Below, one piece after another: positions 1 through 64,000 of a stretch of DNA of 64,000 nucleotides (its first letter is position 1; each line of letters opens with the position of its first letter). Position numbers and translations under genes: made by a program. The notes under the pieces are model-generated. The model was not told the origin of the DNA. It made no database searches and saw nothing but the letters and a program-made list of their open reading frames with translations. The stretch is from Thermococcus thioreducens. Lineage in GTDB: Archaea; Methanobacteriota_B; Thermococci; Thermococcales; Thermococcaceae. Location: NCBI RefSeq assembly GCF_002214545.1, contig NZ_CP015105.1, positions 1,054,001-1,118,000 of the forward strand, read 5' to 3'.

Positions 1-1030
1 CCTGTTCTTCGGCCAGTGGCTGGGGATTGGCAGGCTCCACGACTACGCGGGAACGGCCTTCGCTTATTCAGTCGTCCTCGTCATAGCGGGAATCCTGCTG
101 GCAAAATTCGACGAGAGAAAGCTTGACCTCAAAGTTGAGGGCAGGGCCTACGAGTTTAGCGGGGCAGACTTCGGCGAGGTGAAGCTCAAGGGAACCGGCA
201 AGGCCTACCCCGTGAAGTTCGGAAGGAAGAATGTTGCCTGGGTGATAGATGGAAGCGTTGAGGTCGAAGCTGAAACACCGCTCGGAAGGATAACGAAAAG
301 ACTCCTCAGCCCGGTCATCGTGTGGACCGAGGAGAGGATAGCCGGACGGAAAACTTCCGCGGATCCCGGCTTTGTCTCAAGGGTGAACGACCTCGTGAAC
401 CCCGACAGGCTTTACAAGAAGGGCAAGAGGGACAGTGTGGTCGACCTCGGCTTCATCAAGGTCTACGAGGGTGAAGGCTTTGAGTACGTGAAGCTGCCCT
501 TCATCGAGGTCATAGAGACGCCGGGCGGTGAGGAGGTCAGGATAGGGCCCATGCGGTTCAGGGAGGGCAACCCGGAGATGCCTCCGGCGGACATGCTGAC
601 CATCAGGGAGCTCCGCAACGGCTTCCAGCTGACCAGGGTGGGGGAGAGGCTGAAGATTCAGACGGACGAATACTCCATTGAGGTCGACGGTGAGAGGGTG
701 ACCTACCGGAGCGGAAACGAAGTTCTGAGCCTTGGTGAGACTGTCTCGCTCCGCTCGGGAGACGTCTCGGTCAGCGTTGGCAGGGGGAGGGCCAAGATAC
801 GCATCGAGGACGTCGTCATTTCCGCCAGAGAGGGCAGGGTCAGGATAAGGGCCGGCGGAAGGACTTACACGGTGGAAGACCCAGATGCATACAGGCTCGT
901 CATGAGGAAGGCGAAGGAGATAGTGGAGGAGCAGAGCGCCGAGCTGATAGAGGGCCTTGGCATAGACAGGGCGCTCCTCAACAAGCGCGTGAAGGAGCTC
1001 CTCGACGAGCTGATGGGCTATATCGGGTGA
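1..1030 (+). CDS. Membrane protein, 3' part only (5' end outside window)
   Basis: An open frame runs from base 2 to the TGA at 1028-1030, so the gene begins before the window. The visible N-terminal part holds a hydrophobic membrane segment (ending around AYSVVLVIAGILLAKF) followed at about residue 40 by a soluble domain. That domain is built of short alternating strands with many V, R and G residues and ends in a helical tail of about 45 residues. I do not recognise the family. An internal GTG at 179 could be taken for a start, but the frame is open and protein-like upstream, so a fuller membrane protein is more likely. A hairpin followed by T5 lies about 90 bases after the stop. Confidence 0.75.
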   Translation, partial: LFFGQWLGIGRLHDYAGTAFAYSVVLVIAGILLAKFDERKLDLKVEGRAYEFSGADFGEVKLKGTGKAYPVKFGRKNVAWVIDGSVEVEAETPLGRITKRLLSPVIVWTEERIAGRKTSADPGFVSRVNDLVNPDRLYKKGKRDSVVDLGFIKVYEGEGFEYVKLPFIEVIETPGGEEVRIGPMRFREGNPEMPPADMLTIRELRNGFQLTRVGERLKIQTDEYSIEVDGERVTYRSGNEVLSLGETVSLRSGDVSVSVGRGRAKIRIEDVVISAREGRVRIRAGGRTYTVEDPDAYRLVMRKAKEIVEEQSAELIEGLGIDRALLNKRVKELLDELMGYIG

Positions 1031-1115
1031 GGGGAATGGAAGCCACTGCCGTCCAGAGGCCTCCGCAGAGGGATTCCGTCGGTGGAAATGGAGATGGGGG
1101 GCTCAAAAAGGCATC

Positions 1116-1137
1116 GGGGCATGAAAAGCCCCTTTTT
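1116..1137 (+). terminator. Hairpin plus T5 terminator-like element
   Basis: A GGGGC / GCCCC stem with a seven-base loop is followed directly by TTTTT. It lies between the upstream membrane protein and the next gene. Archaeal RNA polymerase terminates mainly on the T run, so the stem may be incidental. Confidence 0.45.
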
Positions 1138-1160
1138 GATTTCCTCCCGGAGGGATGGCT

Positions 1161-1835
1161 GTGAGGTTTGAAGGCATCGAAGAGGTCTGGATGAAGCTCG
1201 TCGACGTTGACCTCAAAATAGCCGCCTGGGACAGGGACTACGTGGAGCTTAATCCCCGCTCAGAGAAGGGCATCAAAGTCCGGGTCAAAGACGGCAGGCT
1301 TTCGGTGGACTACAAGGCCCTATGGAAGCTCGGAAAGACCATAAAGCGGGACAGGGGCCTGGAACCCCTGGAACTCCGCGTCCCTTTCGGGGTTCCGGTT
1401 TCGGTAGGGATTAAGAGAGGAGAAGTCACGGCAGAGGGCGTGCGCTTTGAGAGCCTTTCGGTCGGCGAGTGCAAAACCTCGCTAAAAGGATGCATCATTG
1501 GAGACCTAATCTCCGCCGTCTCCACCCTCAGCGGATCAGTTGTGGTGAAGGAAAAGGCGTCCGTAATGGCAATAGCCGGGAGGGTCACCCTGAAGGTTGA
1601 GGAACTTGATGGGGACATCAAGGCTGTCAGCAATATGGGAATACTAAAGCTGGCTATCCCGATTGACTCCGACGCCTCGATAAAAGTTGAGGACAACGGA
1701 GGGGTCGTTAAGCTGGAAGGTATCAACCCGAAAGACCCCATCCTCGGGGATGGAAGGAACACGGTAACGCTCAGGGCGGAGATTGGGGGGATACTGGAGC
1801 TGTCCATCTTGGAAGGTGATGAGGATGATATTTGA
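1161..1835 (+). CDS. DUF4097-like beta-repeat protein (first of a tandem pair)
   Basis: This is a protein of about 224 residues with no signal peptide, made mostly of short beta strands, of the kind seen in DUF4097/adhesin-like beta-solenoid proteins. It opens with FEGIEEV, matching FENVKKV at the start of the next gene. Both also share the order 'G-W/D-x-R/N-DYVE' near residue 30 and a C-terminal 'GINPKDPILGDG' / 'GIDPNDPVIGAG' segment, so the two are paralogues. The Shine-Dalgarno-like GGAGGG abuts the ATG at 1155, so the GTG at 1161, six bases further on, is the better start. The role is unknown. The 3' end overlaps the next gene by 17 bases, which suggests coupled translation. Confidence 0.75.
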   Translation: MRFEGIEEVWMKLVDVDLKIAAWDRDYVELNPRSEKGIKVRVKDGRLSVDYKALWKLGKTIKRDRGLEPLELRVPFGVPVSVGIKRGEVTAEGVRFESLSVGECKTSLKGCIIGDLISAVSTLSGSVVVKEKASVMAIAGRVTLKVEELDGDIKAVSNMGILKLAIPIDSDASIKVEDNGGVVKLEGINPKDPILGDGRNTVTLRAEIGGILELSILEGDEDDI

Positions 1836-2478
1836 AAACGTCAAGAAAGTTGAACTGAACACCTTTGGTGCTCAGGTGAAGATTGAGGGGTGGGAAAACG
1901 ACTACGTGGAAGTGAACTACGTTCTCCATGGCGAGGTTAACGTGAGCGTTGAGCAGAGGGGAAGCAGGCTCATCATAAAGGAGGAATGGAAAAAGAAGTT
2001 CTTCAACCTGCTAAGAAAGGGTGGTTGGGCTGAGATAGAGGTCAAGGTTCCCAAGAGCGTCGTGGTGAAGGCCAGGAACGTGAACGGAGAGATAACCGCC
2101 CGTGATGTCCGGCTGACCGAAGCCACAACGGTCAACGGAACGATTGAGCTTGAAGAATGCGAGGCGGAGCTTCTGAAGTCCGTAAACGGGGAGATAAACG
2201 CCCACCTGGCAACAGCTGGCCCTCTCAAGGCCTCCATCGTGAACGGAACGCTCGGGCTTACCATCGAGGAGCTTGAAGATGATGTTGAGGTTAGCACCGT
2301 CAATGGCGACATCGTGCTCCGCCTTACCGACTTCTGCGACGCAAGGATAGTCTCCAGCAGGGTCAACGGGGAAGTGAAGCTCGTTGGTATTGACCCGAAC
2401 GATCCGGTCATCGGCGCCGGAACTTACAGGGTAAAGGCGAGCACCGTGAACGGCGGGGTAAGGGTTGAGCTCATTTGA
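1819..2478 (+). CDS. DUF4097-like protein with repeated VNG motifs
   Basis: This beta-solenoid-type protein has about 219 residues. The tripeptide VNG recurs at near-regular spacing (NVNGEI, TVNGTI, SVNGEI, IVNGTL, TVNGDI, RVNGEV, TVNGGV), which is typical of DUF4097 repeats, where each copy makes a turn of a stacked beta structure. No signal peptide or membrane segment is seen. The ATGs at 1819 and 1825 both fit the upstream GGAAGGTGATGAGG, and the gene starts inside the end of its paralogue. Function is not known; such proteins often sit next to membrane or envelope-stress genes. A T-rich stretch follows the stop. Confidence 0.75.
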   Translation: MRMIFENVKKVELNTFGAQVKIEGWENDYVEVNYVLHGEVNVSVEQRGSRLIIKEEWKKKFFNLLRKGGWAEIEVKVPKSVVVKARNVNGEITARDVRLTEATTVNGTIELEECEAELLKSVNGEINAHLATAGPLKASIVNGTLGLTIEELEDDVEVSTVNGDIVLRLTDFCDARIVSSRVNGEVKLVGIDPNDPVIGAGTYRVKASTVNGGVRVELI

Positions 2479-2558
2479 GGTCTGGTTTAATTCTTTGATT
2501 CTTTAATTCTGCAACCAAATAACTAGATCCGGATGTGGAAGTTAGGGGGTTAGGGGTA

Positions 2559-3812
2559 ATGCTCGACACCAGACTGGGCCGGAACTTCTGGCTCTACACC
2601 CTGGGCAGGTGGATATCCCAAGGGTGGATATCCCAAGCTGGTTGGGTTATCCAGGATGTCGCCGTTCCGCTGTACGTGCTCGACCAGACCGGCAGTGGGG
2701 CGATGATGAGCCTCTTCATAATGGCCGAGCTGATTCCAAGGCTGCTTGTAAACCCGATAGCTGGTGTGATAGGCGACCGCTACGACAGAAAGAAGCTCAT
2801 GTATGGGTTGGACATAGCGAGGGGAGTCCTGCTGTTTGGTGTTATAGCCTTCAACATCCTTGGAATATACCAGCTCTTAGCCGTTCAGGTAGTGATGAGT
2901 ATCCTCGGAGCGTTCTTCTCAGCGGGAGTTTCGGGCATGTTCCCTGACCTCGTTGGGAAGGACGACCTTGCCAGGGCCAACTCGATACTCCAGATGGGCG
3001 GACAGGTTCTGAGGATAGTAGGGCCAATACTGGGAGGGGTGATCTACGCTTTTGGAGGGATAAGGCTGGCAATCCTGATAAACGCGGTCAGCTTCTTTGG
3101 TTCGGGACTGTTTGAGGTTCTAATCGAATATCCATGGAAAACCCGGAAGCTCTCAAGCCTTCGTGAGGTCTGGGAGGACATGGCCGAGGGGTTCCGCTTC
3201 ATAAAAGCTTCACGGGCGGTAGTCCTGCTGATGAGCTACGCCATAATACTCAACACACTCCTCAACCCGGTGTTTACTCTTCTCATACCCTATATGACCC
3301 GTGTCGTTCTTAGATTTTCCGCGGTTCAGTTCGGGAGCGTTGGAACCGCTGCCACCCTGGGGGCGCTAGGGGGAAACCTGCTCATAGCGGGAAAGCTCAA
3401 GGAACGTTCCGAGAATCTGATCTTCAAGGCAATGTTCGGGCAACTGGGTCTCATGCTTCTGCTGGCGGCAGTCCCTTCCCTGGGTAGAGTCTCTTACCCT
3501 GCTCTCCTTGCCCTTGTCTCACTAATAGGGCTGTGCAATGTCTTCGTGAACGTTCCCCTGTTCACCAAGCTCCAGAAGGCAGTTCCGAGTGAGATTCGCG
3601 CACGGGTTTTTTCCGCCTTTGAAACGGCTGTGATTGCTACAACCCCCCTTGGGATGGCCGTAGCCGGCCCCCTCCTTGACATGATTGGAATCGTCCCCCT
3701 AGTCGTTGCCACGGTAGTGCCGAGTATCCTAGTCTCCCTGTACTACCTTCGGTTTAAGGAACTCCTGCTGGGCATTGGCTTTGAAAAAGGGCCCGATGAG
3801 GTGGTGGGATGA
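2559..3812 (+). CDS. MFS transporter
   Basis: This is a polytopic membrane protein of about 417 residues with roughly twelve hydrophobic segments. It carries the major facilitator loop 2-3 signature 'GVIGDRYDRKKLM' near residue 75. It resembles the enterobactin-exporter/MFS_3-type drug or metabolite efflux carriers. The substrate cannot be read from sequence. A GTG at 2535 would lengthen the protein by eight residues, but the ATG at 2559 has GGGG-rich sequence at a better spacing. The N-terminal region contains a perfect 15-bp tandem duplication (WISQG twice). It ends convergently with the adenosyltransferase gene. Confidence 0.85.
   Translation: MLDTRLGRNFWLYTLGRWISQGWISQAGWVIQDVAVPLYVLDQTGSGAMMSLFIMAELIPRLLVNPIAGVIGDRYDRKKLMYGLDIARGVLLFGVIAFNILGIYQLLAVQVVMSILGAFFSAGVSGMFPDLVGKDDLARANSILQMGGQVLRIVGPILGGVIYAFGGIRLAILINAVSFFGSGLFEVLIEYPWKTRKLSSLREVWEDMAEGFRFIKASRAVVLLMSYAIILNTLLNPVFTLLIPYMTRVVLRFSAVQFGSVGTAATLGALGGNLLIAGKLKERSENLIFKAMFGQLGLMLLLAAVPSLGRVSYPALLALVSLIGLCNVFVNVPLFTKLQKAVPSEIRARVFSAFETAVIATTPLGMAVAGPLLDMIGIVPLVVATVVPSILVSLYYLRFKELLLGIGFEKGPDEVVG
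2608..2637 (+). repeat. Perfect tandem 15-bp repeat inside the MFS gene
   Basis: GGTGGATATCCCAAG occurs twice head to tail and adds five codons (WISQG) to the N-terminus of the transporter without breaking the frame. Confidence 0.95.
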
Positions 3813-3815
3813 CCT

Positions 3816-3832
3816 CTGGCAGGACTTGCCAG
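3816..3832. terminator. Small hairpin between convergent genes
   Basis: CTGGCA and TGCCAG form a six-base stem with a five-base loop in the short gap between two convergent genes. No T run follows, so a terminator role is only possible. Confidence 0.25.
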
Positions 3833-3860
3833 GTGATGAACGGGAGAAAATAGGAGGAGG

Positions 3861-4376
3861 CTACTTGACTTCTTTCAGTTTGCCTTCCCTCTTCTCTATA
3901 GCCCTCGCCATGATGAAGAGCAGGTCGCTGAGCCTGTTGAGGTAGACGAGGGCGTTATTCCCAAAGCCGTAGTCAAGGACGAGCTTGGCAACTCTCCTCT
4001 CGGCCCTCCTTGCTATCGCCCTGCATATGTCGAGCTTGGCGCTCGCTATTGTCGAGCCGGGCAGGACGAAGGCTCTCATCTGGAACTCCCCTTCGTATTT
4101 TTTGATGAGTTCTTCCAGCCACTTCACCTCTTCCTCACCGACCTTTTGGTACTTCCCCTTGCTGGCAAGCTCCGCCATGAGGTCGTAGAGCTGAACCTGG
4201 ATTTTTTCGAGGATCTCAACCATCTCTTCGGGGACGTAGTGCTTTGCCTCACCGAGAAAGCTGTCCAGCTCGTCTATCGTGCCGTTGGCGTCCATGATGG
4301 GGGAGAACTTCGCAACGCGGTCGCCGGTGAAGAGACCGGTCAAACCCCTATCGCCCGTTTTGGTCGTTATCGGCAT
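3861..4376 (-). CDS. cobO: PduO-type cob(I)alamin adenosyltransferase
   Basis: The enzyme transfers the 5'-deoxyadenosyl group of ATP to the cobalt of cob(I)alamin or cob(I)inamide. The 171 residues match PduO-type enzymes in length. The N-terminal ATP-binding signature is TKTGDRGLTGLF, and the C-terminal helix carries the conserved arginine-rich RAIARRAERR followed by LNRLSDLLF. It is separate from the cobamide cluster at the other end of the window but should feed the same pathway, since CbiB, CobY and CobS work on adenosylated corrinoids. It is divergent from the exported protein gene, and a TGM-like site lies between the two. Confidence 0.93.
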   Translation of the reverse strand: MPITTKTGDRGLTGLFTGDRVAKFSPIMDANGTIDELDSFLGEAKHYVPEEMVEILEKIQVQLYDLMAELASKGKYQKVGEEEVKWLEELIKKYEGEFQMRAFVLPGSTIASAKLDICRAIARRAERRVAKLVLDYGFGNNALVYLNRLSDLLFIMARAIEKREGKLKEVK

Positions 4377-4430
4377 GCCATCACCGGAAACGTTTCGAAG
4401 CCCGAGGTTTTATTCTTTTTGGACAGGATG

Positions 4431-4447
4431 ATACACTATCAGTGATA
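4431..4447. promoter_or_regulatory. TGM-like operator (Tgr/TrmBL1 family), weaker match
   Basis: ATACAC-TATCA-GTGATA has one exact half and one diverged half of TATCAC-N5-GTGATA, the Thermococcales glycolytic motif. It lies upstream of the TATA boxes of both divergent genes, a position that goes with activation in the known regulon. Confidence 0.4.
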
Positions 4448-4474
4448 AATAGCTGAAATAAAACATCGGGGAAA

Positions 4475-4486
4475 CTTATTTATACA
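4475..4486 (+). promoter_or_regulatory. TATA box of the exported-protein gene
   Basis: CTTATTTATACA is centred about 34 bases before the chosen ATG, which predicts a short leader carrying GGGTG as ribosome-binding site. Confidence 0.5.
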
Positions 4487-4515
4487 TTGGCGGCCTTCTT
4501 TTTTGGGTGCTGCCT

Positions 4516-6615
4516 ATGAGGAAATCAGCGCTGATAATAACATTGATTTTGGTTTTGAGTTTGATGCCTGTGTGGACTCTAAAGCCAGTAGCCGCAGCAA
4601 CTTATATCCCGCTGGTGGAGCTCAACCAGAACTTCGACAGTTATGCATACGGAGGCGACGTTCTCACGAGGGGAATCGTAACGTACGTGGACAGCAACGG
4701 CTTTATGATCCAGAATGGAAGCGGTGCGTACACTGGGATTTACGTGTATACAGGATACAAATCATATCCCTCCGTCCAGAAGGGGGACGTGGTGGAGGTC
4801 TACGGGTATCCCAAGTACTACAACGGCCTGCGCGAGCTTTCAGTAAACCCAACCTATGGGGAGTACTATTCCGTCGTCGGAGCTGCGGAAGTGCCCCAGC
4901 CCGCAGTGATACCAACCGCGGACTACGACAGGCCCGAATACCAGAGCGTTCTCGTCAAGTTCGTTGATGCGAAGATAACCGGGAGGTACGACAGCTGGTA
5001 TACTAAGCTGTGGATAGACGACGGAAGCGGCGAGGCGTATATATTCTCCAGTTCAAGCCTCCCCAGCACCCTGGAGCCTGGGGCAAAGTTCAAATACTTC
5101 GTTGGCGTTGTCTATGTTTACAGAAACTCCTATGAAGTTCTTCCAGTTGAGTACCAGCTCTACAACCCTGCAGTCAAGGTAACGGACGTCGAATACTATG
5201 CGTTCATGGAGGAAGTCCCCACAAGGGTTCGTGCGACTGTGTTCAACAGTGGCAGCACCGCAAGTAACGTAAGCTTTTCAGCCACATTCGATGGAGTCCA
5301 GGTGTACTCTGCAGAGTTCACCTTGCTACCCGGTGAGAGCAAAGTTGTCGAGTTCTATGTGGTTCCCCAATCCACGGGAAGCCACACATTAACAATAATC
5401 GCCGAGGAGAGTGAAAAGATAGTCCCGGTCAACGTCATTCCCAACCCGTATCAGCTCTCCTACGGCCTCACACCCTACTACGAGAGGCTTTACAACAAGG
5501 AAATGGCCAACGTGACCCCGCTCTACGAAAACCTCACCTGGGTGGTCGGTGAGCTCACATCCTGCGGCGTCAGCCTCGGAGACCTCGAATCCAGGATCCA
5601 GTGGATCAACGGCACCATGGAAGAGATAAAGAGGGAGTACTCCCTGTACAACACACTCAAGGGACTCCTCATCCAGCAGAACCCCTACAGGAACGCCTAC
5701 TATTACCCCGTTATGGTCCACATAAGAAAGGCCGCGATGATGAGCAGGGACGTGATGAAAGAGCTTGAGTTCGTGCTCCCGATACTTCACAGCACGTATG
5801 AACAGGTAAAACCCATCTGTCACGCGCCTGCACCGGGTAATGAGACCCCCGCGAACCAGACCAACGCTACTCCATCGACTAACGTGACTATCAAGATAAC
5901 CAAGGTTCTTATCGATGCGTCCCACGGTCAATACTACAACCCGACCAAGACCGACCAGAACGGCATGGCAACGCTCATAGAGAACATAAAGAACGAGCTG
6001 GGCTGGATAGTTGATATAAACACGGAACCGATAACCTACGAGAAGCTTAAGGATTACGACGTGCTCATAATCACCAACCCGAGTCAGGATATAACCGACG
6101 GGGAAGCGCAGGCGATACAGGAGTTCGTGGAGAACGGAGGCGGTCTGTTCATACTCGGCGAGAGCTACTACGGCCACGTCTACTACAAGAGCCTCAACAA
6201 GGTCGTCGGCAAGTACGGAATTCAGTTCAACAACGACGAACTCATGGACGATGACATGAACACCGGCAGAAAGTGGTTCCCGCTCGTTGGAATCTACAAC
6301 CTCGACCATCCGGCCATGAAGTTCCTCTCCGCCGACCACCAGATGTACTACAACGGTGACACCCTCACTGTGAGCGGAAGCGTGACCTGGCTCGTGAGGG
6401 GCTATGAGACTGCATATTCCGAAGACAGGGACGGCAATATAGTCTATGAGAAGGGTTCCAAGCCGATTATAGCCGCCGCAGTGGAGGCGGGGCAGGGCAG
6501 GATAGTCGCCTATGGTTCAAGCAGGGCCATAAGCGATGCCTATTATGGCCACTATATCAACACCAACTGGCCCTTCGTCAAGGGAGTCCTCCTCTGGCTT
6601 GCCCACCAGGAGTGA
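4516..6615 (+). CDS. Large exported protein: OB-fold-like, CARDB-like and DUF4350/GATase-like domains
   Basis: The ATG at 4516 gives a clean Sec signal peptide (RK, a leucine-rich core, then PVAAA) with GGGTG upstream. Residues of about 30-210 contain two OB-fold-like stretches ('GIVTYVDSNGFMIQNGSG' and 'ITGRYDSWYTKLWIDDGSG') like those of secreted nucleic-acid-binding proteins. About 215-310 is a CARDB-type beta sandwich. About 320-440 is helical, followed by an N/T/P-rich linker. The last 240 residues resemble DUF4350/glutamine-amidotransferase-like folds (KVLIDASHGQYYNP, YDVLIITNPSQ, FVENGGGLFILGES) but lack a clear catalytic Cys. It is probably cell-surface or extracellular; the function is unknown. 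Confidence 0.7.
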   Translation: MRKSALIITLILVLSLMPVWTLKPVAAATYIPLVELNQNFDSYAYGGDVLTRGIVTYVDSNGFMIQNGSGAYTGIYVYTGYKSYPSVQKGDVVEVYGYPKYYNGLRELSVNPTYGEYYSVVGAAEVPQPAVIPTADYDRPEYQSVLVKFVDAKITGRYDSWYTKLWIDDGSGEAYIFSSSSLPSTLEPGAKFKYFVGVVYVYRNSYEVLPVEYQLYNPAVKVTDVEYYAFMEEVPTRVRATVFNSGSTASNVSFSATFDGVQVYSAEFTLLPGESKVVEFYVVPQSTGSHTLTIIAEESEKIVPVNVIPNPYQLSYGLTPYYERLYNKEMANVTPLYENLTWVVGELTSCGVSLGDLESRIQWINGTMEEIKREYSLYNTLKGLLIQQNPYRNAYYYPVMVHIRKAAMMSRDVMKELEFVLPILHSTYEQVKPICHAPAPGNETPANQTNATPSTNVTIKITKVLIDASHGQYYNPTKTDQNGMATLIENIKNELGWIVDINTEPITYEKLKDYDVLIITNPSQDITDGEAQAIQEFVENGGGLFILGESYYGHVYYKSLNKVVGKYGIQFNNDELMDDDMNTGRKWFPLVGIYNLDHPAMKFLSADHQMYYNGDTLTVSGSVTWLVRGYETAYSEDRDGNIVYEKGSKPIIAAAVEAGQGRIVAYGSSRAISDAYYGHYINTNWPFVKGVLLWLAHQE

Positions 6616-6652
6616 GGCCTTTCTTTTCTCCCCTTTCCCAGTTTGCTTCAGC

Positions 6653-7480
6653 TCAAATCTCTTTGGGTGGTACAAGAATCCCGAACTCGGTTATTACGCC
6701 CCTGACGTAACGCCACGGGGTGACGTCGAAGAGCAGGTTTCTCACGCGGTAACCTTGCCTCATGTAGGGCCTCTCGACTATCTCAACCTCCTCCGAGGTC
6801 AGCCCGGGGTGGAGCTTGAAGCTCTCCGCGGCGACGTAGAAAGGAACACCATTGTCGTGGCACGCTAAAGCGAGGAGGTAAGTACCGGCCTTGTTAACAA
6901 CCGCCCCGTCGCGCGTAACGTTGTCCGCCCCGACCAGCGCGAGGGTGGCCTTTCTGGCGAAAAGACCCAGCTGTGCGTCGGTTATAACTTCAAACGGGAC
7001 ACCGAGGGAATCGAGCTCCCTCGCAAGGGCTATCCCCTCGTAGTCAGGTGCGCTCTCCGTGAGAACGACCCTGAAGTGCTTGCCCTTCCTCTTGGCGGCT
7101 TTGAAGATCTCAAGAACGGCCGAGGAGAAAGAGTGAGTGATTATTACCTCGTTCTCGTCTATCAGCTCGCTGCCGATGTTGCCTATCTCGCGCTTTGCCT
7201 CCCCTGCGAGGCGGACGAACTCCTCGGCCTTCGTCCGCACCACTTCGGGGTTGCCCGTTATGGGTATGAAGCGTGAGAGGTTGTAGAGCGACGCCATCGT
7301 CCTGTTTACCGCGGGGACTTCGGTTCTCATCTCCCGTAGAGCATTTTTCAGCTCATCCCCCTCAAGCAGGCCCGCGAGTATCATGTATGCCTCTGCACCC
7401 CTCATTGCGAGCCAGCCGGCGCCCCTTATGCGCTCGGCGCGCATCTCCTCAAGTATCGAGCGGACCTCATCAGGAAGCAT
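6653..7480 (-). CDS. eIF2B alpha/beta/delta-family protein
   Basis: The protein has about 275 residues with a helical N-terminal half and a C-terminal Rossmann-like half holding family motifs: 'ITHSFSS', 'VLTESAPDYEG', 'VGADNVTRDGAVVNKAGTYLLAL' and 'VPFYVAAESFKLHP'. These are shared by eIF2B regulatory subunits, methylthioribose-1-phosphate isomerase and ribose-1,5-bisphosphate isomerase. The exact substrate, if any, cannot be assigned. In Thermococcales one family member is the AMP-pathway ribose-1,5-bisphosphate isomerase, and this shorter protein is more likely a different paralogue. GGAGTGAT lies just before the ATG at 7480, so that start is preferred to the GTG at 7489. It follows the VapC gene closely. 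Confidence 0.8.
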   Translation of the reverse strand: MLPDEVRSILEEMRAERIRGAGWLAMRGAEAYMILAGLLEGDELKNALREMRTEVPAVNRTMASLYNLSRFIPITGNPEVVRTKAEEFVRLAGEAKREIGNIGSELIDENEVIITHSFSSAVLEIFKAAKRKGKHFRVVLTESAPDYEGIALARELDSLGVPFEVITDAQLGLFARKATLALVGADNVTRDGAVVNKAGTYLLALACHDNGVPFYVAAESFKLHPGLTSEEVEIVERPYMRQGYRVRNLLFDVTPWRYVRGVITEFGILVPPKEI

Positions 7481-7485
7481 TGGTA

Positions 7486-7923
7486 TCACTCCACTAAAAT
7501 CACTTTAACACCCGTGTCTCTTGAAATCCCAGCCATTTTTCTGTCCGCGGTCACGAGGACGGCACCTTTTATCTTTGCAAGTGAAAGATAGTATGCATCC
7601 GCGGCCCGTGAACCTGTCTTTCTTGCAATTTCCAGTATAGATCCTTCCAGGTCTTTTTCAGATACTACGAAGAAGTATTCACCCAAAAACTCTAGAGCAG
7701 CATCGACGTTGGCTCTTTTTCCGAGTTTTCTGACAAGAAGGGAAGAAACCTCGACAAGGCCAAGAAAGGGCATGTAAAGCTGAAATCCCTCTTCCAAAAA
7801 GAAAGATAGGAGTTCCTTAGAGCGCTGATGACGTTTCCACTGCCTCCAATATACTTCATCCTTTTTTCTTCTCCTCGGGACGACGAGAGCATCAACTATA
7901 AAAGACGCATCTGCGACTATCAT
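7486..7923 (-). CDS. vapC: PIN-domain toxin VapC (subfamily with basic insert)
   Basis: This PIN ribonuclease toxin has 145 residues. Acidic catalytic positions are visible as VADAS at the N-terminus, E in 'GLVEVSS', D in 'AADAYYLSLA' and D in 'LVTADRKM'. After the first strand it carries a basic insert, VPRRRKKDEVYW, that ordinary VapC proteins lack. The same insert appears in the VapC at 62.7-63.1 kb, so the two form a subfamily. The antitoxin gene overlaps the start by four bases, the usual VapBC layout. It presumably cleaves RNA when free of antitoxin. Confidence 0.88.
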   Translation of the reverse strand: MIVADASFIVDALVVPRRRKKDEVYWRQWKRHQRSKELLSFFLEEGFQLYMPFLGLVEVSSLLVRKLGKRANVDAALEFLGEYFFVVSEKDLEGSILEIARKTGSRAADAYYLSLAKIKGAVLVTADRKMAGISRDTGVKVILVE

Positions 7924-8108
7924 CTCTCCCTCAGCTCCTCAAGCAGTTCGAGGGTATCGGGAATCTCTTCAGGAGCATTCTGATTAATCGTTTGGATAAC
8001 GTTTTCGAGGTCTCTCAGGGCCTTTTTCTTCCGTCCCTCTCGGACGGCTTTGAGAATCTCCCTAACGAGAGGCTCTATGTCCTTGGGGACATCTATCTCC
8101 ACCGTCAT
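7920..8108 (-). CDS. vapB: VapB-type antitoxin (small, acidic/helical)
   Basis: This 62-residue protein has an N-terminal strand (MTVEIDVPKDI) of the kind used for dimer and DNA contacts, followed by charged helices rich in E, K and L. It does not closely match a named VapB class. The assignment rests on size, charge, and the ATGA overlap with the PIN toxin gene. As in other pairs it would bind the toxin and repress its own promoter. Confidence 0.75.
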   Translation of the reverse strand: MTVEIDVPKDIEPLVREILKAVREGRKKKALRDLENVIQTINQNAPEEIPDTLELLEELRER

Positions 8109-8155
8109 TCTCCCACCAATGGCTTTCTACCATGAACTCCTTTATCACCCTTTCG

Positions 8156-8914
8156 CTACCAGCCTTCCTCAAACCTAATCCCCTTCTCTTCAAGGAAGGC
8201 CTTCGCGCGCTCTATCTCCCCTTCACTCTCTCCAAATATGATTATGCCAATGTACCTCCCGAAGCCCTTTGGAGAGGAGTGTATCCTGACGTCGAACCTT
8301 TCCAGGGCCTCAATCAGAAGGGGCGCGAGCTTGCTCTCATCGGTTATCTCCGCGAGGAGCTTCCTCTGGATGAACTTCCTCTCCCCAAGCCTCGGTAGGA
8401 CTTCCTTTTCGAGCATGGCCTTCATCTCGCGGGGCATTCCTGGGAGGACGAAGATTTTTACACCGACGTGCTCGATGTATGCACCCGGGGCGGCTCCCTC
8501 GGTGTTCTTAAGGGGCTCTGCACCCTCTGGAAGGTAAGCCATCTTTTTCCTCCCCTCGTTGAGCTCGGGGTCGTCTATGTAGCCCTTCTCATAAAGCTCG
8601 CGGTAGAACTCCCTGATCCGTTCGAGGCACTCTTCGCAGAGAACGAGTTCTCTGTTAAGTGCCTCGGCAACGGCCAGCATGGTGACGTCGTCGTGGGTCG
8701 GTCCAAGGCCACCTGAGATAATGAGAACCTCTGGCTTCCTGTCCAGTATCTCACGGATAACCTTCTTTATCTCCTCAACATCATCTCCGACGGTCGTCTT
8801 TCTCCTCACCCAGTAGCCCCTTTCGGTCAGCCTCCGGGCTATAAACGCGGAGTTGCTGTCCACGGTGTTCCCGGTGAGCAGTTCATCGCCTACCGTGAGT
8901 ATCTCGGCGAACAT
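8156..8914 (-). CDS. CinA-like molybdopterin-binding-domain protein
   Basis: The start MFAEILTVGDELLTGNTVDSN is the classic N-terminus of the CinA/MoaB-MogA-like domain, and 'ISGGLGPTHDDVT' is the second family signature. At 252 residues it covers the N-terminal CinA domain plus a short C-terminal part and lacks the separate nicotinamide-nucleotide amidase domain of bacterial CinA. The ATG at 8914 follows GGTGGTTGAG, so the longer upstream frame is rejected. CinA N-terminal domains are ADP-ribose pyrophosphatases in bacteria; the activity here is not certain. It is divergent from gap. Confidence 0.9.
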   Translation of the reverse strand: MFAEILTVGDELLTGNTVDSNSAFIARRLTERGYWVRRKTTVGDDVEEIKKVIREILDRKPEVLIISGGLGPTHDDVTMLAVAEALNRELVLCEECLERIREFYRELYEKGYIDDPELNEGRKKMAYLPEGAEPLKNTEGAAPGAYIEHVGVKIFVLPGMPREMKAMLEKEVLPRLGERKFIQRKLLAEITDESKLAPLLIEALERFDVRIHSSPKGFGRYIGIIIFGESEGEIERAKAFLEEKGIRFEEGW

Positions 8915-9008
8915 CTCAACCACCGATGGATTTTCCGGAGAACAGCTTATAACTCCAGCGGAAATCCTCTGCAGGGGAATGTAAAAATCCAGCACATTCA
9001 ATAGCGGT

Positions 9009-9025
9009 TTTCACCACGGGTGAAA
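9009..9025. promoter_or_regulatory. TGM-like operator upstream of gap (Tgr/TrmBL1 family)
   Basis: TTTCAC-CACGG-GTGAAA matches TATCAC-N5-GTGATA in ten of twelve positions and is a perfect palindrome extending to nine-base arms (9007-9015 and 9019-9027). It sits about ten bases upstream of the gap TATA box, the position from which Tgr activates gluconeogenic genes in Thermococcus. Confidence 0.65.
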
Positions 9026-9032
9026 ACAAGAC

Positions 9033-9045
9033 TTAAGTATTTTAT
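9033..9045 (+). promoter_or_regulatory. TATA region of gap
   Basis: The AT-rich stretch TTAAGTATTTTAT lies about 30 bases before the gap ATG, predicting a very short leader. A nearer TATAAAA at about 9050 would place the transcript start inside the gene, so it is less likely. Confidence 0.4.
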
Positions 9046-9070
9046 CGCTATAAAATTCTCCGGTGGTAAC

Positions 9071-10075
9071 ATGAAAGTGAAGGTCGGCATTAACGGTTAT
9101 GGGACGATAGGCAAGCGCGTCGCCTACGCGGTCACGAAGCAGGACGATATGAAACTCATAGGCGTCACCAAGACGAAGCCGGATTTCGAGGCCTACCGCG
9201 CCAGGGAGCTGGGGATTCCGGTCTATGCCGCGAGCGAGGAGTTTCTGCTGAAGTTCGAGAGGGCCGGCTTTGAAGTCGCTGGAACGCTCAGCGATCTTCT
9301 CGAAAAGGTCGACGTCATAGTCGACGCCACCCCCGGCGGGATGGGGGCGAAGAGCAAGGAACTGTACGAGAAGGCAGGAGTTAAGGCGATTTTCCAGGGT
9401 GGTGAGAAGGCATCAACCGCTGAGGTCTCCTTCGTGGCCCAGGCGAACTACGAGAAGGCCCTCGGCAAGGACTACGTCCGCGTCGTCTCCTGCAACACGA
9501 CCGGATTAACGAGGACGCTCTCAGCGATTCAGGACTATATAGACTACGTCTACGCGGTCATGATACGCCGCGCGGCAGACCCGAACGACGCCAGGCGCGG
9601 CCCGGTCAACGCCATAACCCCGAGCGTGACAGTCCCTTCACACCACGGGCCGGACGTCCAGACGGTCATCCCGATAAACATTGAGACCTCAGCCTTCGTC
9701 GTACCGACGACGCTCATGCACGTCCACAGCATCATGGTTGAGCTGAAGAAGCCGCTCGAAGCCAAGGACGTCGTTGAGGTCTTCGAGAACACCACGCGCG
9801 TTCTGCTCTTCGAGAAGGAGAAGGGCTTTGACAGCACAGCCCAGCTCATAGAGTTCGCCCGCGACCTGCACCGAGAGTGGAACAACCTCTACGAGATAGT
9901 TGTATGGAAGGAGAGCGTAAGCGTCCGCGGAAACAGGCTCTTTTACATTCAGGCCGTCCACCAGGAGAGCGACGTGGTTCCTGAGAACATAGACGCGATA
10001 AGGGCGATGTTCGAGCTGGCAGACAAGTGGGAGAGCATAAAGAAGACGAACGAGAGTTTGGGGATTCTGAAATAG
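9071..10075 (+). CDS. gap: Archaeal glyceraldehyde-3-phosphate dehydrogenase (phosphorylating)
   Basis: The 334 residues equal the usual archaeal GAPDH length. The start [21 protein letters not shown] carries the Rossmann dinucleotide fold. The catalytic cysteine is in '[12 protein letters not shown]', and '[17 protein letters not shown]' with 'HHGPDVQTV' follow in the catalytic domain. Start choice rests on GGTGG just upstream. In Thermococcales glycolysis uses ferredoxin-dependent GAPOR and GAPN, and this NAD(P)-dependent enzyme works with phosphoglycerate kinase in gluconeogenesis. The TGM-like site upstream of its TATA box fits that role. Confidence 0.97.
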
Positions 10076-10134
10076 CTCTCCTGTTATTCCCCAATTTTTT
10101 GCAACCTTCTATGTCTCTCCGCGAAAAAAGGGAA

Positions 10135-11241
10135 TCAGACCAAAGAGACCACTGAATATACGAACACGAGGAAGAATACCGCCCCGGTGAGGTAGGCAAC
10201 GCCGTGCGGGACCTTCACACACTCCGGCGGGTGGACGTCCCTCGTCCTGAGGTACATCGCCACCGGCAGGATTCCGGCATAGAGCAGTCCACCGAAGGTT
10301 CCAGCGAGCCATAGGGCGCTGACGAAGCTCTTGAGCCCGGCGAAGTATATCAGCAAGGGCGGAATGACCGTGAGCAACCATGCGGTTCTCTTGTCAAGAT
10401 TAAACGCCTCGCGGAGGTTGTCCATCTGGGCAAAGCCTATCCCGATGTAACTGGTACTTATTGCAGCAAGCGGGAGGAGGAGCCCAAGAATCTTCCCAAG
10501 GGGACCGTAGTAGCTTTCCAGGGCTGAGGTTGCCAGCTGTGGAGTGCCCGCTCCGAGTGCGCCGACGAACGCCAGCACAAAGAGAGCGTAGAAGCCCATC
10601 GGCACTAGGTAGCCTATCAGGACTGCCTTTTTGGTCTTCTCCGCGCTCCCAAGCCCCTTGTACATCTCCGGAACAACCATGTGGCTGACGTAGGCGAATA
10701 TCGCCACACCTATCCCTGAAACCACTGCACCGGTGTTTGTTGGGGACATGTTTGCAGGTTCGAGCTTCGGGAGCATCAGGGCAACCGCAATCGCCAGCGC
10801 ACCCAGCAGGAGGAAGTTGAGCACCAGCTCCGCCTTGCCCGAGGCCTTGAGCCCCATGAGAACTATCCCGCTCATCACGAGCCAGAAGATTATCGCCGCC
10901 ACTGTGCCGTTGATCCCCGTGAGGGATGATATTATGTCACCGCTTCCGGCGATATAGGCTATGAGCGCACCGTAGCTGAGGACGGAGATGCTCGCCAGCA
11001 TGAGCCAGCCGCCGGCCTTTCCAAGGGTCTCCCTCGCCAGAGAGGTCATCGTACCGCCCCTGTGGACGGCCAGTTCGAGGACGAAGAGAGCAGTTAACAT
11101 AGTGAGGAACCCGACAGCCATTATGACAGCGATCCCTGCGAAACCAGTCTCCCTGAACGCATAGGGCAGACCCAGAACTCCCGCTCCAATTTGAGTGCCT
11201 ATCAATATTGCGCTTGCCTCAGCGAGGGTGAGCTTTTTCAC
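10135..11241 (-). CDS. Amino-acid permease, HAAAP/APC type (aromatic amino-acid transporter-like)
   Basis: This integral membrane protein has about 368 residues and eleven hydrophobic segments. The first segment holds the APC substrate/ion-binding loop 'IGTQIGAGVLGLPYAF', typical of the tryptophan/tyrosine permease group. Further family features are 'HMVVPEMYKGLG' in the middle and 'STSYIGIGFAQ' later. It most likely imports aromatic or other hydrophobic amino acids by cation symport, but the exact substrate is inferred only. The GTG at 11241 follows GGTGGTGG, so the ORF is trimmed by three codons. It converges on gap. Confidence 0.85.
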   Translation of the reverse strand: MKKLTLAEASAILIGTQIGAGVLGLPYAFRETGFAGIAVIMAVGFLTMLTALFVLELAVHRGGTMTSLARETLGKAGGWLMLASISVLSYGALIAYIAGSGDIISSLTGINGTVAAIIFWLVMSGIVLMGLKASGKAELVLNFLLLGALAIAVALMLPKLEPANMSPTNTGAVVSGIGVAIFAYVSHMVVPEMYKGLGSAEKTKKAVLIGYLVPMGFYALFVLAFVGALGAGTPQLATSALESYYGPLGKILGLLLPLAAISTSYIGIGFAQMDNLREAFNLDKRTAWLLTVIPPLLIYFAGLKSFVSALWLAGTFGGLLYAGILPVAMYLRTRDVHPPECVKVPHGVAYLTGAVFFLVFVYSVVSLV

Positions 11242-11344
11242 GGCCACCACCGATGGTTGAAGAAAGGTTCATAGATTTAAGCTTTGCCTGAAAAAGGATG
11301 TTCTTCGGTGAAACAAAGGAAAGAACCCAAGACAACCGTGAACA

Positions 11345-11629
11345 TCAGAGCTCAAGTTTTTTCAGAACCTCTTCCGCGCTGAGCCCCTTCACGAGCAGGT
11401 CCTTTTCCCTGCTGGTGTCTCCCCTGACTATCGCGACCTCGGCCCCGAAGAGCTTCGAGAAAAACCTGACGACCTCCTTGTTCGCCCTCCCCTCTACGGG
11501 CGGGGCTTTTATTTTGACCTTCAGCCGTCCGCGCCACTCATCGACACCCTCAATGGAACTCTTCTTTGCCTTCGGCTGCACATGGATGAGGATGATAGTT
11601 CCGTCCCTCGTCTCCTTCAGGAACTTCAT
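11345..11629 (-). CDS. DUF167 (UPF0235/YggU) family protein
   Basis: This 94-residue alpha/beta protein has the family core 'VQPKAKKSSIEGV..RLKVKIKAPPVEGRANKEVVRFFSKLFG' (split here for length) and 'VRGDTSREKDLLVKG'. The fold is conserved in bacteria, archaea and eukaryotes, but no reaction is established. It is divergent from trmY, with a short promoter gap of about 60 bases between them. Confidence 0.92.
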   Translation of the reverse strand: MKFLKETRDGTIILIHVQPKAKKSSIEGVDEWRGRLKVKIKAPPVEGRANKEVVRFFSKLFGAEVAIVRGDTSREKDLLVKGLSAEEVLKKLEL

Positions 11630-11687
11630 ATAACCACCGGGGGGATTAGGGTGCAGACTTTTAAACCCTAACCTCCCAGCAGGTCAT

Positions 11688-12293
11688 ATGAGAACATTCA
11701 TAGTCAAGGCAAACGGGGCCCACACTGCCTATGATTTCAGTCTGAAGGACTTACCCGGCACAAGCGGGAGGATAGATCTGCTCTGCCGGTTTCTCAACAG
11801 CGCTTTCCTGCTCTCACACGGCATAAGGAAGAACGTAAGGGTCTGGCTCCTCCTTTACGGCCCGCCTAAACCGCCGAAGGCAATACGCTTTGAGGGGGCT
11901 GAACTGAGGGCCAGGCTCAATCCCGACGAGCTGAGTACAGCGAAGCTCATAGTGAAGGCCTTAAAGGCCGGTGAAGGGCTTAGAGAGCCAGCAAAGGAGC
12001 TTGAGGTTCTGCCGGGAATCTACGTCAGCAATCTGACTTTTGAGGACGTCATAAGAAGAACGCTGAAGGGCTCTGAGCTCTACTACCTCCACGAGGGGGG
12101 CAAGCCTATTGGAAAGGTGAACTTCGGGAAAAATGTCGCCTTCGTCCTCGGCGACCACAAAGGGCTAAGCAATGAAGACGAGGCCTTCCTCGACGGAATA
12201 GCGGAGAGGGTGAGTGTTGGAAAGAAGAGCTACCTGGCTTCCCATGTGGTTGCCTACGTTAACATAACCCTCGACTCGCTCGGCGTCCCCTGA
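11688..12293 (+). CDS. trmY: tRNA (pseudouridine54-N1)-methyltransferase TrmY
   Basis: This 201-residue SPOUT-fold methyltransferase makes N1-methylpseudouridine at position 54 of the archaeal tRNA T loop, using S-adenosylmethionine. Family features are the N-terminus '[30 protein letters not shown]' (given here only as landmarks MRTFIV and DFSLKDL), '[14 protein letters not shown]' in the knotted cofactor site, and the C-terminal '[15 protein letters not shown]'. Its 3' end overlaps the convergent DUF402 gene by 40 bases. Confidence 0.94.
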
Positions 12294-12790
12294 AGGTCGT
12301 ACTCCCACACGATATCGGGCGGGAACTCCTTCCGTTTAATCTTTTCAAGGATTTCCCTCGCAACGCGGTAGGCGAAGTCAAAGGTCTCTCTGTCAATCAC
12401 TCCGTAGTTAAGTGCCATCTCAAGCTCGTCTTCATCGAGGAGGAATGCCCCGCCGCCCGGAAAGACGAAGAGGTCGAGGAAAAGGTCGAGCATCTCAAGC
12501 GTGTTCCCTTCCCTCTTTGTGTAAGCCAGGACGTCGATGTAGAGGCCTTTGAAGTTTCCCTTCTCGTCGTAGACCTTCAGGACGTCGTAGTTTCTCCCGA
12601 CGAAGGCGAAGTAGATCATGGCGTAGCCGTTTTTGATGACCTCGACACCGTTCACTCTCAGCGGGGCAAGCATGCCTTCGAAGCGGGATTTGGCAACCAC
12701 GATATCGCCTAAATCAGCGACTACCTCATCATCACGCTCAAGAATCCTGTTCGGAAGGCGGAGGTAGATGAGGTGGATTTTCCTGGACAT
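12254..12790 (-). CDS. DUF402 family protein
   Basis: This 178-residue protein carries the DUF402 core: '[28 protein letters not shown]' with the conserved Tyr-Ile-Asp, the acidic '[13 protein letters not shown]' and '[11 protein letters not shown]'. DUF402 proteins include nucleoside di/triphosphatases and the RNA-associated FAU-1 group. Here only the DUF402 domain is present, so phosphatase activity is plausible but unproven. Translation starts at the ATG at 12790. Confidence 0.85.
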
Positions 12791-12849
12791 GCTACCCCAC
12801 TGAGAATAAGACTGAACCTTTTTATATTTTCACAACTCAGGATTTGTTG

Positions 12850-13153
12850 ATGGTGAGGGTTACCCTTTCCGAGATTGAGAATATTCTTAGAGCACATAAG
12901 GAGGATCTCCGCAGGAGATTCGGGGTTAGCTCAATCGCTATATTCGGCTCCTATGCGAGGGGCGAGGAGACCGAGCTTAGCGACGTGGATATACTCGTCG
13001 AGTTTGAACGGCCCATCGGCTGGGAGATAGTCGATTCTAAAATACTACCTCGAATCCCTGCTTGGAGTTAAAGTAGATCTGATAACAAAAAATGCAGCCA
13101 TGAGCAGAAATCGCTTCTGGGAGCACATAAAGGGGAACCTCGTTTATGTCTAA
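12850..13153 (+). pseudogene. MNT nucleotidyltransferase antitoxin, frameshifted
   Basis: The N-terminal part is a minimal nucleotidyltransferase with 'IAIFGSYARGEETELSDVDI', which contains the GSxxxG and DxD metal-binding signatures. The first frame stops at 13071. The rest of the domain (KYYLESLLGVKVDLITKNA... ending VYV) is intact in the next frame to the TAA at 13151. One extra base near the A4 run at 13039-13042 explains this. In MNT/HepT pairs the MNT protein AMPylates the HEPN toxin to neutralise it. The 3' end overlaps the HepT gene by eight bases. It may be a true lesion or a sequencing error. Confidence 0.8.
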
Positions 13154-13477
13154 GCGGGACCCCTGCCTGTTTTTGAACGACATACTTGAGGCGATTTCTA
13201 GAATTGAGGAGTACACGGAATGTTATGAGTTTGATGATTTCGTGCGGGATAGAAAGACCATTGATGCAGTTCTGAGAAATCTCGAAATAATAGGTGAAGC
13301 CGCCAGGTATGTGCCGGAGAGAATCCAAACGTACCATGGAGGCGTATTATCGGACTTAGAAACGTCGTGATCCATCACTATTTTGGTGTTGACCTAAATA
13401 TAATCTGGACGATAATCCGCTTCCAGTTGCCGGAACTGAAAGAAAGCATAGAGAAAATGGTAAAAGAGCTTTGCTAA
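13146..13477 (+). pseudogene. HepT (DUF86, HEPN) toxin, frameshifted
   Basis: The first frame gives 'FLNDILEAISRIEEYTE' and 'LRNLEIIGEAARYVPE', the hallmarks of HepT/DUF86 RNases, and stops at 13370. The remainder, 'PWRRIIGLRNVVIHHYFGVD' through the TAA at 13475, continues in another frame. One missing base around 13329-13334 accounts for it. The catalytic RxxxxH motif (RNVVIH) lies after the break, so as sequenced the toxin would be inactive. It is partnered with the overlapping, also broken, MNT gene. Confidence 0.82.
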
Positions 13478-13479
13478 GC

Positions 13480-15190
13480 TCACTCCCCAAAAATCAGCTC
13501 CCTGAGCTTCTCCGGCAGCTCTTCAATCTTCACCCTCATCTGCTCCCTCGTGTCGCGGTCGCGGATAGTAACGGTGTTATCCTCGGGCGTCTGGTTGTCT
13601 ACCGTGACACAGTAGGGTGTTCCTATCTCGTCGTAGCGCATGTATCTCCTCCCGACGGTGTCCTTCTCGTCGTAGACCGCTATGAAGCCCGCCTTCTGGA
13701 GGGTTCTAAAGACGTCGTAGGCTATGCTCTTGAGCGGCTCCTTGGCGACGAGAGGCAGAACAGCTACCTCTATCGGCGCCATGTCCTTCTTCAGTCTGAG
13801 ATAGGTTCTGTCCTCCTCTATGACGAGGCTGTTCTCAAGGAGCAGGTAGAAGGGCCTGTCTATTCCAAAGCTCGGCTCTAAAACATGGGGTACTATCTTC
13901 TCGCCGGTTATCTTTTCCTCCACTTCCCTGATTATGAAGTCGTCCTTCTCCAGCTCGTAGCCCTCGATGGTTATCCTGCCGTCCCTCTCCAGCACATCCA
14001 CCAGGTTCCTCAGCTTCTCCTCGTCCCAGCCCTGGATGAGCTCGTTTATCCTCTTGGCGTCCTTCTTCAGCTTGGGACCAACCTTCTTCATGTTGAGGCT
14101 TACCTTGAGGCGTCTGACTATCTTGGGCTCGTCGTAGTGGATGAGGACGGTTAGGTCAGCCCCGCTCATCTTCATGTGCTTGCTGAGGTCGTAGTCGCCG
14201 CGGTAGGCTATGCCGACGCACTCCACCCAGCCGAAGCGCTCGCTGTGTATCTCAACGTCCCAGGTGTCGCTTGAGTAGTGTGCCCTTTCCTCCGGCAGCT
14301 GCTGGCGGAAGCGTATGGCCTTCTCGGGGATGCCGATGTCGAGGAGCGTCCTCTTGACCATGACCATGTAGTAGGCGAAGAATGTGTTCAGGACGTAGCC
14401 CTTCTTGACCGGCATCCTCGGCGGTTATTTCAATCATCCCGAGGTTTTTGAGCTGGTTCTCTATCGGATAGAGGCGCAGAACTTCGTCCTTGACCTCGTC
14501 GAAGTGTGGATGTTCCGTCTCCTTAGGGTTGAAGAATATCTCGGCCTCAGCCTGTGTGAACTCCCTCAGGCGGAGCATCCCCTGTCTCGGCGAAATCTCG
14601 TTTCTGTAGGCCTTTCCAATCTGGAAGACACCGAAGGGGAGCTTGTTCCTCGCGAAAGCGTTTAGGCGCCTGAAGTTGACGAAGATGCCCTGAGCCGTTT
14701 CAGGCCTCAGGTAGCCCTTCTGGTCACCGTAGGGGCCGATTTTGGTCTCGAACATGAGGTTGAAGTACCAGACATCGGAAAGCTCACCGCCGCACTCGGG
14801 GCAGCGGATGTCGTGCTCGCGGATGAGTTCGGTGAGGTGCTCGGCGCTCATGCCCTCGGTGTCTATTCCAAGGGCCTCCTCCACTATGTGGTCTGCCCGG
14901 AAGCGGGCACCGCACTTCTTACACTCCACGAGCGGGTCGACGAACTTCTCGACGTGACCGCTCGCTATGAAGACCTTCTCCGGCGTGATGTCGGGAGTTT
15001 CCAGCTCGAAGAAGCCTTCCCTCTGGAAGGCCTCGCGTATCTTCCGCTCGATTTTCCTCTTTATTGTAGCTCCAAGAGGACCGTAATCATAGAAACCTCT
15101 CGCACCACCGTAGATTTCAAAGCTCCCCCAGGCAAAGCCTCTCCTCCTCATCAAGTCCTGAAGAATCTCATACTTATCGGGCTTTCCCAT
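13480..15190 (-). pseudogene. glyS: Glycyl-tRNA synthetase, frameshifted as sequenced
   Basis: This is a class II synthetase charging tRNA-Gly. The N-terminal part from 15190 has motif 1, the zinc-like pairs 'CKKCG' and 'CPECGG', and motif 2 ('[20 protein letters not shown]'). After 'MIEITAEDA' the frame breaks. The C-terminal part resumes in the next frame with '[16 protein letters not shown]' and runs through 'LEPSFGIDRPFYLLLE' (motif 3) and the anticodon-binding domain. One extra base in the CCGG at 14409-14412 explains it. Together the two parts give about 570 residues, the normal archaeal length. Because the gene should be essential and no second copy is visible, a sequencing error is the likeliest cause. 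Confidence 0.92.
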
Positions 15191-15282
15191 CGCTCACCAC
15201 CTGAAACTGGAGTAAGGCCATTTCATAAAAAGCTTTTGGAACGGGAGTCGTCAGAGTGGCAATGAAAAAAGACTGGGGGCGG

Positions 15283-17571
15283 TCAGCTCCTCTCCAGTAT
15301 GAGGACACTGACTCCGGGCACCTCGATGCTTCCCAACACGGTAACCCCCATACGGCCCTCGGGCCAGAGGATTCTCCACTCCCCTTGGGGAAGCTCCAGC
15401 TTGGCAGGCCTATTCCAGCTGTTTGCCACGACGAGAACCTCATCGTCGTGCCCCCTGAAGAAGGCCATCATGCCGTTCTTCGCGGTGTAGAACCTTATGG
15501 CGCTGCTCCTCAGCGCAGGGGTTCTCATTCTCAGCTCTGCCAGCGCCCTGTAGTGGTTCAGCACGTCCTCGTTCACCTGATCCCACCCTATCGGATAGCG
15601 CTGCTCGTCGTAGTGGTTCTTGTCGCCCAGCAGGCCCCTCTCGTCGCCCTGGAATGTCACCGGCGTCCCGGGAAGGGTGTACAGAAGGGTAGAAAGCAGT
15701 TTGAGCCGCTGGATAGATTCGTTGGTAGGTTCATCTCCAAGGCTCCCGCCGCCAAGGTCGGTGAGGACCCTCGACGTGTCGTGGGAGTCAACGAGATTGA
15801 AGCCCATTGCAACAACGTTCTCACCGTAAGAGGCGTAGTACCTGCCCATCATCTTCATTGCGGCTTCACCGCTTAGGTAGCCCCTTGCGTAGTTTAGGAG
15901 TATGTCCCTTCCGAGGGCGTAGTTCATGAGCGAGTCGAAGCGGTCTCCCTTGACCCACTCCGGCGAGAGCGTCCATATCTCGCCGATGAGGTAGGCGTCG
16001 GGATGTTTCTCTTTTACCCTCTCTCTCAGCTCGGAGAAGAACGTCGCCGGGTCGAGAACCTCGTTCGGGACGTCCACCCTCATCCCGTCGAAGCCGAAGT
16101 CGAGCCAGTAGAGGGCGGCACCAATGAGATACTCCCTTACCTCTGGATTCGTCGTGTTGAGCTTTGGCAAACTGCCAATTCCCCACCAGCCGACGTATGC
16201 CTTCCCATCGCCCAGCTTGAAGGGCCACCGCTTGATGAGGAACCAGTCCCAGTAGGGGCTTTGCTTTCCGTTCTTCCAGACATCGAGGAATGCAGGGTTG
16301 CCAATCCCGCAGTGGTTGGGCACAAAGTCGAAGATGACCTTTATGCCGCGCTTGTGGGCCTCATCGAGGAACTCCCTGAGGTCTTCCTCCGTCCCGAACT
16401 TCGGGTCCAGTTTGTAGTAGTCGTAGGTGTCATAGCCGTGGGCGCTCCCGGAGAGAAAGATGGGGTTGAGGTAGATTATCGTGACGCCCAGGCTCTGAAG
16501 GTAGTCGAGCTTCTCGGTTATTCCCTTTATGTCTCCGCCGAAGTACTGGTGGCAGCAGTGGAGGGGAGTTATCGGGTCGCTCCAGTTGGAGAGTAGGGGC
16601 CTTCCCGGGTTGACCTGGTTGAGGAGAAGCTCGTCGTGGTCCAGCGCCAGGGCGTCGTTGCTTTCGTTACCGTTGTTGAACCTGTCGGGGAATATCTGGT
16701 AGGCTATCCCGTTGCTCACCCATTCCAGCTGAGGGAACCTATCAATGCCGTCGAAGCTGAAGAACGGGCTCTCGCTTGTGTTGAGGACGAGAAACCTCCC
16801 CCCGTCGGCGGAGTTTATAACGATGTAATACCTCATTGGTTCAACGAACGGCACCTCGGTGCGCCACACTTCCCCCGAGTCCCACCATACCTGGAGCTTC
16901 ATGGTGTAGTTTCCTCTGTCGGTCACAAGGACGGCCGAGCTTACGGCCTTCCTCTTTGCTTCGAACCTCACAACCGTCCGGTTGTCGGCAACGCTCAGAT
17001 AGGCAGGGTTTCCAGGGTCGAACTCCACGTAAAAGCTCTCCTTCCCCTCAACTAGCCTGACCGCGTTCTTCCCGCCATAGCCGTCATCGGCATATCCATC
17101 GGCGTCGGGGTCGTAGGGTCTTCCGGTGCCATCATCTGACATGTCCTTGACCCACTGGCCGTTGATGAAGTACTTGTACTCGTACTTCCCAGGCCTGAGA
17201 CAGACCGTTGTGCTCCAGGTTCCGTTCTCCTCTTTCATTGGCCACTCGGCCCAGTTGTTGAAACTCCCGCGCAGGCTTACCGACTTTACCGTCTCGTTTC
17301 CCGAGTAATAGGCAAACCTGACGGGAACCCTCCCAGTTGGACATGATTTGTCGAGGCCGGTATAGATGGCCCTGTAGTTGCCCTCCGGCAGTCCGAACTC
17401 ACCCTTCGGAGGAGGGGAATATGGGGATGTTGAGGTGAGCACCGGAGAAGTGGCTGTCGTGGGAACCGAGCTCGAAGTCGTGCCCGTTTGGTTCTGGGTT
17501 TCACCCGAGATGCATCCGCTCACTATGGCGGTTAGGAGTATGAGAATCAGGGGCAGGCCACCTTTTTTCAT
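15283..17571 (-). CDS. GH13 pullulan hydrolase (type III-like), lipoprotein
   Basis: The enzyme, 762 residues, hydrolyses alpha-glucans such as pullulan and starch outside the cell. A lipoprotein signal (LILILLTAIVSGC) and a T/S/P-rich linker to about residue 55 anchor it to the membrane. A CBM48-like sandwich follows ('SVSLRGSFNNWAEWPM', about 90-150). The GH13 barrel carries region I 'DFVPNHCG', region II 'GFDGMRVDVPNEV' (nucleophile Asp), region III 'LIGEIWT' (acid/base Glu) and region IV 'LVDSHDTS'. It resembles the T. kodakarensis type III pullulan hydrolase in length and order. A TGM-like operator between its TATA box and start predicts sugar-dependent repression. Confidence 0.93.
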   Translation of the reverse strand: MKKGGLPLILILLTAIVSGCISGETQNQTGTTSSSVPTTATSPVLTSTSPYSPPPKGEFGLPEGNYRAIYTGLDKSCPTGRVPVRFAYYSGNETVKSVSLRGSFNNWAEWPMKEENGTWSTTVCLRPGKYEYKYFINGQWVKDMSDDGTGRPYDPDADGYADDGYGGKNAVRLVEGKESFYVEFDPGNPAYLSVADNRTVVRFEAKRKAVSSAVLVTDRGNYTMKLQVWWDSGEVWRTEVPFVEPMRYYIVINSADGGRFLVLNTSESPFFSFDGIDRFPQLEWVSNGIAYQIFPDRFNNGNESNDALALDHDELLLNQVNPGRPLLSNWSDPITPLHCCHQYFGGDIKGITEKLDYLQSLGVTIIYLNPIFLSGSAHGYDTYDYYKLDPKFGTEEDLREFLDEAHKRGIKVIFDFVPNHCGIGNPAFLDVWKNGKQSPYWDWFLIKRWPFKLGDGKAYVGWWGIGSLPKLNTTNPEVREYLIGAALYWLDFGFDGMRVDVPNEVLDPATFFSELRERVKEKHPDAYLIGEIWTLSPEWVKGDRFDSLMNYALGRDILLNYARGYLSGEAAMKMMGRYYASYGENVVAMGFNLVDSHDTSRVLTDLGGGSLGDEPTNESIQRLKLLSTLLYTLPGTPVTFQGDERGLLGDKNHYDEQRYPIGWDQVNEDVLNHYRALAELRMRTPALRSSAIRFYTAKNGMMAFFRGHDDEVLVVANSWNRPAKLELPQGEWRILWPEGRMGVTVLGSIEVPGVSVLILERS

Positions 17572-17582
17572 GGAACCACCAT

Positions 17583-17599
17583 AGTCACCCTTGGTGATA
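17583..17599. promoter_or_regulatory. TGM-like operator of the pullulan hydrolase gene
   Basis: AGTCAC-CCTTG-GTGATA matches TATCAC-N5-GTGATA in ten of twelve positions. Read on the minus strand, it lies downstream of the TATA box (about 17603-17612, ATATAACT) and at the expected transcription start, the position from which Tgr/TrmBL1 represses sugar-utilisation genes. Confidence 0.65.
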
Positions 17600-17663
17600 C
17601 ATAGTTATATGGTTTTCCCAGGAGGCGTGTTCCCGGAACCCCGGCGAAAAGCACGGGGAAAGA

Positions 17664-17673
17664 GTTATAAACC
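17664..17673 (+). promoter_or_regulatory. TATA box of the Sm-like / L37e operon
   Basis: GTTATAAACC lies about 55 bases before the Sm-protein ATG, leaving a leader of about 30 bases that carries GGAGGTG. Confidence 0.55.
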
Positions 17674-17722
17674 GTTTCCCTCGTTATCGTTACGAGCTTT
17701 GATTATTTGGAGGTGCGTGAAA

Positions 17723-17953
17723 ATGGCGGAAAGACCACTTGATGTTATCCACAGGTCGCTCGATAAGGACGTGCTCGTGCTCCTGAAGCGGGGTTCCGAG
17801 TTCAGGGGCAGGCTCATCGGTTACGACATCCACCTGAACGTCGTCCTCGCCGATGCTGCCCTTATTCAGGACGGCGAGGTCGTGAAGAAGTACGGTAAAA
17901 TCGTCATCAGGGGAGACAACGTTCTGGCCATTTCCCCTGTCGAGATTGAGTGA
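17723..17953 (+). CDS. Archaeal Sm-like protein (LSm/SmAP)
   Basis: This 76-residue protein forms heptameric RNA-binding rings. The Sm1 motif is seen around 'VLLKRGSEFRGRLIGYDIHLNVVLADA' (landmarks GRLIGYD and HLNVVL), and the Sm2 motif is 'IVIRGDNVLAIS'. The ATG at 17723 follows GGAGGTGCGTG, so the longer upstream frame is discarded. The gene is followed after 25 bases by rpl37e, a pairing conserved in euryarchaea. Confidence 0.95.
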   Translation: MAERPLDVIHRSLDKDVLVLLKRGSEFRGRLIGYDIHLNVVLADAALIQDGEVVKKYGKIVIRGDNVLAISPVEIE

Positions 17954-17978
17954 AGTGAGACCTTAGTGGGGTGATAGC

Positions 17979-18170
17979 ATGGGAAGCGGGACTGCACCGA
18001 AGGGCAGGAGGAACCATACTCCAACTCACATTAAGTGCAGGCGCTGTGGAAAGCGCGCCTACAACATCAAGAAGGGCTACTGCGCCTCGTGCGGCTTTGG
18101 CAGGAGCAGGCGCATGAGGAAGTACAGCTGGTCCCACAAGTGGAGGAAGAAGAGGAACCTCCCATACTGA
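17979..18170 (+). CDS. rpl37e: Ribosomal protein L37e
   Basis: This is a 63-residue basic large-subunit protein with a zinc ribbon formed by 'CRRCG' and 'CASCG' (two CxxC pairs) and a basic tail '[10 protein letters not shown]'. The start [17 protein letters not shown] is typical. GGTGAT lies just upstream. It is cotranscribed with the Sm-like gene. Confidence 0.97.
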
Positions 18171-18276
18171 GCCCTTTTATTTTCTCTTTTGGATGTCTTC
18201 CGAGCTGTAATGCCTAAGTACTACCGCAACTCTTATTAACTTCTATATCTGCTTTATCGTTTAGAGGGACGTCTTA

Positions 18277-19647
18277 ATGATCCGCCTCAACGAAGACCAG
18301 CGCCGTCTCTGGAAGCTGGCCTGGCCGGCCATAATGGGCAACATCTCCCAGACCCTTCTCAACTTAGTTGACATGATGATGGTCGGACAGCTGGGTGCTT
18401 TGGCCTTAGCGGCAGTTGGTCTCGGCGGCCAGGTCAGCTGGTTCATGATGCCGATAATGGCGGCTGTGGCCACCGGAACGCTGGCCCTCGTTGCCCGTTT
18501 TGTTGGGGCCAAAGACGAGGAGAACGCAACCTTAGCTTTGGAGCAGAGCCTTTACTTGGCGTTTCTCCTTGGAATCCCAGTCATGCTCTTCGGATGGTTT
18601 TTTGGTGACGACATCCTGAGGATAATGGGCGCTAAACCCGACGTAATCGCTCTGGGCTACGAGTACATCAAGGTCGTCTTTGCCTTCTATCCAATCCGCT
18701 TCGCAGGCTTCACTGCTTTCTCCGCATTAAGGGGGGCTGGTGACACGAAGACACCCATGAAGCTCGGAATTTTGATGAACGTTGTGAACGCGGTTCTCGA
18801 CTACCTACTAATCTTTGGAAAGTTCGGCTTTCCAGAGCTCGGCCCAGTCGGAGCGGCCTGGGCCTCGGGGATTGGAATAACCACGTCCTTCCTAATCGGC
18901 CTCTACCTCCTCTGGAGCGGGAAGCTTATACTCCGCTTTAAGCCCAGCTGGAGCTTCCACCCCGACATGGCGAGCAGAATCCTCCGCATCGGTGTGCCAA
19001 CGATGATCGAGCGCGGAATATTCAGCTTCTACAACTTCCTCTATATGAGCATAGTCACTCGCTTCGGAACCGTTGCGTTAGCCGCCCATCAGGTTGGTCT
19101 CCGCGTTGAGAGCATCGCATACATGCCGGCGTTTGGCTTCAACGTGGCCACCTCAGCCCTAGTCGGGCAGAGCCTTGGGGAGGGCAGTCCGGAGAAAGCC
19201 GAGAGAACAGTTTACGAGGCCCTCAAGATGGTGGGCATCTTCATGAGTGTGATGGCCTTCATATTGATATTCTTCCCGCGCTATCTGGTCATGCCCTTCA
19301 TAAGTCCGAGCGACCCGAACTACGGCGAGGTCATGGGGCTGGCGAGCATATACCTCATAATAGTCGGAATCAGCGAGATCCCCCTCGGCTGGCTCTTCGT
19401 CCTCGGCGGTGCTTTGAGGGGTGCCGGCGACACAAAGACCCCGATGTACATCACCGCCACCAGCAAGCTCCTCTTCCGGATAATCCCGGCATATTTACTC
19501 GGCTTTGGCTTTACAATCGGACCGGTGCACTTTGAGGGCCTCGGCGTTATAGCGGCCTGGATAGCCATGAGCCTCGAAACCTTCACCACAGCGGCGCTCT
19601 TCTGGTGGGCGTTCAAACGTGGAAAGTGGAAGTACGTGAAGGTATGA
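18277..19647 (+). CDS. MATE family efflux transporter
   Basis: This membrane protein has 456 residues with twelve hydrophobic helices in two homologous halves. The repeat is visible as 'ALRGAGDTKTPMKLGI' in the first half and 'GALRGAGDTKTPMYIT' in the second, the MATE hallmark. 'NLVDMMMVGQLG' is the helix 1-2 region. It exports cationic drugs or metabolites in exchange for Na+ or H+; the natural substrate is unknown. Confidence 0.92.
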   Translation: MIRLNEDQRRLWKLAWPAIMGNISQTLLNLVDMMMVGQLGALALAAVGLGGQVSWFMMPIMAAVATGTLALVARFVGAKDEENATLALEQSLYLAFLLGIPVMLFGWFFGDDILRIMGAKPDVIALGYEYIKVVFAFYPIRFAGFTAFSALRGAGDTKTPMKLGILMNVVNAVLDYLLIFGKFGFPELGPVGAAWASGIGITTSFLIGLYLLWSGKLILRFKPSWSFHPDMASRILRIGVPTMIERGIFSFYNFLYMSIVTRFGTVALAAHQVGLRVESIAYMPAFGFNVATSALVGQSLGEGSPEKAERTVYEALKMVGIFMSVMAFILIFFPRYLVMPFISPSDPNYGEVMGLASIYLIIVGISEIPLGWLFVLGGALRGAGDTKTPMYITATSKLLFRIIPAYLLGFGFTIGPVHFEGLGVIAAWIAMSLETFTTAALFWWAFKRGKWKYVKV

Positions 19648-19694
19648 CAGCAATGTTTATATTTTTGTAATGCGTTTCTGTAAATGGTGGTCGT

Positions 19695-19916
19695 ATGGCA
19701 GTCATAAGCGTTCGCGTCCCCGATGAGCTAAAAGCGAAGATGAAGAAGTACGACATCAACTGGAGTGAGGAGATAAGGAGGTTCATAGAGCAGAAGATTA
19801 GAGATGAAGAAAAGGCAAAATTGCTCGACGAGATTGACTCCTTCCTCAAAAGCGTTCCCGAGCTTGAACGAGGAAAGGCCACAAAGCTCCTGAGGGATTC
19901 CCGTGATAGTAATTGA
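19695..19916 (+). CDS. vapB: VapB antitoxin
   Basis: This 73-residue protein has an N-terminal ribbon-helix-helix-like stretch, 'VISVRVPDELKAKMKKYDINWSEEIRRFIEQ', cited here by its ends VISVRVP and IRRFIEQ. That is a standard DNA-binding and dimerisation arm of VapB. The acidic C-terminal tail wraps the toxin. It follows GGTGG and overlaps the toxin gene by 14 bases. Confidence 0.88.
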   Translation: MAVISVRVPDELKAKMKKYDINWSEEIRRFIEQKIRDEEKAKLLDEIDSFLKSVPELERGKATKLLRDSRDSN

Positions 19917-20307
19917 CACATCTGCCCTCATAAAGTATCTCCTGAAAGAAGAGGGATGGGAGACGGTTTCGGAATTCCTCAGAAAAAGCGGGGATTTGGC
20001 CTCGCTGGAAATGGCACTGATTGAGGGTGCCAACGCCGTGTGGAAAAGGTACAACCTGTACAGGGACATATCCATTGAAACTGCCCAGAAAATACTGGAC
20101 TATCTCCATGCCACCGAGGGTATAATACTGTACGAAAATCCGCTTCAATACCTCCCAGAGGGGGAGAAAATAGCCTTGGAGCACAAAATCACCGTTTATG
20201 ACGCCCTCTACATCGCCCAGGCACTCAAGTACGGCAAGCTTGCAACGAGCGATGAGAAACAGGGAAAAATAGCGGAGAAACTCGGCGTTAAGGTCGTCTA
20301 CCTCTAA
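19903..20307 (+). CDS. vapC: PIN-domain toxin VapC
   Basis: This 134-residue PIN ribonuclease has catalytic acidic residues in 'VIDTSALIKYLLKEEG' (Asp), 'SLEMALIEGANAVW' (Glu) and 'ITVYDALYIAQAL' (Asp), and a final 'LATSDEKQGKIAE' (Asp). It starts with GTG, preceded by GAGGGAT, inside the antitoxin gene. It ends four bases into the convergent ferritin/VIT gene. Confidence 0.92.
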   Translation: MIVIDTSALIKYLLKEEGWETVSEFLRKSGDLASLEMALIEGANAVWKRYNLYRDISIETAQKILDYLHATEGIILYENPLQYLPEGEKIALEHKITVYDALYIAQALKYGKLATSDEKQGKIAEKLGVKVVYL

Positions 20308-21398
20308 AGCGCCGAGACGTTGAAGAGGGCCTCCATCAGCCGGCCGAAGAGGTAGCTCAGGAACGCTGCACCCAGTCCCGTCGCCACCATCTCGGCAACC
20401 TTCTTTCTGATCGAGATTCCGGAAAGGAGTGAAATCAGCGTCGCCACTATCGCCAGCGCTGAGCCTGCCAGGAGTATCGAGAAAGGGAGTGCCGTCAGCG
20501 AGCTGGATGCGAGGAAATACGGCGTAACCGGAAAGGCAACGCCGACTAGGTAAGAGAGGCCAGTATAGAGCGCCGCCCTTATCTCGTTCTCTTCAGCCTC
20601 AGGGAGGAGGAGCTGCATAATCGCCTCGCTGTTGTCGGCGAGTTCTCTCGCAACTTCCTTCGCGACCTCTTCGGGCATTCCTCCCTCGACGAGCTTCTCC
20701 ACCAGCTCCTCGGCGGCTCTTTCGGGCGAGACTCTGAAGAGAACCTCCATCCTGTCGCGGATGGATTCCTTCACCTGTCTTTGAGAGCGGACGGAGACGA
20801 AGGTGCCTATCGCCATCGAGAGCGCACCCGCCACACCGACGATGAGGCCGCTTATTCCGACGAGCTGTGGGTTGTTGGGATAGACTGCGGAGAGACCCGT
20901 AACGGCACCGAGGATTTCAACCAGCCCGTCGTTCATGCCGAGGACGAGGTCTCGTGTGTTCTCGACGTGGAAGCGCTTTTCTTCCTCACGGAAAAATCTC
21001 TCGTGCTCAAGCTCGTCGAGTATTACCTCCTTTATCTCCTTCAGCTCTTCCTCGGAAAAGCGGTCTGCGTACGTGGTTAGGTATTTGAAGTACTTCTGTA
21101 TCGCGCTGTTTTCACCCATTTCCAGGAGAGAAGCGACTGAGCCCGGCCCGAGAATTCTTCTGAGGAGCTTGACGCTGAAGATTGTGAGCCTCTTCACGGA
21201 AGGCTTTGGAACCTCTCCCCCGTGCCGCTTTATGAAGTCGTGCCAGAACTTGGCGTGCTTTGATTCGATGTTTGAGAGCCGAAGAAATTCCTTCCTTATC
21301 TCTTCGCCCTTTTCAATCCTTGCAAGCTGGGCGTAGAGGACTGAATCGGCGTATTCGTCTTTATAAAAGTCCCTCGCGAGCCTTATCATCTCGTCCAT
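20304..21398 (-). CDS. Ferritin-like domain fused to a VIT1/CCC1 metal transporter
   Basis: The protein has 364 residues. The first 150 are a ferritin/rubrerythrin-like four-helix bundle with iron ligands in 'FYKDEYADSVLYAQLARIE' and 'NIESKHAKFWHDFI' (E/ExxH) and again in 'VILDELEHERFF'. The rest is a VIT1/CCC1 transporter with about five helices, starting 'DLVLGMNDGLVEILGAVTGL'. Such fusions sense or load Fe2+/Mn2+ at the membrane and move it out of the cytosol. GGGGTGAG precedes the ATG at 21398, so the eight-residue extension is dropped. Confidence 0.9.
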   Translation of the reverse strand: MDEMIRLARDFYKDEYADSVLYAQLARIEKGEEIRKEFLRLSNIESKHAKFWHDFIKRHGGEVPKPSVKRLTIFSVKLLRRILGPGSVASLLEMGENSAIQKYFKYLTTYADRFSEEELKEIKEVILDELEHERFFREEEKRFHVENTRDLVLGMNDGLVEILGAVTGLSAVYPNNPQLVGISGLIVGVAGALSMAIGTFVSVRSQRQVKESIRDRMEVLFRVSPERAAEELVEKLVEGGMPEEVAKEVARELADNSEAIMQLLLPEAEENEIRAALYTGLSYLVGVAFPVTPYFLASSSLTALPFSILLAGSALAIVATLISLLSGISIRKKVAEMVATGLGAAFLSYLFGRLMEALFNVSAL

Positions 21399-21467
21399 TG
21401 GCTCACCCCAATAAAACCACACGGAGATAAGTTAAATACATATCGAAAAGTTCGAAACTGTAACTTA

Positions 21468-22601
21468 CTAGAGGGATTTCAGAACCCCAAGAACTTCCTC
21501 AAAGGGTGCATCGGTCTTCAGCGCCACCGGCGAGAAGTGAGTCCTCGTCGCATGGTAACCCCCCTCGCGGAGGGCCTCGATTATATCCGCGAGCTTCCCG
21601 ACCTGAAGGTTGTTCTTTCTAGCCAGAGCGTGGGTGTCGTAGTGGAACGGAACGTCCAGCTCCTCCAAGAGTGTCTTGATGAACGAGAGCGTCTTTTTGT
21701 GGGCAAGGGAGTGAGTACCTGCCAGGCTCAGCATTTCATCGACGAATTTCTGGGTCTTGAGGGGGCCGAGCCAGAGCGGGCCGTAGGAGGGAAGTTTTTC
21801 CGGGAGGAACGCCTTCGTATACTCGAAGCGGCCGTTAGGTTCTTGCCAGAGGTAGCCGAGGTTTGAAAGGCTCTCGTCGGCCTTCCTCGCACCGCTTTTG
21901 AGCCTCAGAAAGGCCCTGAAGTAGTGGTCGCGGTAGTATGCCAACAGGACATCAACACCGAGGTCGTACTTGGCGGCGTATCTAACAACCGTCCCTATGA
22001 GGATCCTCAGCCCGGCTTCGTGGCAGAGCTCGCCCCGTATGGGCTCGGCGAGGTACTTCCTGCGGCAGGCGTGCAGGTAAGCACCGCAGAGGACGCCCGT
22101 GTCCGTTGCGGTGACGGCAAGAACACCCCTTCTCCGGATGCTCCTCAGAGCCGTATCGAGAAACTCGACCGGCGAGCCGAAGGGGTCGAGGTCGAGGAAG
22201 TCGAAGTACCTGAACTTCTCGGCCATAAGCCTGTTCGCATCGTCTAGGTTGGCCACCACCTCTTTCTCTCCCCGAAAAGCGATCCTTTTCTCACTTATCC
22301 CCTCCCCCTCAACGCCGAGGTTCAGCCGGACGTTTTTCAGGATCAGGTTGAAGGCCTCTTTGCTTATGTCGTTGAGCCAGACTTCTTTGGCCGGAGTTTC
22401 GAGGGCATAGCGGATGCCCCTGATTCCAGTTGCAGAAAGGGCGTCGAGAACGGTCCTCGGTTTGAGCACTTCAACCGCTAGAACGCTTATATCGCGGTTT
22501 AATGCCATGACCGGGTTGTAGAAGACGGGGGCGTCGTATATCCTCTCCGCCTTCGGGACAAGGATTTTTGCAAGGCCCTCGCGCACCTCGATGAACTCCA
22601 T
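21468..22601 (-). CDS. trm1: tRNA (guanine26-N2)-dimethyltransferase Trm1
   Basis: The enzyme makes N2,N2-dimethylguanosine at position 26 of tRNA. At 377 residues it matches Pyrococcus Trm1. The SAM-binding motif is '[16 protein letters not shown]', and the catalytic '[15 protein letters not shown]' is diagnostic. '[11 protein letters not shown]' and the C-terminal 'YDTHALARK' (winged helix) follow. The ATG at 22601 has GGTGAGAGG directly before it; the upstream extension would run into rpl35ae, so it is rejected. Confidence 0.95.
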
Positions 22602-22647
22602 CCTCTCACCGGAGAAAGAAAAGGTTGGGAGGTTTAAAGGATTACGC

Positions 22648-22914
22648 TCAGAGAATCTCAACGTAGTCCCCAAGGGCCTGCCCAGGGAGGCCCGGCTTGA
22701 AGTACGCCTTTACCTCGCCCCTGTTGCCGTGCGTCCTGAGGATTTTGCCGTACATCTTCCTGCCGGTCGGGGTCGTCCAGACGACCTTCCTGCCTATGAG
22801 CTTTGAAGCCGCGTTCCTGTCGTCGATGCCGAGGGGCTTCAGAATCATGTGGTGGTTGTCCTGGTGCTCATGCGTACCGGCGTAGGCAAGGACGAGAGCC
22901 TTTCCCCTGGCCAT
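22648..22914 (-). CDS. rpl35ae: Ribosomal protein L35Ae
   Basis: The 88 residues hold the L35Ae core: '[11 protein letters not shown]', '[21 protein letters not shown]' (cite [11 protein letters not shown]) and the invariant end '[14 protein letters not shown]'. GGGGTGAGG precedes the ATG at 22914. The gene lies 46 bases upstream of trm1 on the same strand and is probably cotranscribed with it. Confidence 0.95.
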
Positions 22915-22964
22915 CGCCCTCACCCCCACCGACTCCTACCAATTCGGGGTTGCGTGAGGGACTT

Positions 22965-23627
22965 TTAAGGTTTATCCTCAAAGCCAGCCAGTCCGTCGTC
23001 TATGCTCAGGATCTCCCGTATGCTCTTGATCTTGATGAAGTTTTCCCTGTCAAACAGCAGTGCCACATCGCTCTTGTAGGGGGAGAACTTCTGGACAAAG
23101 AGGGTATTCTCGTCCAGAACGTACGTGAACCTGCTGGGACTGTCGTCGACCCAGACAAACGGCTCCTCTGGATAGAGCTCCCGCAGTGTCTCGAACTTCT
23201 TGAGCATGTCCCTCGTGCCCTTAAACGTTATGACCTCGTCGAACTCGTCGTACCAGTTCGTCTTTTTCATGAAGATGACCTTCCCTCCGGGATACGTATG
23301 CTCCCCAGAAAAGCTTATCACACGCCGTCCCCGCCTCCTGAGCTCCCTGATGACCTCCCTGGCGAACGGAAAGTCTTTGATGTACCTGGGCATGAGCTTG
23401 TAGTACTCGTGTATCGTGCCCTGTGCAACGAGCTCGTGGATGACTCCGAGGTACTGGTAGGTGAGCTTGCCCTTGATGAAGAGGAAAAGCGCCTTGTAGT
23501 AGTCCTCGTAGAGGTCGCTCTCTATCACCGCAGGGATTGTCTTCTCGATAGCGATTCGGAGGGCCTTTTCGACTGCCCCGGTGCTGTCCACAAGGGTGCC
23601 GTCGAAGTCAAACAGGTACACCGTCAC
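22965..23627 (-). CDS. HAD-superfamily hydrolase
   Basis: This protein has about 220 residues. HAD motif I is 'LFDFDGTLVDS' (nucleophile Asp and general acid), motif II lies around 'VISFSGEH', motif III is a lysine in the 'FKGTRDMLKK' region and motif IV is 'FVWVDDSPSR'. A helical cap sits between motifs I and II, so it is a class I phosphatase-like protein. The substrate is not evident. The GTG at 23627 with GGGGATC upstream gives the canonical short N-terminus; longer starts would cross the divergent prolidase promoter. Confidence 0.85.
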   Translation of the reverse strand: MTVYLFDFDGTLVDSTGAVEKALRIAIEKTIPAVIESDLYEDYYKALFLFIKGKLTYQYLGVIHELVAQGTIHEYYKLMPRYIKDFPFAREVIRELRRRGRRVISFSGEHTYPGGKVIFMKKTNWYDEFDEVITFKGTRDMLKKFETLRELYPEEPFVWVDDSPSRFTYVLDENTLFVQKFSPYKSDVALLFDRENFIKIKSIREILSIDDGLAGFEDKP

Positions 23628-23751
23628 TTTGATCCCCTGGATAGTTTCCCCTCGGGGTTTATAACTCCTTTCAGTCTCTTCGCGGGTATGCACGATGCCC
23701 TCCGAAAGGGTTTTATTGGTGGTACAGTTAAAGAGACCCGGTGGTTGCCAG

Positions 23752-24798
23752 ATGAGGATTAAAAGGCTCCAGGAATTCATTGAGGAGAAGGAACTTGACG
23801 CCGCTTTAATAACGGCAAAAGAGAACCTCTTCTACTTCACTGGAAGCTCCCCTGTTCTGGGAGGTTACCTCGTTGTTGCTCCTGACGATGTCCTTTTCAT
23901 AGTCCCCGAGCTTGAATATGAGGAAGCGAGGGAGACCTCGAAGGTACCCGTAGACAAATTCAAGACAGGTAAAGAACTTTACGAGAAGCTCAAAGGATTT
24001 AAACTCACAAAGCTTGGCATCGAGGGGAAGACCAGCTTCTCGACGGTTCAGTCCCTCAAAGAAAAGGCAGGGGTGGAGGACTTCGTTGTGGTTGACGATG
24101 TTATCAAAGAGCTAAGGATTATCAAGACCCCGGAGGAGATTGAGGTCATAAAGGCCGCCTGCGAAATAGCGGACATGGCCATGATGGCCGCCCTTGAGGA
24201 GATAAGCGAGGGCAAGCGCGAGAGGGAGATAGCGGCGAAGATGGAGTACGTCATGAAGATGAACGGGGCGGAAAAGACGGCCTTCGACACGATAATAGCC
24301 AGCGGATGGCGTTCTGCCCTGCCCCATGGAGTCGCCAGCGACAAGAGGATAGAGAAGGGCGATCTGGTCGTCATAGATGAGGGAGCTTTATACCGGCACT
24401 ACCACTCGGACACGACGAGAACGATAGTCGTTGGCTCTCCAAATGAGAAGCAGAAGGACATCTACTACGCTGTCCTTGAGGCTCAGAGAAAGGGCGTTGA
24501 AGCGGCCAGGCCAGGCATAACGGCCAAGGAGCTGGACACCATCGTCAGGGACGTCATCAAGGAGTACGGCTACGGAGACTACTTCATACACTCCACCGGA
24601 CACGGCGTCGGACTTCAGATACACGAGTGGCCGCGCGTGAGCCAGCAGGACGAGACGGTTCTCAAGCCAGGGATGGTGATAACAATCGAGCCTGGAATCT
24701 ACCTCCCCAAGTTCGGCGGAGTGAGGATAGAGGACACTGTTGTCATAACTGAGAACGGTGCTAGGAGGCTTACAAAGACCGAGAGGGAGCTGATTTAG
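23752..24798 (+). CDS. pepQ: Xaa-Pro dipeptidase (prolidase)
   Basis: It cleaves dipeptides with C-terminal proline and completes peptide degradation in these protein fermenters. The 348 residues equal the length of P. furiosus prolidase. The pita-bread-fold metal ligands are all present: Asp in 'VVIDEGALY', Asp in 'HSDTTRTI', His in 'STGHGVGLQIHEW', Glu in 'ITIEPGIYLP' and Glu in 'VRIEDTV'. GTGGTTGCCAG precedes the ATG at 23752, so the longer frame starting at 23695 is rejected. Confidence 0.96.
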   Translation: MRIKRLQEFIEEKELDAALITAKENLFYFTGSSPVLGGYLVVAPDDVLFIVPELEYEEARETSKVPVDKFKTGKELYEKLKGFKLTKLGIEGKTSFSTVQSLKEKAGVEDFVVVDDVIKELRIIKTPEEIEVIKAACEIADMAMMAALEEISEGKREREIAAKMEYVMKMNGAEKTAFDTIIASGWRSALPHGVASDKRIEKGDLVVIDEGALYRHYHSDTTRTIVVGSPNEKQKDIYYAVLEAQRKGVEAARPGITAKELDTIVRDVIKEYGYGDYFIHSTGHGVGLQIHEWPRVSQQDETVLKPGMVITIEPGIYLPKFGGVRIEDTVVITENGARRLTKTERELI

Positions 24799-24806
24799 TT
24801 TTCCCA

Positions 24807-24819
24807 AAACTTTTATTTG
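24807..24819 (+). promoter_or_regulatory. TATA box of the relB-relE-pelA unit
   Basis: AAACTTTTATTTG lies about 35 bases before the antitoxin start. No comparable element is seen between relE and pelA, which are only ten bases apart. Confidence 0.5.
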
Positions 24820-24851
24820 CCCCTCCGCATAACCAACGGATGGTGGGGGAA

Positions 24852-25046
24852 ATGGAAGACGTTGAGAGACTGATACTCCAGGAGCTTCGCGAGATCAAGG
24901 AAGAGCTCAGGATACTAAACTCAAAGATAGACAATTTTGCCGGTTACTTCGAAGTCAGTGAGGAAGAGCTCCAAGAGCTTATAAGTGAACTTGAGGATGC
25001 CAAGAAAAACGGCGTTAGATTAGAGGAGATTCTCCATGAGCTATAG
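24852..25046 (+). CDS. RelB-like antitoxin
   Basis: This 64-residue, highly charged, helical protein (leucine heptads from 'VERLILQELREIKEELRIL', acidic C-terminal half) is similar in size and layout to archaeal RelB. It overlaps the toxin gene by eleven bases. GGTGGGGGAA lies before the ATG at 24852, which is preferred to the ATG at 24840. It should wrap and inhibit RelE. Confidence 0.8.
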   Translation: MEDVERLILQELREIKEELRILNSKIDNFAGYFEVSEEELQELISELEDAKKNGVRLEEILHEL

Positions 25047-25296
25047 TGTTGTCCTGTCCCGAAAGAGCAAGAAATTTCTCAAAAAGGTGCCTCCTCAGGA
25101 CAAGAAAAGATTAGTGGGGGCTCTGGTAAAACTTGAGCAGAACCCGTGGTTTGCACAGTACAAAAAGGTTAAAGGATATCCATTTTACCGCATTCGTGTT
25201 GGTGATTACAGGATAATATACAGCGTCGACGAGGATTCAAAAACCGTTTATGTTGTTATAATTGGGAGGCGAGAGAGCGTATACGACAACCTCTAA
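25036..25296 (+). CDS. relE: RelE/ParE-family toxin
   Basis: This 86-residue RelE-fold toxin has a family core of 'SKKFLKKVPPQDKKRLVGAL' (basic helix pair), 'KKVKGYPFYRIRVGDYRIIY' and a C-terminal 'VVIIGRRESVYDNL' with the catalytic Arg/Tyr region. RelE enzymes cut mRNA in the ribosomal A site. The stop is ten bases before the pelota start, so the toxin and a ribosome-rescue factor share a transcript. Confidence 0.92.
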   Translation: MSYSVVLSRKSKKFLKKVPPQDKKRLVGALVKLEQNPWFAQYKKVKGYPFYRIRVGDYRIIYSVDEDSKTVYVVIIGRRESVYDNL

Positions 25297-25306
25297 GGTG
25301 GTTATG

Positions 25307-26380
25307 ATGCAGATAATCCACCAGGACGTCAAGGAGGGCAAGATAAAGGTCAAGGCCGAGACGCTCGACGACCTCTGGCACCTCTACCACATCATAGACC
25401 CGGGCGATACCGTTTACGCGAAAACGCTCAGGAAGCAGAGCCAGAGGAGCGATTCCCTGAGGGCCGAGAAGGTTGAGGTCATCCCGGTCTTTCTCGGCGT
25501 TAAGGCAGAGAAGATAAACTTCCACAAGTTCGCCAACCAGGTTCGCGTCACCGGGCCGATAGTCTACGCCAGCAGGGACGACGTCCCCCTCGGCAAGTAC
25601 CACACGATAGCGATAGAGGAAGGCACGGTCGTTACCATTCAGAAGCCCCGCTGGAAGGAGCACCACATAGAGAGGCTGAAAGAAGCGGTTGAGGCATCAA
25701 AGAGGGCAAGGGTCATGATAGTCGTCATAGACGACGGCGAGGCGGACATGGCGATAATCAGAGAATACGGCGTCGAGATACTCAAGGGGATACGCTACAA
25801 CCTCGGGGGGAAGAGGTACAGCACCAACCGCGAGAGCGAGGAGAAGAAGTTCTTCCACGACGTTGCCAAGAGCATGGAGGAGATAATCAGCCGTGAAGGA
25901 ATAGAGAGGGCCATAGTAGCCGGTCCAGGCTTCGTCAAGGAGGACTTCCACAAGTTCCTGCGCGAGAACTACCCGGAGCTGGCCAAGAAGGTGGTAATCG
26001 AGGACACGAGCGTGACCGGGAGGACTGGCATCTACGAGGTCATAAGGCGCGGAACAGTCGATAAAGTCTACCACGAGAACCGCGTTGCTAAAGAGGTTCA
26101 GCTCGTCGAGAGGGTGCTTGAGAATATAGCTAAAAACAACGGCCTGGCCGCTTACGGTCTCAGAGAGGTCGAGGAGGCCGTGAACTACGGCGCCGTTGAA
26201 ACGCTCCTGGTTCTCGACGAACTGCTCAAGGGAGAGCACAGGGAAAAGATAGAGGAGCTCATGGACGCGGTGAGGTATTCTAGGGGCGAGGTCGTTGTTA
26301 TAAGCTCGGAGCACGAGGGAGGCGACAAGCTGAAAGCGTTGGGCGGCCTGGCGGCACTGCTGAGGTTCAGGGTGAAGTGA
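25307..26380 (+). CDS. pelA: Pelota (Dom34), ribosome-rescue factor
   Basis: This aRF1-like protein works with aEF1A and ABCE1 to split ribosomes stalled at mRNA ends. It has about 357 residues. The N-terminal Sm-like domain begins 'MQIIHQDVKEGKIKVKAETL', and eRF1-like domains 2 and 3 follow ('VMIVVIDDGEADMAI', 'AIVAGPGFVKEDF', 'VISSEHEGGDKL'). There is no GGQ motif, as expected for pelota. The first ATG (25304) is only two bases from GGTGG, so the second, at 25307, is preferred. It lies directly behind relBE. Confidence 0.95.
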   Translation: MQIIHQDVKEGKIKVKAETLDDLWHLYHIIDPGDTVYAKTLRKQSQRSDSLRAEKVEVIPVFLGVKAEKINFHKFANQVRVTGPIVYASRDDVPLGKYHTIAIEEGTVVTIQKPRWKEHHIERLKEAVEASKRARVMIVVIDDGEADMAIIREYGVEILKGIRYNLGGKRYSTNRESEEKKFFHDVAKSMEEIISREGIERAIVAGPGFVKEDFHKFLRENYPELAKKVVIEDTSVTGRTGIYEVIRRGTVDKVYHENRVAKEVQLVERVLENIAKNNGLAAYGLREVEEAVNYGAVETLLVLDELLKGEHREKIEELMDAVRYSRGEVVVISSEHEGGDKLKALGGLAALLRFRVK

Positions 26381-26741
26381 GTTTGGACTTTACAAATGCA
26401 AGGACGAGCTCAGCCAGTTTTATGGCATTTTCCGCCTCTTCTTTCTCCGGCTCATGAATGGTCGGATATCTTGCCTCCACAGCATAAGCGGTTAGAAGAT
26501 CCACATCATCATCGAAGAGCTTTAAGAATTCAGAATCCACATCGGCACACAGGAGTATGAGCTCTCCAATATCATGGGTTCGTTTGATAGGTTTTCCCTT
26601 TGATACCAAAAACGCCTTTAAAGCCTTTTCAGCACACTGCTGGGCGTGAAAGGTTGCATAGTCGTAGTAGCCAAGAGAAAGGCTATTTTTGGCCAGTACA
26701 AGGTCTTTTTCAGCCTTTTCGAGCCATTTCCTAAAGCTCAA
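26367..26741 (-). CDS. HEPN-domain protein (toxin partner of MNT)
   Basis: This 124-residue HEPN four-helix protein has 'WLEKAEKDLVLAKNSL', 'YDYATFHAQQCAEKALKAFL' and 'KRTHDIGELI' as family signatures. It is coded with a four-base ATGA overlap after the nucleotidyltransferase gene, the standard HEPN/MNT two-gene unit. It may act as an RNase controlled by the partner. Unlike the pair at 12.8-13.5 kb this one is intact. Its end overlaps the convergent pelA gene by 14 bases. Confidence 0.9.
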   Translation of the reverse strand: MSFRKWLEKAEKDLVLAKNSLSLGYYDYATFHAQQCAEKALKAFLVSKGKPIKRTHDIGELILLCADVDSEFLKLFDDDVDLLTAYAVEARYPTIHEPEKEEAENAIKLAELVLAFVKSKLTSP

Positions 26742-27055
26742 ATTTTCACACCCTCCCTGAGAGCGTAGTAGTAAAGAAAACCCGTGTCATCCTTGACCTT
26801 TTCGAGTTCATCCTTAGAGATAAACAGGACGTCCACCTTGATTCCCTTTAACAGAAGCTCCCTGTGTATCCTTTTGTACGCTTCCAGTTCCTTCTTCCTC
26901 TCCAGTGGCCTGGAGAGGACCACCAGAACATCCCAATCGCTGTCGGCTCTAAAATCGCCCCTGGCTCTGGAACCAAAAAGGATTATATCATTGACCTCTA
27001 GGCCGAGCTCTCTTGATACACTGAGAATCACATCTCTGATTGCTTCACGGCTCAT
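26738..27055 (-). CDS. MNT minimal nucleotidyltransferase
   Basis: The protein has about 105 residues. 'IILFGSRARGDFRADSDWDVLVVL' contains the GSRARG loop and the DxD metal site; a third acidic residue is in 'KVDVLFIS'. MNT proteins AMPylate or otherwise modify their HEPN partners. The ATG at 27055 gives a normal N-terminus; a longer frame would run back into the PurM-like gene. There is only a weak ribosome-binding site (TGACC), so it may depend on the upstream operon. Confidence 0.88.
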   Translation of the reverse strand: MSREAIRDVILSVSRELGLEVNDIILFGSRARGDFRADSDWDVLVVLSRPLERKKELEAYKRIHRELLLKGIKVDVLFISKDELEKVKDDTGFLYYYALREGVKI

Positions 27056-27080
27056 GGTCAGTAATACACCCTTCTGGTAT

Positions 27081-28079
27081 TTATCCTTTGCCGTACAGCT
27101 CCACGTAGGGATCGCCCTCAAAGCGCGGGAACGGCCTCTCTTCACCGTGCTCTACCAAAATCCTCCCTTTCTCTTCCGTGAACTCCCCGAGCTCAAATGC
27201 AATAATTCCATTTTTCTGTAACTCTGTAATTAGGGAATTGGATTTTTCTGGTGGGACTATCGCTATCAGCGTCCCGCTTGAGGAGACGCTCCACGGTTCG
27301 ATCCCGTAGAAATCGAGGACCTTCCGTACCATCGGGTCGAGCCGGAGCTTCTCGGCATATATCCTGAACCCAAGGCCGGAGTTGTTGGCTATCTCGTGGA
27401 GGGCGGTTAAACCCCCCTCGGTGGCGTCGTGCATGCCCCTCACAAAGGGCTTTGCAGTGAGGGCCTCAGGAACAACGGTTTCAAATCTGAAGGACTTCTT
27501 GAGTCTGGCTATCTCCCTGAAGGACAGGAGCTTCCTCAGCTCCATCTCACGGAAATAGGAAGCCGAGACCGCGAACTCCAGGCCGACTTTGCCGGTCACG
27601 ACTATTTTATCACCGGGCCTGGCCAGCGGGAGCTTCAGCTCGTCCTTCCTAACGAGCCCCATCGCGGTGGTGGTAGCGGTTGGCTCAGCCACGCTTGGAT
27701 AAACACCCGTGTGGCCGCCTATTATCGAACTCCCATACTTCCTGCATTCCGCGTTTAAGTCTCGCATTGTCTTTTCTAGAAAACCCTTCTCGCTTCCGGG
27801 CGGGAGGAGAATATCAAGGACGAGCCACCTCGGCCTCGCCCCGAAAACCGCCACATCGCTGGCCGCGAAGTGGTACGCAAAGAACCCGAAGGTCTCTCCT
27901 GGAACACCCAGAACTGGGTCCGTGGCGACGATCAGGTAGTGATCGCGGTCGTATTCAAGGACGGCCGCGTCAAAGCCCTCTCTGGGGCCGTAGACAATCC
28001 TCATGTCCTCTATCCCAAGGTTGGGGAACACGGTATCCCTCAGGACATCGTTCCTCAGCTTTCCGGGCGGGAGCCTCAT
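27081..28079 (-). CDS. PurM/HypE/ThiL-like (AIR synthase-related) protein
   Basis: The protein has about 332 residues. The N-terminal half binds ATP through 'AAVLEYDRDHYLIVATDPVLG' (cite IVATDPV) and 'YHFAASDVAVFGARP', and the C-terminal half has 'GGHTGVYPSVAEPTATTTAMG' (cite GGHTGVYP) and 'MHDATEGGLTALHEIA'. It belongs to the same family as HypE, ThiL, SelD and PurM, but the archaeal subgroup's substrate is unsettled. GGGGGG lies just before the ATG at 28079, which overlaps the stop of the PP-loop gene (ATGA), so the two are coupled and may act in one pathway. Confidence 0.85.
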   Translation of the reverse strand: MRLPPGKLRNDVLRDTVFPNLGIEDMRIVYGPREGFDAAVLEYDRDHYLIVATDPVLGVPGETFGFFAYHFAASDVAVFGARPRWLVLDILLPPGSEKGFLEKTMRDLNAECRKYGSSIIGGHTGVYPSVAEPTATTTAMGLVRKDELKLPLARPGDKIVVTGKVGLEFAVSASYFREMELRKLLSFREIARLKKSFRFETVVPEALTAKPFVRGMHDATEGGLTALHEIANNSGLGFRIYAEKLRLDPMVRKVLDFYGIEPWSVSSSGTLIAIVPPEKSNSLITELQKNGIIAFELGEFTEEKGRILVEHGEERPFPRFEGDPYVELYGKG

Positions 28080-28870
28080 TCTTTTCCCCCCATAAACCTT
28101 GAAATAACTTCCCTCGCCTCGCTCAGTGCCTCCCCATCGCAGTCCCAGCACATTATCTCGAAGCTTGGCACCCGGACGCTCATGCGGACTTTTTTCCGCC
28201 GGGCGAGTTTGCTTATCTCGTAGTTGGCCCCGTAAGCCAAGTCCATCAGTTCGGGGGTTACCGTCTCCTCCCGATCTATGTACTGGAGAGGGCAGCCCTC
28301 ACGCCACTGCCTCCTCCGGGCGTGCTCGTACATGCGGTAGGGTCTTATTCCGGCCTCTTCTGCAAGTGCTTCAACTTCCTCGGCCGTGTATTTAATCAGA
28401 GGTCTGAAGAAGGGAATCCCAATCCTAGGTATGTCGCAGAGCCTTATATCTCCCGCGCACTGATCCAGCAGGGCACCTATTATCTTGTCGTTGGCATTGT
28501 CTCCCTTGGCAAGAACGTCGAAGCCGTTGTTGAGGGCGAACCACTTGGCGTTCCAGAGCATAACCTTCTTGCAGTTTATGCATATCGGCCCCTTTCTCCC
28601 CACCGCTTCGCGCAGAAGGCCGTCGGTTACGTCCACCAGGAAGTGCTCGACGCCGAGACTCTTGGTGAATCCCATCGCCCAGTTCAGCGTCTCCCTCCAG
28701 CTCCAGCGGTGGAAAAATGTGAGGGCTGAAACGTCCAGGCCGGCTTCTTTCAGTAAGTATAATGCGAGCGAACTGTCCTTTCCGCCGGAAAAGAGAACGA
28801 GGATTCGCCTTTCGTAGAGGCCATTCTCCTCTGAGAATTCCCTGATGTCCTCAACGGCTCTCTCAATCAT
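28076..28870 (-). CDS. PP-loop ATP-pyrophosphatase with cysteine pairs
   Basis: This is an adenylating enzyme of 264 residues. The PP-loop is 'VLFSGGKDSSLALYLL'. Cysteine pairs 'PICINCKKVM' and 'MCWDCDG', plus 'GCPLQYI' and 'DQCAGDI', suggest a metal or Fe-S cluster, as in tRNA-thiolation and related PP-loop proteins. The exact product is unknown. It is translationally coupled to the PurM-like gene by a four-base overlap, which suggests a joint role, for example in sulfur or selenium activation; that is inference only. Confidence 0.85.
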   Translation of the reverse strand: MIERAVEDIREFSEENGLYERRILVLFSGGKDSSLALYLLKEAGLDVSALTFFHRWSWRETLNWAMGFTKSLGVEHFLVDVTDGLLREAVGRKGPICINCKKVMLWNAKWFALNNGFDVLAKGDNANDKIIGALLDQCAGDIRLCDIPRIGIPFFRPLIKYTAEEVEALAEEAGIRPYRMYEHARRRQWREGCPLQYIDREETVTPELMDLAYGANYEISKLARRKKVRMSVRVPSFEIMCWDCDGEALSEAREVISRFMGGKE

Positions 28871-28907
28871 GGGAAAAAGTAGCCGGAGAGGCTTAAAAAT
28901 CTAAGCC

Positions 28908-29270
28908 TCACACGTTGATCTTGCCGACCCACTGCTCCGCCAGGTCGCCGAATATCGGGAACTTGTAGCGCTCGCCCTGGTAGGCCTTGAGCATGCCAAG
29001 GATCCAGAACACCAGCGCAAGGAGGGACAGCAACATTCCGACCAACATCCCCAGCAGGGGGACGAATCTGAAGATTATCTGCAGAACCCATATGCTGATG
29101 AAGGTTATCGTTGACTGCATCGCATGGAAACGGACGAAGTCGCTCTCCTTCTCAAGCAGCAGAAGGATAATCCCCGTTATGGGGCCGAGCAGATATGCTA
29201 TGAGCCCTTCAATGTTCTCCTCCATCCCGAGGGAGGTCTTCTTGGGCTCCTCCGGTGGAATTTCCTCCAT
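28908..29270 (-). CDS. DUF4870 membrane protein
   Basis: This 120-residue protein has an acidic, proline-rich N-terminus (MEEIPPEEPKK) followed by three hydrophobic helices. The signature 'FVRFHAMQSTITFI' (FHAxQ) is diagnostic of DUF4870/Tic20-like proteins. The function is unknown. GGAGGTGTG precedes the ATG at 29270. It is divergent from the feo operon. Confidence 0.9.
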   Translation of the reverse strand: MEEIPPEEPKKTSLGMEENIEGLIAYLLGPITGIILLLLEKESDFVRFHAMQSTITFISIWVLQIIFRFVPLLGMLVGMLLSLLALVFWILGMLKAYQGERYKFPIFGDLAEQWVGKINV

Positions 29271-29412
29271 TGCAAACACACCTCCGAAACTCAATTAATT
29301 GTATTTTACCCAACTCCTTAAATACCTTTCCAAAGTTTTAAGGCGTCCCTTTGGGATTAAAACGGGAAATTCTCTGAACCGGAAACTTTCTGATTTCGAA
29401 CCCCTGAGTTTT

Positions 29413-29427
29413 GTTAGGCTCACCAAA
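29413..29427. promoter_or_regulatory. DtxR-like box 1 of the feo promoter
   Basis: GTTAGGCTCACCAAA matches 13 of 15 positions of the inverted DtxR/IdeR consensus segment GTTAGGCTAACCTAA. It overlaps the BRE/TATA of feoA (AAAGCTTTTTAAGG, about 29425-29438). Confidence 0.55.
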
Positions 29428-29438
29428 GCTTTTTAAGG
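29425..29438 (+). promoter_or_regulatory. BRE/TATA of the feo operon
   Basis: AAAGCTTTTTAAGG predicts transcription starting near 29457, between the two DtxR-like boxes. Confidence 0.55.
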
Positions 29439-29462
29439 TTGTCGAGGGACTGGAATATCGAA

Positions 29463-29476
29463 TTAGGATAGCCTAA
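29463..29476. promoter_or_regulatory. DtxR-like box 2 of the feo promoter
   Basis: TTAGGATAGCCTAA, followed by C, matches TTAGGTTAGCCTAAC with one difference. It has inverted TTAGG/CCTAA ends and lies at or just past the predicted transcription start, only eleven bases before the feoA ATG. Binding there would block transcription when iron is replete. Confidence 0.65.
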
Positions 29477-29487
29477 CGGTGATGCTC

Positions 29488-29715
29488 ATGGTTGTACCTT
29501 TAAGTGAGATGGGCCCCGGGGATAAGGGAATAGTTGTCAACATCCTTGGAGGGCACAACGCCCGGCAGAAGCTTGTCTCCATGGGCCTAACCCCCGGGGC
29601 AACGATTCAGGTGCTCGAATCCCACCCCATGGGGCCAATAATAATCTCCGTCGGTGGTGTAAGGTTCGCCATAGGTAAGGGTCTTGCGGGCAGGGTCATG
29701 GTGAGGAAGCTCTGA
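29488..29715 (+). CDS. feoA: FeoA, ferrous iron transport accessory protein
   Basis: This 75-residue SH3-like protein has the family core 'MGPGDKGIVVNILGG', 'KLVSMGLTPGATIQVLE' and 'GRVMVRKL'. The GGTGAT at 29478-29483 gives the best spacing to the ATG at 29488. It is the first gene of feoA-feoB-feoC-like, with ten bases to the feoB start. Confidence 0.95.
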   Translation: MVVPLSEMGPGDKGIVVNILGGHNARQKLVSMGLTPGATIQVLESHPMGPIIISVGGVRFAIGKGLAGRVMVRKL

Positions 29716-29725
29716 GGTGTTCTTC

Positions 29726-31702
29726 ATGATGAAGGTCGTGGCTCTTGCTGGAAACCCCAACGTCGGAAAGACGACAATCTTCAACTCTCTGACGGGAATG
29801 AGGCAGCACGTAGGGAACTGGCCCGGAGTGACCGTGGAGAAAAAGGAGGGAATACTGGAGTACAGGGGGGAGAAGTTCTTGGTGATTGACCTGCCGGGGA
29901 TATACTCGCTCACCGCACACTCCGTTGACGAGCTTGTCGCAAGGGATTTCCTCCTCAAGGGGAGCGCGGATGTTGTTGTTAACGTCGTCGATGCCACGGC
30001 CTTAATGAGGAACCTCTTTCTGACGATGGAGATTCTTGAGATGGGGCTGAAGAACGTCATCATTGCCCTGAACAAGATTGACCTAGCTGAGAAGAGGGGC
30101 ATTGAGATAAACGTGAGGAAGATGGAAGAGCTCCTTGGGGTTCCGGTTGTCCCGCTGAACGCAAAGGGAGGAGTCGGCCTGGATCAGCTTAAAGAGACCA
30201 TCTATAAAATGGCCTCCGGGAAGCTCCGGGCTAGTCCAGTCGTGCCGAGATATGACAGAGAGGTCGAGAGGGAAATCGAGCACATAACCACCGTTCTCAG
30301 GGGCACAAAACTGGCCGACCATTACAACCTCCGCTGGCTGGCGGTGAAGCTCCTCCAGAGGGACGACGGCGTCATAAAGCTCGTCCTCCGCCATCTTGGA
30401 AAGGAGAAGCTCGACGAGATCATGGGACATATATCAGAGGTCGAGGAGAGATACAAGAGGGCGATGGATCTCATAATAGCCAGCCAGAAGTACGAGTTCA
30501 TAGACGGGCTCATGCACAGATTCGTCAGGTATTCCCACGAAGGGGGCGAGACCTTCAGCGATCAGCTCGACAGGTTTCTGACCCACCCGGTCTACGGTCT
30601 CTTCGCACTGTTCGGGGTGTTCTACGTTATTTTCAAGTTCGTCTTTGCGATCGGACTGCCCCTCCAGGGCATGCTGGATGACGGTTTCGTGGCTTTCGGC
30701 CAATGGTTGGCGCCACATATCACCAACGAAGTACTGCGCGGTCTGATAGTCGATGGCATAATAGCCGGCGTTGGCTCGGTTCTCAGCTTTTTCCCGCTCG
30801 TCTTCCTGCTGTTCCTCTCCATGTCCATCCTGGAGGACGTTGGGTACATGGCGAGAGCGGCTGTGGTCATGGAGCGCATCATGAGGAAGTTCGGCCTCCC
30901 CGGAAAGAGCTTTATACCGTTAGTGCTCGCCTTCGGCTGCAACGTCCCCGCTGTTATGTCAACGAGAACCCTCGACGATGAGAGGGACAGGATAGTGACC
31001 ATGCTGGTCAATCCCCTGGTTCCATGCAGTGCCAGGCTGAGCGTCATAAGCTTCTTTGCCGGGGCGTTCTTTGCGAGCAACCAAGCGCTCGTTGCGGTGA
31101 GCATATATGCCACTGCAATCCTCCTTGCACTGATCGTGGCATGGCTCCTGAGCAGGTTCGTTGTGAAAGGAGAAGAGAGTCCGTTCATAATCGAACTGCC
31201 AGAGTACCTGATACCCTCGTGGAAAACAGTGACACTCCACTCCTGGGAGAGGAGCAAGGAGTTCATCAAGAAAGCCGGGACGATTATCCTGCTCGGATCA
31301 ATTGCTATCTGGTACCTTAGTGCCTACCCCGTTGAGATAGGAACCGGGGGAAGCTACGCCGAGAGGCTGGGAACCCTCTTTGAACCGTACATGAGGCTCA
31401 TGGGGCTGGACTGGAAAGCGGCCGTTAGCCTGCTCTTTGGGATCATCGCCAAGGAGAACGTCATCTCGACCTACGGCATAATCTACGGCAGTGTTGACGA
31501 GATAGTAAATGCCATGACGCCCCTCCAGGCGTTTGTGCTGGCGCTCGTCACGACCCTTTACATACCGTGCATAGCAACAATAGGGGCCATAAGGGCCGAG
31601 AGCAACTGGAAGTGGGCGGCGTTTACCGTGATCTATATGATAACCCTGGCAAGCATCGTGGGTATCCTGGTCTGGAACGTTGGCACAGCCTTGGGGTATT
31701 GA
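29726..31702 (+). CDS. feoB: FeoB, ferrous iron transporter with GTPase domain
   Basis: The main Fe2+ importer has about 658 residues. The N-terminal G domain has G1 'GNPNVGKTTIFN', G3 'DLPGIYSL' and G4 'LNKIDLA'. The guanine-dissociation-inhibitor-like helical domain follows, then about ten membrane helices with the Gate motif 'FIPLVLAFGCNVPAVMSTR' containing the conserved Cys, and a second cysteine in 'PLVPCSARL'. GAGGTG spaces well to the ATG at 29726. It is encoded between feoA and a FeoC-like gene. Confidence 0.97.
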   Translation: MMKVVALAGNPNVGKTTIFNSLTGMRQHVGNWPGVTVEKKEGILEYRGEKFLVIDLPGIYSLTAHSVDELVARDFLLKGSADVVVNVVDATALMRNLFLTMEILEMGLKNVIIALNKIDLAEKRGIEINVRKMEELLGVPVVPLNAKGGVGLDQLKETIYKMASGKLRASPVVPRYDREVEREIEHITTVLRGTKLADHYNLRWLAVKLLQRDDGVIKLVLRHLGKEKLDEIMGHISEVEERYKRAMDLIIASQKYEFIDGLMHRFVRYSHEGGETFSDQLDRFLTHPVYGLFALFGVFYVIFKFVFAIGLPLQGMLDDGFVAFGQWLAPHITNEVLRGLIVDGIIAGVGSVLSFFPLVFLLFLSMSILEDVGYMARAAVVMERIMRKFGLPGKSFIPLVLAFGCNVPAVMSTRTLDDERDRIVTMLVNPLVPCSARLSVISFFAGAFFASNQALVAVSIYATAILLALIVAWLLSRFVVKGEESPFIIELPEYLIPSWKTVTLHSWERSKEFIKKAGTIILLGSIAIWYLSAYPVEIGTGGSYAERLGTLFEPYMRLMGLDWKAAVSLLFGIIAKENVISTYGIIYGSVDEIVNAMTPLQAFVLALVTTLYIPCIATIGAIRAESNWKWAAFTVIYMITLASIVGILVWNVGTALGY

Positions 31703-31711
31703 GGTGGGGGC

Positions 31712-31966
31712 ATGCTTGAGAGGATACTCGAACTCATAAAGGCCGGAAAGAGCATAGACGAGATATCCGATGAACTCTCAATGCCTCAGGAGGAGGTGGA
31801 GGGTGCCCTGAAGATCCTGGAGAGCCTTGGCTATATCGAGAGGGTTGAATCCGGAAGCTCCGCCTGCAAAAGCTGTCCCCTCAGCAGTGTCTGCCCGGGT
31901 TCGTGTTTCAGGTTCAAGGGGAAGGTGTACACCGTGACTGACTTTCGGATTGATGGACAGGAATGA
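31712..31966 (+). CDS. feoC: FeoC-like winged-helix protein with a Cys cluster
   Basis: This 84-residue protein has a winged-helix N-terminal half ('GKSIDEISDELSMPQEEVEG') and a C-terminal 'CKSCPLSSVCPGSC', a four-cysteine set with spacing CxxC, x5, C, x3, C that suits an Fe-S cluster or metal. Position directly after feoB and this layout match FeoC, proposed to stabilise or regulate FeoB. The archaeal form may also act as a redox or iron sensor. It is inferred from context and motif. Confidence 0.8.
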   Translation: MLERILELIKAGKSIDEISDELSMPQEEVEGALKILESLGYIERVESGSSACKSCPLSSVCPGSCFRFKGKVYTVTDFRIDGQE

Positions 31967-32011
31967 ACCTCTAGACCTTCCAGTCCATCGTTGGGCATAT
32001 TTAATGGCCGT

Positions 32012-32023
32012 AAAATATATAAG
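32012..32023 (+). promoter_or_regulatory. TATA box of the sugar nucleotidyltransferase gene
   Basis: AAAATATATAAG lies about 37 bases before the ATG at 32054, and GGTGAT serves as the ribosome-binding site. Confidence 0.6.
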
Positions 32024-32053
32024 TTCCCCGCCGCAGTGTTAAATGGTGATACC

Positions 32054-33295
32054 ATGAAAGCTGTTATTCTTGCTGGCGGTTTTTGAACAAGGTTGAGGCC
32101 GCTGTCATCGACCAGACCGAAGCCCATGATCCCGGTTCTCGGAAAGCCCAACCTCCAGTACCTCCTTGAGAGCTTGGAGAAGATACCGGAAATCGATGAG
32201 GTAATCCTCTCGGTTCACTACATGCGCGGTGAGATAAGGGAGTTCATAGACGAGAGGATGGCCGACTATCCCAAGGGCATCAAGTTCGTCAACGATCCCA
32301 TGCCCCTTGAGACTGGCGGTGCCCTCAAAAACGTCGAGGAGTACGTGAGCGATGACTTTCTGGTTATCTACGGAGACGTATTCACAAACTTCGACTTCAG
32401 GGAGCTGATAGAGGCCCACAAGGAGAACGATGGCATGATAACCGTCGCCGTGACCAAGGTTTATGACCCCGAAAAGTATGGAGTCGTCGAAGTGGACGAG
32501 GAGAACAAGGTAACCCACTTCGAAGAAAAGCCCAAGAGGCCCAAGACGAACCTCGTTGATGCGGGAATATACGTTGTCAACAGGAAGGTGCTGGAGGCCA
32601 TTCCCCGGAGCAAGGAGGTCTACTTCGAGAGGGAAGTGCTCCCCAAGTTCGTGAGCCAGGGCGCCGTTTATGCCCACAAGATACCCCGGGAGTCCTACTG
32701 GATTGACCTCGGAACGCCCGACGACCTGTTCTACGCCCACCAGCTTGCCATGGACGAGATAACCAAACAGAACGGCTACTACACAATCAAGGAGGGAGCC
32801 GAAGTTCCCGAGGATGTCGAGATTCAGGGGCCGGCATACATAGACGAGGGGGCAAAGATCGGGCACGGCGTTAAGATAAAGGCCTACACCTACATCGGCC
32901 CGAACACAGTTGTTGAGGAGAAGGCATACCTCAAGCGCGCCATACTCATCGGCAGCGACATCGTCAAGGAGCGCGCCGAGATAAAGGACAGCATCCTCGG
33001 AGAGGGGGTCGTCGTTGGGAAGAACGTTATCCTCAAGGAGAACGCCGTAGTCGGCGACTACGCGAGGATATACGACAACCTGGTCATCTACGGGGCAAAG
33101 ATACTCCCGTGGAAGAAGGTCGAGGAGTACGAGGCATACCTCAAAATAAAGCTCGACCCGACGAAGGTCAGGCCGGGTATCACACCAGAGCGCTGTCCGC
33201 TCGGTCTGCCGGAGTGCATCTACACCAAGTTCAAGGCGATAGCCGGTGAAAAACCGCCCTGCGACGAGTGCATAGAGAACCAGTGGCTCTTCTGA
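32054..33295 (+). pseudogene. Sugar-1-phosphate nucleotidyltransferase, in-frame TGA at codon 11
   Basis: The reading frame from the natural ATG gives MKAVILAGGF-stop-TRLRPLSSTRPKPM. The TGA at 32084-32086 replaces the glycine of the GGFGTRLRP nucleotide-binding signature, where GGA would need only one base change. Downstream the protein is intact: 'YGDVFTNFD' (metal site), 'ETGGALKN', 'DAGIYVVN' and a left-handed beta-helix from about residue 250 with hexapeptide repeats. The C-terminal tail has a cysteine pair arrangement (CPLGLPEC, CDEC) seen in archaeal mannose-1-phosphate guanylyltransferase-like proteins. A start at TTG 32093 would lack the catalytic loop. Confidence 0.85.
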
Positions 33296-33460
33296 GCTTT
33301 TTCATTTAGTTCTTTCATTCTGAGTCGCTACCTGAGTTCAACGTTTTTAGACGTTCGACTGACGTTGGTGAGCGGGACTCAAGCTAAAGCTGCAGACTGA
33401 CGAGGAATCCAGTAGGAACAATCCATCATAGGATAATGCACCCCAAAATCAATCCTGCTA

Positions 33461-33504
33461 AAAAGTCAAAAACTTTTGATGAAACTTTGCGTCAGCAAAG
33501 TTTC
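33461..33504. terminator. Two adjacent perfect hairpins between convergent genes
   Basis: AAAAGT-CAAAA-ACTTTT (33461-33477) is followed by GAAACTTTGC-GTCA-GCAAAGTTTC (33481-33504), ending three bases before the dacZ stop. The T-rich arms on both strands suit bidirectional termination. The rest of the 210-base gap (33296-33460) shows no gene. Confidence 0.5.
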
Positions 33505-33506
33505 TT

Positions 33507-34310
33507 TCAGTACCTTATCCTCGGGTTATACTCCAGGAGCATGAGCCCGTTTTTGAATATCCTTATCGTGCCGCTCTCCGAGAGGGTTATGGCTATCGCC
33601 TTGGTGAGCCGTGTTATTCCTGCCGCGGCTATGTGCCTGCTCCCAAGGCCGGGGGGGAGCATGAGGTCTATCACCTTCGGCTCGACCTCAAGGTACCTAC
33701 CTGCGGCGGCTATCCTCCCGTCGTCCCTGACAATGAACGCCCCATCCAGCTGGGCGAACTCCTTTATTATCTCCTTGCTGTTCCTGTCGAGGACATTTAC
33801 CTTGTGGCCCTTGAAGGGGTTGGGTATGAGCTGATGGGAGTGCCTGAGAACCCGCCTCGTGTCCCCTATGACAAAGATAGTTCCAACGGGAAGACCTTCC
33901 CTGCCCTCGATGCTCAGCTCTATCGTTATCTCAAGAAGCCTCTGGAGGACGTTCTGATTCTGGGCAAAGAATCCCCTCATGGCGGATATGCTCTTTTTAA
34001 CGGTCTTGATCCCAATCAGCTCGGGGGTAACGTAAACAAAGGAGTCACCCTCCCTGAGTATATCATGCTCAAGGAGAAAAGCGGAGATTAGGTTGAGAAC
34101 GTTGTTTATGTCGAGGTTCTGTGGAATTGAGACCCTCTTTACCCTCTCACTCTCCACATCAAAAGAAGAACTGACGATTACAATGGTGACGTCCACATCG
34201 GGGACGCTCTCGGGTTCAACATCCTCCAGGATAACAAGAGCCTTGCCGTTGAGTGCCCTCACAACATCCACGGCGCTCTTTATCAGAACATCGGGAACCT
34301 CCTTGCCCAT
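33507..34310 (-). CDS. dacZ: Diadenylate cyclase (DacZ), makes c-di-AMP
   Basis: The enzyme joins two ATP to form cyclic di-AMP, a second messenger linked to osmotic and potassium control in archaea. This 267-residue protein has a C-terminal DAC domain with 'QLDGAFIVRDDGRI' (DGA motif) and 'GLGSRHIAAAGIT' (RHx motif), preceded by an N-terminal alpha/beta domain of about 130 residues typical of archaeal DacZ. GGTGAAT precedes the ATG at 34310. It is divergent from ubiX across a 100-base gap whose minus-strand TATA (GTTTTTATACC) is embedded in an AGGT-N6-ACCT inverted repeat. Confidence 0.9.
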   Translation of the reverse strand: MGKEVPDVLIKSAVDVVRALNGKALVILEDVEPESVPDVDVTIVIVSSSFDVESERVKRVSIPQNLDINNVLNLISAFLLEHDILREGDSFVYVTPELIGIKTVKKSISAMRGFFAQNQNVLQRLLEITIELSIEGREGLPVGTIFVIGDTRRVLRHSHQLIPNPFKGHKVNVLDRNSKEIIKEFAQLDGAFIVRDDGRIAAAGRYLEVEPKVIDLMLPPGLGSRHIAAAGITRLTKAIAITLSESGTIRIFKNGLMLLEYNPRIRY

Positions 34311-34410
34311 ATTCACCAACCATTAACAAAATAACTTCGGCAGGTATAAAAACCTACCGTCCTTAGAAAACGTTAAAACATAACCCGCCGTAGGCTTTTC
34401 GGTGTGAGGG

Positions 34411-34944
34411 ATGAGGATAGTCGTCGCAATCACCGGTGCGAGCGGTTCCATCTACGGTCTTCGGCTGGTGCAGGTTCTAAAGGAGCTTGGCCATGAGGTC
34501 GTTACAATAGCCTCCAGGACGGGCCTCGCAGTTATGAGGCATGAGACGGGAGTAGAATTCCGGCCGGACTACATGGAGGATGACCTCTTCGCCCCCATTG
34601 CTTCGGGTTCGAATCCCTTCGATGCCATGGTAATAGCACCCTGCTCCATGAAGACGCTCTCCGCGATAGCAACTGGATACGCCGACAACCTGATAGCGAG
34701 AACGGCCGACGTGGCGCTGAAAGAGCGCAGGAAGCTAATTTTGCTCGTCAGAGAGACGCCGTTTAACTTGATACATCTTCAAAACATGGTAAGGGTTACA
34801 CAAGCTGGAGGGATAATTATGCCAGCTTCCCCAGGATTTTACACAAAGCCCAAAACTTTGGACGATATGGTAAACTTTATAATTGGAAAAATCTTAGACC
34901 TTCTTGGTATTGAGAACGAGATATACCCTCGATGGAGGAGTTAG
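34411..34944 (+). CDS. ubiX: UbiX-type flavin prenyltransferase
   Basis: It prenylates reduced FMN to give the cofactor of UbiD-type decarboxylases. The 177 residues have '[17 protein letters not shown]' (FMN-phosphate loop), '[20 protein letters not shown]', '[13 protein letters not shown]' and '[11 protein letters not shown]', all diagnostic. No UbiD gene is in this window. It is the first of three tightly packed genes (ubiX, Lrp, CYTH). Confidence 0.95.
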
Positions 34945-34945
34945 C

Positions 34946-35428
34946 ATGGTCCAGCTCGATGACCTTGATAGGGCTATCCTCCGCATCCTGAAGGAGGACG
35001 CTAGATTAACCATCTCAGAAATCGCCGATAGGCTAAACCGGCCCGAATCTACAATCCACTTCAGGATTAAAAAGCTCCAGGAGCGAAACATAATCGATAA
35101 ATACACCATCGTTCTGGGCGAGAGCCTTCAGCCAAAGAGCCTCGCCATAGTTTACATCCAGGCTGAGACCCCGATAATTGAGGACTTCCTTGAGAGGTAC
35201 ATCCGCCACATAATGAAGACGCTCTCACTGCTCCCCAATGTTCTGGCCGTTGCCAGGAGCGGAAAGGACGGGGTAGTGGCTCTCATCGGCGAAGATAGTC
35301 CCGAAAAGCTCAACCGCTTCGTTGACGAGACGATCAGGGTTCTTCCAACTCTCAAACGGGTCGATGTTTTCGTACTGGACGAGTTCAGCAAGGGCGACGG
35401 CCTCGTGGGCTTCCTCGTGGGTGTTTAA
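34946..35428 (+). CDS. Lrp/AsnC-family transcription regulator
   Basis: The protein has 160 residues. The N-terminal helix-turn-helix is 'LDDLDRAILRILKEDARLTISEIADRLNRPESTIHFRIKKL' (cite TISEIADRLNRPESTIHFRI). The RAM-like ligand domain follows from about residue 65, with 'VARSGKDGVVALIG'. The GGAGGAG ribosome-binding site overlaps the ubiX stop, and the stop codon abuts the next ATG. Its ligand and targets are unknown. Confidence 0.92.
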   Translation: MVQLDDLDRAILRILKEDARLTISEIADRLNRPESTIHFRIKKLQERNIIDKYTIVLGESLQPKSLAIVYIQAETPIIEDFLERYIRHIMKTLSLLPNVLAVARSGKDGVVALIGEDSPEKLNRFVDETIRVLPTLKRVDVFVLDEFSKGDGLVGFLVGV

Positions 35429-35944
35429 ATGGAGATAGAGGTCAAGTTCCGCGTTGACTTCGAAAGGGTCAAAAGGGCGATAGAATCCATCGGAGCCAGA
35501 TTTGTGAGGGAAGAGATGCAGGAGGACGTCTACCTCTCCGTTCCCCTCCCCGAACTTCTCAGGGTGAGGCGGGTAGACAACCTCAACCGCTCTTTTCTGA
35601 CGTATAAACGTATAGCAGACCCCGGCAGGAACGAGGAGTTTGACGAGATAGAGGTTGAGGTCTCCGATTTCGAGAAAACCCTTCAGATTCTGAAGCGCCT
35701 CGGCTTTAAGGAGGACGTGCGGGTCAGGAAGAAACGCCTGGTGTACCGCCTGGACAGGGTTACCTTTGAACTTAGCGAGGTCGAAGGCCTTGGAGCGTTT
35801 CTTGACATTGAGGTCATCTCCGACGACGTAGATGAAGCGAAGCGGAAAATCTGGGAGATGGCAGGAAGAATAGGACTGAGCGAGGACGACGTTGAGCCCA
35901 GGCTCTACCAGGAGCTCATCAAAGAACTTGAGAAAAGGAAATGA
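35429..35944 (+). CDS. CYTH-domain protein (CyaB class IV adenylate cyclase-like)
   Basis: This 171-residue CYTH (triphosphate tunnel) protein has the N-terminal metal-binding ExExK motif 'MEIEVKFRV', strands with basic residues ('LLRVRRVDN', 'LTYKR') and the acidic C-terminal strand 'FLDIEVIS'. The family includes adenylate cyclases and inorganic or thiamine triphosphatases; in archaea triphosphatase activity is at least as likely. The start directly abuts the Lrp stop, so it depends on the same transcript. Confidence 0.9.
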   Translation: MEIEVKFRVDFERVKRAIESIGARFVREEMQEDVYLSVPLPELLRVRRVDNLNRSFLTYKRIADPGRNEEFDEIEVEVSDFEKTLQILKRLGFKEDVRVRKKRLVYRLDRVTFELSEVEGLGAFLDIEVISDDVDEAKRKIWEMAGRIGLSEDDVEPRLYQELIKELEKRK

Positions 35945-35948
35945 TGCC

Positions 35949-37142
35949 TCAGCGAGCCGTCGCGACTATCTTGATTATGTCGTTGAACTCCAGCTCGTAG
36001 TCGTCTCCGACGCGCCTGTGGGTTCTCGCGTTGACTGCGTAGAGGAAGGTCTTCCCCAGGTCGGTGTGCACCTTGTAGGCCAGGTCGCGGGGCGTTGACC
36101 CCTTTGGGAGCAGGTGGACGTGGGGCAGAACGTTGCCGAACCCGTCAGTGAGCTTGTGCTCGTCCTCGACCGGGTAAACGGGAACCAGGTTTAGGAGCTC
36201 AAATACGGCAGTGTTGATTACCTGCTGGATCCCGGTAGAGCCAAAGCGGTCGAGAACCTTCTCCTTTATCAGCTGAAGGGCCTTTTCCTGCTTTCCACTC
36301 ATTGGCTTCAGGATCTTGAAGTCGCTCGAACCGGGGACGTAGTCTATGAAGCCCGCCTTGGCGGCCTTCCTCAGGGTAAGCTCCGCCGCCGCGCTCGTGG
36401 GGATGACTATGTAACCCCTGCTCCTGCCCTTCCTTACCAGGCGCTCTATCTGGGCATCGGCCGCCGCGTCGGCCTTATTGGCCGCTATGATAATCGGCTT
36501 GTTTATCTTTCTCAGCTCGCGGACGAAGGCGAAAAGGTCCTCATCGCTCCACTTCGTCGGGTCGTTGTCGAGGCCGAGCTTATGGATAGCCTCAAACGCA
36601 TCCTCCTCCGTAACTCCTATCCCGGTCAGCTGGTCGGCTATAGCCTGGGCAAGCTTGAGGTGCTGAAGCTTTATCCTCTTCGCGAACTTCTCCCAGTTCT
36701 TCCTGAGGATGCCGTATATCCAGTAGTCTATTTCCCTCTCAAGGAACTCGATGTCCTCAACGGGGTCGTGGTGGTCGGTGGGCTGTCCCTCCGCGTCGGT
36801 CTTTCCGGTAGCGTCAACCACGTGTATCAGAGCGGAGGCCATTCTCAGGTCGTCGAGGAACTTGTTGCCCAGCCCACGTCCCTCATGCGCCCCCGGGACG
36901 AGACCGGCAACGTCTATCATCTTTATCGGAATCAGTGCCTTTCCGTCCCTGTATTCATAGTTCTGAGGGTTCGGCGTGCAGCCGAGTTCCCTGCATGGAT
37001 GCTCCGCTATGGCGTAGGTAACACCGACGTTAGCGTTTATCGTTGTGAAGGGATAATTGGCAATCTGGACATCGACAAGGGTTGCCGCCGAGAAGAAAGT
37101 TGACTTTCCTACATTTGGCTTTCCAACGAGGCCTATCTCCAT
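35949..37142 (-). CDS. ychF: YchF/Obg-like GTPase
   Basis: This TRAFAC P-loop protein has 397 residues. G1 is 'VGKPNVGKSTFFSAAT', G3 is 'IDVAGLVPGAHEGRGLGN', and G4 'IAANKADA' keeps the NKxD form for GTP. A TGS domain occupies the last 90 residues ('LPHVHLLPKGSTPRDLAYKVH', cite LPKGSTPRDLA). It binds ribosomes and is linked to translation and stress control. GGTGGTGAGC precedes the ATG at 37142. Confidence 0.95.
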   Translation of the reverse strand: MEIGLVGKPNVGKSTFFSAATLVDVQIANYPFTTINANVGVTYAIAEHPCRELGCTPNPQNYEYRDGKALIPIKMIDVAGLVPGAHEGRGLGNKFLDDLRMASALIHVVDATGKTDAEGQPTDHHDPVEDIEFLEREIDYWIYGILRKNWEKFAKRIKLQHLKLAQAIADQLTGIGVTEEDAFEAIHKLGLDNDPTKWSDEDLFAFVRELRKINKPIIIAANKADAAADAQIERLVRKGRSRGYIVIPTSAAAELTLRKAAKAGFIDYVPGSSDFKILKPMSGKQEKALQLIKEKVLDRFGSTGIQQVINTAVFELLNLVPVYPVEDEHKLTDGFGNVLPHVHLLPKGSTPRDLAYKVHTDLGKTFLYAVNARTHRRVGDDYELEFNDIIKIVATAR

Positions 37143-37294
37143 GCTCACCACCGGGTTAAATTCGCGGGAGGGTTTTAAGGGGTTGCGGTTTCCGAAAACT
37201 ATAACTCACCAACTGTCCTACTTCTTTCGGGTGAAGTCCATGGGAATCCTTTCCAACATCGACGGCCCTTCTCGCTGGAGGGTGAGGTGGTAGA

Positions 37295-38274
37295 ATGACC
37301 GATGACTCCAATGTCTCCAGAATAACAGTCATCGCCTATTCAAAGGACAAATTCGTCAGCATGAAGTCTCCAGCGTGGGGGAAGCCCTGAGCGTTGAAGG
37401 ATACAACGTCATCTGGGTGAACGTTGACACACCGTCGCTCATCCCCGAGGTGATGGATGCCCTGGGAATTCACGAGCGTCCGATGAAGAACCTCAGGAGA
37501 GCAAGCTCCCGTGCCAGGGTCTTTGTGTTCCCGGACTACCTGTTCCTTCTTCTCCATCAGGTGTACGAGATAGAGGGTGGGCTGAAGAGGGAGCGGATAG
37601 GCCTTCTGCTGAAGGACAATCTGGTGGTTACCGTTCAGGAGAGGCGGGGTGATGTTTTCGACCCGGTCAGAGAAAGCATAAGGGAAGGTGAAGGGCTCCT
37701 GCGGGATCGGGGGGCAGATTACCTGCTGTTCGCTCTCCTTGAGGCAATAGTGGAAAACTACGTGCCGATAATCGAGCGCATAAGCTCCAGAATGGAAGAG
37801 CTTGAAGCACAGATACTCTCAAGGGGGGACGAAAACGTTCTCCGAAAGATACACGGCCTCAGAAGGGAAATCCTCTTCATGCGCCGCACGATCTTCCCCC
37901 TGCTGGAGGCCTTCAGAAGGCTCCAGCTGGAGGCAAAGGAGTTCTTTGAGCGGGAAACCCGGAGCTGTATTGAAGAGCTCCACGACCACGTCCTTGAGGT
38001 TCTGGAGATACTCGAAGGCCAGCGCGAGCTCGCCAACAGCCTCGTCGAGCTTTACTACTCAACCATCTCGATGAAGACCAATGACATAATCAGAATCCTG
38101 ACTGTGGTCTCAACGATATTCATCCCGCTGACCTTCATAACAGGCCTCTACGGAATGAACTTCCGATACATGCCCGAGCTTTACTGGAAATATGGTTATC
38201 CCTTCGTGCTTCTGCTGATGCTCACTATAGCTGTGGGAATGCTCGCCTACTTCAGGAGAAAAGGGTGGATTTAG
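37295..38274 (+). pseudogene. corA: CorA-type divalent cation channel, frameshifted
   Basis: The natural start gives MTDDSNVSRITVIAYSKDKF, then the frame breaks. The rest (HEVSSVGEALSVEGYNVIWV onward) is in the next frame and is complete. One missing base around 37355-37359 explains it. The C-terminal part has the CorA hallmarks: long helices, two membrane helices, and the ion-selectivity motif GMN in 'TGLYGMNFRYMPEL'. The whole protein would be about 325 residues, normal for archaeal CorA, which carries Mg2+, Co2+ or Ni2+. It may be a sequencing error. Confidence 0.9.
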
Positions 38275-38969
38275 AGGGCCTCAAGCCCAAGGGCAAGCTT
38301 CAGGGCCTTCTCGGCTATCACGTCGAGCGGGTCGATCAGGGGCACCTTTAGGTCTCCGGGTCTCAGGGCAACGCTGACCTCAGTGCAGCCGGCTATTATC
38401 CCATCAACCCGGGGCTGGAGCCTCTCCGCCACCTCAAGAAGGAGCCTCCTTCCAAACTCCAGCTTTCCGGCCTTCACACCTTCGTAGATGGCTTCCATAA
38501 CAAGCCTTTGATCCCCTTCGCTTGGAACGACCAGCTTTATCCCCCTCCTGGCAAGAGGGCCTTCGTAAACCCCGCCCCTCACTGTCCCGTCGGTCGCAAG
38601 GAGACCGACCTTCTTGAGACCCATTTTTGCTATTCTCTCGGCAGTTGCTTCCACCATGCTGACAAGGGGAACCTTTATAGCCCTCTGGATGTCTTCAGCA
38701 AAGAAGTGCGCTGTGTTGCATGGCATTATTATAAAATCAGCCCCCCAGCTCTCGAGCTTCCTGGCACTGGCTACCAGCTCCGGCCTCGGGTCTTCCCCTT
38801 TCCCGAGGATAAATGCCGTCCTGTCAGGTATCTTCGGGTTGTTGTAGATGATTATCTTTGGATGCTCCTGGTCGCGCTTTGCCGGCGTCTTCTCCACTAT
38901 CCTCCTGAAGAGCTCAACTGTCGCCAAAGGCCCCATGCCGCCGAGGATGCCTATGACCCTCTCGGTCAT
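38271..38969 (-). CDS. Aspartate/glutamate racemase family protein
   Basis: This PLP-independent racemase has 232 residues. The N-terminus 'IGILGGMGPLATVELF', the first catalytic cysteine in 'IMPCNTAHFF' and the second in 'IAGCTEVSVAL' are diagnostic of the aspartate racemase subgroup. It would interconvert L- and D-aspartate or a related amino acid. It ends four bases into the convergent corA gene and begins two bases after the stop position of the cupin gene on the same strand. Confidence 0.93.
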   Translation of the reverse strand: MTERVIGILGGMGPLATVELFRRIVEKTPAKRDQEHPKIIIYNNPKIPDRTAFILGKGEDPRPELVASARKLESWGADFIIMPCNTAHFFAEDIQRAIKVPLVSMVEATAERIAKMGLKKVGLLATDGTVRGGVYEGPLARRGIKLVVPSEGDQRLVMEAIYEGVKAGKLEFGRRLLLEVAERLQPRVDGIIAGCTEVSVALRPGDLKVPLIDPLDVIAEKALKLALGLEAL

Positions 38970-38971
38970 CC

Positions 38972-39316
38972 TTACTCCTCCAGCCAGACTGAGTCATCGC
39001 CGTAGTAGTTCAGCTTGACCACGAAGAGCCTGAACGGTTCATCCCGCTCGTTGATTACCCAGTGCACGATCTTTGGCTTGACAAGGAAGATGTCGCCCGG
39101 TTTGGCGAGGTGCTCCCTCTCCCCGATGCCGAGCCTCGCCTCGCCGCTTATTATGTAGAACAGCTCGTACTGCCTTTCGTGATAGTGCTTTTTGACGGTC
39201 TGCTTTGGCTTGACCTCAACTATCTGGGCGTAGCTTCCCTCAGGGAGCTCTCCTTCGAAGAGAGGGAGCTTCCTGTAAGTCCCGCGGTCGATGAGGTTCT
39301 TGATTTTGGCTTTCAT
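38972..39316 (-). CDS. Single-domain cupin protein
   Basis: The 114 residues form one cupin barrel with motif 1 'KKHYHERQYELFYIISGEARLGI' (cite KKHYHERQYELFYI) and motif 2 'PGDIFLVKPKIVHWV', giving a His-rich metal site. It resembles mannose-6-phosphate isomerase-type cupins in sequence style, but the substrate is unknown. The ATG at 39316 is chosen because the frame further upstream only mirrors the opposite-strand tldD gene. It is divergent from tldD and cotranscribed with the racemase. Confidence 0.85.
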   Translation of the reverse strand: MKAKIKNLIDRGTYRKLPLFEGELPEGSYAQIVEVKPKQTVKKHYHERQYELFYIISGEARLGIGEREHLAKPGDIFLVKPKIVHWVINERDEPFRLFVVKLNYYGDDSVWLEE

Positions 39317-39361
39317 CCTGCATCCCCGAGATAGATAGCTCCCAGAGTTGAAAAGCTTTAT

Positions 39362-39383
39362 CCTTTCGACCCACATCGAAAGG
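39362..39383. promoter_or_regulatory. Palindrome upstream of tldD TATA box (candidate operator)
   Basis: CCTTTCGA and TCGAAAGG form perfect eight-base arms around CCCACA, seven bases upstream of the tldD TATA box and about 45 bases upstream of the divergent cupin start. The regulator is unknown. Confidence 0.5.
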
Positions 39384-39390
39384 CTCAAAA

Positions 39391-39402
39391 GACTTTTATA
39401 CC
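39391..39402 (+). promoter_or_regulatory. TATA box of tldD-tldE
   Basis: GACTTTTATACC lies about 50 bases before the tldD ATG, leaving room for a leader with GGTGGTGACC. Confidence 0.6.
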
Positions 39403-39445
39403 CAGCCCGCGATTCATCAGTGAACAGATAGAAACGGTGGTGACC

Positions 39446-40813
39446 ATGGAAGCGCTGGAGAAAGCCCTCCGCTGGGCGGAGGAAAACCTGAAAGCGGATT
39501 ACATAGAGCTCCGGTACGAGAACCTGAGAAAGACGACCCTCGCCCTCAAAGATGGCGTTTTTACCAGCTTTACAGGGAAGCTGAACAGGGGCGTTGCGAT
39601 AAGGGTTCTGGCCAACGGTGCGTGGGGCTTCGCCTCGACCAGCGACCTCAGCAATCTTGAGAGGAAGATCGAGGAGGCCTACAAGCTGGCCAAAGCGGCA
39701 GCGGAGACCAAGAAGGAAAAGATAGAGCTGGCCGAGATAAAGCCGGTCGAGGACTTCGTGAAGAGCAGGATGAAGGTCAAGCCGAAGGAAGTGGACATCG
39801 AGGAGAAGGTTGCCCACCTGAGGGAGCTGGAAAAGTTCCTCAAGGATGACAAGGCCGTTAAGAGTGTCCAGATACGCTACGAGGACGGCGGTGGCAAAAA
39901 GCTCCTCCTCACCAACGAAGGTACAAGGATAGAGTGGGACTACAACTACCTCTACCAGGGAACTTACGTCACCGGAAAGGCCGATGGAAAGCTGGCCATG
40001 GCGAGGGACAGCATAGGTGCGGTGGACTACGGCTGGGAGCTCATGACGGAGCACGAGCCAAACGAGAAGGTCACCGAAAGAATTCTCAGAAAGATGCACA
40101 GCCAGCTGAAAGGAATAGCCCCGAAGCGCGGCGAGTGGCCGATTGTAGCCGGCCCGATTGTCGTTGGAATAATAGCGCACGAAGCTCTTGGCCACCTCGC
40201 AGAGGCTGACCTGACCATAAACTCGCCCTTCAAGGACCTCATCGGCAAGCAGATTGCCCCGGAGTACGTCACGATGAGCGAGCGCTACGTTGAAGGCGGC
40301 TTTGGGAACGACCGCTATGATGACGAGGGCGTCCCCGTGAGGGACATCCACATCATCGAGAACGGAATCCTCAAGGAGATAATGCTGAACAGGGAATACG
40401 CCCACAAGTGGGGCATGGAGCCGAACGGCCATGCCAGGGCCGAGAGCTACCGCTACCCGCCGATAATTAGAATGAGAAACACTATATTCGAGCCCGGCGA
40501 CCACTCCTTCGAGGAGCTCATCGAGGACATCAAGTTCGGCTACTACGTCGTTGACTTCCGCGGCGGCCAGGCCCAGCTTAACTCAGCATTCCAAGTTGGT
40601 GTCCAGGAGGGCTACGTCATCAGGAATGGTGAGATAGCAGAGCCGATAAGGGACACCTCAATCACTGGAGTTGCCATCGAGGCGCTGAAGAAGATAAGCG
40701 CTGTAGGCAAGGACTTCGGACTTGAGGTCGGCTTCTGCGGAAAGGGACAGACGGCCTTCGTCAGCTCAGGCGGCCCGCACATGCGCTTTGACGGGGAAAT
40801 CCTCATCGGGTGA
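39446..40813 (+). CDS. tldD: TldD-type zinc metalloprotease
   Basis: It is the catalytic subunit of the TldD/TldE peptidase, which degrades unfolded or modified peptides. The 455 residues carry the metal site HExxxH in 'IIAHEALGHLAEADL', preceded by the conserved strand region 'YIELRYENLRKTTLALKDG' (cite YIELRYENL). The cysteine near the end ('GFCGKGQTAFVSSGGPHMRF') is also typical. GGTGGTGACC precedes the ATG at 39446. It is followed after ten bases by tldE. Confidence 0.95.
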   Translation: MEALEKALRWAEENLKADYIELRYENLRKTTLALKDGVFTSFTGKLNRGVAIRVLANGAWGFASTSDLSNLERKIEEAYKLAKAAAETKKEKIELAEIKPVEDFVKSRMKVKPKEVDIEEKVAHLRELEKFLKDDKAVKSVQIRYEDGGGKKLLLTNEGTRIEWDYNYLYQGTYVTGKADGKLAMARDSIGAVDYGWELMTEHEPNEKVTERILRKMHSQLKGIAPKRGEWPIVAGPIVVGIIAHEALGHLAEADLTINSPFKDLIGKQIAPEYVTMSERYVEGGFGNDRYDDEGVPVRDIHIIENGILKEIMLNREYAHKWGMEPNGHARAESYRYPPIIRMRNTIFEPGDHSFEELIEDIKFGYYVVDFRGGQAQLNSAFQVGVQEGYVIRNGEIAEPIRDTSITGVAIEALKKISAVGKDFGLEVGFCGKGQTAFVSSGGPHMRFDGEILIG

Positions 40814-40823
40814 GGTGGTGAAG

Positions 40824-42149
40824 ATGGAGGAACTGATACGGTACGGTGAGAAGTTTTTCGATGAGCTGGAGATCGCCGTTTACCGCTCCAAGGACGTCAG
40901 CGCAAGCGTCGAGCTGAACGAGATTTCAATGGCCTCCACGAGGAGCGGAGCCCTTACCATAATCCGAGGAATCAAGGACAAGCGCCTCGGTCTGGCGATA
41001 GTCGACAGCGACGAACCCCCCAGGATAATGGAGGCCATAGAGCAGGCGGCCAAGATGGCGAGGCTCAACAGCCCCGACGAGAAGTGGGTCTCCCTTCCGG
41101 AGCCGGGGAAGTACCGTGAGGGACCAAAGCCCAACTACGAGCTGAAGGATGCTTCACCTGACGGGCTCGTTGAGATGCTCGTCCGCGGCATAAAGCTCGC
41201 CCGTGAGAAGGATGAGCACGTTGTAGTTGCAGGCGGGGAGGGCGGCGTTTCGTGGGAGGAGAGGCACATCGTCAACTCCCACGGGGTAGACGTTTCCCAG
41301 GAGGGCGGTGCGGCGTTTCTGTTCCTGGAGCTGGTGGGAAGGAAGGGTGACGTCGTAACGCCCGGCATTTTTGACTTCGACGCGAAGCGCAGCTTAGACC
41401 TCGACGTTGAGGGGGTCGTTGAAAGGGCCGTCCAGAAAGTCAAGTGGGCCTACAGCGTCAAGGCCAGCAAAAACGAGGAGGTTCCAATAATCCTCGGCCC
41501 ATGGGCGATTGCTGGACTTTTCAGCTACGCTCTCTTCCCAGCCTTCAGCGGTGAGCGCCTGGTTAAAGAAACGACACCGCTGGCAGGGAAGGTAGGAGAG
41601 AAGATAGCCAGCGACGTGCTCACGATATACGACGACCCGTTCCACGAGCTCTCCATACAGCCGGTTATAGCCGATGGTGAGGGAGTGCCAACGAGGAAGA
41701 ACGTCCTCATCGAGAAGGGGACCTTCAAGGGCTTCGTCTGGGACAACTACTGGGCCAAAGTCCACGGCACCGAGAGCACCGGAAACGGCAAGAGGGACAT
41801 AAGGAGCGGTGGCATAAACATAGGCTTCCACAGCATGGTCATAGAGAACGGTAAGCGCCCGCTGGAGGAGGTCATAGCGGAAATCGAGCACGGCTACTTC
41901 GTGGACGGCTTCCAAGGTGCGCACTCAAGCAACCCCGACAACGGGAACTTCGCGGTAACAGCAAACCCGGCGTTCCTCATCGAGGACGGCGAAGTCGTCG
42001 GCTCCAGCGTCTTCCTCATAGCCGGCAACGTCTACGAACTGCTGAAGAGCGCCACTGAGGTAACGAAGGAGCAGACCGTAATGCCCTTCATGACCACCAT
42101 CATAACGCCCTTCGTGAAGTTCGAGAACGTGAAGATAGCGGGGAAGTGA
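40824..42149 (+). CDS. tldE: TldE/PmbA-type protease subunit
   Basis: This 441-residue paralogue of TldD has no HExxxH motif, as expected for TldE. Family segments include 'SIQPVIADGEGVPTRKNVLIEKG' (cite GEGVPTRKN), 'TGNGKRDIRSGGINIGF' and the end 'VMPFMTTIITPFVKFENVKIAGK' (cite VMPFMTTIITP). It forms a heterodimer with TldD and shapes its active-site chamber. GAGGTGGTG precedes the ATG at 40824; longer starts overlap tldD. Confidence 0.94.
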   Translation: MEELIRYGEKFFDELEIAVYRSKDVSASVELNEISMASTRSGALTIIRGIKDKRLGLAIVDSDEPPRIMEAIEQAAKMARLNSPDEKWVSLPEPGKYREGPKPNYELKDASPDGLVEMLVRGIKLAREKDEHVVVAGGEGGVSWEERHIVNSHGVDVSQEGGAAFLFLELVGRKGDVVTPGIFDFDAKRSLDLDVEGVVERAVQKVKWAYSVKASKNEEVPIILGPWAIAGLFSYALFPAFSGERLVKETTPLAGKVGEKIASDVLTIYDDPFHELSIQPVIADGEGVPTRKNVLIEKGTFKGFVWDNYWAKVHGTESTGNGKRDIRSGGINIGFHSMVIENGKRPLEEVIAEIEHGYFVDGFQGAHSSNPDNGNFAVTANPAFLIEDGEVVGSSVFLIAGNVYELLKSATEVTKEQTVMPFMTTIITPFVKFENVKIAGK

Positions 42150-42226
42150 ATTTTCCCTTTTCTAACCTTTTGGGTGTTTTATCGGGAAAACAACTTCCTT
42201 TTAAAGCCTGTTTTCTCAGCAAAACA

Positions 42227-43222
42227 CTACTTTAAAACCCTGAAGTCAATCGCTATGTTGAACTGCCTCGGCGCGTAGGGGCGGACTTTTCTTTCCTCCA
42301 AGAATTCAACCCCAAAGCCCAGCTCTCTCGCTACCGCCTTAATCCTTGCCTCGTGCTCGGAGAACAGGTCTTCCTCCGGGCCGAAGCCGTAGTAGTGGAC
42401 AACTCCCCCATCCCTAACGCTCAGCATTGCCTCCCTCAGAAAGCGGTCGGCGAACTTGGGGAGGTTCATTATCACCCGGTCGGCCTCCACTTTGCCCGCC
42501 ACCTTTCGAACGTCGCCGAGGACGGGCACGACGTTGTCAGCCTTGTTCAGCCGGATGTTCTCCTCAAGGTAGCGAACCGCCCAGGGGTTGATGTCACAGG
42601 CGAAGACGAGCTCTGCCTTCTTAGCTAAGAGCACCGCGTATGGCCCGACGCCGGCGAACATATCAAATATAATCTCCCCCGGCCGGGTCTTCTCGAAAAT
42701 CCTCATCCGCTCCGTGGCCAGGCGGGGGGAGAAGTAAACCCTTGCAACGTCGAGCTTGAGCCTTATCCCGTTCTCGCGGTGGAGGGTTTCAGTCCTCCTC
42801 TCACCGGCGAGGTGAACCAGCTCCCTAATGCGGTATTCCCCGGAAACTCTGCCCCCCTTGGCGAAGACGGCCTTTATGTGCCGATGAACCCTGAGGATGG
42901 CATCTCCGATAGCTTTTCCATAGGACATCAGCTCTTCAGGTAGCTCGATTATCGCGAGGTCGCCGATGACGTCAAAGGAGCTCGGGAGGAGCGGTCTAAC
43001 TTCATCCGGAACCTCAACGACCTCGCGGTAGCTGTGGGGCCTTCTCCCAACCCTCTCAAAGTCGGCCTCAACGAGCTCAAAGCCCTCAACCGGCTCTGTG
43101 ACGGGGAAGAGTACGAACTCGCCCTCTCTTCTGACGGCGTATCCTTTCGCCAAGACGCCGAGTTCGATGAGTTTTCTTCTGACTTTCTCAGCTTCCCATT
43201 TGGGGACTCTGACCGCGAGCAT
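42227..43222 (-). CDS. trm5: tRNA (guanine37-N1)-methyltransferase, Trm5 family
   Basis: It methylates G37 next to the anticodon. This 331-residue protein has an N-terminal substrate domain, then a class I methyltransferase with 'IIFDMFAGVGPYAVLLAKKAELVFACDINPWAV' (cite DMFAGVGPYA) and the catalytic 'VIMNLPKFADRFL' (NLPxxA). Thermococcales carry two Trm5 paralogues, one of which also acts in wyosine synthesis; the subtype is not resolved here. GAGTGATAG precedes the ATG at 43222. Confidence 0.92.
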   Translation of the reverse strand: MLAVRVPKWEAEKVRRKLIELGVLAKGYAVRREGEFVLFPVTEPVEGFELVEADFERVGRRPHSYREVVEVPDEVRPLLPSSFDVIGDLAIIELPEELMSYGKAIGDAILRVHRHIKAVFAKGGRVSGEYRIRELVHLAGERRTETLHRENGIRLKLDVARVYFSPRLATERMRIFEKTRPGEIIFDMFAGVGPYAVLLAKKAELVFACDINPWAVRYLEENIRLNKADNVVPVLGDVRKVAGKVEADRVIMNLPKFADRFLREAMLSVRDGGVVHYYGFGPEEDLFSEHEARIKAVARELGFGVEFLEERKVRPYAPRQFNIAIDFRVLK

Positions 43223-43302
43223 AGCTATCACTCTATCCCACTGCATTTAAATGATCCGGCAAAGAGTTTTGAATCCAGAAGAGCCTTGGCAAAAGTTTCT
43301 TA

Positions 43303-43380
43303 TGGTGCCCCGGCCGGGATTTGAACCCGGGGCGCGGGCTCGAAAGGCCCGCATGTTTGACCGGGCTACACCACCGGGGC
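43303..43380 (-). tRNA. tRNA-Glu (TTC)
   Basis: The minus strand folds as a full cloverleaf. The acceptor stem is GCCCCGG / CCGGGGC, the anticodon stem is CGGGC / GCCCG with loop CTTTCGA (anticodon TTC), and the T arm is CCGGG-TTCAAAT-CCCGG. The discriminator is A and the 3' CCA is genome-encoded (43303-43305). No intron is seen. It reads GAA/GAG codons. Confidence 0.96.
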
Positions 43381-43401
43381 TCGATATTAGGGAAGGGAGA
43401 G

Positions 43402-43413
43402 CGTTTAAAAATC
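43402..43413 (-). promoter_or_regulatory. TATA box of tRNA-Glu
   Basis: Read on the minus strand, GATTTTTAAACG lies 22-33 bases before the tRNA 5' end, the standard archaeal spacing. Confidence 0.6.
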
Positions 43414-43471
43414 TTTCGTCTGAGGGAAAGCCCCCGGCAAACTTTTTAAACCCCCGCCCGACCCTCAACCG

Positions 43472-44590
43472 ATGGCCATGAAGACGCTCGCCGATGTTTT
43501 CAGGGAGGCACTGGGGGAGAAGGGGATCGAGAGCTTCGGGGTGCTCTCAAAGCGCTTTAGAAAGTCAAAGAACAAGCTCCAGGACGTGGCAGTGGAGATA
43601 ATCAACGGAAAGGGGGCAGTATTCCGCGTCCCGGAGAAGACCGCCGTTGCGTGGGATCTGAACGGCAACCGCGTTGAAGGCTCTTACTACGCCTACGCTC
43701 CCCTGTGCATGATGGAGAAGTTCGAGCCTGTTTTAACACCCGAAGAGCTGAAGGCAAAGCTCCCGGAGTGGCCCTACTTCATAATCGACCTCTACCACTG
43801 GGACAGGCACACCCAGAAGGAGAAGGGGAAGATATGCCTCCAGGTGAGCCAGAGCTACGGCCTTCTGAGGGACTACTTCACAGGTCGTGAGCTGGCAGTA
43901 ACGTGGGCGAATGACGAGTTTAAATCCATGTTCCACGGCCCTATCGGGAGGATAACAACCTACGCCGGACCGACGGCGGATTTTCTGAAGGAAAAGGGCA
44001 TCGACGAGGTTGTTCTCCTCGATCCCTGGGCGGAGGAGGTTCTGAGCGAGAAGGATTTCGACGTCGGGGCCTTTATAATCGGCGGCATCGTCGACACCGG
44101 TGGGAACAAGAAGAAGACCACGCCCAAGATAGGAGAAGAGCTTGAGAGGGCTGGAATAAGGGTACGCAGAAGGAAGATCGTTCTCAAAGGCGACATCGTC
44201 GGCGTCCCCGACAGGATAAACCGGATTCTGGGGATAATCCTCAAGATGATGGTGGAAGGAAAGTCGATGGACGAGGCAGTTTACGAGTTTCAAGAACCCC
44301 TCCACGCCCGCTGGCGCCTGAGGAAGGAACTGCCAAAGAGGGTCATCAGGTACAAGGTGAGCGGCAAGACCTACAGGGTCGTCGAGAAGGAGCTTTTCGA
44401 TGAATACTCCAAGTGGCTCAAAATCCGCTGGGAGGACTTCGTGAAGGTGCTGAGGGAGCTGGACTTAATAGCGCTTGAGAGGAAGAGGATACACCACCTC
44501 AACAAGATATCCAGCGCGAGGATAATAAACGGAAAGCTTTACAGGGTGATTCTGCTCAAAAAGGCCGCGATGCTGTGCTATAACTGCTGA
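43472..44590 (+). CDS. trm10: tRNA m1A9/m1G9 methyltransferase, Trm10 family
   Basis: This 372-residue SPOUT enzyme is similar in layout to the T. kodakarensis Trm10 that makes both m1A9 and m1G9. An N-terminal RNA-binding region is followed by the SPOUT core with 'FIIDLYHWDRHTQKEKGKICLQVSQSYGLL' (cite IIDLYHWDRHT), 'GAFIIGGIVDTGGNKKKTT' (cofactor loop) and 'KGDIVGVPDRINRI'. A TATA (AAACTTTTTAAACCC) about 25 bases upstream of the ATG implies a leaderless or nearly leaderless mRNA. Confidence 0.9.
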   Translation: MAMKTLADVFREALGEKGIESFGVLSKRFRKSKNKLQDVAVEIINGKGAVFRVPEKTAVAWDLNGNRVEGSYYAYAPLCMMEKFEPVLTPEELKAKLPEWPYFIIDLYHWDRHTQKEKGKICLQVSQSYGLLRDYFTGRELAVTWANDEFKSMFHGPIGRITTYAGPTADFLKEKGIDEVVLLDPWAEEVLSEKDFDVGAFIIGGIVDTGGNKKKTTPKIGEELERAGIRVRRRKIVLKGDIVGVPDRINRILGIILKMMVEGKSMDEAVYEFQEPLHARWRLRKELPKRVIRYKVSGKTYRVVEKELFDEYSKWLKIRWEDFVKVLRELDLIALERKRIHHLNKISSARIINGKLYRVILLKKAAMLCYNC

Positions 44591-44651
44591 GCCCATTCCT
44601 GCTCAATAGGAGGGTTAACTTAAAATATTCATTTTATGTTACATCGTAATA

Positions 44652-45761
44652 ATGAAAGTCAGAAAGAATCCCATTGAGACTTCTCTGCCAACACTTCAGG
44701 ACGTCCAATATGTAACTGCGATTTATCAGCGTCTAAGTGGGAATTCTGAGGCAGAAACACTCACAAACTTATTAGAATGGCAGGAACGAAATATACAGTA
44801 CTGGAAAGAGAGATATTGGGCCGCTAGCGGGATAATGATATTTTTGATAATCATTATTTTTGTTCTTGTGACTCTCTTTTTTAGCGTGATCAATGTCCCA
44901 TATCTGTCCTCATTATCAAAGAAGGCATTTTTGTTATTTGGACTTATCAGCATACTCATTTGCACCTTCCTTGTTGTATTTTTGTGTTTTATGCTACCTT
45001 ATAACTATTATAATCTTGTAGCACAAGAGCGTCAGAGCCCCCCTAAGAAGCTTAAGAAAATGTTTAAGTTAGTTTACCATACGATTAAACCAAGTCTACC
45101 TATTAGTATAATCCTAGATTATCGGCTGGCAGTATGCAGGGATTATGCAAAGCTTACAGCTGCATTGCTTTTTAATTCTTATCCTGAGGTTTACTTCCTC
45201 ACGCTTCCAAACCATGTTGCCGTTGCAGTCATGATAAACGGTAAATATTATGTTCTCGACCAGAAATTACCCATTATAAGTTTAGATAGCTGGATAAAAA
45301 GGTGGGAATGGCTCCTTTGGGCATTGAGACTTAAAAATAAGCTTTTGCTTAGAAGATACATTCCCGAGTGTAGCATGTATCTTGTCCAATTCGAAAAAAA
45401 CCTAAATGGGACTATTTTAGCCAAACCCACTATTAGAGAGTATATACGTTACAAGGTAAAAACTTACGAGAAAGATGATATTAGAACTTGCATAGAAAAA
45501 CTAGAGAAGCTCTTAATCAACAAATTTGGACTTAATTCGGTGAAAGCAATTAGTAGAAAACCAGATTTCACAATTACTCTAAAAAACTATGGGATTTATT
45601 GTGAAAATGATGAGATAATTTTGTATTCAATTGCGAGAAGCATTAGGAATCGCATCGAAGCAGAATTATCTGGAGGTATCAAGAAATTATCTGGTCTTAG
45701 AATTTTTATGAAAGATGATCAGGATTTACTTGTGGAGGTATATCTCAAAATGCAAAAATAA
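44652..45761 (+). CDS. AT-rich membrane protein with transglutaminase-like domain
   Basis: The 369 residues include two membrane helices at about 60-125 ('IMIFLIIIIFVLVTLFF' and 'LLFGLISILICTFLVVFLC'). A soluble part follows with Cys in 'LAVCRDYAKLTAALLFN', His in 'LPNHVAVAVMING' and Asp in 'YYVLDQKLP', in the order and spacing of the transglutaminase/cysteine-protease triad. Base composition and codon use (many ATA, TTA, AAA) are far more AT-rich than in both neighbours, a sign of recent transfer. It ends six bases before the convergent valS stop. The target is unknown. Confidence 0.7.
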   Translation: MKVRKNPIETSLPTLQDVQYVTAIYQRLSGNSEAETLTNLLEWQERNIQYWKERYWAASGIMIFLIIIIFVLVTLFFSVINVPYLSSLSKKAFLLFGLISILICTFLVVFLCFMLPYNYYNLVAQERQSPPKKLKKMFKLVYHTIKPSLPISIILDYRLAVCRDYAKLTAALLFNSYPEVYFLTLPNHVAVAVMINGKYYVLDQKLPIISLDSWIKRWEWLLWALRLKNKLLLRRYIPECSMYLVQFEKNLNGTILAKPTIREYIRYKVKTYEKDDIRTCIEKLEKLLINKFGLNSVKAISRKPDFTITLKNYGIYCENDEIILYSIARSIRNRIEAELSGGIKKLSGLRIFMKDDQDLLVEVYLKMQK

Positions 45762-45767
45762 AAGGGC

Positions 45768-48440
45768 TCAGAAGAACACCACAACGGCATCCCCAACGAC
45801 TGCCGTCTCGACCTCTTCGCCCTCGCTGAACACTGCCTTCCTGAGCACGATGTCCTCCTTGCCCAGCTCGACCGTCTGGCCTTCCACCTCAAACTCGACC
45901 TTTCCGGCCTCTTTGAGGGCCCTTGCAACCTCTTCCGCGTTCTCCTTGAGGTAGGCGGTGATCTTCGGCACGAGCTTGCCGTAGCGCGGGCCAACAGTCC
46001 TGAAGTTGGGCTTTATCTCAATGATGCGCTCCTCAAGTTCCGGCTCGCCCTGGATTATCTCCAGCTTCTCGATGTTCATGGTTCCGGCGATGTCCTTCTC
46101 GATGGCCTTCAGGGCCTCGTAGGAATCGGTGGCGTAGATGGCCACGTGCTTGAGCTTGGCGTTCAGAGCGAGGCCGTGGCTGTTCTTGTAGCGCCTCATG
46201 ACACCGACTATCTCGCGGGCGAGCTCTCCGAGCCTCTCGGCCTCCTCGCTTATCCTGCCCTCATCGTACTTCGGCCACTCGAGGAGGTGCACGCTCTTGA
46301 CACCAACGTGCCTCTTGAACATCTCCTGGTAGAGCTCCTCAGTTATGTGCGGCGCGAACGGAGCGAGGAGGAGCATCACGTTGTAAAGCAGCTCGTAGAG
46401 TGCCGCTTTCGCCTTCAGCTTGCTCTCCTCGTCGTCGCCGTAGAGGCGGTACTTGATCATCTCGATGTAATCGTCGGCCACCTCATGCCAGACGAAGGTC
46501 ATCAGCTCTCTGGTGAGCAGGTTGAAGCGGTAGCGCTCCATCTCCTCGGCGGCGAACTTTATCAGCCTGTGGAGCCTGCTGAGTATCCAGCGGTCGATCG
46601 GCTCAAGCTCCTCCGGAGCGCTGCTCGGGTCAAAATCTACCAGATGACGCTCGGCGAAGCGGTAGATGTTCCAGACCTTCTGCAAAAACCTGTAGTTGTA
46701 GTCGACGATCTCCCACTTGAACGGGTGGTCCTCTCCGGGCGGAGCGAGGGCGGTCCAGAGGCGGAGCGCATCGGCGCCGTACTTCGGGATGACCTCGTCA
46801 GGGGCGACGACGTTGCCGTAGCTCTTGCTCATCTTCCTTCCGTCCGGGCCGGCCACCATTCCGTTGATGAGGACGTCATCCCAGGGCTTCTCGCCGGTTA
46901 GCTTATAGGTTCTGAATATCGTGTAGAAGGCCCACGTCCTTATGATGTCCGTCCCCTGCGGCCTGAGCGCGGTCGGGAAGTTGTGCTCGAACCAGCGCTT
47001 GGCCTCTTCGTCGCCCTTGATGGCCTCGTGCCACCGGGTTATGATGAGCGGGGTTATGCTTGAGTCTATCCAGCAGTCGAGGACGTCCGTGACGGGCTCA
47101 AGCTCGGCACCGCAGACCGGACACTTCTCGACCGGAGGTTTGTCAAAGCGCGGGTCAACCGGAAGGTCTTCTTCCCTCGCCGGAACCACGTGGCCGTTCT
47201 TGCAGACCCAGAACGGGAGCGTCGTTCCAAAGACCCTCTGTCTGCTGATGACCCAGTCCCAGTCCATACTCTCGGCCCAGTCCTTAAGCCTCAAGAACAT
47301 GTCCTCGGGGTACCAGTTGATCTCCTCCGCGACCTTCACTATCTCGTCCGTGAAGTCCTTCACCCTGATGAACCACTGGGTCTTGGGGAGCAGCTCGATG
47401 GGCGCCATACAGGAGCTCCTCTCGGTGTGCCTCAGCACGCGATGGTGGACCTTCTGCTTCTTATATAGCAGGCCCATCTTTTCGAGGTCCTCGGCTATTA
47501 CCTTCCTCGCCTCCTCGGTTTTCAGCCCCTTGTACGGCCCGGCGTTTTCGTTCATTGTGCCGTCCTCGTTGATTGCTATGATAACCGGCAGGTTGTAGCG
47601 CTTCTGCCAGACGACGTCCTGCTCGTCGCCGTAGGTACAGTTGTAGACCGCACCGGTTCCAAATTCGGGGTCAACGTCCTCATCGGCTATAACAGGCACT
47701 TCCCTCTCGAATATCGGGAGCTTAACCTTCTTACCTACCACGTCTTTGTAGCGCTCGTCGTCCGGGTGGACGAACACAGCGACACAGGCAGGCATCAGCT
47801 CGGGCCTCGTGGTGGCTATGGGGACGTAGCCGGAGCCGTCAGCTAAGGGGAGTTTGATGTAGTAGAGGTAGCCGTCCTCCTCGACGTAGCCAACCTCCGC
47901 TTTGGCGAGGCTTGTCCTGCATCTTGGACACCAGTAGACCGGGTGCTTGTCGCGGTAGAGCATGCCCTTCTCGTAGAACTCAAGGAGGGACTTCTGCACG
48001 GCAGCCTTGTACCAGTCGTCCATCGTGTGGTACTCAAGGTCCCAGTCGGCGGAATAGCCAATCCTAATGAACTGGTTTCTCATCGCCTCAATGGCCTGCC
48101 AGGTCCATTCGACGCACTTCTGGAGGAATTTCTCCGGCTGGTCTTTGCTGATTCCGAACTCCTTTTCGACCTTCAGCTCAGTCGGGAGGCCGTGGTTGTC
48201 AAAGCCCTGGGGGAAGAGCACGTTGTAGCCGGTCATTCTCTTATATCTCGCTATGATGTCGATCCAGGTGTGGCTGAGCACGTGACCGAGGTGGAGCGTT
48301 CCGCTCGTGAACGGGGGCGGGGTGTCTATCGCGTAGCTCGGTCTTTTCTCATCGAGCTCGTACTTGTAGATTTTCTCCTCAAGCCAGAACTTCTGCCACT
48401 TCGGCTCAATCTCGTTCGGGTCGTAGGTCTTAGGAAGCAT
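45768..48440 (-). CDS. valS: Valyl-tRNA synthetase
   Basis: This class I synthetase has 890 residues. The HIGH motif appears as 'GTLHLGHVLSH' near residue 50, KMSKS as 'GRKMSKSYGNVV', and the editing domain spans the middle with 'TTRPELMPACVAVFVHP'. Zinc-type cysteine pairs 'CPRCR' and 'CPVCG' are present. GGGTGAT precedes the ATG at 48440, so the three-codon extension is dropped. The minus-strand TATA GATTTTTAAGCC (48489-48500) is suitably placed. Confidence 0.97.
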   Translation of the reverse strand: MLPKTYDPNEIEPKWQKFWLEEKIYKYELDEKRPSYAIDTPPPFTSGTLHLGHVLSHTWIDIIARYKRMTGYNVLFPQGFDNHGLPTELKVEKEFGISKDQPEKFLQKCVEWTWQAIEAMRNQFIRIGYSADWDLEYHTMDDWYKAAVQKSLLEFYEKGMLYRDKHPVYWCPRCRTSLAKAEVGYVEEDGYLYYIKLPLADGSGYVPIATTRPELMPACVAVFVHPDDERYKDVVGKKVKLPIFEREVPVIADEDVDPEFGTGAVYNCTYGDEQDVVWQKRYNLPVIIAINEDGTMNENAGPYKGLKTEEARKVIAEDLEKMGLLYKKQKVHHRVLRHTERSSCMAPIELLPKTQWFIRVKDFTDEIVKVAEEINWYPEDMFLRLKDWAESMDWDWVISRQRVFGTTLPFWVCKNGHVVPAREEDLPVDPRFDKPPVEKCPVCGAELEPVTDVLDCWIDSSITPLIITRWHEAIKGDEEAKRWFEHNFPTALRPQGTDIIRTWAFYTIFRTYKLTGEKPWDDVLINGMVAGPDGRKMSKSYGNVVAPDEVIPKYGADALRLWTALAPPGEDHPFKWEIVDYNYRFLQKVWNIYRFAERHLVDFDPSSAPEELEPIDRWILSRLHRLIKFAAEEMERYRFNLLTRELMTFVWHEVADDYIEMIKYRLYGDDEESKLKAKAALYELLYNVMLLLAPFAPHITEELYQEMFKRHVGVKSVHLLEWPKYDEGRISEEAERLGELAREIVGVMRRYKNSHGLALNAKLKHVAIYATDSYEALKAIEKDIAGTMNIEKLEIIQGEPELEERIIEIKPNFRTVGPRYGKLVPKITAYLKENAEEVARALKEAGKVEFEVEGQTVELGKEDIVLRKAVFSEGEEVETAVVGDAVVVFF

Positions 48441-48488
48441 GGGCATCACCCTTTCTGTTTTTTGAAGATGGGTTACCCTCAGAAGGGC

Positions 48489-48500
48489 GGCTTAAAAATC
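48489..48500 (-). promoter_or_regulatory. TATA box of valS
   Basis: On the minus strand, GATTTTTAAGCC is centred about 55 bases before the valS ATG. Its T5 could also terminate the candidate small RNA just upstream. Confidence 0.5.
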
Positions 48501-48511
48501 TTAGCAACGCC

Positions 48512-48602
48512 GGTGGTGCCGGAGTAAGGGCTAACCAAGAAGCGCGGAACGTATGGGATTCAAAGGGTGAAATCAGCGTTACGGTGGACGATAGGCACCA
48601 CC
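48512..48602 (-). ncRNA. Candidate structured small RNA upstream of valS
   Basis: The 260-base gap between valS and the next gene holds a nine-base perfect inverted repeat (GGTGGTGCC / GGCACCACC) whose arms are 73 bases apart. A minus-strand TATA (CTTTTTAAACC, 48624-48634) predicts a transcript starting at about 48602-48606, right at the first arm, and a T5 run follows the second arm. Together these outline a transcript of about 91 nt closed by a terminal stem. It does not fit tRNA, and no clear C/D or ACA boxes were found. It might instead be a structured valS leader. Confidence 0.3.
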
Positions 48603-48710
48603 AGGGTATAGAAATGAGCCCGAGGTTTAAAAAGTTTGGGGTTAAAGAGCTCTCAGAGGGACCCATTCCCGGAGATGAGCTTGTCCCATGTTATAGAGCA
48701 TTCCACGGTC

Positions 48711-49223
48711 TTAGTCTCTGAGCACGTCCTTGTACTTGCTCTTCCGCACGAGCTCTTTAACCCTCTCGAGTCCTGTCAGGTAAGCCTCATCCCTGGTTCC
48801 CTTCAGGTACTCCTTGAGGAATTCCAGGGCGGCTTTCACGTACTCCCTGACTTCGACCCTCTCCCTGCCAATAAATCGTCCATCCTCGAAGGCCTCAATG
48901 AGCAGGTAATCGCCCTCCTTCCTAAACACCACTGGAGAGACAGGCTCGTAAGTGCCGAAACCCACCCTGAGTTTCCCGTCCCTGCAGTTCCTTCTTATCA
49001 CCCACCTCTCGTCCTCCTCGAACTTTTCAAGCACGTAGGGGATTTCATCGCATGACGAGACTGCAAAGGTTACTGTAGCGAGCATTGCCGCCAGGGCCTG
49101 CACAATGTAGCAGAGTGCCAATACAAACTCTTTCCCGTTAATCTCAACCTCAATCTCAGCACCAAATCCCTCGGATTCCTCTAACTCTTCGAGAGTGAGA
49201 TCAACCGAGAACTTAACCGGCAT
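48711..49223 (-). CDS. Immunity-like protein of the toxin locus (third)
   Basis: This 170-residue soluble, acidic protein of unknown family shares a '(T/S)Y(E/D)P' motif followed about ten residues later by a hydrophobic strand ('GTYEPVSPVVFRKEGDYLLIEAF') and a long C-terminal helix with the two other immunity-like proteins in this locus. It is the most downstream gene of the same-strand group. A hydrophobic, alanine-rich segment ('LALCYIVQALAAMLATVTF') lies in the middle. Function is inferred from context only. The ATG at 49223 gives the natural N-terminus MPVKFSVD. Confidence 0.55.
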   Translation of the reverse strand: MPVKFSVDLTLEELEESEGFGAEIEVEINGKEFVLALCYIVQALAAMLATVTFAVSSCDEIPYVLEKFEEDERWVIRRNCRDGKLRVGFGTYEPVSPVVFRKEGDYLLIEAFEDGRFIGRERVEVREYVKAALEFLKEYLKGTRDEAYLTGLERVKELVRKSKYKDVLRD

Positions 49224-49268
49224 TAGAACCACCCTCTGGTCTTTCTCTTTAAAATTTTGAGATTTACT

Positions 49269-49931
49269 TTAGGGTTCCTTCAGAATTCTTCTGCTTAATA
49301 GCTTCCAGGCCTCCTCAACGTCATTTATTAGACTCGTGTATTCGCTAATCCCATGTTCTTCGAACAGCGGAATGTAGCCGCTGAGCTCTCCAAGTGCCGT
49401 TTTTACTATCCCTGCTACGTATCCTGCAAATATTTCGGTTTCCAACTCTGCAACTTGCTTGTAGGGGATACTAATTAAGTATAAAGTATCTATTTTCTTG
49501 AAAGCAAACATTGGAACCGTAGGATCATAACTCCCAAAAACCGAGTAAAAAACAGGGGTCAAAGTTAAAATCTCGGGTCTTCCCTTTAGAATCTCTTTAA
49601 GAATCTCCACATCTTCCGTTAACCATTCTGGAATGTCATGTACGTTCTTGAGCATCATGCCATTGAAATCAACCTCTCTGGGTATATCACTCAAAACAGC
49701 ATAAAAAGCGAGCGCAGTGAGGTCTAAAAGAAACACCTCGAAGTTAACTGTTGCCTGGAATATTTCGTTTCTCCTGTAAAACATCCACACTTCATATTCC
49801 TCTAAACATTTAGTGATAATCAGTTCATGGCTGTCCCCTTTATTAATCCCGCGTTCTATGATTTCCTTTCCTAATTTTTCAAACTTTTCATAACCCCCAT
49901 AAAATTTGAATTGAACTTCGAAATCCTCCAT
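49269..49931 (-). CDS. Immunity-like protein next to the orphan toxin tip
   Basis: This 220-residue protein of unknown family is AT-rich relative to the core genome. It contains 'GSYDPTVPMFAFKKIDTLYLISI', matching the motif in the genes on either side, and a C-terminal helical part. It lies directly downstream of the orphan toxin tip, the place where a cognate immunity gene sits in polymorphic toxin systems. GGGAGGGGG precedes the ATG. The immunity role is a prediction. Confidence 0.6.
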   Translation of the reverse strand: MEDFEVQFKFYGGYEKFEKLGKEIIERGINKGDSHELIITKCLEEYEVWMFYRRNEIFQATVNFEVFLLDLTALAFYAVLSDIPREVDFNGMMLKNVHDIPEWLTEDVEILKEILKGRPEILTLTPVFYSVFGSYDPTVPMFAFKKIDTLYLISIPYKQVAELETEIFAGYVAGIVKTALGELSGYIPLFEEHGISEYTSLINDVEEAWKLLSRRILKEP

Positions 49932-49988
49932 AATCCCCCTCCCATGATCGTCAATTCAGGTGCTTAAAAAATAAAAATTCGGTGCAAC

Positions 49989-50494
49989 TCATCTATCCAC
50001 TGGAAACGCTGTAACAATACGATACGTGCCGTCTTTCCATTGAATAACCCTCAACTTGTTTTTAGCCTCATTCCAGAGTAATGCTTTTCCAATGCGAGTT
50101 TTCTGTATTTTTTACTGGATCCGGGGCAATATGGCCTTCCACCTTCCATGGTCTCTTTGAGCATTTGGAGGAGCTGCTTGGCGGTTATCTGTTCGAATTT
50201 CGATTTGTAATCGTACATTCCCTTTTTAATGTGTCTTTCAATTATGTGTGTTGCCCCTTCATTGTCAATGATGACGTCTCCTTCCGGGAAGTAGCCGCCG
50301 CAGGCGTATCTTCCCCTGAACTTTACATTAAAGTTCTTGTATTCCTTCTCAAACTCCTCTGCAAGCTTTTTAGCATCGTTAGCGTCCCATCCGTTGAGGT
50401 ATGCTTGTGCGAGGAGTTTGCCATACTCCTTCGGACTGAATAAGTCTTCGACAGCCTTGACTTCGTCTCTGGTTATTGTTATAACTGACTTCAC
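49989..50494 (-). pseudogene. Orphan toxin tip (shared pre-toxin segment plus divergent nuclease-like tip), frameshifted
   Basis: From a GTG at 50494 the frame reads KSVITITRDEV and is identical to the full toxin for about 50 residues, then diverges. It keeps 'GDVIIDNEGATHIIERHI', then stops at 50051. The expected end, 'RVIQWKDGTYRIVTAFPVDR', is intact in another frame to a stop at 49989. One missing A in the run at 50099-50102 explains it. An in-frame stop lies upstream and no ribosome-binding site is visible, so it looks silent until recombined into the full gene, as with orphan Rhs/CDI tips. Confidence 0.75.
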
Positions 50495-50502
50495 TATGAC
50501 GG
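50349..50502. repeat. 154-bp perfect direct repeat, copy A (orphan tip)
   Basis: Every base matches 51761-51914. It encodes the pre-toxin segment (VKSVITITRDEV through LAEEF) at the very start of the orphan module, and homology ends abruptly on both sides. Confidence 0.97.
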
Positions 50503-50534
50503 GTTTCAGATTTTTGGAGGGGACTTAGATGGAG

Positions 50535-51386
50535 TTAAGCCTTCAGTCTTTCGAGTTCCCTTTCCGCATCTCTGATGGCCTCATCAATGGCCCTTAGGAG
50601 GACATTCTTTGGGACTTTGACGGCCATACCGGAATACAGGACGAATGCCAGCAAAAAGTCCTTCTCTAATTTTGCCGCGTAGAGAACTTCAAAGGGATCA
50701 TAGGTTGAAAGGGTGAAGCGCACGAATGGAGGAACTGCCCCTGTCGAGAGCTTTTTAAGTCCGGTCAATTCCTGAAGAAGACCCAGTCTCTCTGGCTTTT
50801 GTGCCTCTCTAGAAGATAACCGTTTGATTTCACCATCAATGTCCCATTTGATCCGCCACTTCTCTCCAGGGAGGTTTTCGTCCGCAACGAAAGCCTTGAG
50901 AAGTTTAAGCTCCTTAACATACCCCTCGAGATTAACGAACGCCTCCAGTATGTACGTGCTCCCGTAAACTTGAATTTCGTACTCATCCATAACGTCCTCA
51001 GGTTCACCGAACATCTCAAGCACTTCAGGTGAAGGCGGCTTTAGCTTGAACCTGAGCCACTCCATCCGCACAGGTTTATTGTTGAGAACCTCTTGGACGT
51101 TCTCCAGGGATTTTCGAACTGTTCTATCGAACTTGCTTAGGGAAGTCTGCATTTCCCTGCCATCTGGCAGGATCAGACAAAACCCCCTTCCTTCTGCCCT
51201 TATCCTCAGATCCCAGAGCCTCCCCGGCAGATTCTCCATCGATTGGAGTGCCTTTAGGGAGCTCATGAATTCATCCAGCGTCACCGGGGTTTCGCTGATG
51301 AAAACCGGCCCATCCTCAAGCACCAGCACGGGGAATCCCCTGTCTCCATCTTGGAGGAAGAAGGAAAAAGCAAAGATTGAAATCAC
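50535..51386 (-). CDS. Immunity-like protein following the full toxin
   Basis: This 283-residue protein of unknown family begins seven bases after the toxin stop. The GTG start at 51386 lies in a GGGGGAGGTGATT stretch, so the precise start is uncertain. Its C-terminal part contains 'LSTYDPFEVLYAAKLEKDFLLAFV' and a terminal helix, matching the shared motif of the two smaller immunity-like proteins. No signal peptide is convincing, so it is likely cytosolic, as expected of an immunity protein. The role is inferred from position and resemblance. Confidence 0.6.
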   Translation of the reverse strand: MISIFAFSFFLQDGDRGFPVLVLEDGPVFISETPVTLDEFMSSLKALQSMENLPGRLWDLRIRAEGRGFCLILPDGREMQTSLSKFDRTVRKSLENVQEVLNNKPVRMEWLRFKLKPPSPEVLEMFGEPEDVMDEYEIQVYGSTYILEAFVNLEGYVKELKLLKAFVADENLPGEKWRIKWDIDGEIKRLSSREAQKPERLGLLQELTGLKKLSTGAVPPFVRFTLSTYDPFEVLYAAKLEKDFLLAFVLYSGMAVKVPKNVLLRAIDEAIRDAERELERLKA

Positions 51387-51393
51387 CTCCCCC

Positions 51394-52368
51394 TCAGTAT
51401 CTCCCTGAAGATGGTGGGAATGCCGTAACTATCCGGTACATCCCCCACTTGATTCTCTCAATCACTACTACCACTTTCTTTCCCAGCTTTGGGGAATATC
51501 TAACAAGTACTATTCTCTGTTTTCCGTTAACAATGTCTCCACATGTAGTTTTATATGGATTTTCTATAGTCTTGCCCAGTTCGTTTAAAAGATCCACGGC
51601 GGAAATGTGAGTGAACTGATCTTTTCCAGGCTTTTTCTTGATATGGTTAACAATAATATGGTTTGCCCCTTTTGCATCAATGATAACATCTCCTCCTTCG
51701 AATACTCCACAATCGAGGTTTGCCCCATTGAAATACGCTCTGAAACCCCGGTACTGCTTATCAAACTCCTCTGCAAGCTTTTTAGCATCGTTAGCGTCCC
51801 ATCCGTTGAGGTATGCTTGTGCGAGGAGTTTGCCATACTCCTTCGGACTGAATAAGTCTTCGACAGCCTTGACTTCGTCTCTGGTTATTGTTATAACTGA
51901 CTTCACTATGACGGTTTCCTTTTTGAGGCCAAACCACTTCTTTTTAACATAGCCGTATCCAATTTCTACTTTAGTCCCCCATCGGTTCTTGTTCTCGATT
52001 CCTTTTGCCAGTTCTTGCCCATTGTATGAAATTCTGTCTGGAAGTTCTTTATAGAACGCTTCAGTGAACTCACTAACAGGTTTGGAGTACAAATATTTTG
52101 AAATTGCCAACACAACTCCGCTTATAAACACTACCCATCCTATGCCCGGAACAAATGTACCAAAGAATTTCTCTACTACAATCTCAGCACCAACATTCTC
52201 AGGCTGGATCTCACCGCCAGGCCTTTTCTCCGGACTGGGGTCTCCGGGTAGCGTTGCCGTACTGTTCACCGTCGCGTTAACGAAGCTGGCAGTAGCACTG
52301 GCTCCACTGACCATCATTCCAAAGAAGAGCAACACAAGGGTTAGAACAAGGAACCGCTTCCAGCCCAT
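51394..52368 (-). CDS. Membrane-targeted polymorphic-type toxin with nuclease-like C-terminal tip
   Basis: The 324 residues open with a signal peptide (1-25, ending SGASA). An N/T/P-rich stretch with possible glycosylation sites (NATVNST) follows, then one membrane helix at about 71-92. A pre-toxin region (about 153-203) is encoded by the 154-bp repeat, and a tip runs from 204. The tip has 'GDVIIDAKGANHIIVNHI', a Cys pair (C220, C276) kept in the orphan tip, and the end 'WGMYRIVTAFP'. This pattern resembles BECR-fold (barnase/EndoU/colicin/RelE) RNase toxins, but the family is not confirmed. GGAGGTG precedes the ATG at 52368. Confidence 0.65.
   Translation of the reverse strand: MGWKRFLVLTLVLLFFGMMVSGASATASFVNATVNSTATLPGDPSPEKRPGGEIQPENVGAEIVVEKFFGTFVPGIGWVVFISGVVLAISKYLYSKPVSEFTEAFYKELPDRISYNGQELAKGIENKNRWGTKVEIGYGYVKKKWFGLKKETVIVKSVITITRDEVKAVEDLFSPKEYGKLLAQAYLNGWDANDAKKLAEEFDKQYRGFRAYFNGANLDCGVFEGGDVIIDAKGANHIIVNHIKKKPGKDQFTHISAVDLLNELGKTIENPYKTTCGDIVNGKQRIVLVRYSPKLGKKVVVVIERIKWGMYRIVTAFPPSSGRY
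51761..51914. repeat. 154-bp perfect direct repeat, copy B (full toxin)
   Basis: It is identical to 50349-50502 and lies inside the full toxin just before the variable tip. The two copies are in direct orientation 1412 bp apart, so recombination would replace the tip and delete the first immunity-like gene. Confidence 0.97.
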
Positions 52369-52483
52369 GAGTTCACCTCCAATATTGTTCATAAGGATAA
52401 CAAATTCAAGTCTTAAAAAATTTTCTACTATTAGTATTAACAAAACAACAGCAATTAAAATTAGGTTACTTCACAAAGTTGCA

Positions 52484-53230
52484 TCATTTCATCGCCACCA
52501 GCCAGTACCTCCTGTCGTTGGGGCTCAGCTCGTGCCCATCTCCGTAGATTTTGACCTTCCTGAAATGCTTCCCAGCTAGGAGTCTCATCTCCCTCGGGGT
52601 GTAGATGTTGAGCTCGTCGTCCACCATGAAGGCTCTAACGCTCCCGTCGGGCTTAACTATTTGAACCAGCCTCTTGAAGCGGAGCTTCTGGAAGGCCGGC
52701 TCGACCTCTCGCCAGTCGGTTATGACTAGCCTCTCATCTCCTTTCGTCTCGTCCCAGACTATCGGGCCGTCCCTCCCGCCGTAGTGCCATGCTGGGAAGT
52801 CGGCTATAAAGACCCCTCCTGGCCGGAGGGCTCTTTTCACTGAATTAAATAACTGTTGAATTGCAGAATCATCGAAATAGGTAATCGAGGAGAAGAACAT
52901 GGTCACCGCGTCGAACTCCTCCTCAAAATCAACCTCCAACGCGTCCCCCTGAATGAACTCGACGCTAAGCCCTCCCCTTTCGGCCTTTCTTCTCGCGACG
53001 GTCAGCATCTCCTCGTGGAGGTCTAAACCGACAACCTCGTACCCTCTCCTTGCGAGCTCAAGGGTCGGAATTCCGGTGCCGCAGGCGAGGTCGAGAACCC
53101 GCGTTACTTCTCGTTCGGCTTCGTTCCGGAAGAGCTCCTCCACAAAGTCAATCTCATCTCCAACCCGTTCTGCCCTCCTCCGGTAAATGGCATCGTAGTA
53201 TTCTGCCAAAACCGTGTAGAGCTCGTGCAT
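52484..53230 (-). CDS. SAM-dependent methyltransferase (class I)
   Basis: This 248-residue protein has motif I 'RVLDLACGTGIPTLELARRG' (cite VLDLACGTGIP), motif II 'VVGLDLHEEML', 'IQGDALEVDFEEEFDAVTMF' and a C-terminal 'HYGGRDGPIVWDE' insert. It is a small-molecule-type methyltransferase with unknown acceptor. GGTGATGCC precedes the ATG. It lies five bases downstream of the CobD-type gene on the same strand, so it may belong to the cobamide operon or just be cotranscribed. Confidence 0.9.
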   Translation of the reverse strand: MHELYTVLAEYYDAIYRRRAERVGDEIDFVEELFRNEAEREVTRVLDLACGTGIPTLELARRGYEVVGLDLHEEMLTVARRKAERGGLSVEFIQGDALEVDFEEEFDAVTMFFSSITYFDDSAIQQLFNSVKRALRPGGVFIADFPAWHYGGRDGPIVWDETKGDERLVITDWREVEPAFQKLRFKRLVQIVKPDGSVRAFMVDDELNIYTPREMRLLAGKHFRKVKIYGDGHELSPNDRRYWLVAMK

Positions 53231-53234
53231 GGCA

Positions 53235-54233
53235 TCACCGAAAAAATGAAGTGGGCTTCAGATTTAAAACCCTTACCCCCAGCTCCCGAAAAGCTTCGAT
53301 AAGCTTCTCGTTTTCCTCTGGCTTTCTGACACTGAACCGCACGTATCGAGGTAGTCCAAAGCTCGTGCAGTTCCTCACGAGGATTCCCCTGCGCTTAAGG
53401 GCCTCGACGGTTTCTTTGGCGTCACCTACGTCCTTTATGAAGAAGTTCGCGTCGCTCTTGACGTTTAAAGCCCTCTCAAGCCTTTCCTTCTCCCGCCAGA
53501 TTAGGGGCATCGTCTTCCTCAGATGCTCGAAGCCGTCCTCAATCACGAACTCAAGGAAGGCCAGGCCAAGGGAACCTATGCTCCATGGCATCCGGACGCT
53601 TCTAAAATACTCAGTAAAGCCGAGAACGTAGCCCACCCTTATCCCGGGAAGGCCATAGCTCTTGGTGAACGTCCTCAGCTTTACGATGTTCTCACCTTCC
53701 AGACTTTTGGCATCTTTCACGAAGTCTATGAAGGCCTCATCGAGGACGAGAAGAGCCCCTTTATCCTCGACGGCGTCGAGTAGGGGCCTGAGCTCCCTTG
53801 GTCGGTAGAACCGCCCCTCGGGATTGTTGGGGTTGCAGAAGAAGACGACACTTTCCTTTTCCACAAATGCGGCCAGCTTCTCGGGCTCGTTGGGGCCCTT
53901 CACAATCCTTGCACCGAAAATCCTGGCGACGCGCTCGTACTCGCCGTAGGTGTGGTGGAGGATTATCACCCTCCTTCCGCGGAGCGCGAGGATGCCGATT
54001 AGATAGAGCGCCTCGGTGATGCCGGCCGTTAGGGTTAGAGGTTCCCCTATCAGCTCGGCAAGCCCTTCTTCAAGCTTCTCGTAGTAAGGATACCTGTCGC
54101 TTATCTCTTTGGAGCGCTCAAACATCTCGTCGAGCCACTCTGGAGCATAGGGATTCAGCGAGGCCGAGAAGTCCAGCAAACCTTCTTCCCTGCTCCCGCC
54201 GTGGTAGGTTGAGAACTTCACGGGCTCAAGCAT
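53235..54233 (-). CDS. cobD: PLP-dependent L-threonine-3-phosphate decarboxylase-like (CobD) aminotransferase-fold enzyme
   Basis: In cobamide synthesis this enzyme makes (R)-1-aminopropan-2-ol phosphate for CbiB. The 332 residues show class I aminotransferase features: '[12 protein letters not shown]' at the N-terminus, '[13 protein letters not shown]' (NPNNPxG), 'VLDEAFIDF', the PLP lysine in '[17 protein letters not shown]' and a C-terminal Arg in '[13 protein letters not shown]'. HisC is the close alternative, but the overlap with cbiB (16 bases) favours CobD. GGGGGTG precedes the ATG at 54233. Confidence 0.85.
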
Positions 54234-55102
54234 GGGAACACCCCCAGCAACAGCATTAAAACAACAATTCCGATCCATTCAGCAACGATGAACCAATAAA
54301 CCCTTAGGGCTCGCCCGATATCATCGTTCTCTGGAGTCCTGCCTGGAAAGCGGTAAATGCCGGGTTTTTCCAGCCAGACGCCGAGGAGGGCTGACATCGC
54401 TGAGATGGGTTTGTCAGAGTTGAGTTTGAACCTAGCGAGGCGGTAGTGCTGGAGAACCTTTCTTCCACCGAAAGGAAGGTAGAGAAGAACTGTCAATCGG
54501 GCCGGAATGAAGTTGAGGATGTCATCCAACCTGGCGGAAAACTTGCCAAAATATTCATAGCGCTCGTTCCTGTAGCCGAGCATAGCATCCAAAGTGTTCA
54601 CCGCACGGTAGATTAAGGCCCCTGGGAGGCCAAAAAGGAGGAAGTAGAACAGCGGGGCGATTACTGAGTCGTTGAGGTTCTCGGCGAGGCTTTCTATTGA
54701 GGCGGAGTTGAGGTGGGCCTCATCGAGAGCTCTGGTGTCTCTGCTCACTACCATAGAGACGGCCTTCCGCTTCTCCCCGATGTCCCCAGTTATCGTCCTC
54801 GCGACGTGCTCGTGAAGGCTTCTTATCGCAAAGGAGCCCTTGAGAAGGTAAACGGCCAGAGCATAGTTGAGCGGGAAGGTGAGGTAGAACGGGAGGAGCG
54901 AGAGAGCTAAGGCAAAGATGACAACGATGAGAGCAACCAGTGCCCCTGCGAGAAAATCCCGGAGAGGGCTTTTTCTTTCCCACCTTTTGTCAAGAAAGCC
55001 CGCCATCTTTCCGAACCACACCACAGGGTGGACTAACCCCGGCGGTTCTCCAAGGAGCAGGTCCCATAGTAATGCGAAAATAAAGACGGCTAAAACTTCC
55101 AT
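54218..55102 (-). CDS. cbiB: CbiB, adenosylcobinamide-phosphate synthase
   Basis: This 294-residue membrane protein joins aminopropanol phosphate to adenosylcobyric acid. Family segments are '[21 protein letters not shown]' (cite [14 protein letters not shown]), '[37 protein letters not shown]' (cite [16 protein letters not shown]) and '[18 protein letters not shown]'. Several hydrophobic helices are present. It overlaps the upstream glycosylase gene by 13 bases and the downstream cobD by 16, so all three are tightly coupled. Confidence 0.96.
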
Positions 55103-55836
55103 TTTCCAGAGGCCTCCCTTATGGGGGAATACTCCTCCAGCATCTCCTCGCTCGGTTCTCTAACTCCTCTCCGCACGTACCAGGCCGGATGTTTGAGGTA
55201 CATGAACTCAAAGCCGAGCCGTTTCAGGGCCTTCTCCGCTGTTCTGCCAACCGCGAAGATGGTCCTCGGCTTCAAGGCTTCAAGTTCCATCGAGAGTAGC
55301 TCAAGCTCGCCCTCGCCGAAGCCCCTCAACCTGTTAGCGGGCGGGTTGCACTTCACAACGTTGGTGATGTAAAGAAAGTCAGGGTTGATGCCCAGAGTGA
55401 AGAGCGTCTTCCTAAGCAACATGCCCGAGGCGTCGCGGTAGAAGCATATCCCGGTCTTTCCGCAGCCCTTCCTTCCCGGTGCCTCTCCAACGAGGACAAC
55501 CCCCGAACCGGCCCAGCCGTTGGCGAAGGGAAGGCCATCGAACTCGCCCACCCTGAGCTGATAGCGGTAGTACTCCTCGCGGCAGAACCGTAGGGGGTCT
55601 TTGAGGAGCTCGCGGTAGAGGCCTTCCAGCTCCCGGGCTTTTCTCTCGTCTTCCCCGTTCACGACGAGGAATCTCTCCATCGGGTTGTATATCGTCCTCG
55701 CGTAGACCCCGTAGGTCTTCTCGTCCAAGCTCAGGAAATCCCTCCAGTCGCGGAGGGCTAACGGAATTACTTTAAGATTGGCAGGGTTTGTGTAGACCCC
55801 ACCGACCTTTTTGAGGTTCTCAAACGGCAGGAGCAT
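55090..55836 (-). CDS. Uracil-DNA glycosylase superfamily protein (family 4/5-like)
   Basis: This 248-residue protein has motif A '[17 protein letters not shown]' (water-activating GEAPG), a middle '[16 protein letters not shown]', '[13 protein letters not shown]' and motif B '[10 protein letters not shown]'. Four cysteines (in RFCRE, KGCGK, GICFY, VKCNP) could hold a 4Fe-4S cluster. It would excise uracil or a related damaged base. The ATG at 55836 is about 25 bases from a minus-strand TATA, so the mRNA is probably leaderless. It is divergent from the DUF71 gene and overlaps cbiB at its 3' end, an odd repair gene inside a cobamide cluster. Confidence 0.82.
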
Positions 55837-55838
55837 AA

Positions 55839-55854
55839 TGGATAAAAAGTCCAG
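55839..55854. promoter_or_regulatory. 16-nt element, copy 1 (glycosylase/DUF71 promoter)
   Basis: TGGATAAAAAGTCCAG is identical to the element at the cobT promoter. TGGA-N7-TCCA forms an inverted repeat. It lies just downstream of the minus-strand TATA (CCTATAAACC) of the glycosylase gene and 24 bases before the DUF71 ATG. Confidence 0.6.
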
Positions 55855-55878
55855 GGGGTTTATAGGTTTGGTGGTTCG

Positions 55879-56529
55879 ATGTCTCACGAGGAGGGAATTG
55901 CATTCTTTTCCGGTGGAAAGGACGGGCTTTACGCGGTCCATCTTGCGGAGAGAAAAGGGATTAAAGTCCCCTATCTGCTCACGCTGAAAACCACAATAGG
56001 CCTTTCACCCCACCGGGAAAATCTCGGAGCTTTAGAAACACTCGCCGGAGCAATGGGAAAGGAACTGCTCACCTTCGACATGGGGGAGGGAAGCGAAGCT
56101 TTGGCGGAGTTCATAGGCTCTCTCGGCGTTGATTACCTCATAGCGGGAGACGTTCTGCTTGAGGATCACCTGAGGTGGGTTGAGCGTCTCGCCCGTGAGG
56201 CCGGTGTGACTCCATTTGAACCCCTCTGGGAACGGGACACGGGGGAGCTCGCCGTTGAAATGCTTGAGGCTGGCTTTGAATACGCGATGATTGCGGTCAA
56301 CAAGGAGAAGCTCGACAGAGAGTGGCTTGGCTACACCTTCCGCTCGGTTGATGACCTGGAGTTCTTCCTCCGTAAAAATCCCAGCGTTGACCCGATTGGA
56401 GAGATGGGAGAGTTCCACACGGTCATTTTGAGAGCTCCTCTCTTCCAGGAACGCTTTGTCCTTGAGGTGTTCTCAACTGAGGAAAGCGAGAGGTATTACT
56501 GGCTAAAGTTTAGGCTGGTGGGAGAATGA
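55879..56529 (+). CDS. DUF71 PP-loop ATPase, B12-associated subgroup
   Basis: This 216-residue PP-loop protein has 'FFSGGKDGLYAVHLAERKG' (SGGKDG), 'DYLIAGDVLLEDHLRW' and 'FEPLWERDTGELAVEML' (the DUF71 ExLW-like stretch). DUF71 includes Dph6 diphthine-ammonia ligase, and comparative genomics has proposed a separate subgroup acting in B12 salvage. The four-base overlap with cobZ and then cobS supports that subgroup here. It may form an amide in cobamide handling, but that reaction is not established. Confidence 0.85.
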   Translation: MSHEEGIAFFSGGKDGLYAVHLAERKGIKVPYLLTLKTTIGLSPHRENLGALETLAGAMGKELLTFDMGEGSEALAEFIGSLGVDYLIAGDVLLEDHLRWVERLAREAGVTPFEPLWERDTGELAVEMLEAGFEYAMIAVNKEKLDREWLGYTFRSVDDLEFFLRKNPSVDPIGEMGEFHTVILRAPLFQERFVLEVFSTEESERYYWLKFRLVGE

Positions 56530-56951
56530 GGGCTGAAGAAATCTTCCTCAAAAAACTCGAATCAAAAGGCATAACCCTCGACTCCCTGCTCGACACGGCT
56601 CTGGAGCTCTACATAGGTGAGGAGCGGGAAAAGATTCGAGAAGAACTTCATGAGCTGATGCTGAAGTATTTGAGCGACATCAACGTTCAGGCATTAATTC
56701 TTTCCGCTCTCCTGCTTGAGGAGAACTTCACGGTCGAAGGCGACCCTGTGAATTTAGTGGCGGACGAGCTGATTGGAATAAACATCGCCGAATACATAGG
56801 TGGAAAGATGGCGCTCTTCAACTTCTTCTACTACGACACAAGGAAGCCCGGGATTCTGGCGGAGCTACCGCCCTTTTTGGACGATGCCATCGGAGGCTTC
56901 ATAGCGGGCTGCATGACGAGGCTCTTCGAATCGGAGGCGGACTGGCCATGA
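56526..56951 (+). CDS. cobZ: CobZ-like alpha-ribazole-phosphate phosphatase (PgpA family)
   Basis: This 141-residue PgpA-like protein has '[17 protein letters not shown]' and the conserved '[34 protein letters not shown]' (cite [16 protein letters not shown] and YYDTRKPG). The PgpA fold is used by archaeal CobZ to remove the phosphate of alpha-ribazole-5'-phosphate. Its place between DUF71 and cobS, with four-base overlaps on both sides, supports the cobamide role over phosphatidylglycerophosphatase. Confidence 0.85.
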
Positions 56952-57643
56952 GGAACCTCCTGCCGTTCTTGACACGGGTGCCAATCAAGGGCGACTTCGA
57001 AAAAGCCCGCGAGGAGCTCTGGGCCTTTCCACTCGTTGCATTGGTTAGTTCAGCGCTCCCAACGCTCGTCCTCTACTTAAGGCTTCCCCTCTCGAACGTC
57101 CTAGCGGTTATCGCGCTTTACTTCACCATTGGCCTCCTTCACCTTGACGGCTTGGCGGACTTTGCCGACGGAGTGATGGTCAAGGGCGAGCGGGAGAGGA
57201 AGATAAAGGCCATGAAGGACGTAAACACAGGTATAGCCGGCCTCTTTGCCGTGGTAATGGTTCTGCTCCTGCAGGTTTACTCGCTCGGGCTCGTTCCTTT
57301 CTACGCGCTCTTGTTAGCCGAGCTGAACTCAAAGCTCGCCATGCTCCTCGCTCTGGCAACAAAGAAACCGCTCGGCCAGGGGCTTGGGGCGTACTTCATG
57401 GAGAAGATAGACAACGGCCAGCTCCTCGGCGGGCTCGTTTTCTACGCCATCCTCCTCGCCCCTGTAGTTGTCTACGAGCAAAATGCCCTGGTCTCGCTCC
57501 TCGGTCTGGCCTTCGGGGGCTACGCCATCAAAGCTGCCCTCGGCAACTTCGGCGGGATAAACGGCGACTGCCTTGGAGCGGTTGCGGAGGTAACAAGGAC
57601 CGGGACGCTTTTGGTCATGGCGTTTGCGGGGCAATGGATTTAA
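56948..57643 (+). CDS. cobS: CobS, cobalamin synthase (adenosylcobinamide-GDP ribazoletransferase)
   Basis: This 231-residue membrane protein joins adenosylcobinamide-GDP with alpha-ribazole or its phosphate. The N-terminus '[14 protein letters not shown]' and the metal-binding '[16 protein letters not shown]' (HLDGLxDxxDG) are diagnostic, as is '[16 protein letters not shown]' near the end. About six hydrophobic helices are present. It overlaps cobZ by four bases. Confidence 0.96.
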
Positions 57644-57676
57644 AGGGTAACAAGATAAGAACGGTGCGGTGGGATA

Positions 57677-57886
57677 ATGGAAGAGGTGGAGAGAATATTT
57701 GCCAAGCTTCCACCCGAGGCCCGGAGGGAGCTTTTAGACTACGCGGAATTCCTGCTTCAGAAATATGGAAAGCGAGAGGCTAGAGGATTTAAGTTTACAT
57801 GGGAAGGAAAGCTGAAGGACGTTAAGATGACCTCCGTTGAACTTCAGCACAAGGCCTTGGAGTGGCGGGAGGATGTATCTGGTTGA
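57677..57886 (+). CDS. vapB: DUF2281-like antitoxin
   Basis: This 69-residue protein begins 'ERIFAKLPPEARRELLDYAEFLLQKYG', the DUF2281 antitoxin signature (cite LPPEARRELLDYAEFLLQKY), followed by a short charged tail. GGTGGG precedes the ATG. It overlaps the PIN toxin gene by 14 bases. It is inserted just after cobS. Confidence 0.88.
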   Translation: MEEVERIFAKLPPEARRELLDYAEFLLQKYGKREARGFKFTWEGKLKDVKMTSVELQHKALEWREDVSG

Positions 57887-58253
57887 CACGAACGTCTTCC
57901 TTGAGATTCTCCTCGGTCAAGAAAAGAAAGAGATAGCAAAGCGATTCTTGAATTCACACCCAGGAGAACTTGTTATGAGCGATTTTACCCTTCATTCGAT
58001 AGGGGTTGTTCTTTTTAGGCTTGGACGAGCTGAGGTTTTCTTGGACTTCCTCCAAGACACGCTTCCAAACGTCGAAATTGTAACGCTTTCTGATTCGGAG
58101 TACCAAAAGGTCGTCGAGTTTCACCAGAAGTATGGATTGGATTTTGACGATGCGTATCAATGTGCCGTTGCAGTTTCAAGGGACCTAACTATTGTAACAA
58201 TGGACGAAGATTTTAGAAAAGCCCCATATTCCGTCAAGGTTATTTTTCTGTAG
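57873..58253 (+). CDS. vapC: PIN-domain toxin VapC
   Basis: This 126-residue PIN protein has acidic residues in 'YLVDTNVFLEILLGQE' (Asp), 'LDFDDAYQCAVA' (Asp) and 'IVTMDEDFRK' (Asp/Glu). The GGCGGGAGG upstream supports the ATG at 57873. Its sequence is somewhat AT-rich. It ends 13 bases into the convergent GH114-like gene. Confidence 0.9.
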   Translation: MYLVDTNVFLEILLGQEKKEIAKRFLNSHPGELVMSDFTLHSIGVVLFRLGRAEVFLDFLQDTLPNVEIVTLSDSEYQKVVEFHQKYGLDFDDAYQCAVAVSRDLTIVTMDEDFRKAPYSVKVIFL

Positions 58254-59370
58254 GAGGCTGAATCCCCGGAATCACATCGAGTCTATCGAGCTCCCTGCCC
58301 TCGAAGGCCGCATAAGGCAGGTATCCCCTATCCTGGGCCTTTTCTATAAAGTCGAGGATTCTCACGAGGTCTTCCTCGCCCCTTGTCCCGTCGTCAACGT
58401 AGTCCACAACCAGAACGACTTTTCCGGCCTTGACAACCCTATCAAGGAGTGAAACCTTTTCGCCCGTCCAGGGACTCGACCCAAGGCCGTCGTAGAAGAC
58501 ATCTTCACTCGCCCAGCCCGAAACCGTCTCAAGGAGCGTTCCATTGTCGTATTCGAGCAGATACTCCCCATTCTGGGGAATTATTATGAAGCTCGGTCCT
58601 GCCTTGGAGCGTGTGTAGTTCGCTATTTCCAGGATAAACTCAATCATCTGCCTGGCCGTCCAGCTCTCGTTGTAGCCGTTCTTGGCCCAGAACCAGTACT
58701 CATCGACCTTGTCGAGGTAAACGCCCGAAAAACCCTGCGCGATGATTTTGTCGAGGTACTTAAAGATGATTTGCTTCCACCCCTCCTCCCAGTACTTGAC
58801 GGCGTAGTTGCCCTCCCAGTCCGGATTCTCCGGCCCGAGCCATCCAGGAGAGTTCTCTTTCCACCCCTCTTTCCAGTAGAAGCGGTAATTCTCGGCCTCG
58901 CCGATGCTGATGTAGGCTATGGGGATTACCCCCGCCCTCTTAATCATCTCGATTTCTTCCCGCGTGTAGGCCCTCTCATCGCTCCCGTCCCTTGAGTAGT
59001 CCATGACAACCAGCTCAAAGCCGCTCCTCGCTATAACCTCCGGACTCGCGTTCTGGAGCCAGTACGCCCAGCCCCTAACCGAGGAGAGGTTCAGCCTTCC
59101 CTTAACCTGGATTTGGCTTGAGTCTTCACCTTTTGGAGTGGTCTGAGTCGTTGGTGTTACGTTTTGCTGGGCTATTTTGGGGAAGGTTGCGTTCGATGGA
59201 ACCGGAAAGGAGGTGTGCGATAACTGAAAAGGAGAAGACGTCGTCTCAGGTATGGAGCGGGAAGAGGACGAGATCGAAGTCGTGCTGGTTTTCTCTGCTG
59301 GAGCGTTTGAAAGACAGGCGGATGCCAAAACTATGAGGAGCGAGAGGAGTAGCACGCCGGCGAGCCGCAT
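58240..59370 (-). CDS. GH114-like lipoprotein (TM1410/MJ1477 family)
   Basis: This 376-residue exported protein has a lipoprotein signal (LLLSLLIVLASAC) and an S/T/P-rich linker of about 70 residues, then a TIM-barrel domain. Family landmarks are 'ARSGFELVVMDYSRDG', 'IPIAYISIGEAENYRFYW', 'GFSGVYLDKVDEYWFW' and 'IIPQNGEYLLEYDNG'. The family includes endo-alpha-1,4-polygalactosaminidases, but archaeal members lack tests. It probably acts on cell-surface or environmental polysaccharide. It is divergent from cobY. Confidence 0.88.
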   Translation of the reverse strand: MRLAGVLLLSLLIVLASACLSNAPAEKTSTTSISSSSRSIPETTSSPFQLSHTSFPVPSNATFPKIAQQNVTPTTQTTPKGEDSSQIQVKGRLNLSSVRGWAYWLQNASPEVIARSGFELVVMDYSRDGSDERAYTREEIEMIKRAGVIPIAYISIGEAENYRFYWKEGWKENSPGWLGPENPDWEGNYAVKYWEEGWKQIIFKYLDKIIAQGFSGVYLDKVDEYWFWAKNGYNESWTARQMIEFILEIANYTRSKAGPSFIIIPQNGEYLLEYDNGTLLETVSGWASEDVFYDGLGSSPWTGEKVSLLDRVVKAGKVVLVVDYVDDGTRGEEDLVRILDFIEKAQDRGYLPYAAFEGRELDRLDVIPGIQPPTEK

Positions 59371-59420
59371 AGAGGTAGTTGGGCGGAAGACCTTTTAACC
59401 GTTGCCCGCTATCAACTCCC

Positions 59421-59960
59421 ATGATAATCATCATGGCCGGCGGAAGGTCGAGCAGGATGGGCCAAGAAAAGCCTGTCCTGAAGGTAGGAAATAGGTCGAT
59501 GCTCCTGCGCGTTTACGAGGAGACCGAAAAGGTTGGAGAAACCCTCGTTGCCGTCTCCAAGAAGGCGCCGAAGACGAGGGAGCTCTGCCTCCGCGAGGGG
59601 ATTTCCTTTGTTGAGACGCCGGGGAACGGCTACGTTGAGGATCTGATTTACCTTCTTCGCGAGTTTGGGCCTTTCGTCAGCGTTTCCGCCGATCTGCCCT
59701 TCCTGAAGGCGAGTGATGTAGTGGCCATCGAGAAGGCCTTTGACGGGAGAACTAGTCTAACCGGCGTTCTTCCCCCAAAGCTCGTTCCGAAGGACTTAAG
59801 ACCTGTTGTTTATCGGGGCTACGCGATAGTCGGCCTCAACGCCGTCGGAACTGAGGGAGAGCGATTTTTCGAGCTGAGCAACCCGCTCTTGGCTTTGAAC
59901 GTGAACACACCGGAAGAGTTAAAGCTCGCCAACCGAATATCCCGTCTGGTGGGAAGATGA
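59421..59960 (+). CDS. cobY: CobY, adenosylcobinamide-phosphate guanylyltransferase
   Basis: This 179-residue nucleotidyltransferase adds GMP to adenosylcobinamide phosphate, the archaeal replacement for CobU. The N-terminal signature is 'IIMAGGRSSRMGQEKPVLKV', and 'VSVSADLPFLKASDV' carries the metal-binding Asp. The TATA (CTTTTAAC) lies about 27 bases before the ATG at 59421, with no ribosome-binding site, so the mRNA is likely leaderless. It overlaps the small membrane protein gene by four bases. Confidence 0.92.
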   Translation: MIIIMAGGRSSRMGQEKPVLKVGNRSMLLRVYEETEKVGETLVAVSKKAPKTRELCLREGISFVETPGNGYVEDLIYLLREFGPFVSVSADLPFLKASDVVAIEKAFDGRTSLTGVLPPKLVPKDLRPVVYRGYAIVGLNAVGTEGERFFELSNPLLALNVNTPEELKLANRISRLVGR

Positions 59961-60169
59961 GGGGCAGTGAGGTTAAGGGTGCAATAGCCTTCGTTCTCTT
60001 CATGATCATCGCGGGACTGTTCCTCTTCGGCTTCCTGCTCTTTGCAGTGGTTCTAATCCTCATCAGTCTGCTCCTTTTCCTCGGCTTCTACCTCTACGTC
60101 CGCCTGAAGCTCTGGCGGGCGAGGAGACACCCACCCAAGGAGCTTGAGGGGCCTGAGGACTACTTTTAG
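59957..60169 (+). CDS. Small two-helix membrane protein in the cobamide cluster
   Basis: This 70-residue protein has two hydrophobic helices ('[20 protein letters not shown]' and '[17 protein letters not shown]') and a basic, then acidic tail ([15 protein letters not shown]). No family is recognised. It is coupled to cobY by an ATGA overlap and converges on cbiP with a four-base overlap, so it is expressed with a cobamide gene. Confidence 0.75.
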
Positions 60170-61617
60170 AGCCCCAGCTCCCCTAAAATCCTCTCCACGT
60201 CGAGGTTCCTCTCAACAATCCCCGCGAACCTCTCAATTTCCTCCTCTATGCTCCACCGCCCAATTGAAACCGGCTCAAGGCCCTTCTCTGCCCTCAGGAA
60301 GTTGAGGAAGCGCTCGGTGAAGACGAAGTTGTGAAAGATGCCGTGGAGGTATGTCCCGAAGGCCCTCTTCCCGATGGCCCCCTCAGGCTCAAAGGTTTTC
60401 GCCCCGTTGATAGCAGTTATGACCGAGAAAGGCCTCTCAGAGGTGCTCCTGCCGAAGCGTATCTCGTAGCCCTCAACCGCCGTTCCCTTTGCCGGCCCCC
60501 ACAGAACTTTAGCGGTTAAGTGGTTCGTCCTCTTGGTCTTTTCGAAGACGGTCTTAGCAGGCAGAAGGCCGATGCCATTCACAGTTCCTCGCTTCGACTC
60601 AACAGTATCTATTATCTTCTCACCCAGCATCTGGAAGCCGCCGCAGATTCCGACGACGAAAGAACCCTCGCGGTGGGCCTCTATTATGGCATCTTCAAAG
60701 CCGTTCTTCCTTAGCCAGAGCAAATCCTCGACTGTGTTCTTGCTCCCGGGGACTATGATAACGTCGCCTCCGATTTCCTCCGCTTTGGTGACGTAATCAA
60801 CGCCGTTGGCCCAGTGGAGGGGCTCAAAGTCGGTGAAGTTGCTTATGTGGGGCAGCTTGATTACCTGTATGTGGAGCTCGCCTCTGACTTTTGGAAACTC
60901 TGCTAAGGAGTCCTCCTCCGGTAAGCGGTGCTCGACGTACGGGATAACGCCCAAGGTGGGCTTCCCGTAGCGCTTTTCAAGGTACTCGAAGCCGGGCTTT
61001 AGGAGCGATGCATCCCCCCGGAACCTGTTGAAGACGAAGCCGATTATCGCTTCCCTCTCCCGTTCACTCAAAAGCTCCATCGTGCCCACTATCGAGGCAA
61101 AGCTCCCGCCCCGGTCTATGTCGGTAACGAGGATTCCCTTTGCCTTTGCGTAGAGCATCACCCTCGTGTTCGCTATGTCGTAGTCCTTGAGGTTGATTTC
61201 GACAGGACTGCCGGCGCCTTCGATTATGACGAGGTCGTGCTTCTCCTTCAGCTCATTGAGAACGGTCATCGCCTTCCTGAAGAGCTCCTCCTTCTTGGAC
61301 AGCATGTAGTCTCTGGCCGAAACGCTTCCCACTGGCTTCCCCATGAAGACGACCTGGCTTCTCATGTTGCCCTCAGGCTTGAGCAGAATCGGGTTGAACT
61401 TAACGCTGGGCTTTTTCCGGCAGGCTATTGCCTGCAAATACTGCGCCCTGCTTATCTCGCCCCCTTCGATGCTCGGCGCTGAGTTCAGGCTCATGTTCTG
61501 GCTCTTGAATGGAACGACGTCGTAGCCGAGGTTTGAGAGGATTCTGCACAAAGCCGTGACGAGGAGCGACTTGCCAGCTCCGGACAAGGTTCCTAAGACC
61601 ATCAAGGCATCTCCCAT
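60166..61617 (-). CDS. cbiP: CbiP/CobQ, cobyric acid synthase
   Basis: This 483-residue glutamine-dependent enzyme amidates the corrin side chains b, d, e and g. The N-terminal P-loop-like ATPase begins '[21 protein letters not shown]' (cite [17 protein letters not shown]). The C-terminal class I amidotransferase has the nucleophile in '[15 protein letters not shown]' and the His in '[11 protein letters not shown]'. GGTGGGAG precedes the ATG. It is divergent from cobT across a 68-base promoter region. Confidence 0.96.
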
Positions 61618-61658
61618 TCTCCCACCGTTCGGAGTTGGCCGAAGGGCATATAAACCCT

Positions 61659-61674
61659 TGGATAAAAAGTCCAG
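61659..61674. promoter_or_regulatory. 16-nt element, copy 2 (cobT/cbiP promoter)
   Basis: TGGATAAAAAGTCCAG is identical to copy 1. Here it follows the cobT TATA (CATATAAACC, about 61648-61657) by two bases and lies at the expected transcription start. Its placement just after a TATAAACCC stretch is the same as at the glycosylase promoter, and it lies upstream of the divergent cbiP TATA. Confidence 0.6.
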
Positions 61675-61685
61675 CGGTGGTTGAA

Positions 61686-62693
61686 ATGGAGAGCCTCTTC
61701 CTGCTGGTTTTGGGTAACACGGAGATAAGCACAGTCCCGGGAATAAGTGTGGCCGGGGCTACACCCGAACTTACCAGACTCACCCCAGTAGCCGATGCGG
61801 AGTACCTCTTCCACGAGAAGCCCCTGACTATTGACGTAATCCCCGTAACCCCTGAAGGCCACCCGACGCCGGCTATAATCACCAAAGCGGCGAAGGAGCT
61901 TGCGAACTTCCCGGTTCTAGTTGTCAGGGGTGGAACATATCTCGCTCCCTTCATCCCCCATATCCACATCAGCAACGCCGTCGGGAGGGACTTTAGGAAA
62001 GAACCTGCACTGCCGGAGTTTGGGGAGATAATCAGGCGCGCCAAGCTCCTCGGCGAGGAGCTGAACAAGATGCCAATCAAGGAACTCGTCATCGGTGAAT
62101 CAACGCCTGGCGGAACTACAACTGCCCAGGCCGTTCTGTGGGCGCTCGGGTATGAAGCTAAGACGAGTTCGGCCTCGCCCAATAACCCTCAAAGCCTGAA
62201 GGAGAAGGTAATCAGCGAGGCCTTCAAGAGGGCCGGAATCGAGAAGGGCCAGCTCAGAGACAATCCTCTCGAAGCTCTAAGGCAGTTCGGCGACTCTATG
62301 CTGGCGACGGTGATAGGTGTCTCCCTCGGCTTCAGGAAGAACGTCGTCCTGGCTGGAGGAACGCAGATGCTGGCCGTCTCAGCGCTCCTAGGGGCCCTCG
62401 GCGAGAGCCTTGATAGGTTCATGATAGCCACAACAAAGTGGGTGGTAAACGACAAAAGCGCAACCTTCCTCGAAACGGCGAGGGAAATCGGGATAGTAAG
62501 CTACGCCGCAGACCTGGACTTCTCGAAGAGCGAGTTCAAGGGATTAAGGGACTACGAGAGGGGCTACGTCAAGGAAGGAGTTGGAGCGGGAGGGGCGACG
62601 TGGCTGGCCGTTAAAGCCGGTTTTTCGCCAGAAGAAGTCAGCAAAAAGGTCGAGGAGCTTTACGGAAGGCTCATGGAGATGAAATCCACCTGA
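61686..62693 (+). CDS. cobT: Archaeal CobT-like phosphoribosyltransferase
   Basis: It activates the lower-ligand base by transferring phosphoribose from nicotinate mononucleotide to give alpha-ribazole phosphate. This 335-residue protein has '[19 protein letters not shown]', '[21 protein letters not shown]' (cite [15 protein letters not shown]), '[20 protein letters not shown]' (cite [10 protein letters not shown]) and the end '[15 protein letters not shown]'. GGTGG precedes the ATG at 61686. It overlaps the convergent vapC by 23 bases. Confidence 0.94.
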
Positions 62694-63132
62694 GGAGCTC
62701 TGCCCTAATTCCAGCTTTTACCGCTTTTTCGTACATCTTTTTGTCGTCGGTTATCAGCTTGGCATCGGCTCTTTCTGCACATGCTAGGAAAAGGACGTCA
62801 AAACCGCTTGCCTTTGTAGTAATTCCCAGGTCAATGGCGGTTTCAAGGAGATAAACGTCCGAGTACAGCAGGGAATGCTCGGTGATAAAACTAACCGCGA
62901 GCCTAGAAAGGGCAGGATTGTTGGAGAGGCGTGAGACAACGGAAGCCGTCTCCACAAGCATAACAACCGGCTCGTGTAGCAGTATCCTACCCATGGTCAC
63001 TTCATCGAGAATGGACTTCGCTTTTCTGTGAAGCGCGAGCCGGGAGTAGTAAACTTCGTCCCTTTTCTTCCGCTTTGGTGGAACAAAGCCCTTCACGAAG
63101 ACGCTCGTGTCAAGGACGAGGTCAGTAGTCAT
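62671..63132 (-). CDS. vapC: PIN-domain toxin VapC (subfamily with basic insert)
   Basis: This 153-residue PIN protein has '[12 protein letters not shown]' (Asp), 'MLVETASVV' (Glu), '[11 protein letters not shown]' (Asp) and '[11 protein letters not shown]' (Asp). After the first strand it has the insert '[13 protein letters not shown]', nearly the same as in the VapC at 7.5-7.9 kb, and a following HRK helix. The antitoxin gene overlaps the start by eleven bases. Confidence 0.9.
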
Positions 63133-63328
63133 AGTCTCTCTCCCTCATCTCCCGTACCATCTCGGTTATGTCTTCCACCTCTTCTGTATACTCCGTCTGC
63201 TCTTCTGCAAGTTGAATTAGCTCCTCAAGAGTAACCTTGCTCTTACGAAGTCCCTTTAACCGTATTTTCAACAGGAGATTCTGTGCATCGAGGAAGAGCC
63301 TTTCGACTTGGGCCTCCACGTCCTCCAT
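63122..63328 (-). CDS. vapB: Small helical antitoxin (VapB-like)
   Basis: This 68-residue protein is helical and strongly charged ('VERLFLDAQNLLLKIRLKGL' then an acidic E/T/D-rich tail ending RERDYDY). It matches no named class by eye. The role is assigned from the overlap with the PIN toxin gene and from its size and charge. Confidence 0.7.
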   Translation of the reverse strand: MEDVEAQVERLFLDAQNLLLKIRLKGLRKSKVTLEELIQLAEEQTEYTEEVEDITEMVREMRERDYDY

Positions 63329-63357
63329 TCTCTCACCAACTTTAATAGGGGTTGAAG

Positions 63358-63951
63358 CTATTTAACACTTCTTGTCCTCTCCCACTTCCTCAGGCTCTCC
63401 GCGAGGGCTTTCCTGACGGCTTTCCCGATGTTTATTCCCAGCTCCGTCGCCGTTCCCGCCCACTCAATTTCGCCTTCAAAGGCAAAAACGCCTATCCCAT
63501 CGCTTGTCGTTCCCGTCGCGTTGTAACCGAGGCTGAGGAGAGTGTATGTCTTTGCCTCCGTTGCCGTCATTATTGCGTTGGCCATAGCACCGACGGCCAG
63601 GCCTTCCCGTATGACAAGGGCAATGTTTATCGTCCCCGGCTTCCAGGGAGGCGGCACATCGCCTGCTATCGCTGGGTTTGTGATTCCTGCGGTGACATAG
63701 GCAGTAACGCTTCCACGCCTTGAAACCGCGAGTACCTTTTTGACGTCGGCCGCCGTCATGAAGCCGACAAAGTTTTTGATTCCATGCTCCTCCTCAAATC
63801 TCGCGCAGTCCCGCCTGTAGTTTCCAGAGTAGTCCCTGGGAACCATCATGAAGAAGAAGCCGTTCGCCTTTGCCAGGCCCCCGCGGTGGGGTGCGTTGCT
63901 GAGGGCCAGCATCGGCTCGTCAAAAGGCCTGATAAAGTGCTCAAACTCCAT
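63358..63951 (-). CDS. cbiZ: CbiZ, adenosylcobinamide amidohydrolase
   Basis: This 197-residue enzyme hydrolyses the aminopropanol amide of salvaged adenosylcobinamide to adenosylcobyric acid, so that CbiB can rebuild it. Family segments are 'LALSNAPHRGGLAKANGFFFM' (cite LSNAPHRGG), 'GFMTAADVKKVLAVS', 'AYVTAGITNPAIAGD' and 'IVIATEAKTYTLL'-type 'MTATEAKTYTLL', then 'YNATGTTSDGIGVFA'. A minus-strand TATA (CGTTATATCC) about 25 bases upstream of the ATG suggests a leaderless mRNA. Its presence shows the organism salvages corrinoids. Confidence 0.94.
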   Translation of the reverse strand: MEFEHFIRPFDEPMLALSNAPHRGGLAKANGFFFMMVPRDYSGNYRRDCARFEEEHGIKNFVGFMTAADVKKVLAVSRRGSVTAYVTAGITNPAIAGDVPPPWKPGTINIALVIREGLAVGAMANAIMTATEAKTYTLLSLGYNATGTTSDGIGVFAFEGEIEWAGTATELGINIGKAVRKALAESLRKWERTRSVK

Positions 63952-64000
63952 GTATGCATATCCGCGGATGGGGATATAACGCTTGCGCCGTTAAACGCTT

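What the first reader, a model, noticed from the sequence alone, without database searches (positions are those of the whole stretch)
48711..52368. Candidate archaeal polymorphic toxin locus with a swappable tip
A signal-peptide and membrane-helix protein ends in a nuclease-like tip. It is followed on the same strand by an immunity-like gene, then an orphan second tip, then two more immunity-like genes. Shared pre-toxin sequence plus divergent tip plus interleaved small cytosolic genes is the architecture of bacterial Rhs/CDI systems. I know of no described system of this layout in Thermococcales. The region is more AT-rich than its flanks, which fits recent mobility.
Basis: partly seen in the sequence, partly recalled or inferred. 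Interest (0 to 1): 0.85.

Follow-up and report, generated by a model that had tools for sequence, protein, structure and literature searches.

The report
Swappable secreted toxins in heat-loving archaea
This stretch of a heat-loving archaeon's chromosome carries a probably secreted protein ending in a probable RNA-cutting toxin, a spare toxin tip and three likely protective genes, a mix-and-match weapon kit of the kind known from bacteria, which differs from species to species and could be tested in a laboratory archaeon.

Summary
Window 48645-52484 is an AT-rich island between valS and a methyltransferase gene. It encodes a 324-aa protein (signal-peptide-like leader, hydrophobic segment, conserved pre-toxin, 118-aa tip), its probable immunity gene, an orphan second tip with its own probable immunity gene, and a third immunity-like gene whose toxin is missing. 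The tip is predicted to have the BECR RNase fold; its closest structural matches are chains from CDI and toxin-antitoxin systems. Two more proteins with this leader lie elsewhere in the genome, with EndoU-like and PD-(D/E)xK-like tips. In related genomes, similar pre-toxins carry different tips and different pre-toxins carry the same tip. The gene after each toxin tracks the tip, not the leader. The valS site is empty in 14 of 30 genomes and holds toxins with other tips in three. This is a polymorphic toxin system. Archaeal ones were already predicted (Makarova 2019, not readable here), so the kind is known; I found no description of this family in what I could read. A probable T. kodakarensis copy makes it testable. 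Toxicity, delivery and immunity are inferred, not shown.

The parts
48645..52484 (.). Inserted island between valS and the methyltransferase gene
   Evidence: Empty-site genomes align to the flanks up to 48640-48644 and again from 52493 (G025, G002) or 52488 (G019); 193-bp gap in G025, whose ValRS is 99% identical
51394..52368 (-). Polymorphic toxin, 324 aa: signal-peptide-like leader, linker, hydrophobic segment, pre-toxin, BECR-like tip
52288..52368 (-). Signal-peptide-like leader (residues 1-27, ASATA motif)
   Evidence: hydropathy, conserved leader; no signal-peptide predictor was available
52099..52158 (-). Second hydrophobic segment (residues 71-90), candidate membrane-entry helix
   Evidence: KD 2.13; low pLDDT in the model; role inferred
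51751..51903 (-). Conserved pre-toxin (residues 156-206)
   Evidence: 84-94% identical to L035-L038 although three of those four tips are 31-40% identical
51397..51750 (-). Toxin tip (residues 207-324), predicted BECR RNase; H237, H242 and T315 invariant in 13 of 13 aligned relatives
50535..51386 (-). Probable immunity gene for the main tip (283 aa)
   Evidence: 77% identical to the gene after the same tip in L035; tip/next-gene correlation
49989..50505 (-). Orphan second tip with pre-toxin, no leader, frame broken near its end
   Evidence: related tips are C-terminal in full-length proteins L043, L047, L048
49269..49931 (-). Probable immunity gene for the orphan tip (220 aa)
   Evidence: 77% identical to L047 9683-10360, which follows a leaderless, partial copy of the same tip
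48711..49232 (-). Third immunity-like gene (173 aa), no toxin of its own here
   Evidence: 93% identical to the gene directly after a third kind of tip in L038
51751..51917 (.). Direct repeat, copy in the main toxin
   Evidence: 97.6% to the orphan copy, at most 89.8% to any of the 31 other regions searched
50339..50505 (.). Direct repeat, copy in the orphan tip
52395..52425 (-). Promoter-like stretch: TATA-like box and imperfect GGATTTATTATCC-type palindrome, alike in 14 of 20 toxin genes with upstream sequence (by eye)
   Evidence: function inferred

Best explanation
This is a chromosomal polymorphic toxin system of Thermococcales. The leader protein is exported by its signal peptide, enters a competing, probably related, archaeal cell (perhaps aided by its hydrophobic segment) and cuts RNA with its C-terminal BECR-fold tip. 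The acidic protein encoded right after it binds the basic tip and protects the producer. The orphan tip and its own immunity gene are a stored cassette: recombination between the near-identical pre-toxin repeats would place the orphan tip on the leader. The third immunity gene protects against a toxin carried by other species. Shown here: leader/tip mosaicism, linkage of tip and following gene, orphan tip, lone immunity-type genes, empty sites. Inferred: toxicity, RNase activity, export, entry, target, protection, the recombination step.
For: Same leader with three different tips in this genome. 29 leader hits in 32 regions, broken copies included. Tip swaps: window against L036 pre-toxin 88%, tip 40%; L051 against L053 mid-region 26%, pre-toxin 57%, tip 90%. 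The gene after the toxin tracks the tip (28 pairs, r 0.85, 0 of 5000 permutations) but not the leader of the same protein (23 pairs: tip r 0.82, 0 of 5000; leader r 0.07, 938 of 5000). BECR evidence. Empty and differently filled site. Toxin pI 9.35 against immunity pI 4.6-5.1. Repeat.
Against: No activity is known. The window tip alone reaches only E 0.079 for PBECR2, under the Pfam cut-off. No Foldseek hit at E <= 0.001, and Z 5-6.8 is middling. The profile of full-length relatives matched no PDB sequence. No delivery or receptor domain was recognised. In one search, 35 of 75 similar-tip pairs have following genes of similarity 0.3 or less, among them L036a, whose partner resembles none of those of its similar tips. 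Two of the three small proteins have an internal hydrophobic stretch. Many relatives are broken (stops).
Confidence: 0.88

Rival explanations
1. A self-acting system (toxin-antitoxin or abortive-infection module) that acts inside the producing cell, the leader only anchoring the toxin at the membrane.
For: The listed structural matches include BrnT, RelE2 and HigB entries; adjacent acidic partners.
Against: Signal-peptide-like leader kept in relatives whose tips belong to different nuclease folds; the toxin gene comes first; immunity-type genes occur without a toxin; PADLOC gave one weak chance-like hit only.
Confidence: 0.07
2. A surface self/nonself recognition module like VARTIG, in which variable tips are binding domains and not enzymes.
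For: Same order, variable C-termini, co-directed small genes; VARTIG's authors point to the likeness of that system to polymorphic toxins.
Against: Tips resemble nuclease families and keep catalytic-type residues; no Ig domain among the Pfam matches.
Confidence: 0.03
3. A decaying remnant: the family was a toxin system, but this copy no longer works (compatible with the best explanation for the family).
For: The orphan tip is frame-broken; several relatives carry stops.
Against: The main toxin and all three immunity frames are open; catalytic-type residues are kept; repeat copies are recent.
Confidence: 0.1

Closest known systems
Sec-secreted polymorphic toxins with short linkers (Zhang 2012, PMC3482391; passages seen)
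   Same: Secretion signal, conserved N-terminus, variable C-terminal nuclease, adjacent immunity gene, standalone tip cassettes
   Different: Archaeal; no Rhs, HINT or metallopeptidase domain among the Pfam matches; the window's immunity proteins match no Pfam Imm family
CDI toxins and immunity proteins (entries such as 7m5f, 6cp9, 6vek)
   Same: Closest structural match of the tip (7m5f chain C, Z 6.8, 96 residues, 3.9 A; the listing does not say which component each chain is); the weak immunity model lists CdiI 5ffp and a chain of complex 4ntq (Z 6.2, 5.8) beside unrelated PURA chains
   Different: No filamentous CdiA stick; protein of 324 aa
Archaeal polymorphic toxin systems (Makarova 2019, mBio e00715-19; not read, known through PMC8416519, PMC6869823 and recall; loci with colicin D and PD-(D/E)xK domains also in PMC6393860, passages)
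   Same: Predicted in 141 archaeal genomes (PMC6869823 passage); RNase and DNase tips common (PMC8416519)
   Different: Cannot tell whether this family is listed there
VARTIG of Thermococcales (PMC8416519; abstract, introduction, first part of results, section on other archaea, discussion read)
   Same: Hypervariable, co-directed, same order of archaea, variable C-terminus
   Different: VARTIG proteins are large, Ig-based, with no recognised toxin; here short proteins with nuclease-like tips

Membership tests
Polymorphic toxin system | Conserved N-terminus with interchangeable C-terminal toxin domains | tested here: met
   BECR, EndoU-like and PD-(D/E)xK-like tips (several of these matches are below Pfam cut-offs)
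Polymorphic toxin system | Adjacent gene that co-varies with the tip (cognate immunity gene) | tested here: met
   linkage only; neutralisation not tested
Polymorphic toxin system | Standalone tip cassettes and lone immunity genes | tested here: met
   window 49989-50505 and 48711-49232; also L047, L052, L074
Polymorphic toxin system | Secretion signal or delivery module | tested here: inconclusive
   hydrophobic N-terminus in the 13 aligned full-length relatives, ASATA-like motif in most; no predictor available, no delivery domain seen
Polymorphic toxin system | Toxic to neighbours, neutralised by immunity protein | not testable with these tools
   needs bench work
BECR-fold RNase | N-terminal helices followed by a four-stranded meander, S/T in strand 4 | tested here: met
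   in the predicted model: helices 232-244, 251-254, 257-269, strands 273-280, 283-292, 297-307, 310-317 with T315 in the last, blocks of pLDDT 70-94 over residues 231-320; definition from PMC3482391 passages
BECR-fold RNase | Sequence match to a BECR family | tested here: met
   PBECR2 5 of 13, PBECR3 4 of 13 relatives at E <= 0.1, best 5.2e-6 and 8.9e-5; the window protein itself is below cut-off
BECR-fold RNase | RNase activity | not testable with these tools
   needs bench work
CDI (two-partner secretion) | Large filamentous CdiA | tested here: not met
   324-aa protein without such a Pfam match; a CdiB transporter was not searched for in the genome
VARTIG | Large protein with Ig-like domains | tested here: not met
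   324 aa, no Ig family among Pfam matches at E <= 1 nor in 13 relatives at E <= 0.1
Type II toxin-antitoxin | Small cytosolic toxin and antitoxin | tested here: inconclusive
   the toxin has a hydrophobic leader and a second hydrophobic segment, which speaks against it; location was not tested

The most novel reading that the evidence does not exclude
An undescribed archaeal class of short secreted toxins that need no injection machine: a shared promoter and leader, a self-inserting hydrophobic segment and exchangeable tip-plus-immunity cassettes, placed at about seven recurring chromosomal sites across Thermococcales, with arrays of lone immunity genes as protection against neighbours and a 167-bp repeat that allows a one-step change of tip.
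Probability: 0.3. Interest if true: 0.75.

Novelty: new member of a known kind. Interest (0 to 1): 0.58.

Why it matters
PMC8416519 (2021, introduction) says that archaeal polymorphic toxin systems had not been characterised experimentally. Here the tip/immunity pairing is resolved well enough to name pairs, and a 77%-identical toxin with the same kind of tip and a 77%-identical partner gene lies in G012, very probably Thermococcus kodakarensis KOD1: a 197-residue stretch of its RNase HII matches PDB chain 2dfe without a difference. That this chain comes from KOD1, and that KOD1's genome has G012's length, is recalled. T. kodakarensis can be manipulated genetically (recalled), so archaeal interference competition can be tested by gene deletion. 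It also offers an explanation for a set of fast-changing Thermococcales genes that the family libraries searched here did not name.

Tried and rejected
Pfam and NCBIfam on the immunity proteins gave nothing usable. PHROGs and PADLOC gave only chance-level hits for the orphan tip. No plasmid record matches the island DNA and no phage record the toxin, so no carrier element was found; both tools may leave out near records. A long pattern for the shared promoter had no match in this genome; it was too strict, since it missed the window's own copy, so it says nothing. The immunity model is weak (mean pLDDT 67.5, pTM 0.50): the CDI chains among its matches stand beside unrelated PURA chains at equal Z, so no fold is claimed for it. 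Foldseek gave no PDB hit at E <= 0.001 for toxin or immunity model. The profile of relatives found no PDB sequence. One genome-contig scan confirmed 6 loci, 5 from Thermococcales MAGs and 1 from a 3.4-kb contig labelled Thermotogota; it can leave out near genomes, so it is no census. Searches for earlier description were judged by listings; of the five papers that hold both 'Thermococcales' and 'polymorphic toxin' I saw passages of all, and only PMC8416519 describes a Thermococcales system of similar layout there (VARTIG). Makarova 2019 itself is not held.

Rows dropped: the 28 pairs were picked by hand from the gene calls. I left out broken or leader-only copies (L036 4983 and 11875, L041, L052's own leader piece, L056, L060), loci without a clear full toxin (L046, L061, L063), and leaderless tip pieces other than those of the window and L052 (in L033, L035, L036, L041, L044, L046, L047 among others). 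The partner was the first same-strand gene, stepping over small opposite-strand ORFs in L054 and L057. For one search five more pairs without a leader were dropped. All three 'partner similar, tip not' cases involve L057, whose tip looks damaged. Of the 14 empty sites, 4 were read as DNA (G025, G012, G002, G019) and 10 are judged by gap size alone; all 16 filled sites were fetched. Genomes in which the two flanking genes were not adjacent in the same orientation, or not both found, were left out of the 30 (31 of 61).
Full report
What is there. The window is G000:C1:1054001-1118000 of a 2.07-Mb genome in the same genus as G012, hence Thermococcus. Between the valyl-tRNA synthetase gene (45768-48449, minus; the name is my reading of the sequence) and a methyltransferase gene (52484-53230, minus; Pfam Methyltransf_25 4.5e-27) lie five co-directed frames: a 324-aa leader protein, a 283-aa protein, a 147-aa orphan tip, a 220-aa and a 173-aa protein. 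GC of the island is 45.1% against 54.1% in the rest of the window, and none of 301 windows of that length is as low.

Anatomy of the long protein. Residues 1-27 look like a signal peptide with an ASATA motif; residues 71-90 are hydrophobic again. Residues 156-206 are a conserved pre-toxin (LFSPKEYGKLLAQAYLNGWDAN) and residues 207-324 the tip. Across 13 full-length relatives (window included) H237, H242 and T315 are invariant, which agrees with the H, H, [ST], FP signature listed for barnase-type polymorphic toxins in PMC3482391 (passages); the FP is present in the window protein but not in all relatives. Pfam PBECR2 matches 5 of 13 and PBECR3 4 of 13 relatives, best 5.2e-6 and 8.9e-5, though the window protein alone is at 0.079. 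AlphaFold2 gives the tip as helices followed by strands 273-280, 283-292, 297-307 and 310-317, at block confidences of 70-94. That is the BECR arrangement as defined in PMC3482391. In the second look by VIA-align, the eight listed entries at Z >= 5 (11 chains counted) are all from toxin systems: CDI entries 7m5f, 6cp9, 6vek, 6cp8 and toxin-antitoxin entries 7vd7, BrnT 3u97, PfiAT 9w3a, RelBE2 3g5o, Z 5.0-6.8; the first unrelated row follows at 4.4. The titles do not always say whether the chain is toxin or partner. These Z values are middling and Foldseek alone was not significant, so the fold claim rests on the three lines together.

Swappable tips. In this genome two further proteins share the leader. 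One (L003/L033) ends in a tip with a weak EndoU match (0.0065, below cut-off), the other (L004/L034) in a tip with PD-(D/E)xK features. In the alignment of 10 such proteins E247, D278, E291 and K293 are invariant, and L049 and L050 match UPF0102 at 1.5e-4 and 2e-4, just below its cut-off. In 61 genus genomes 22 have a match; in 94 genomes of the order 40 have one at E <= 0.001 and, by my count, 32 at E <= 1e-10, in 5 of 6 genera. In 32 regions (window and 31 fetched around such hits) 29 ORFs hit the leader, several of them short or broken. Identity by segment shows mosaics: window against L036 is 89% in the middle, 88% in the pre-toxin and 40% in the tip; window against L038 92% in the pre-toxin and 31% in the tip; L051 against L053 is 26% in the middle, 57% in the pre-toxin and 90% in the tip.

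Immunity genes. For 28 toxins or orphan tips I compared the tip with the next same-strand gene. Similarities correlate at r = 0.85, 0 of 5000 permutations reaching it. As a control, in 23 of these with a leader, tip and partner correlate at 0.82 (0 of 5000) but leader and partner at 0.07 (938 of 5000); among the 13 BECR proteins the values are 0.91 (0 of 5000) and 0.04 (1700 of 5000). So relatedness of the genomes, as far as the leader reflects it, does not explain the link. Against it, 35 of 75 similar-tip pairs have partners of similarity 0.3 or less; many of these partners are still recognisable relatives, but that of L036a is not. Each small gene of the window can be placed. The 283-aa protein is 77% identical to the gene after the same tip in G012 (L035); relatives of it also stand elsewhere in arrays, as in L044, L047, L048 and L056. 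The 220-aa protein is 77% identical to a gene in L047 that follows a leaderless, partial copy of the window's orphan tip. The 173-aa protein is 93% identical to the gene directly after a third kind of tip in L038, whose toxin is absent here. The three share a weak motif around [FL][GS][ST]Y[DE]P and otherwise align poorly.

The orphan cassette. The pre-toxin of main toxin and orphan is a 167-bp direct repeat at 97.6% identity, while none of the 31 other regions exceeds 89.8%. Recombination across it would remove 1412 bp (main tip and first immunity gene) and place the orphan tip on the leader; this is inference. The orphan's frame is broken near its end, so the stored tip may not work as it stands.

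The chromosomal site. In 30 of 61 genus genomes both flanking genes were found adjacent in the same order and strand (counted from the rows). The gap is 182-207 bp in 14 of the 30, including G025, whose ValRS is 99% identical. Of the other 16, all fetched: 4 hold leader toxins with different tips (window, L040 with a broken leader, L053, L057 with a damaged tip), 7 hold a transporter-like gene only (label read from sequence), 1 holds that gene and a lone immunity-type gene 71.5% identical to one in L047 (G021), 2 hold, among other frames, pieces 73% and 76% identical to the gene after the L040 toxin (G059, G011), 2 hold other genes (G043, G026). Neighbouring-gene clusters suggest about six further recurring sites, for example L037/L038/L048/L054/L055/L056 and L042/L050/L058, again with different tips; I counted these by eye from the cluster table.

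Shared promoter. Of 20 toxin genes with upstream sequence, 14 (by eye) share about 100 bp upstream although they lie at different sites, with a TATA-like box and an imperfect GGATTTATTATCC palindrome; L035, L042, L043, L050, L051 and L058 differ. A common regulator is possible.

How it most likely works. Export by the signal peptide, entry into a competitor with help of the hydrophobic segment, RNA cleavage by the tip, protection by the adjacent gene; the extra tip and extra immunity gene are reserve and shield. Export, entry, toxicity and protection are inferred.

What is known. PMC3482391 (2012; passages) describes such systems in bacteria and calls the classical ones rare in archaea. PMC6393860 (2019; passages) shows archaeal loci with colicin D and PD-(D/E)xK domains as probable polymorphic toxin systems; I could not see which species. 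PMC8416519 (2021; abstract, introduction, first part of results, section on other archaea, discussion) says archaeal polymorphic toxins were predicted in Makarova 2019 but not tested, and describes VARTIG, which lacks toxin domains. PMC6869823 (passage) gives 141 archaeal genomes for Makarova 2019. That paper is not held. My searches brought up no description of this family, going by listings and passages, which is not proof that none exists. Hence: new member of a known kind, well supported, with a likely model-organism copy.

Noticed in passing
44652-45761: Transglutaminase-like membrane protein (DUF553, PF04473 7.6e-23) in the window's other AT-rich stretch, on the far side of valS.
   Followed up: no
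L085 1-3419: A 3.4-kb contig labelled Thermotogota MAG carries thermococcal-type toxin and immunity-type genes; probably a mis-binned contig, possibly transfer.
   Followed up: partly
L074 1670-2719: G021 keeps a lone immunity-type gene at the valS site without a toxin beside it.
   Followed up: partly
L066 1255-3203: At the same site G043 holds two frames (184 and 465 aa) of unknown nature.
   Followed up: no
L036 4983-13812: An island in G004 with three leader hits: one whole BECR toxin, one cut protein and one leader piece beside PD-(D/E)xK-like tips, plus several immunity-type genes.
   Followed up: partly
52395-52425: Imperfect palindrome just downstream of a TATA-like box, alike in 14 of 20 toxin genes; a possible operator.
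   Followed up: partly
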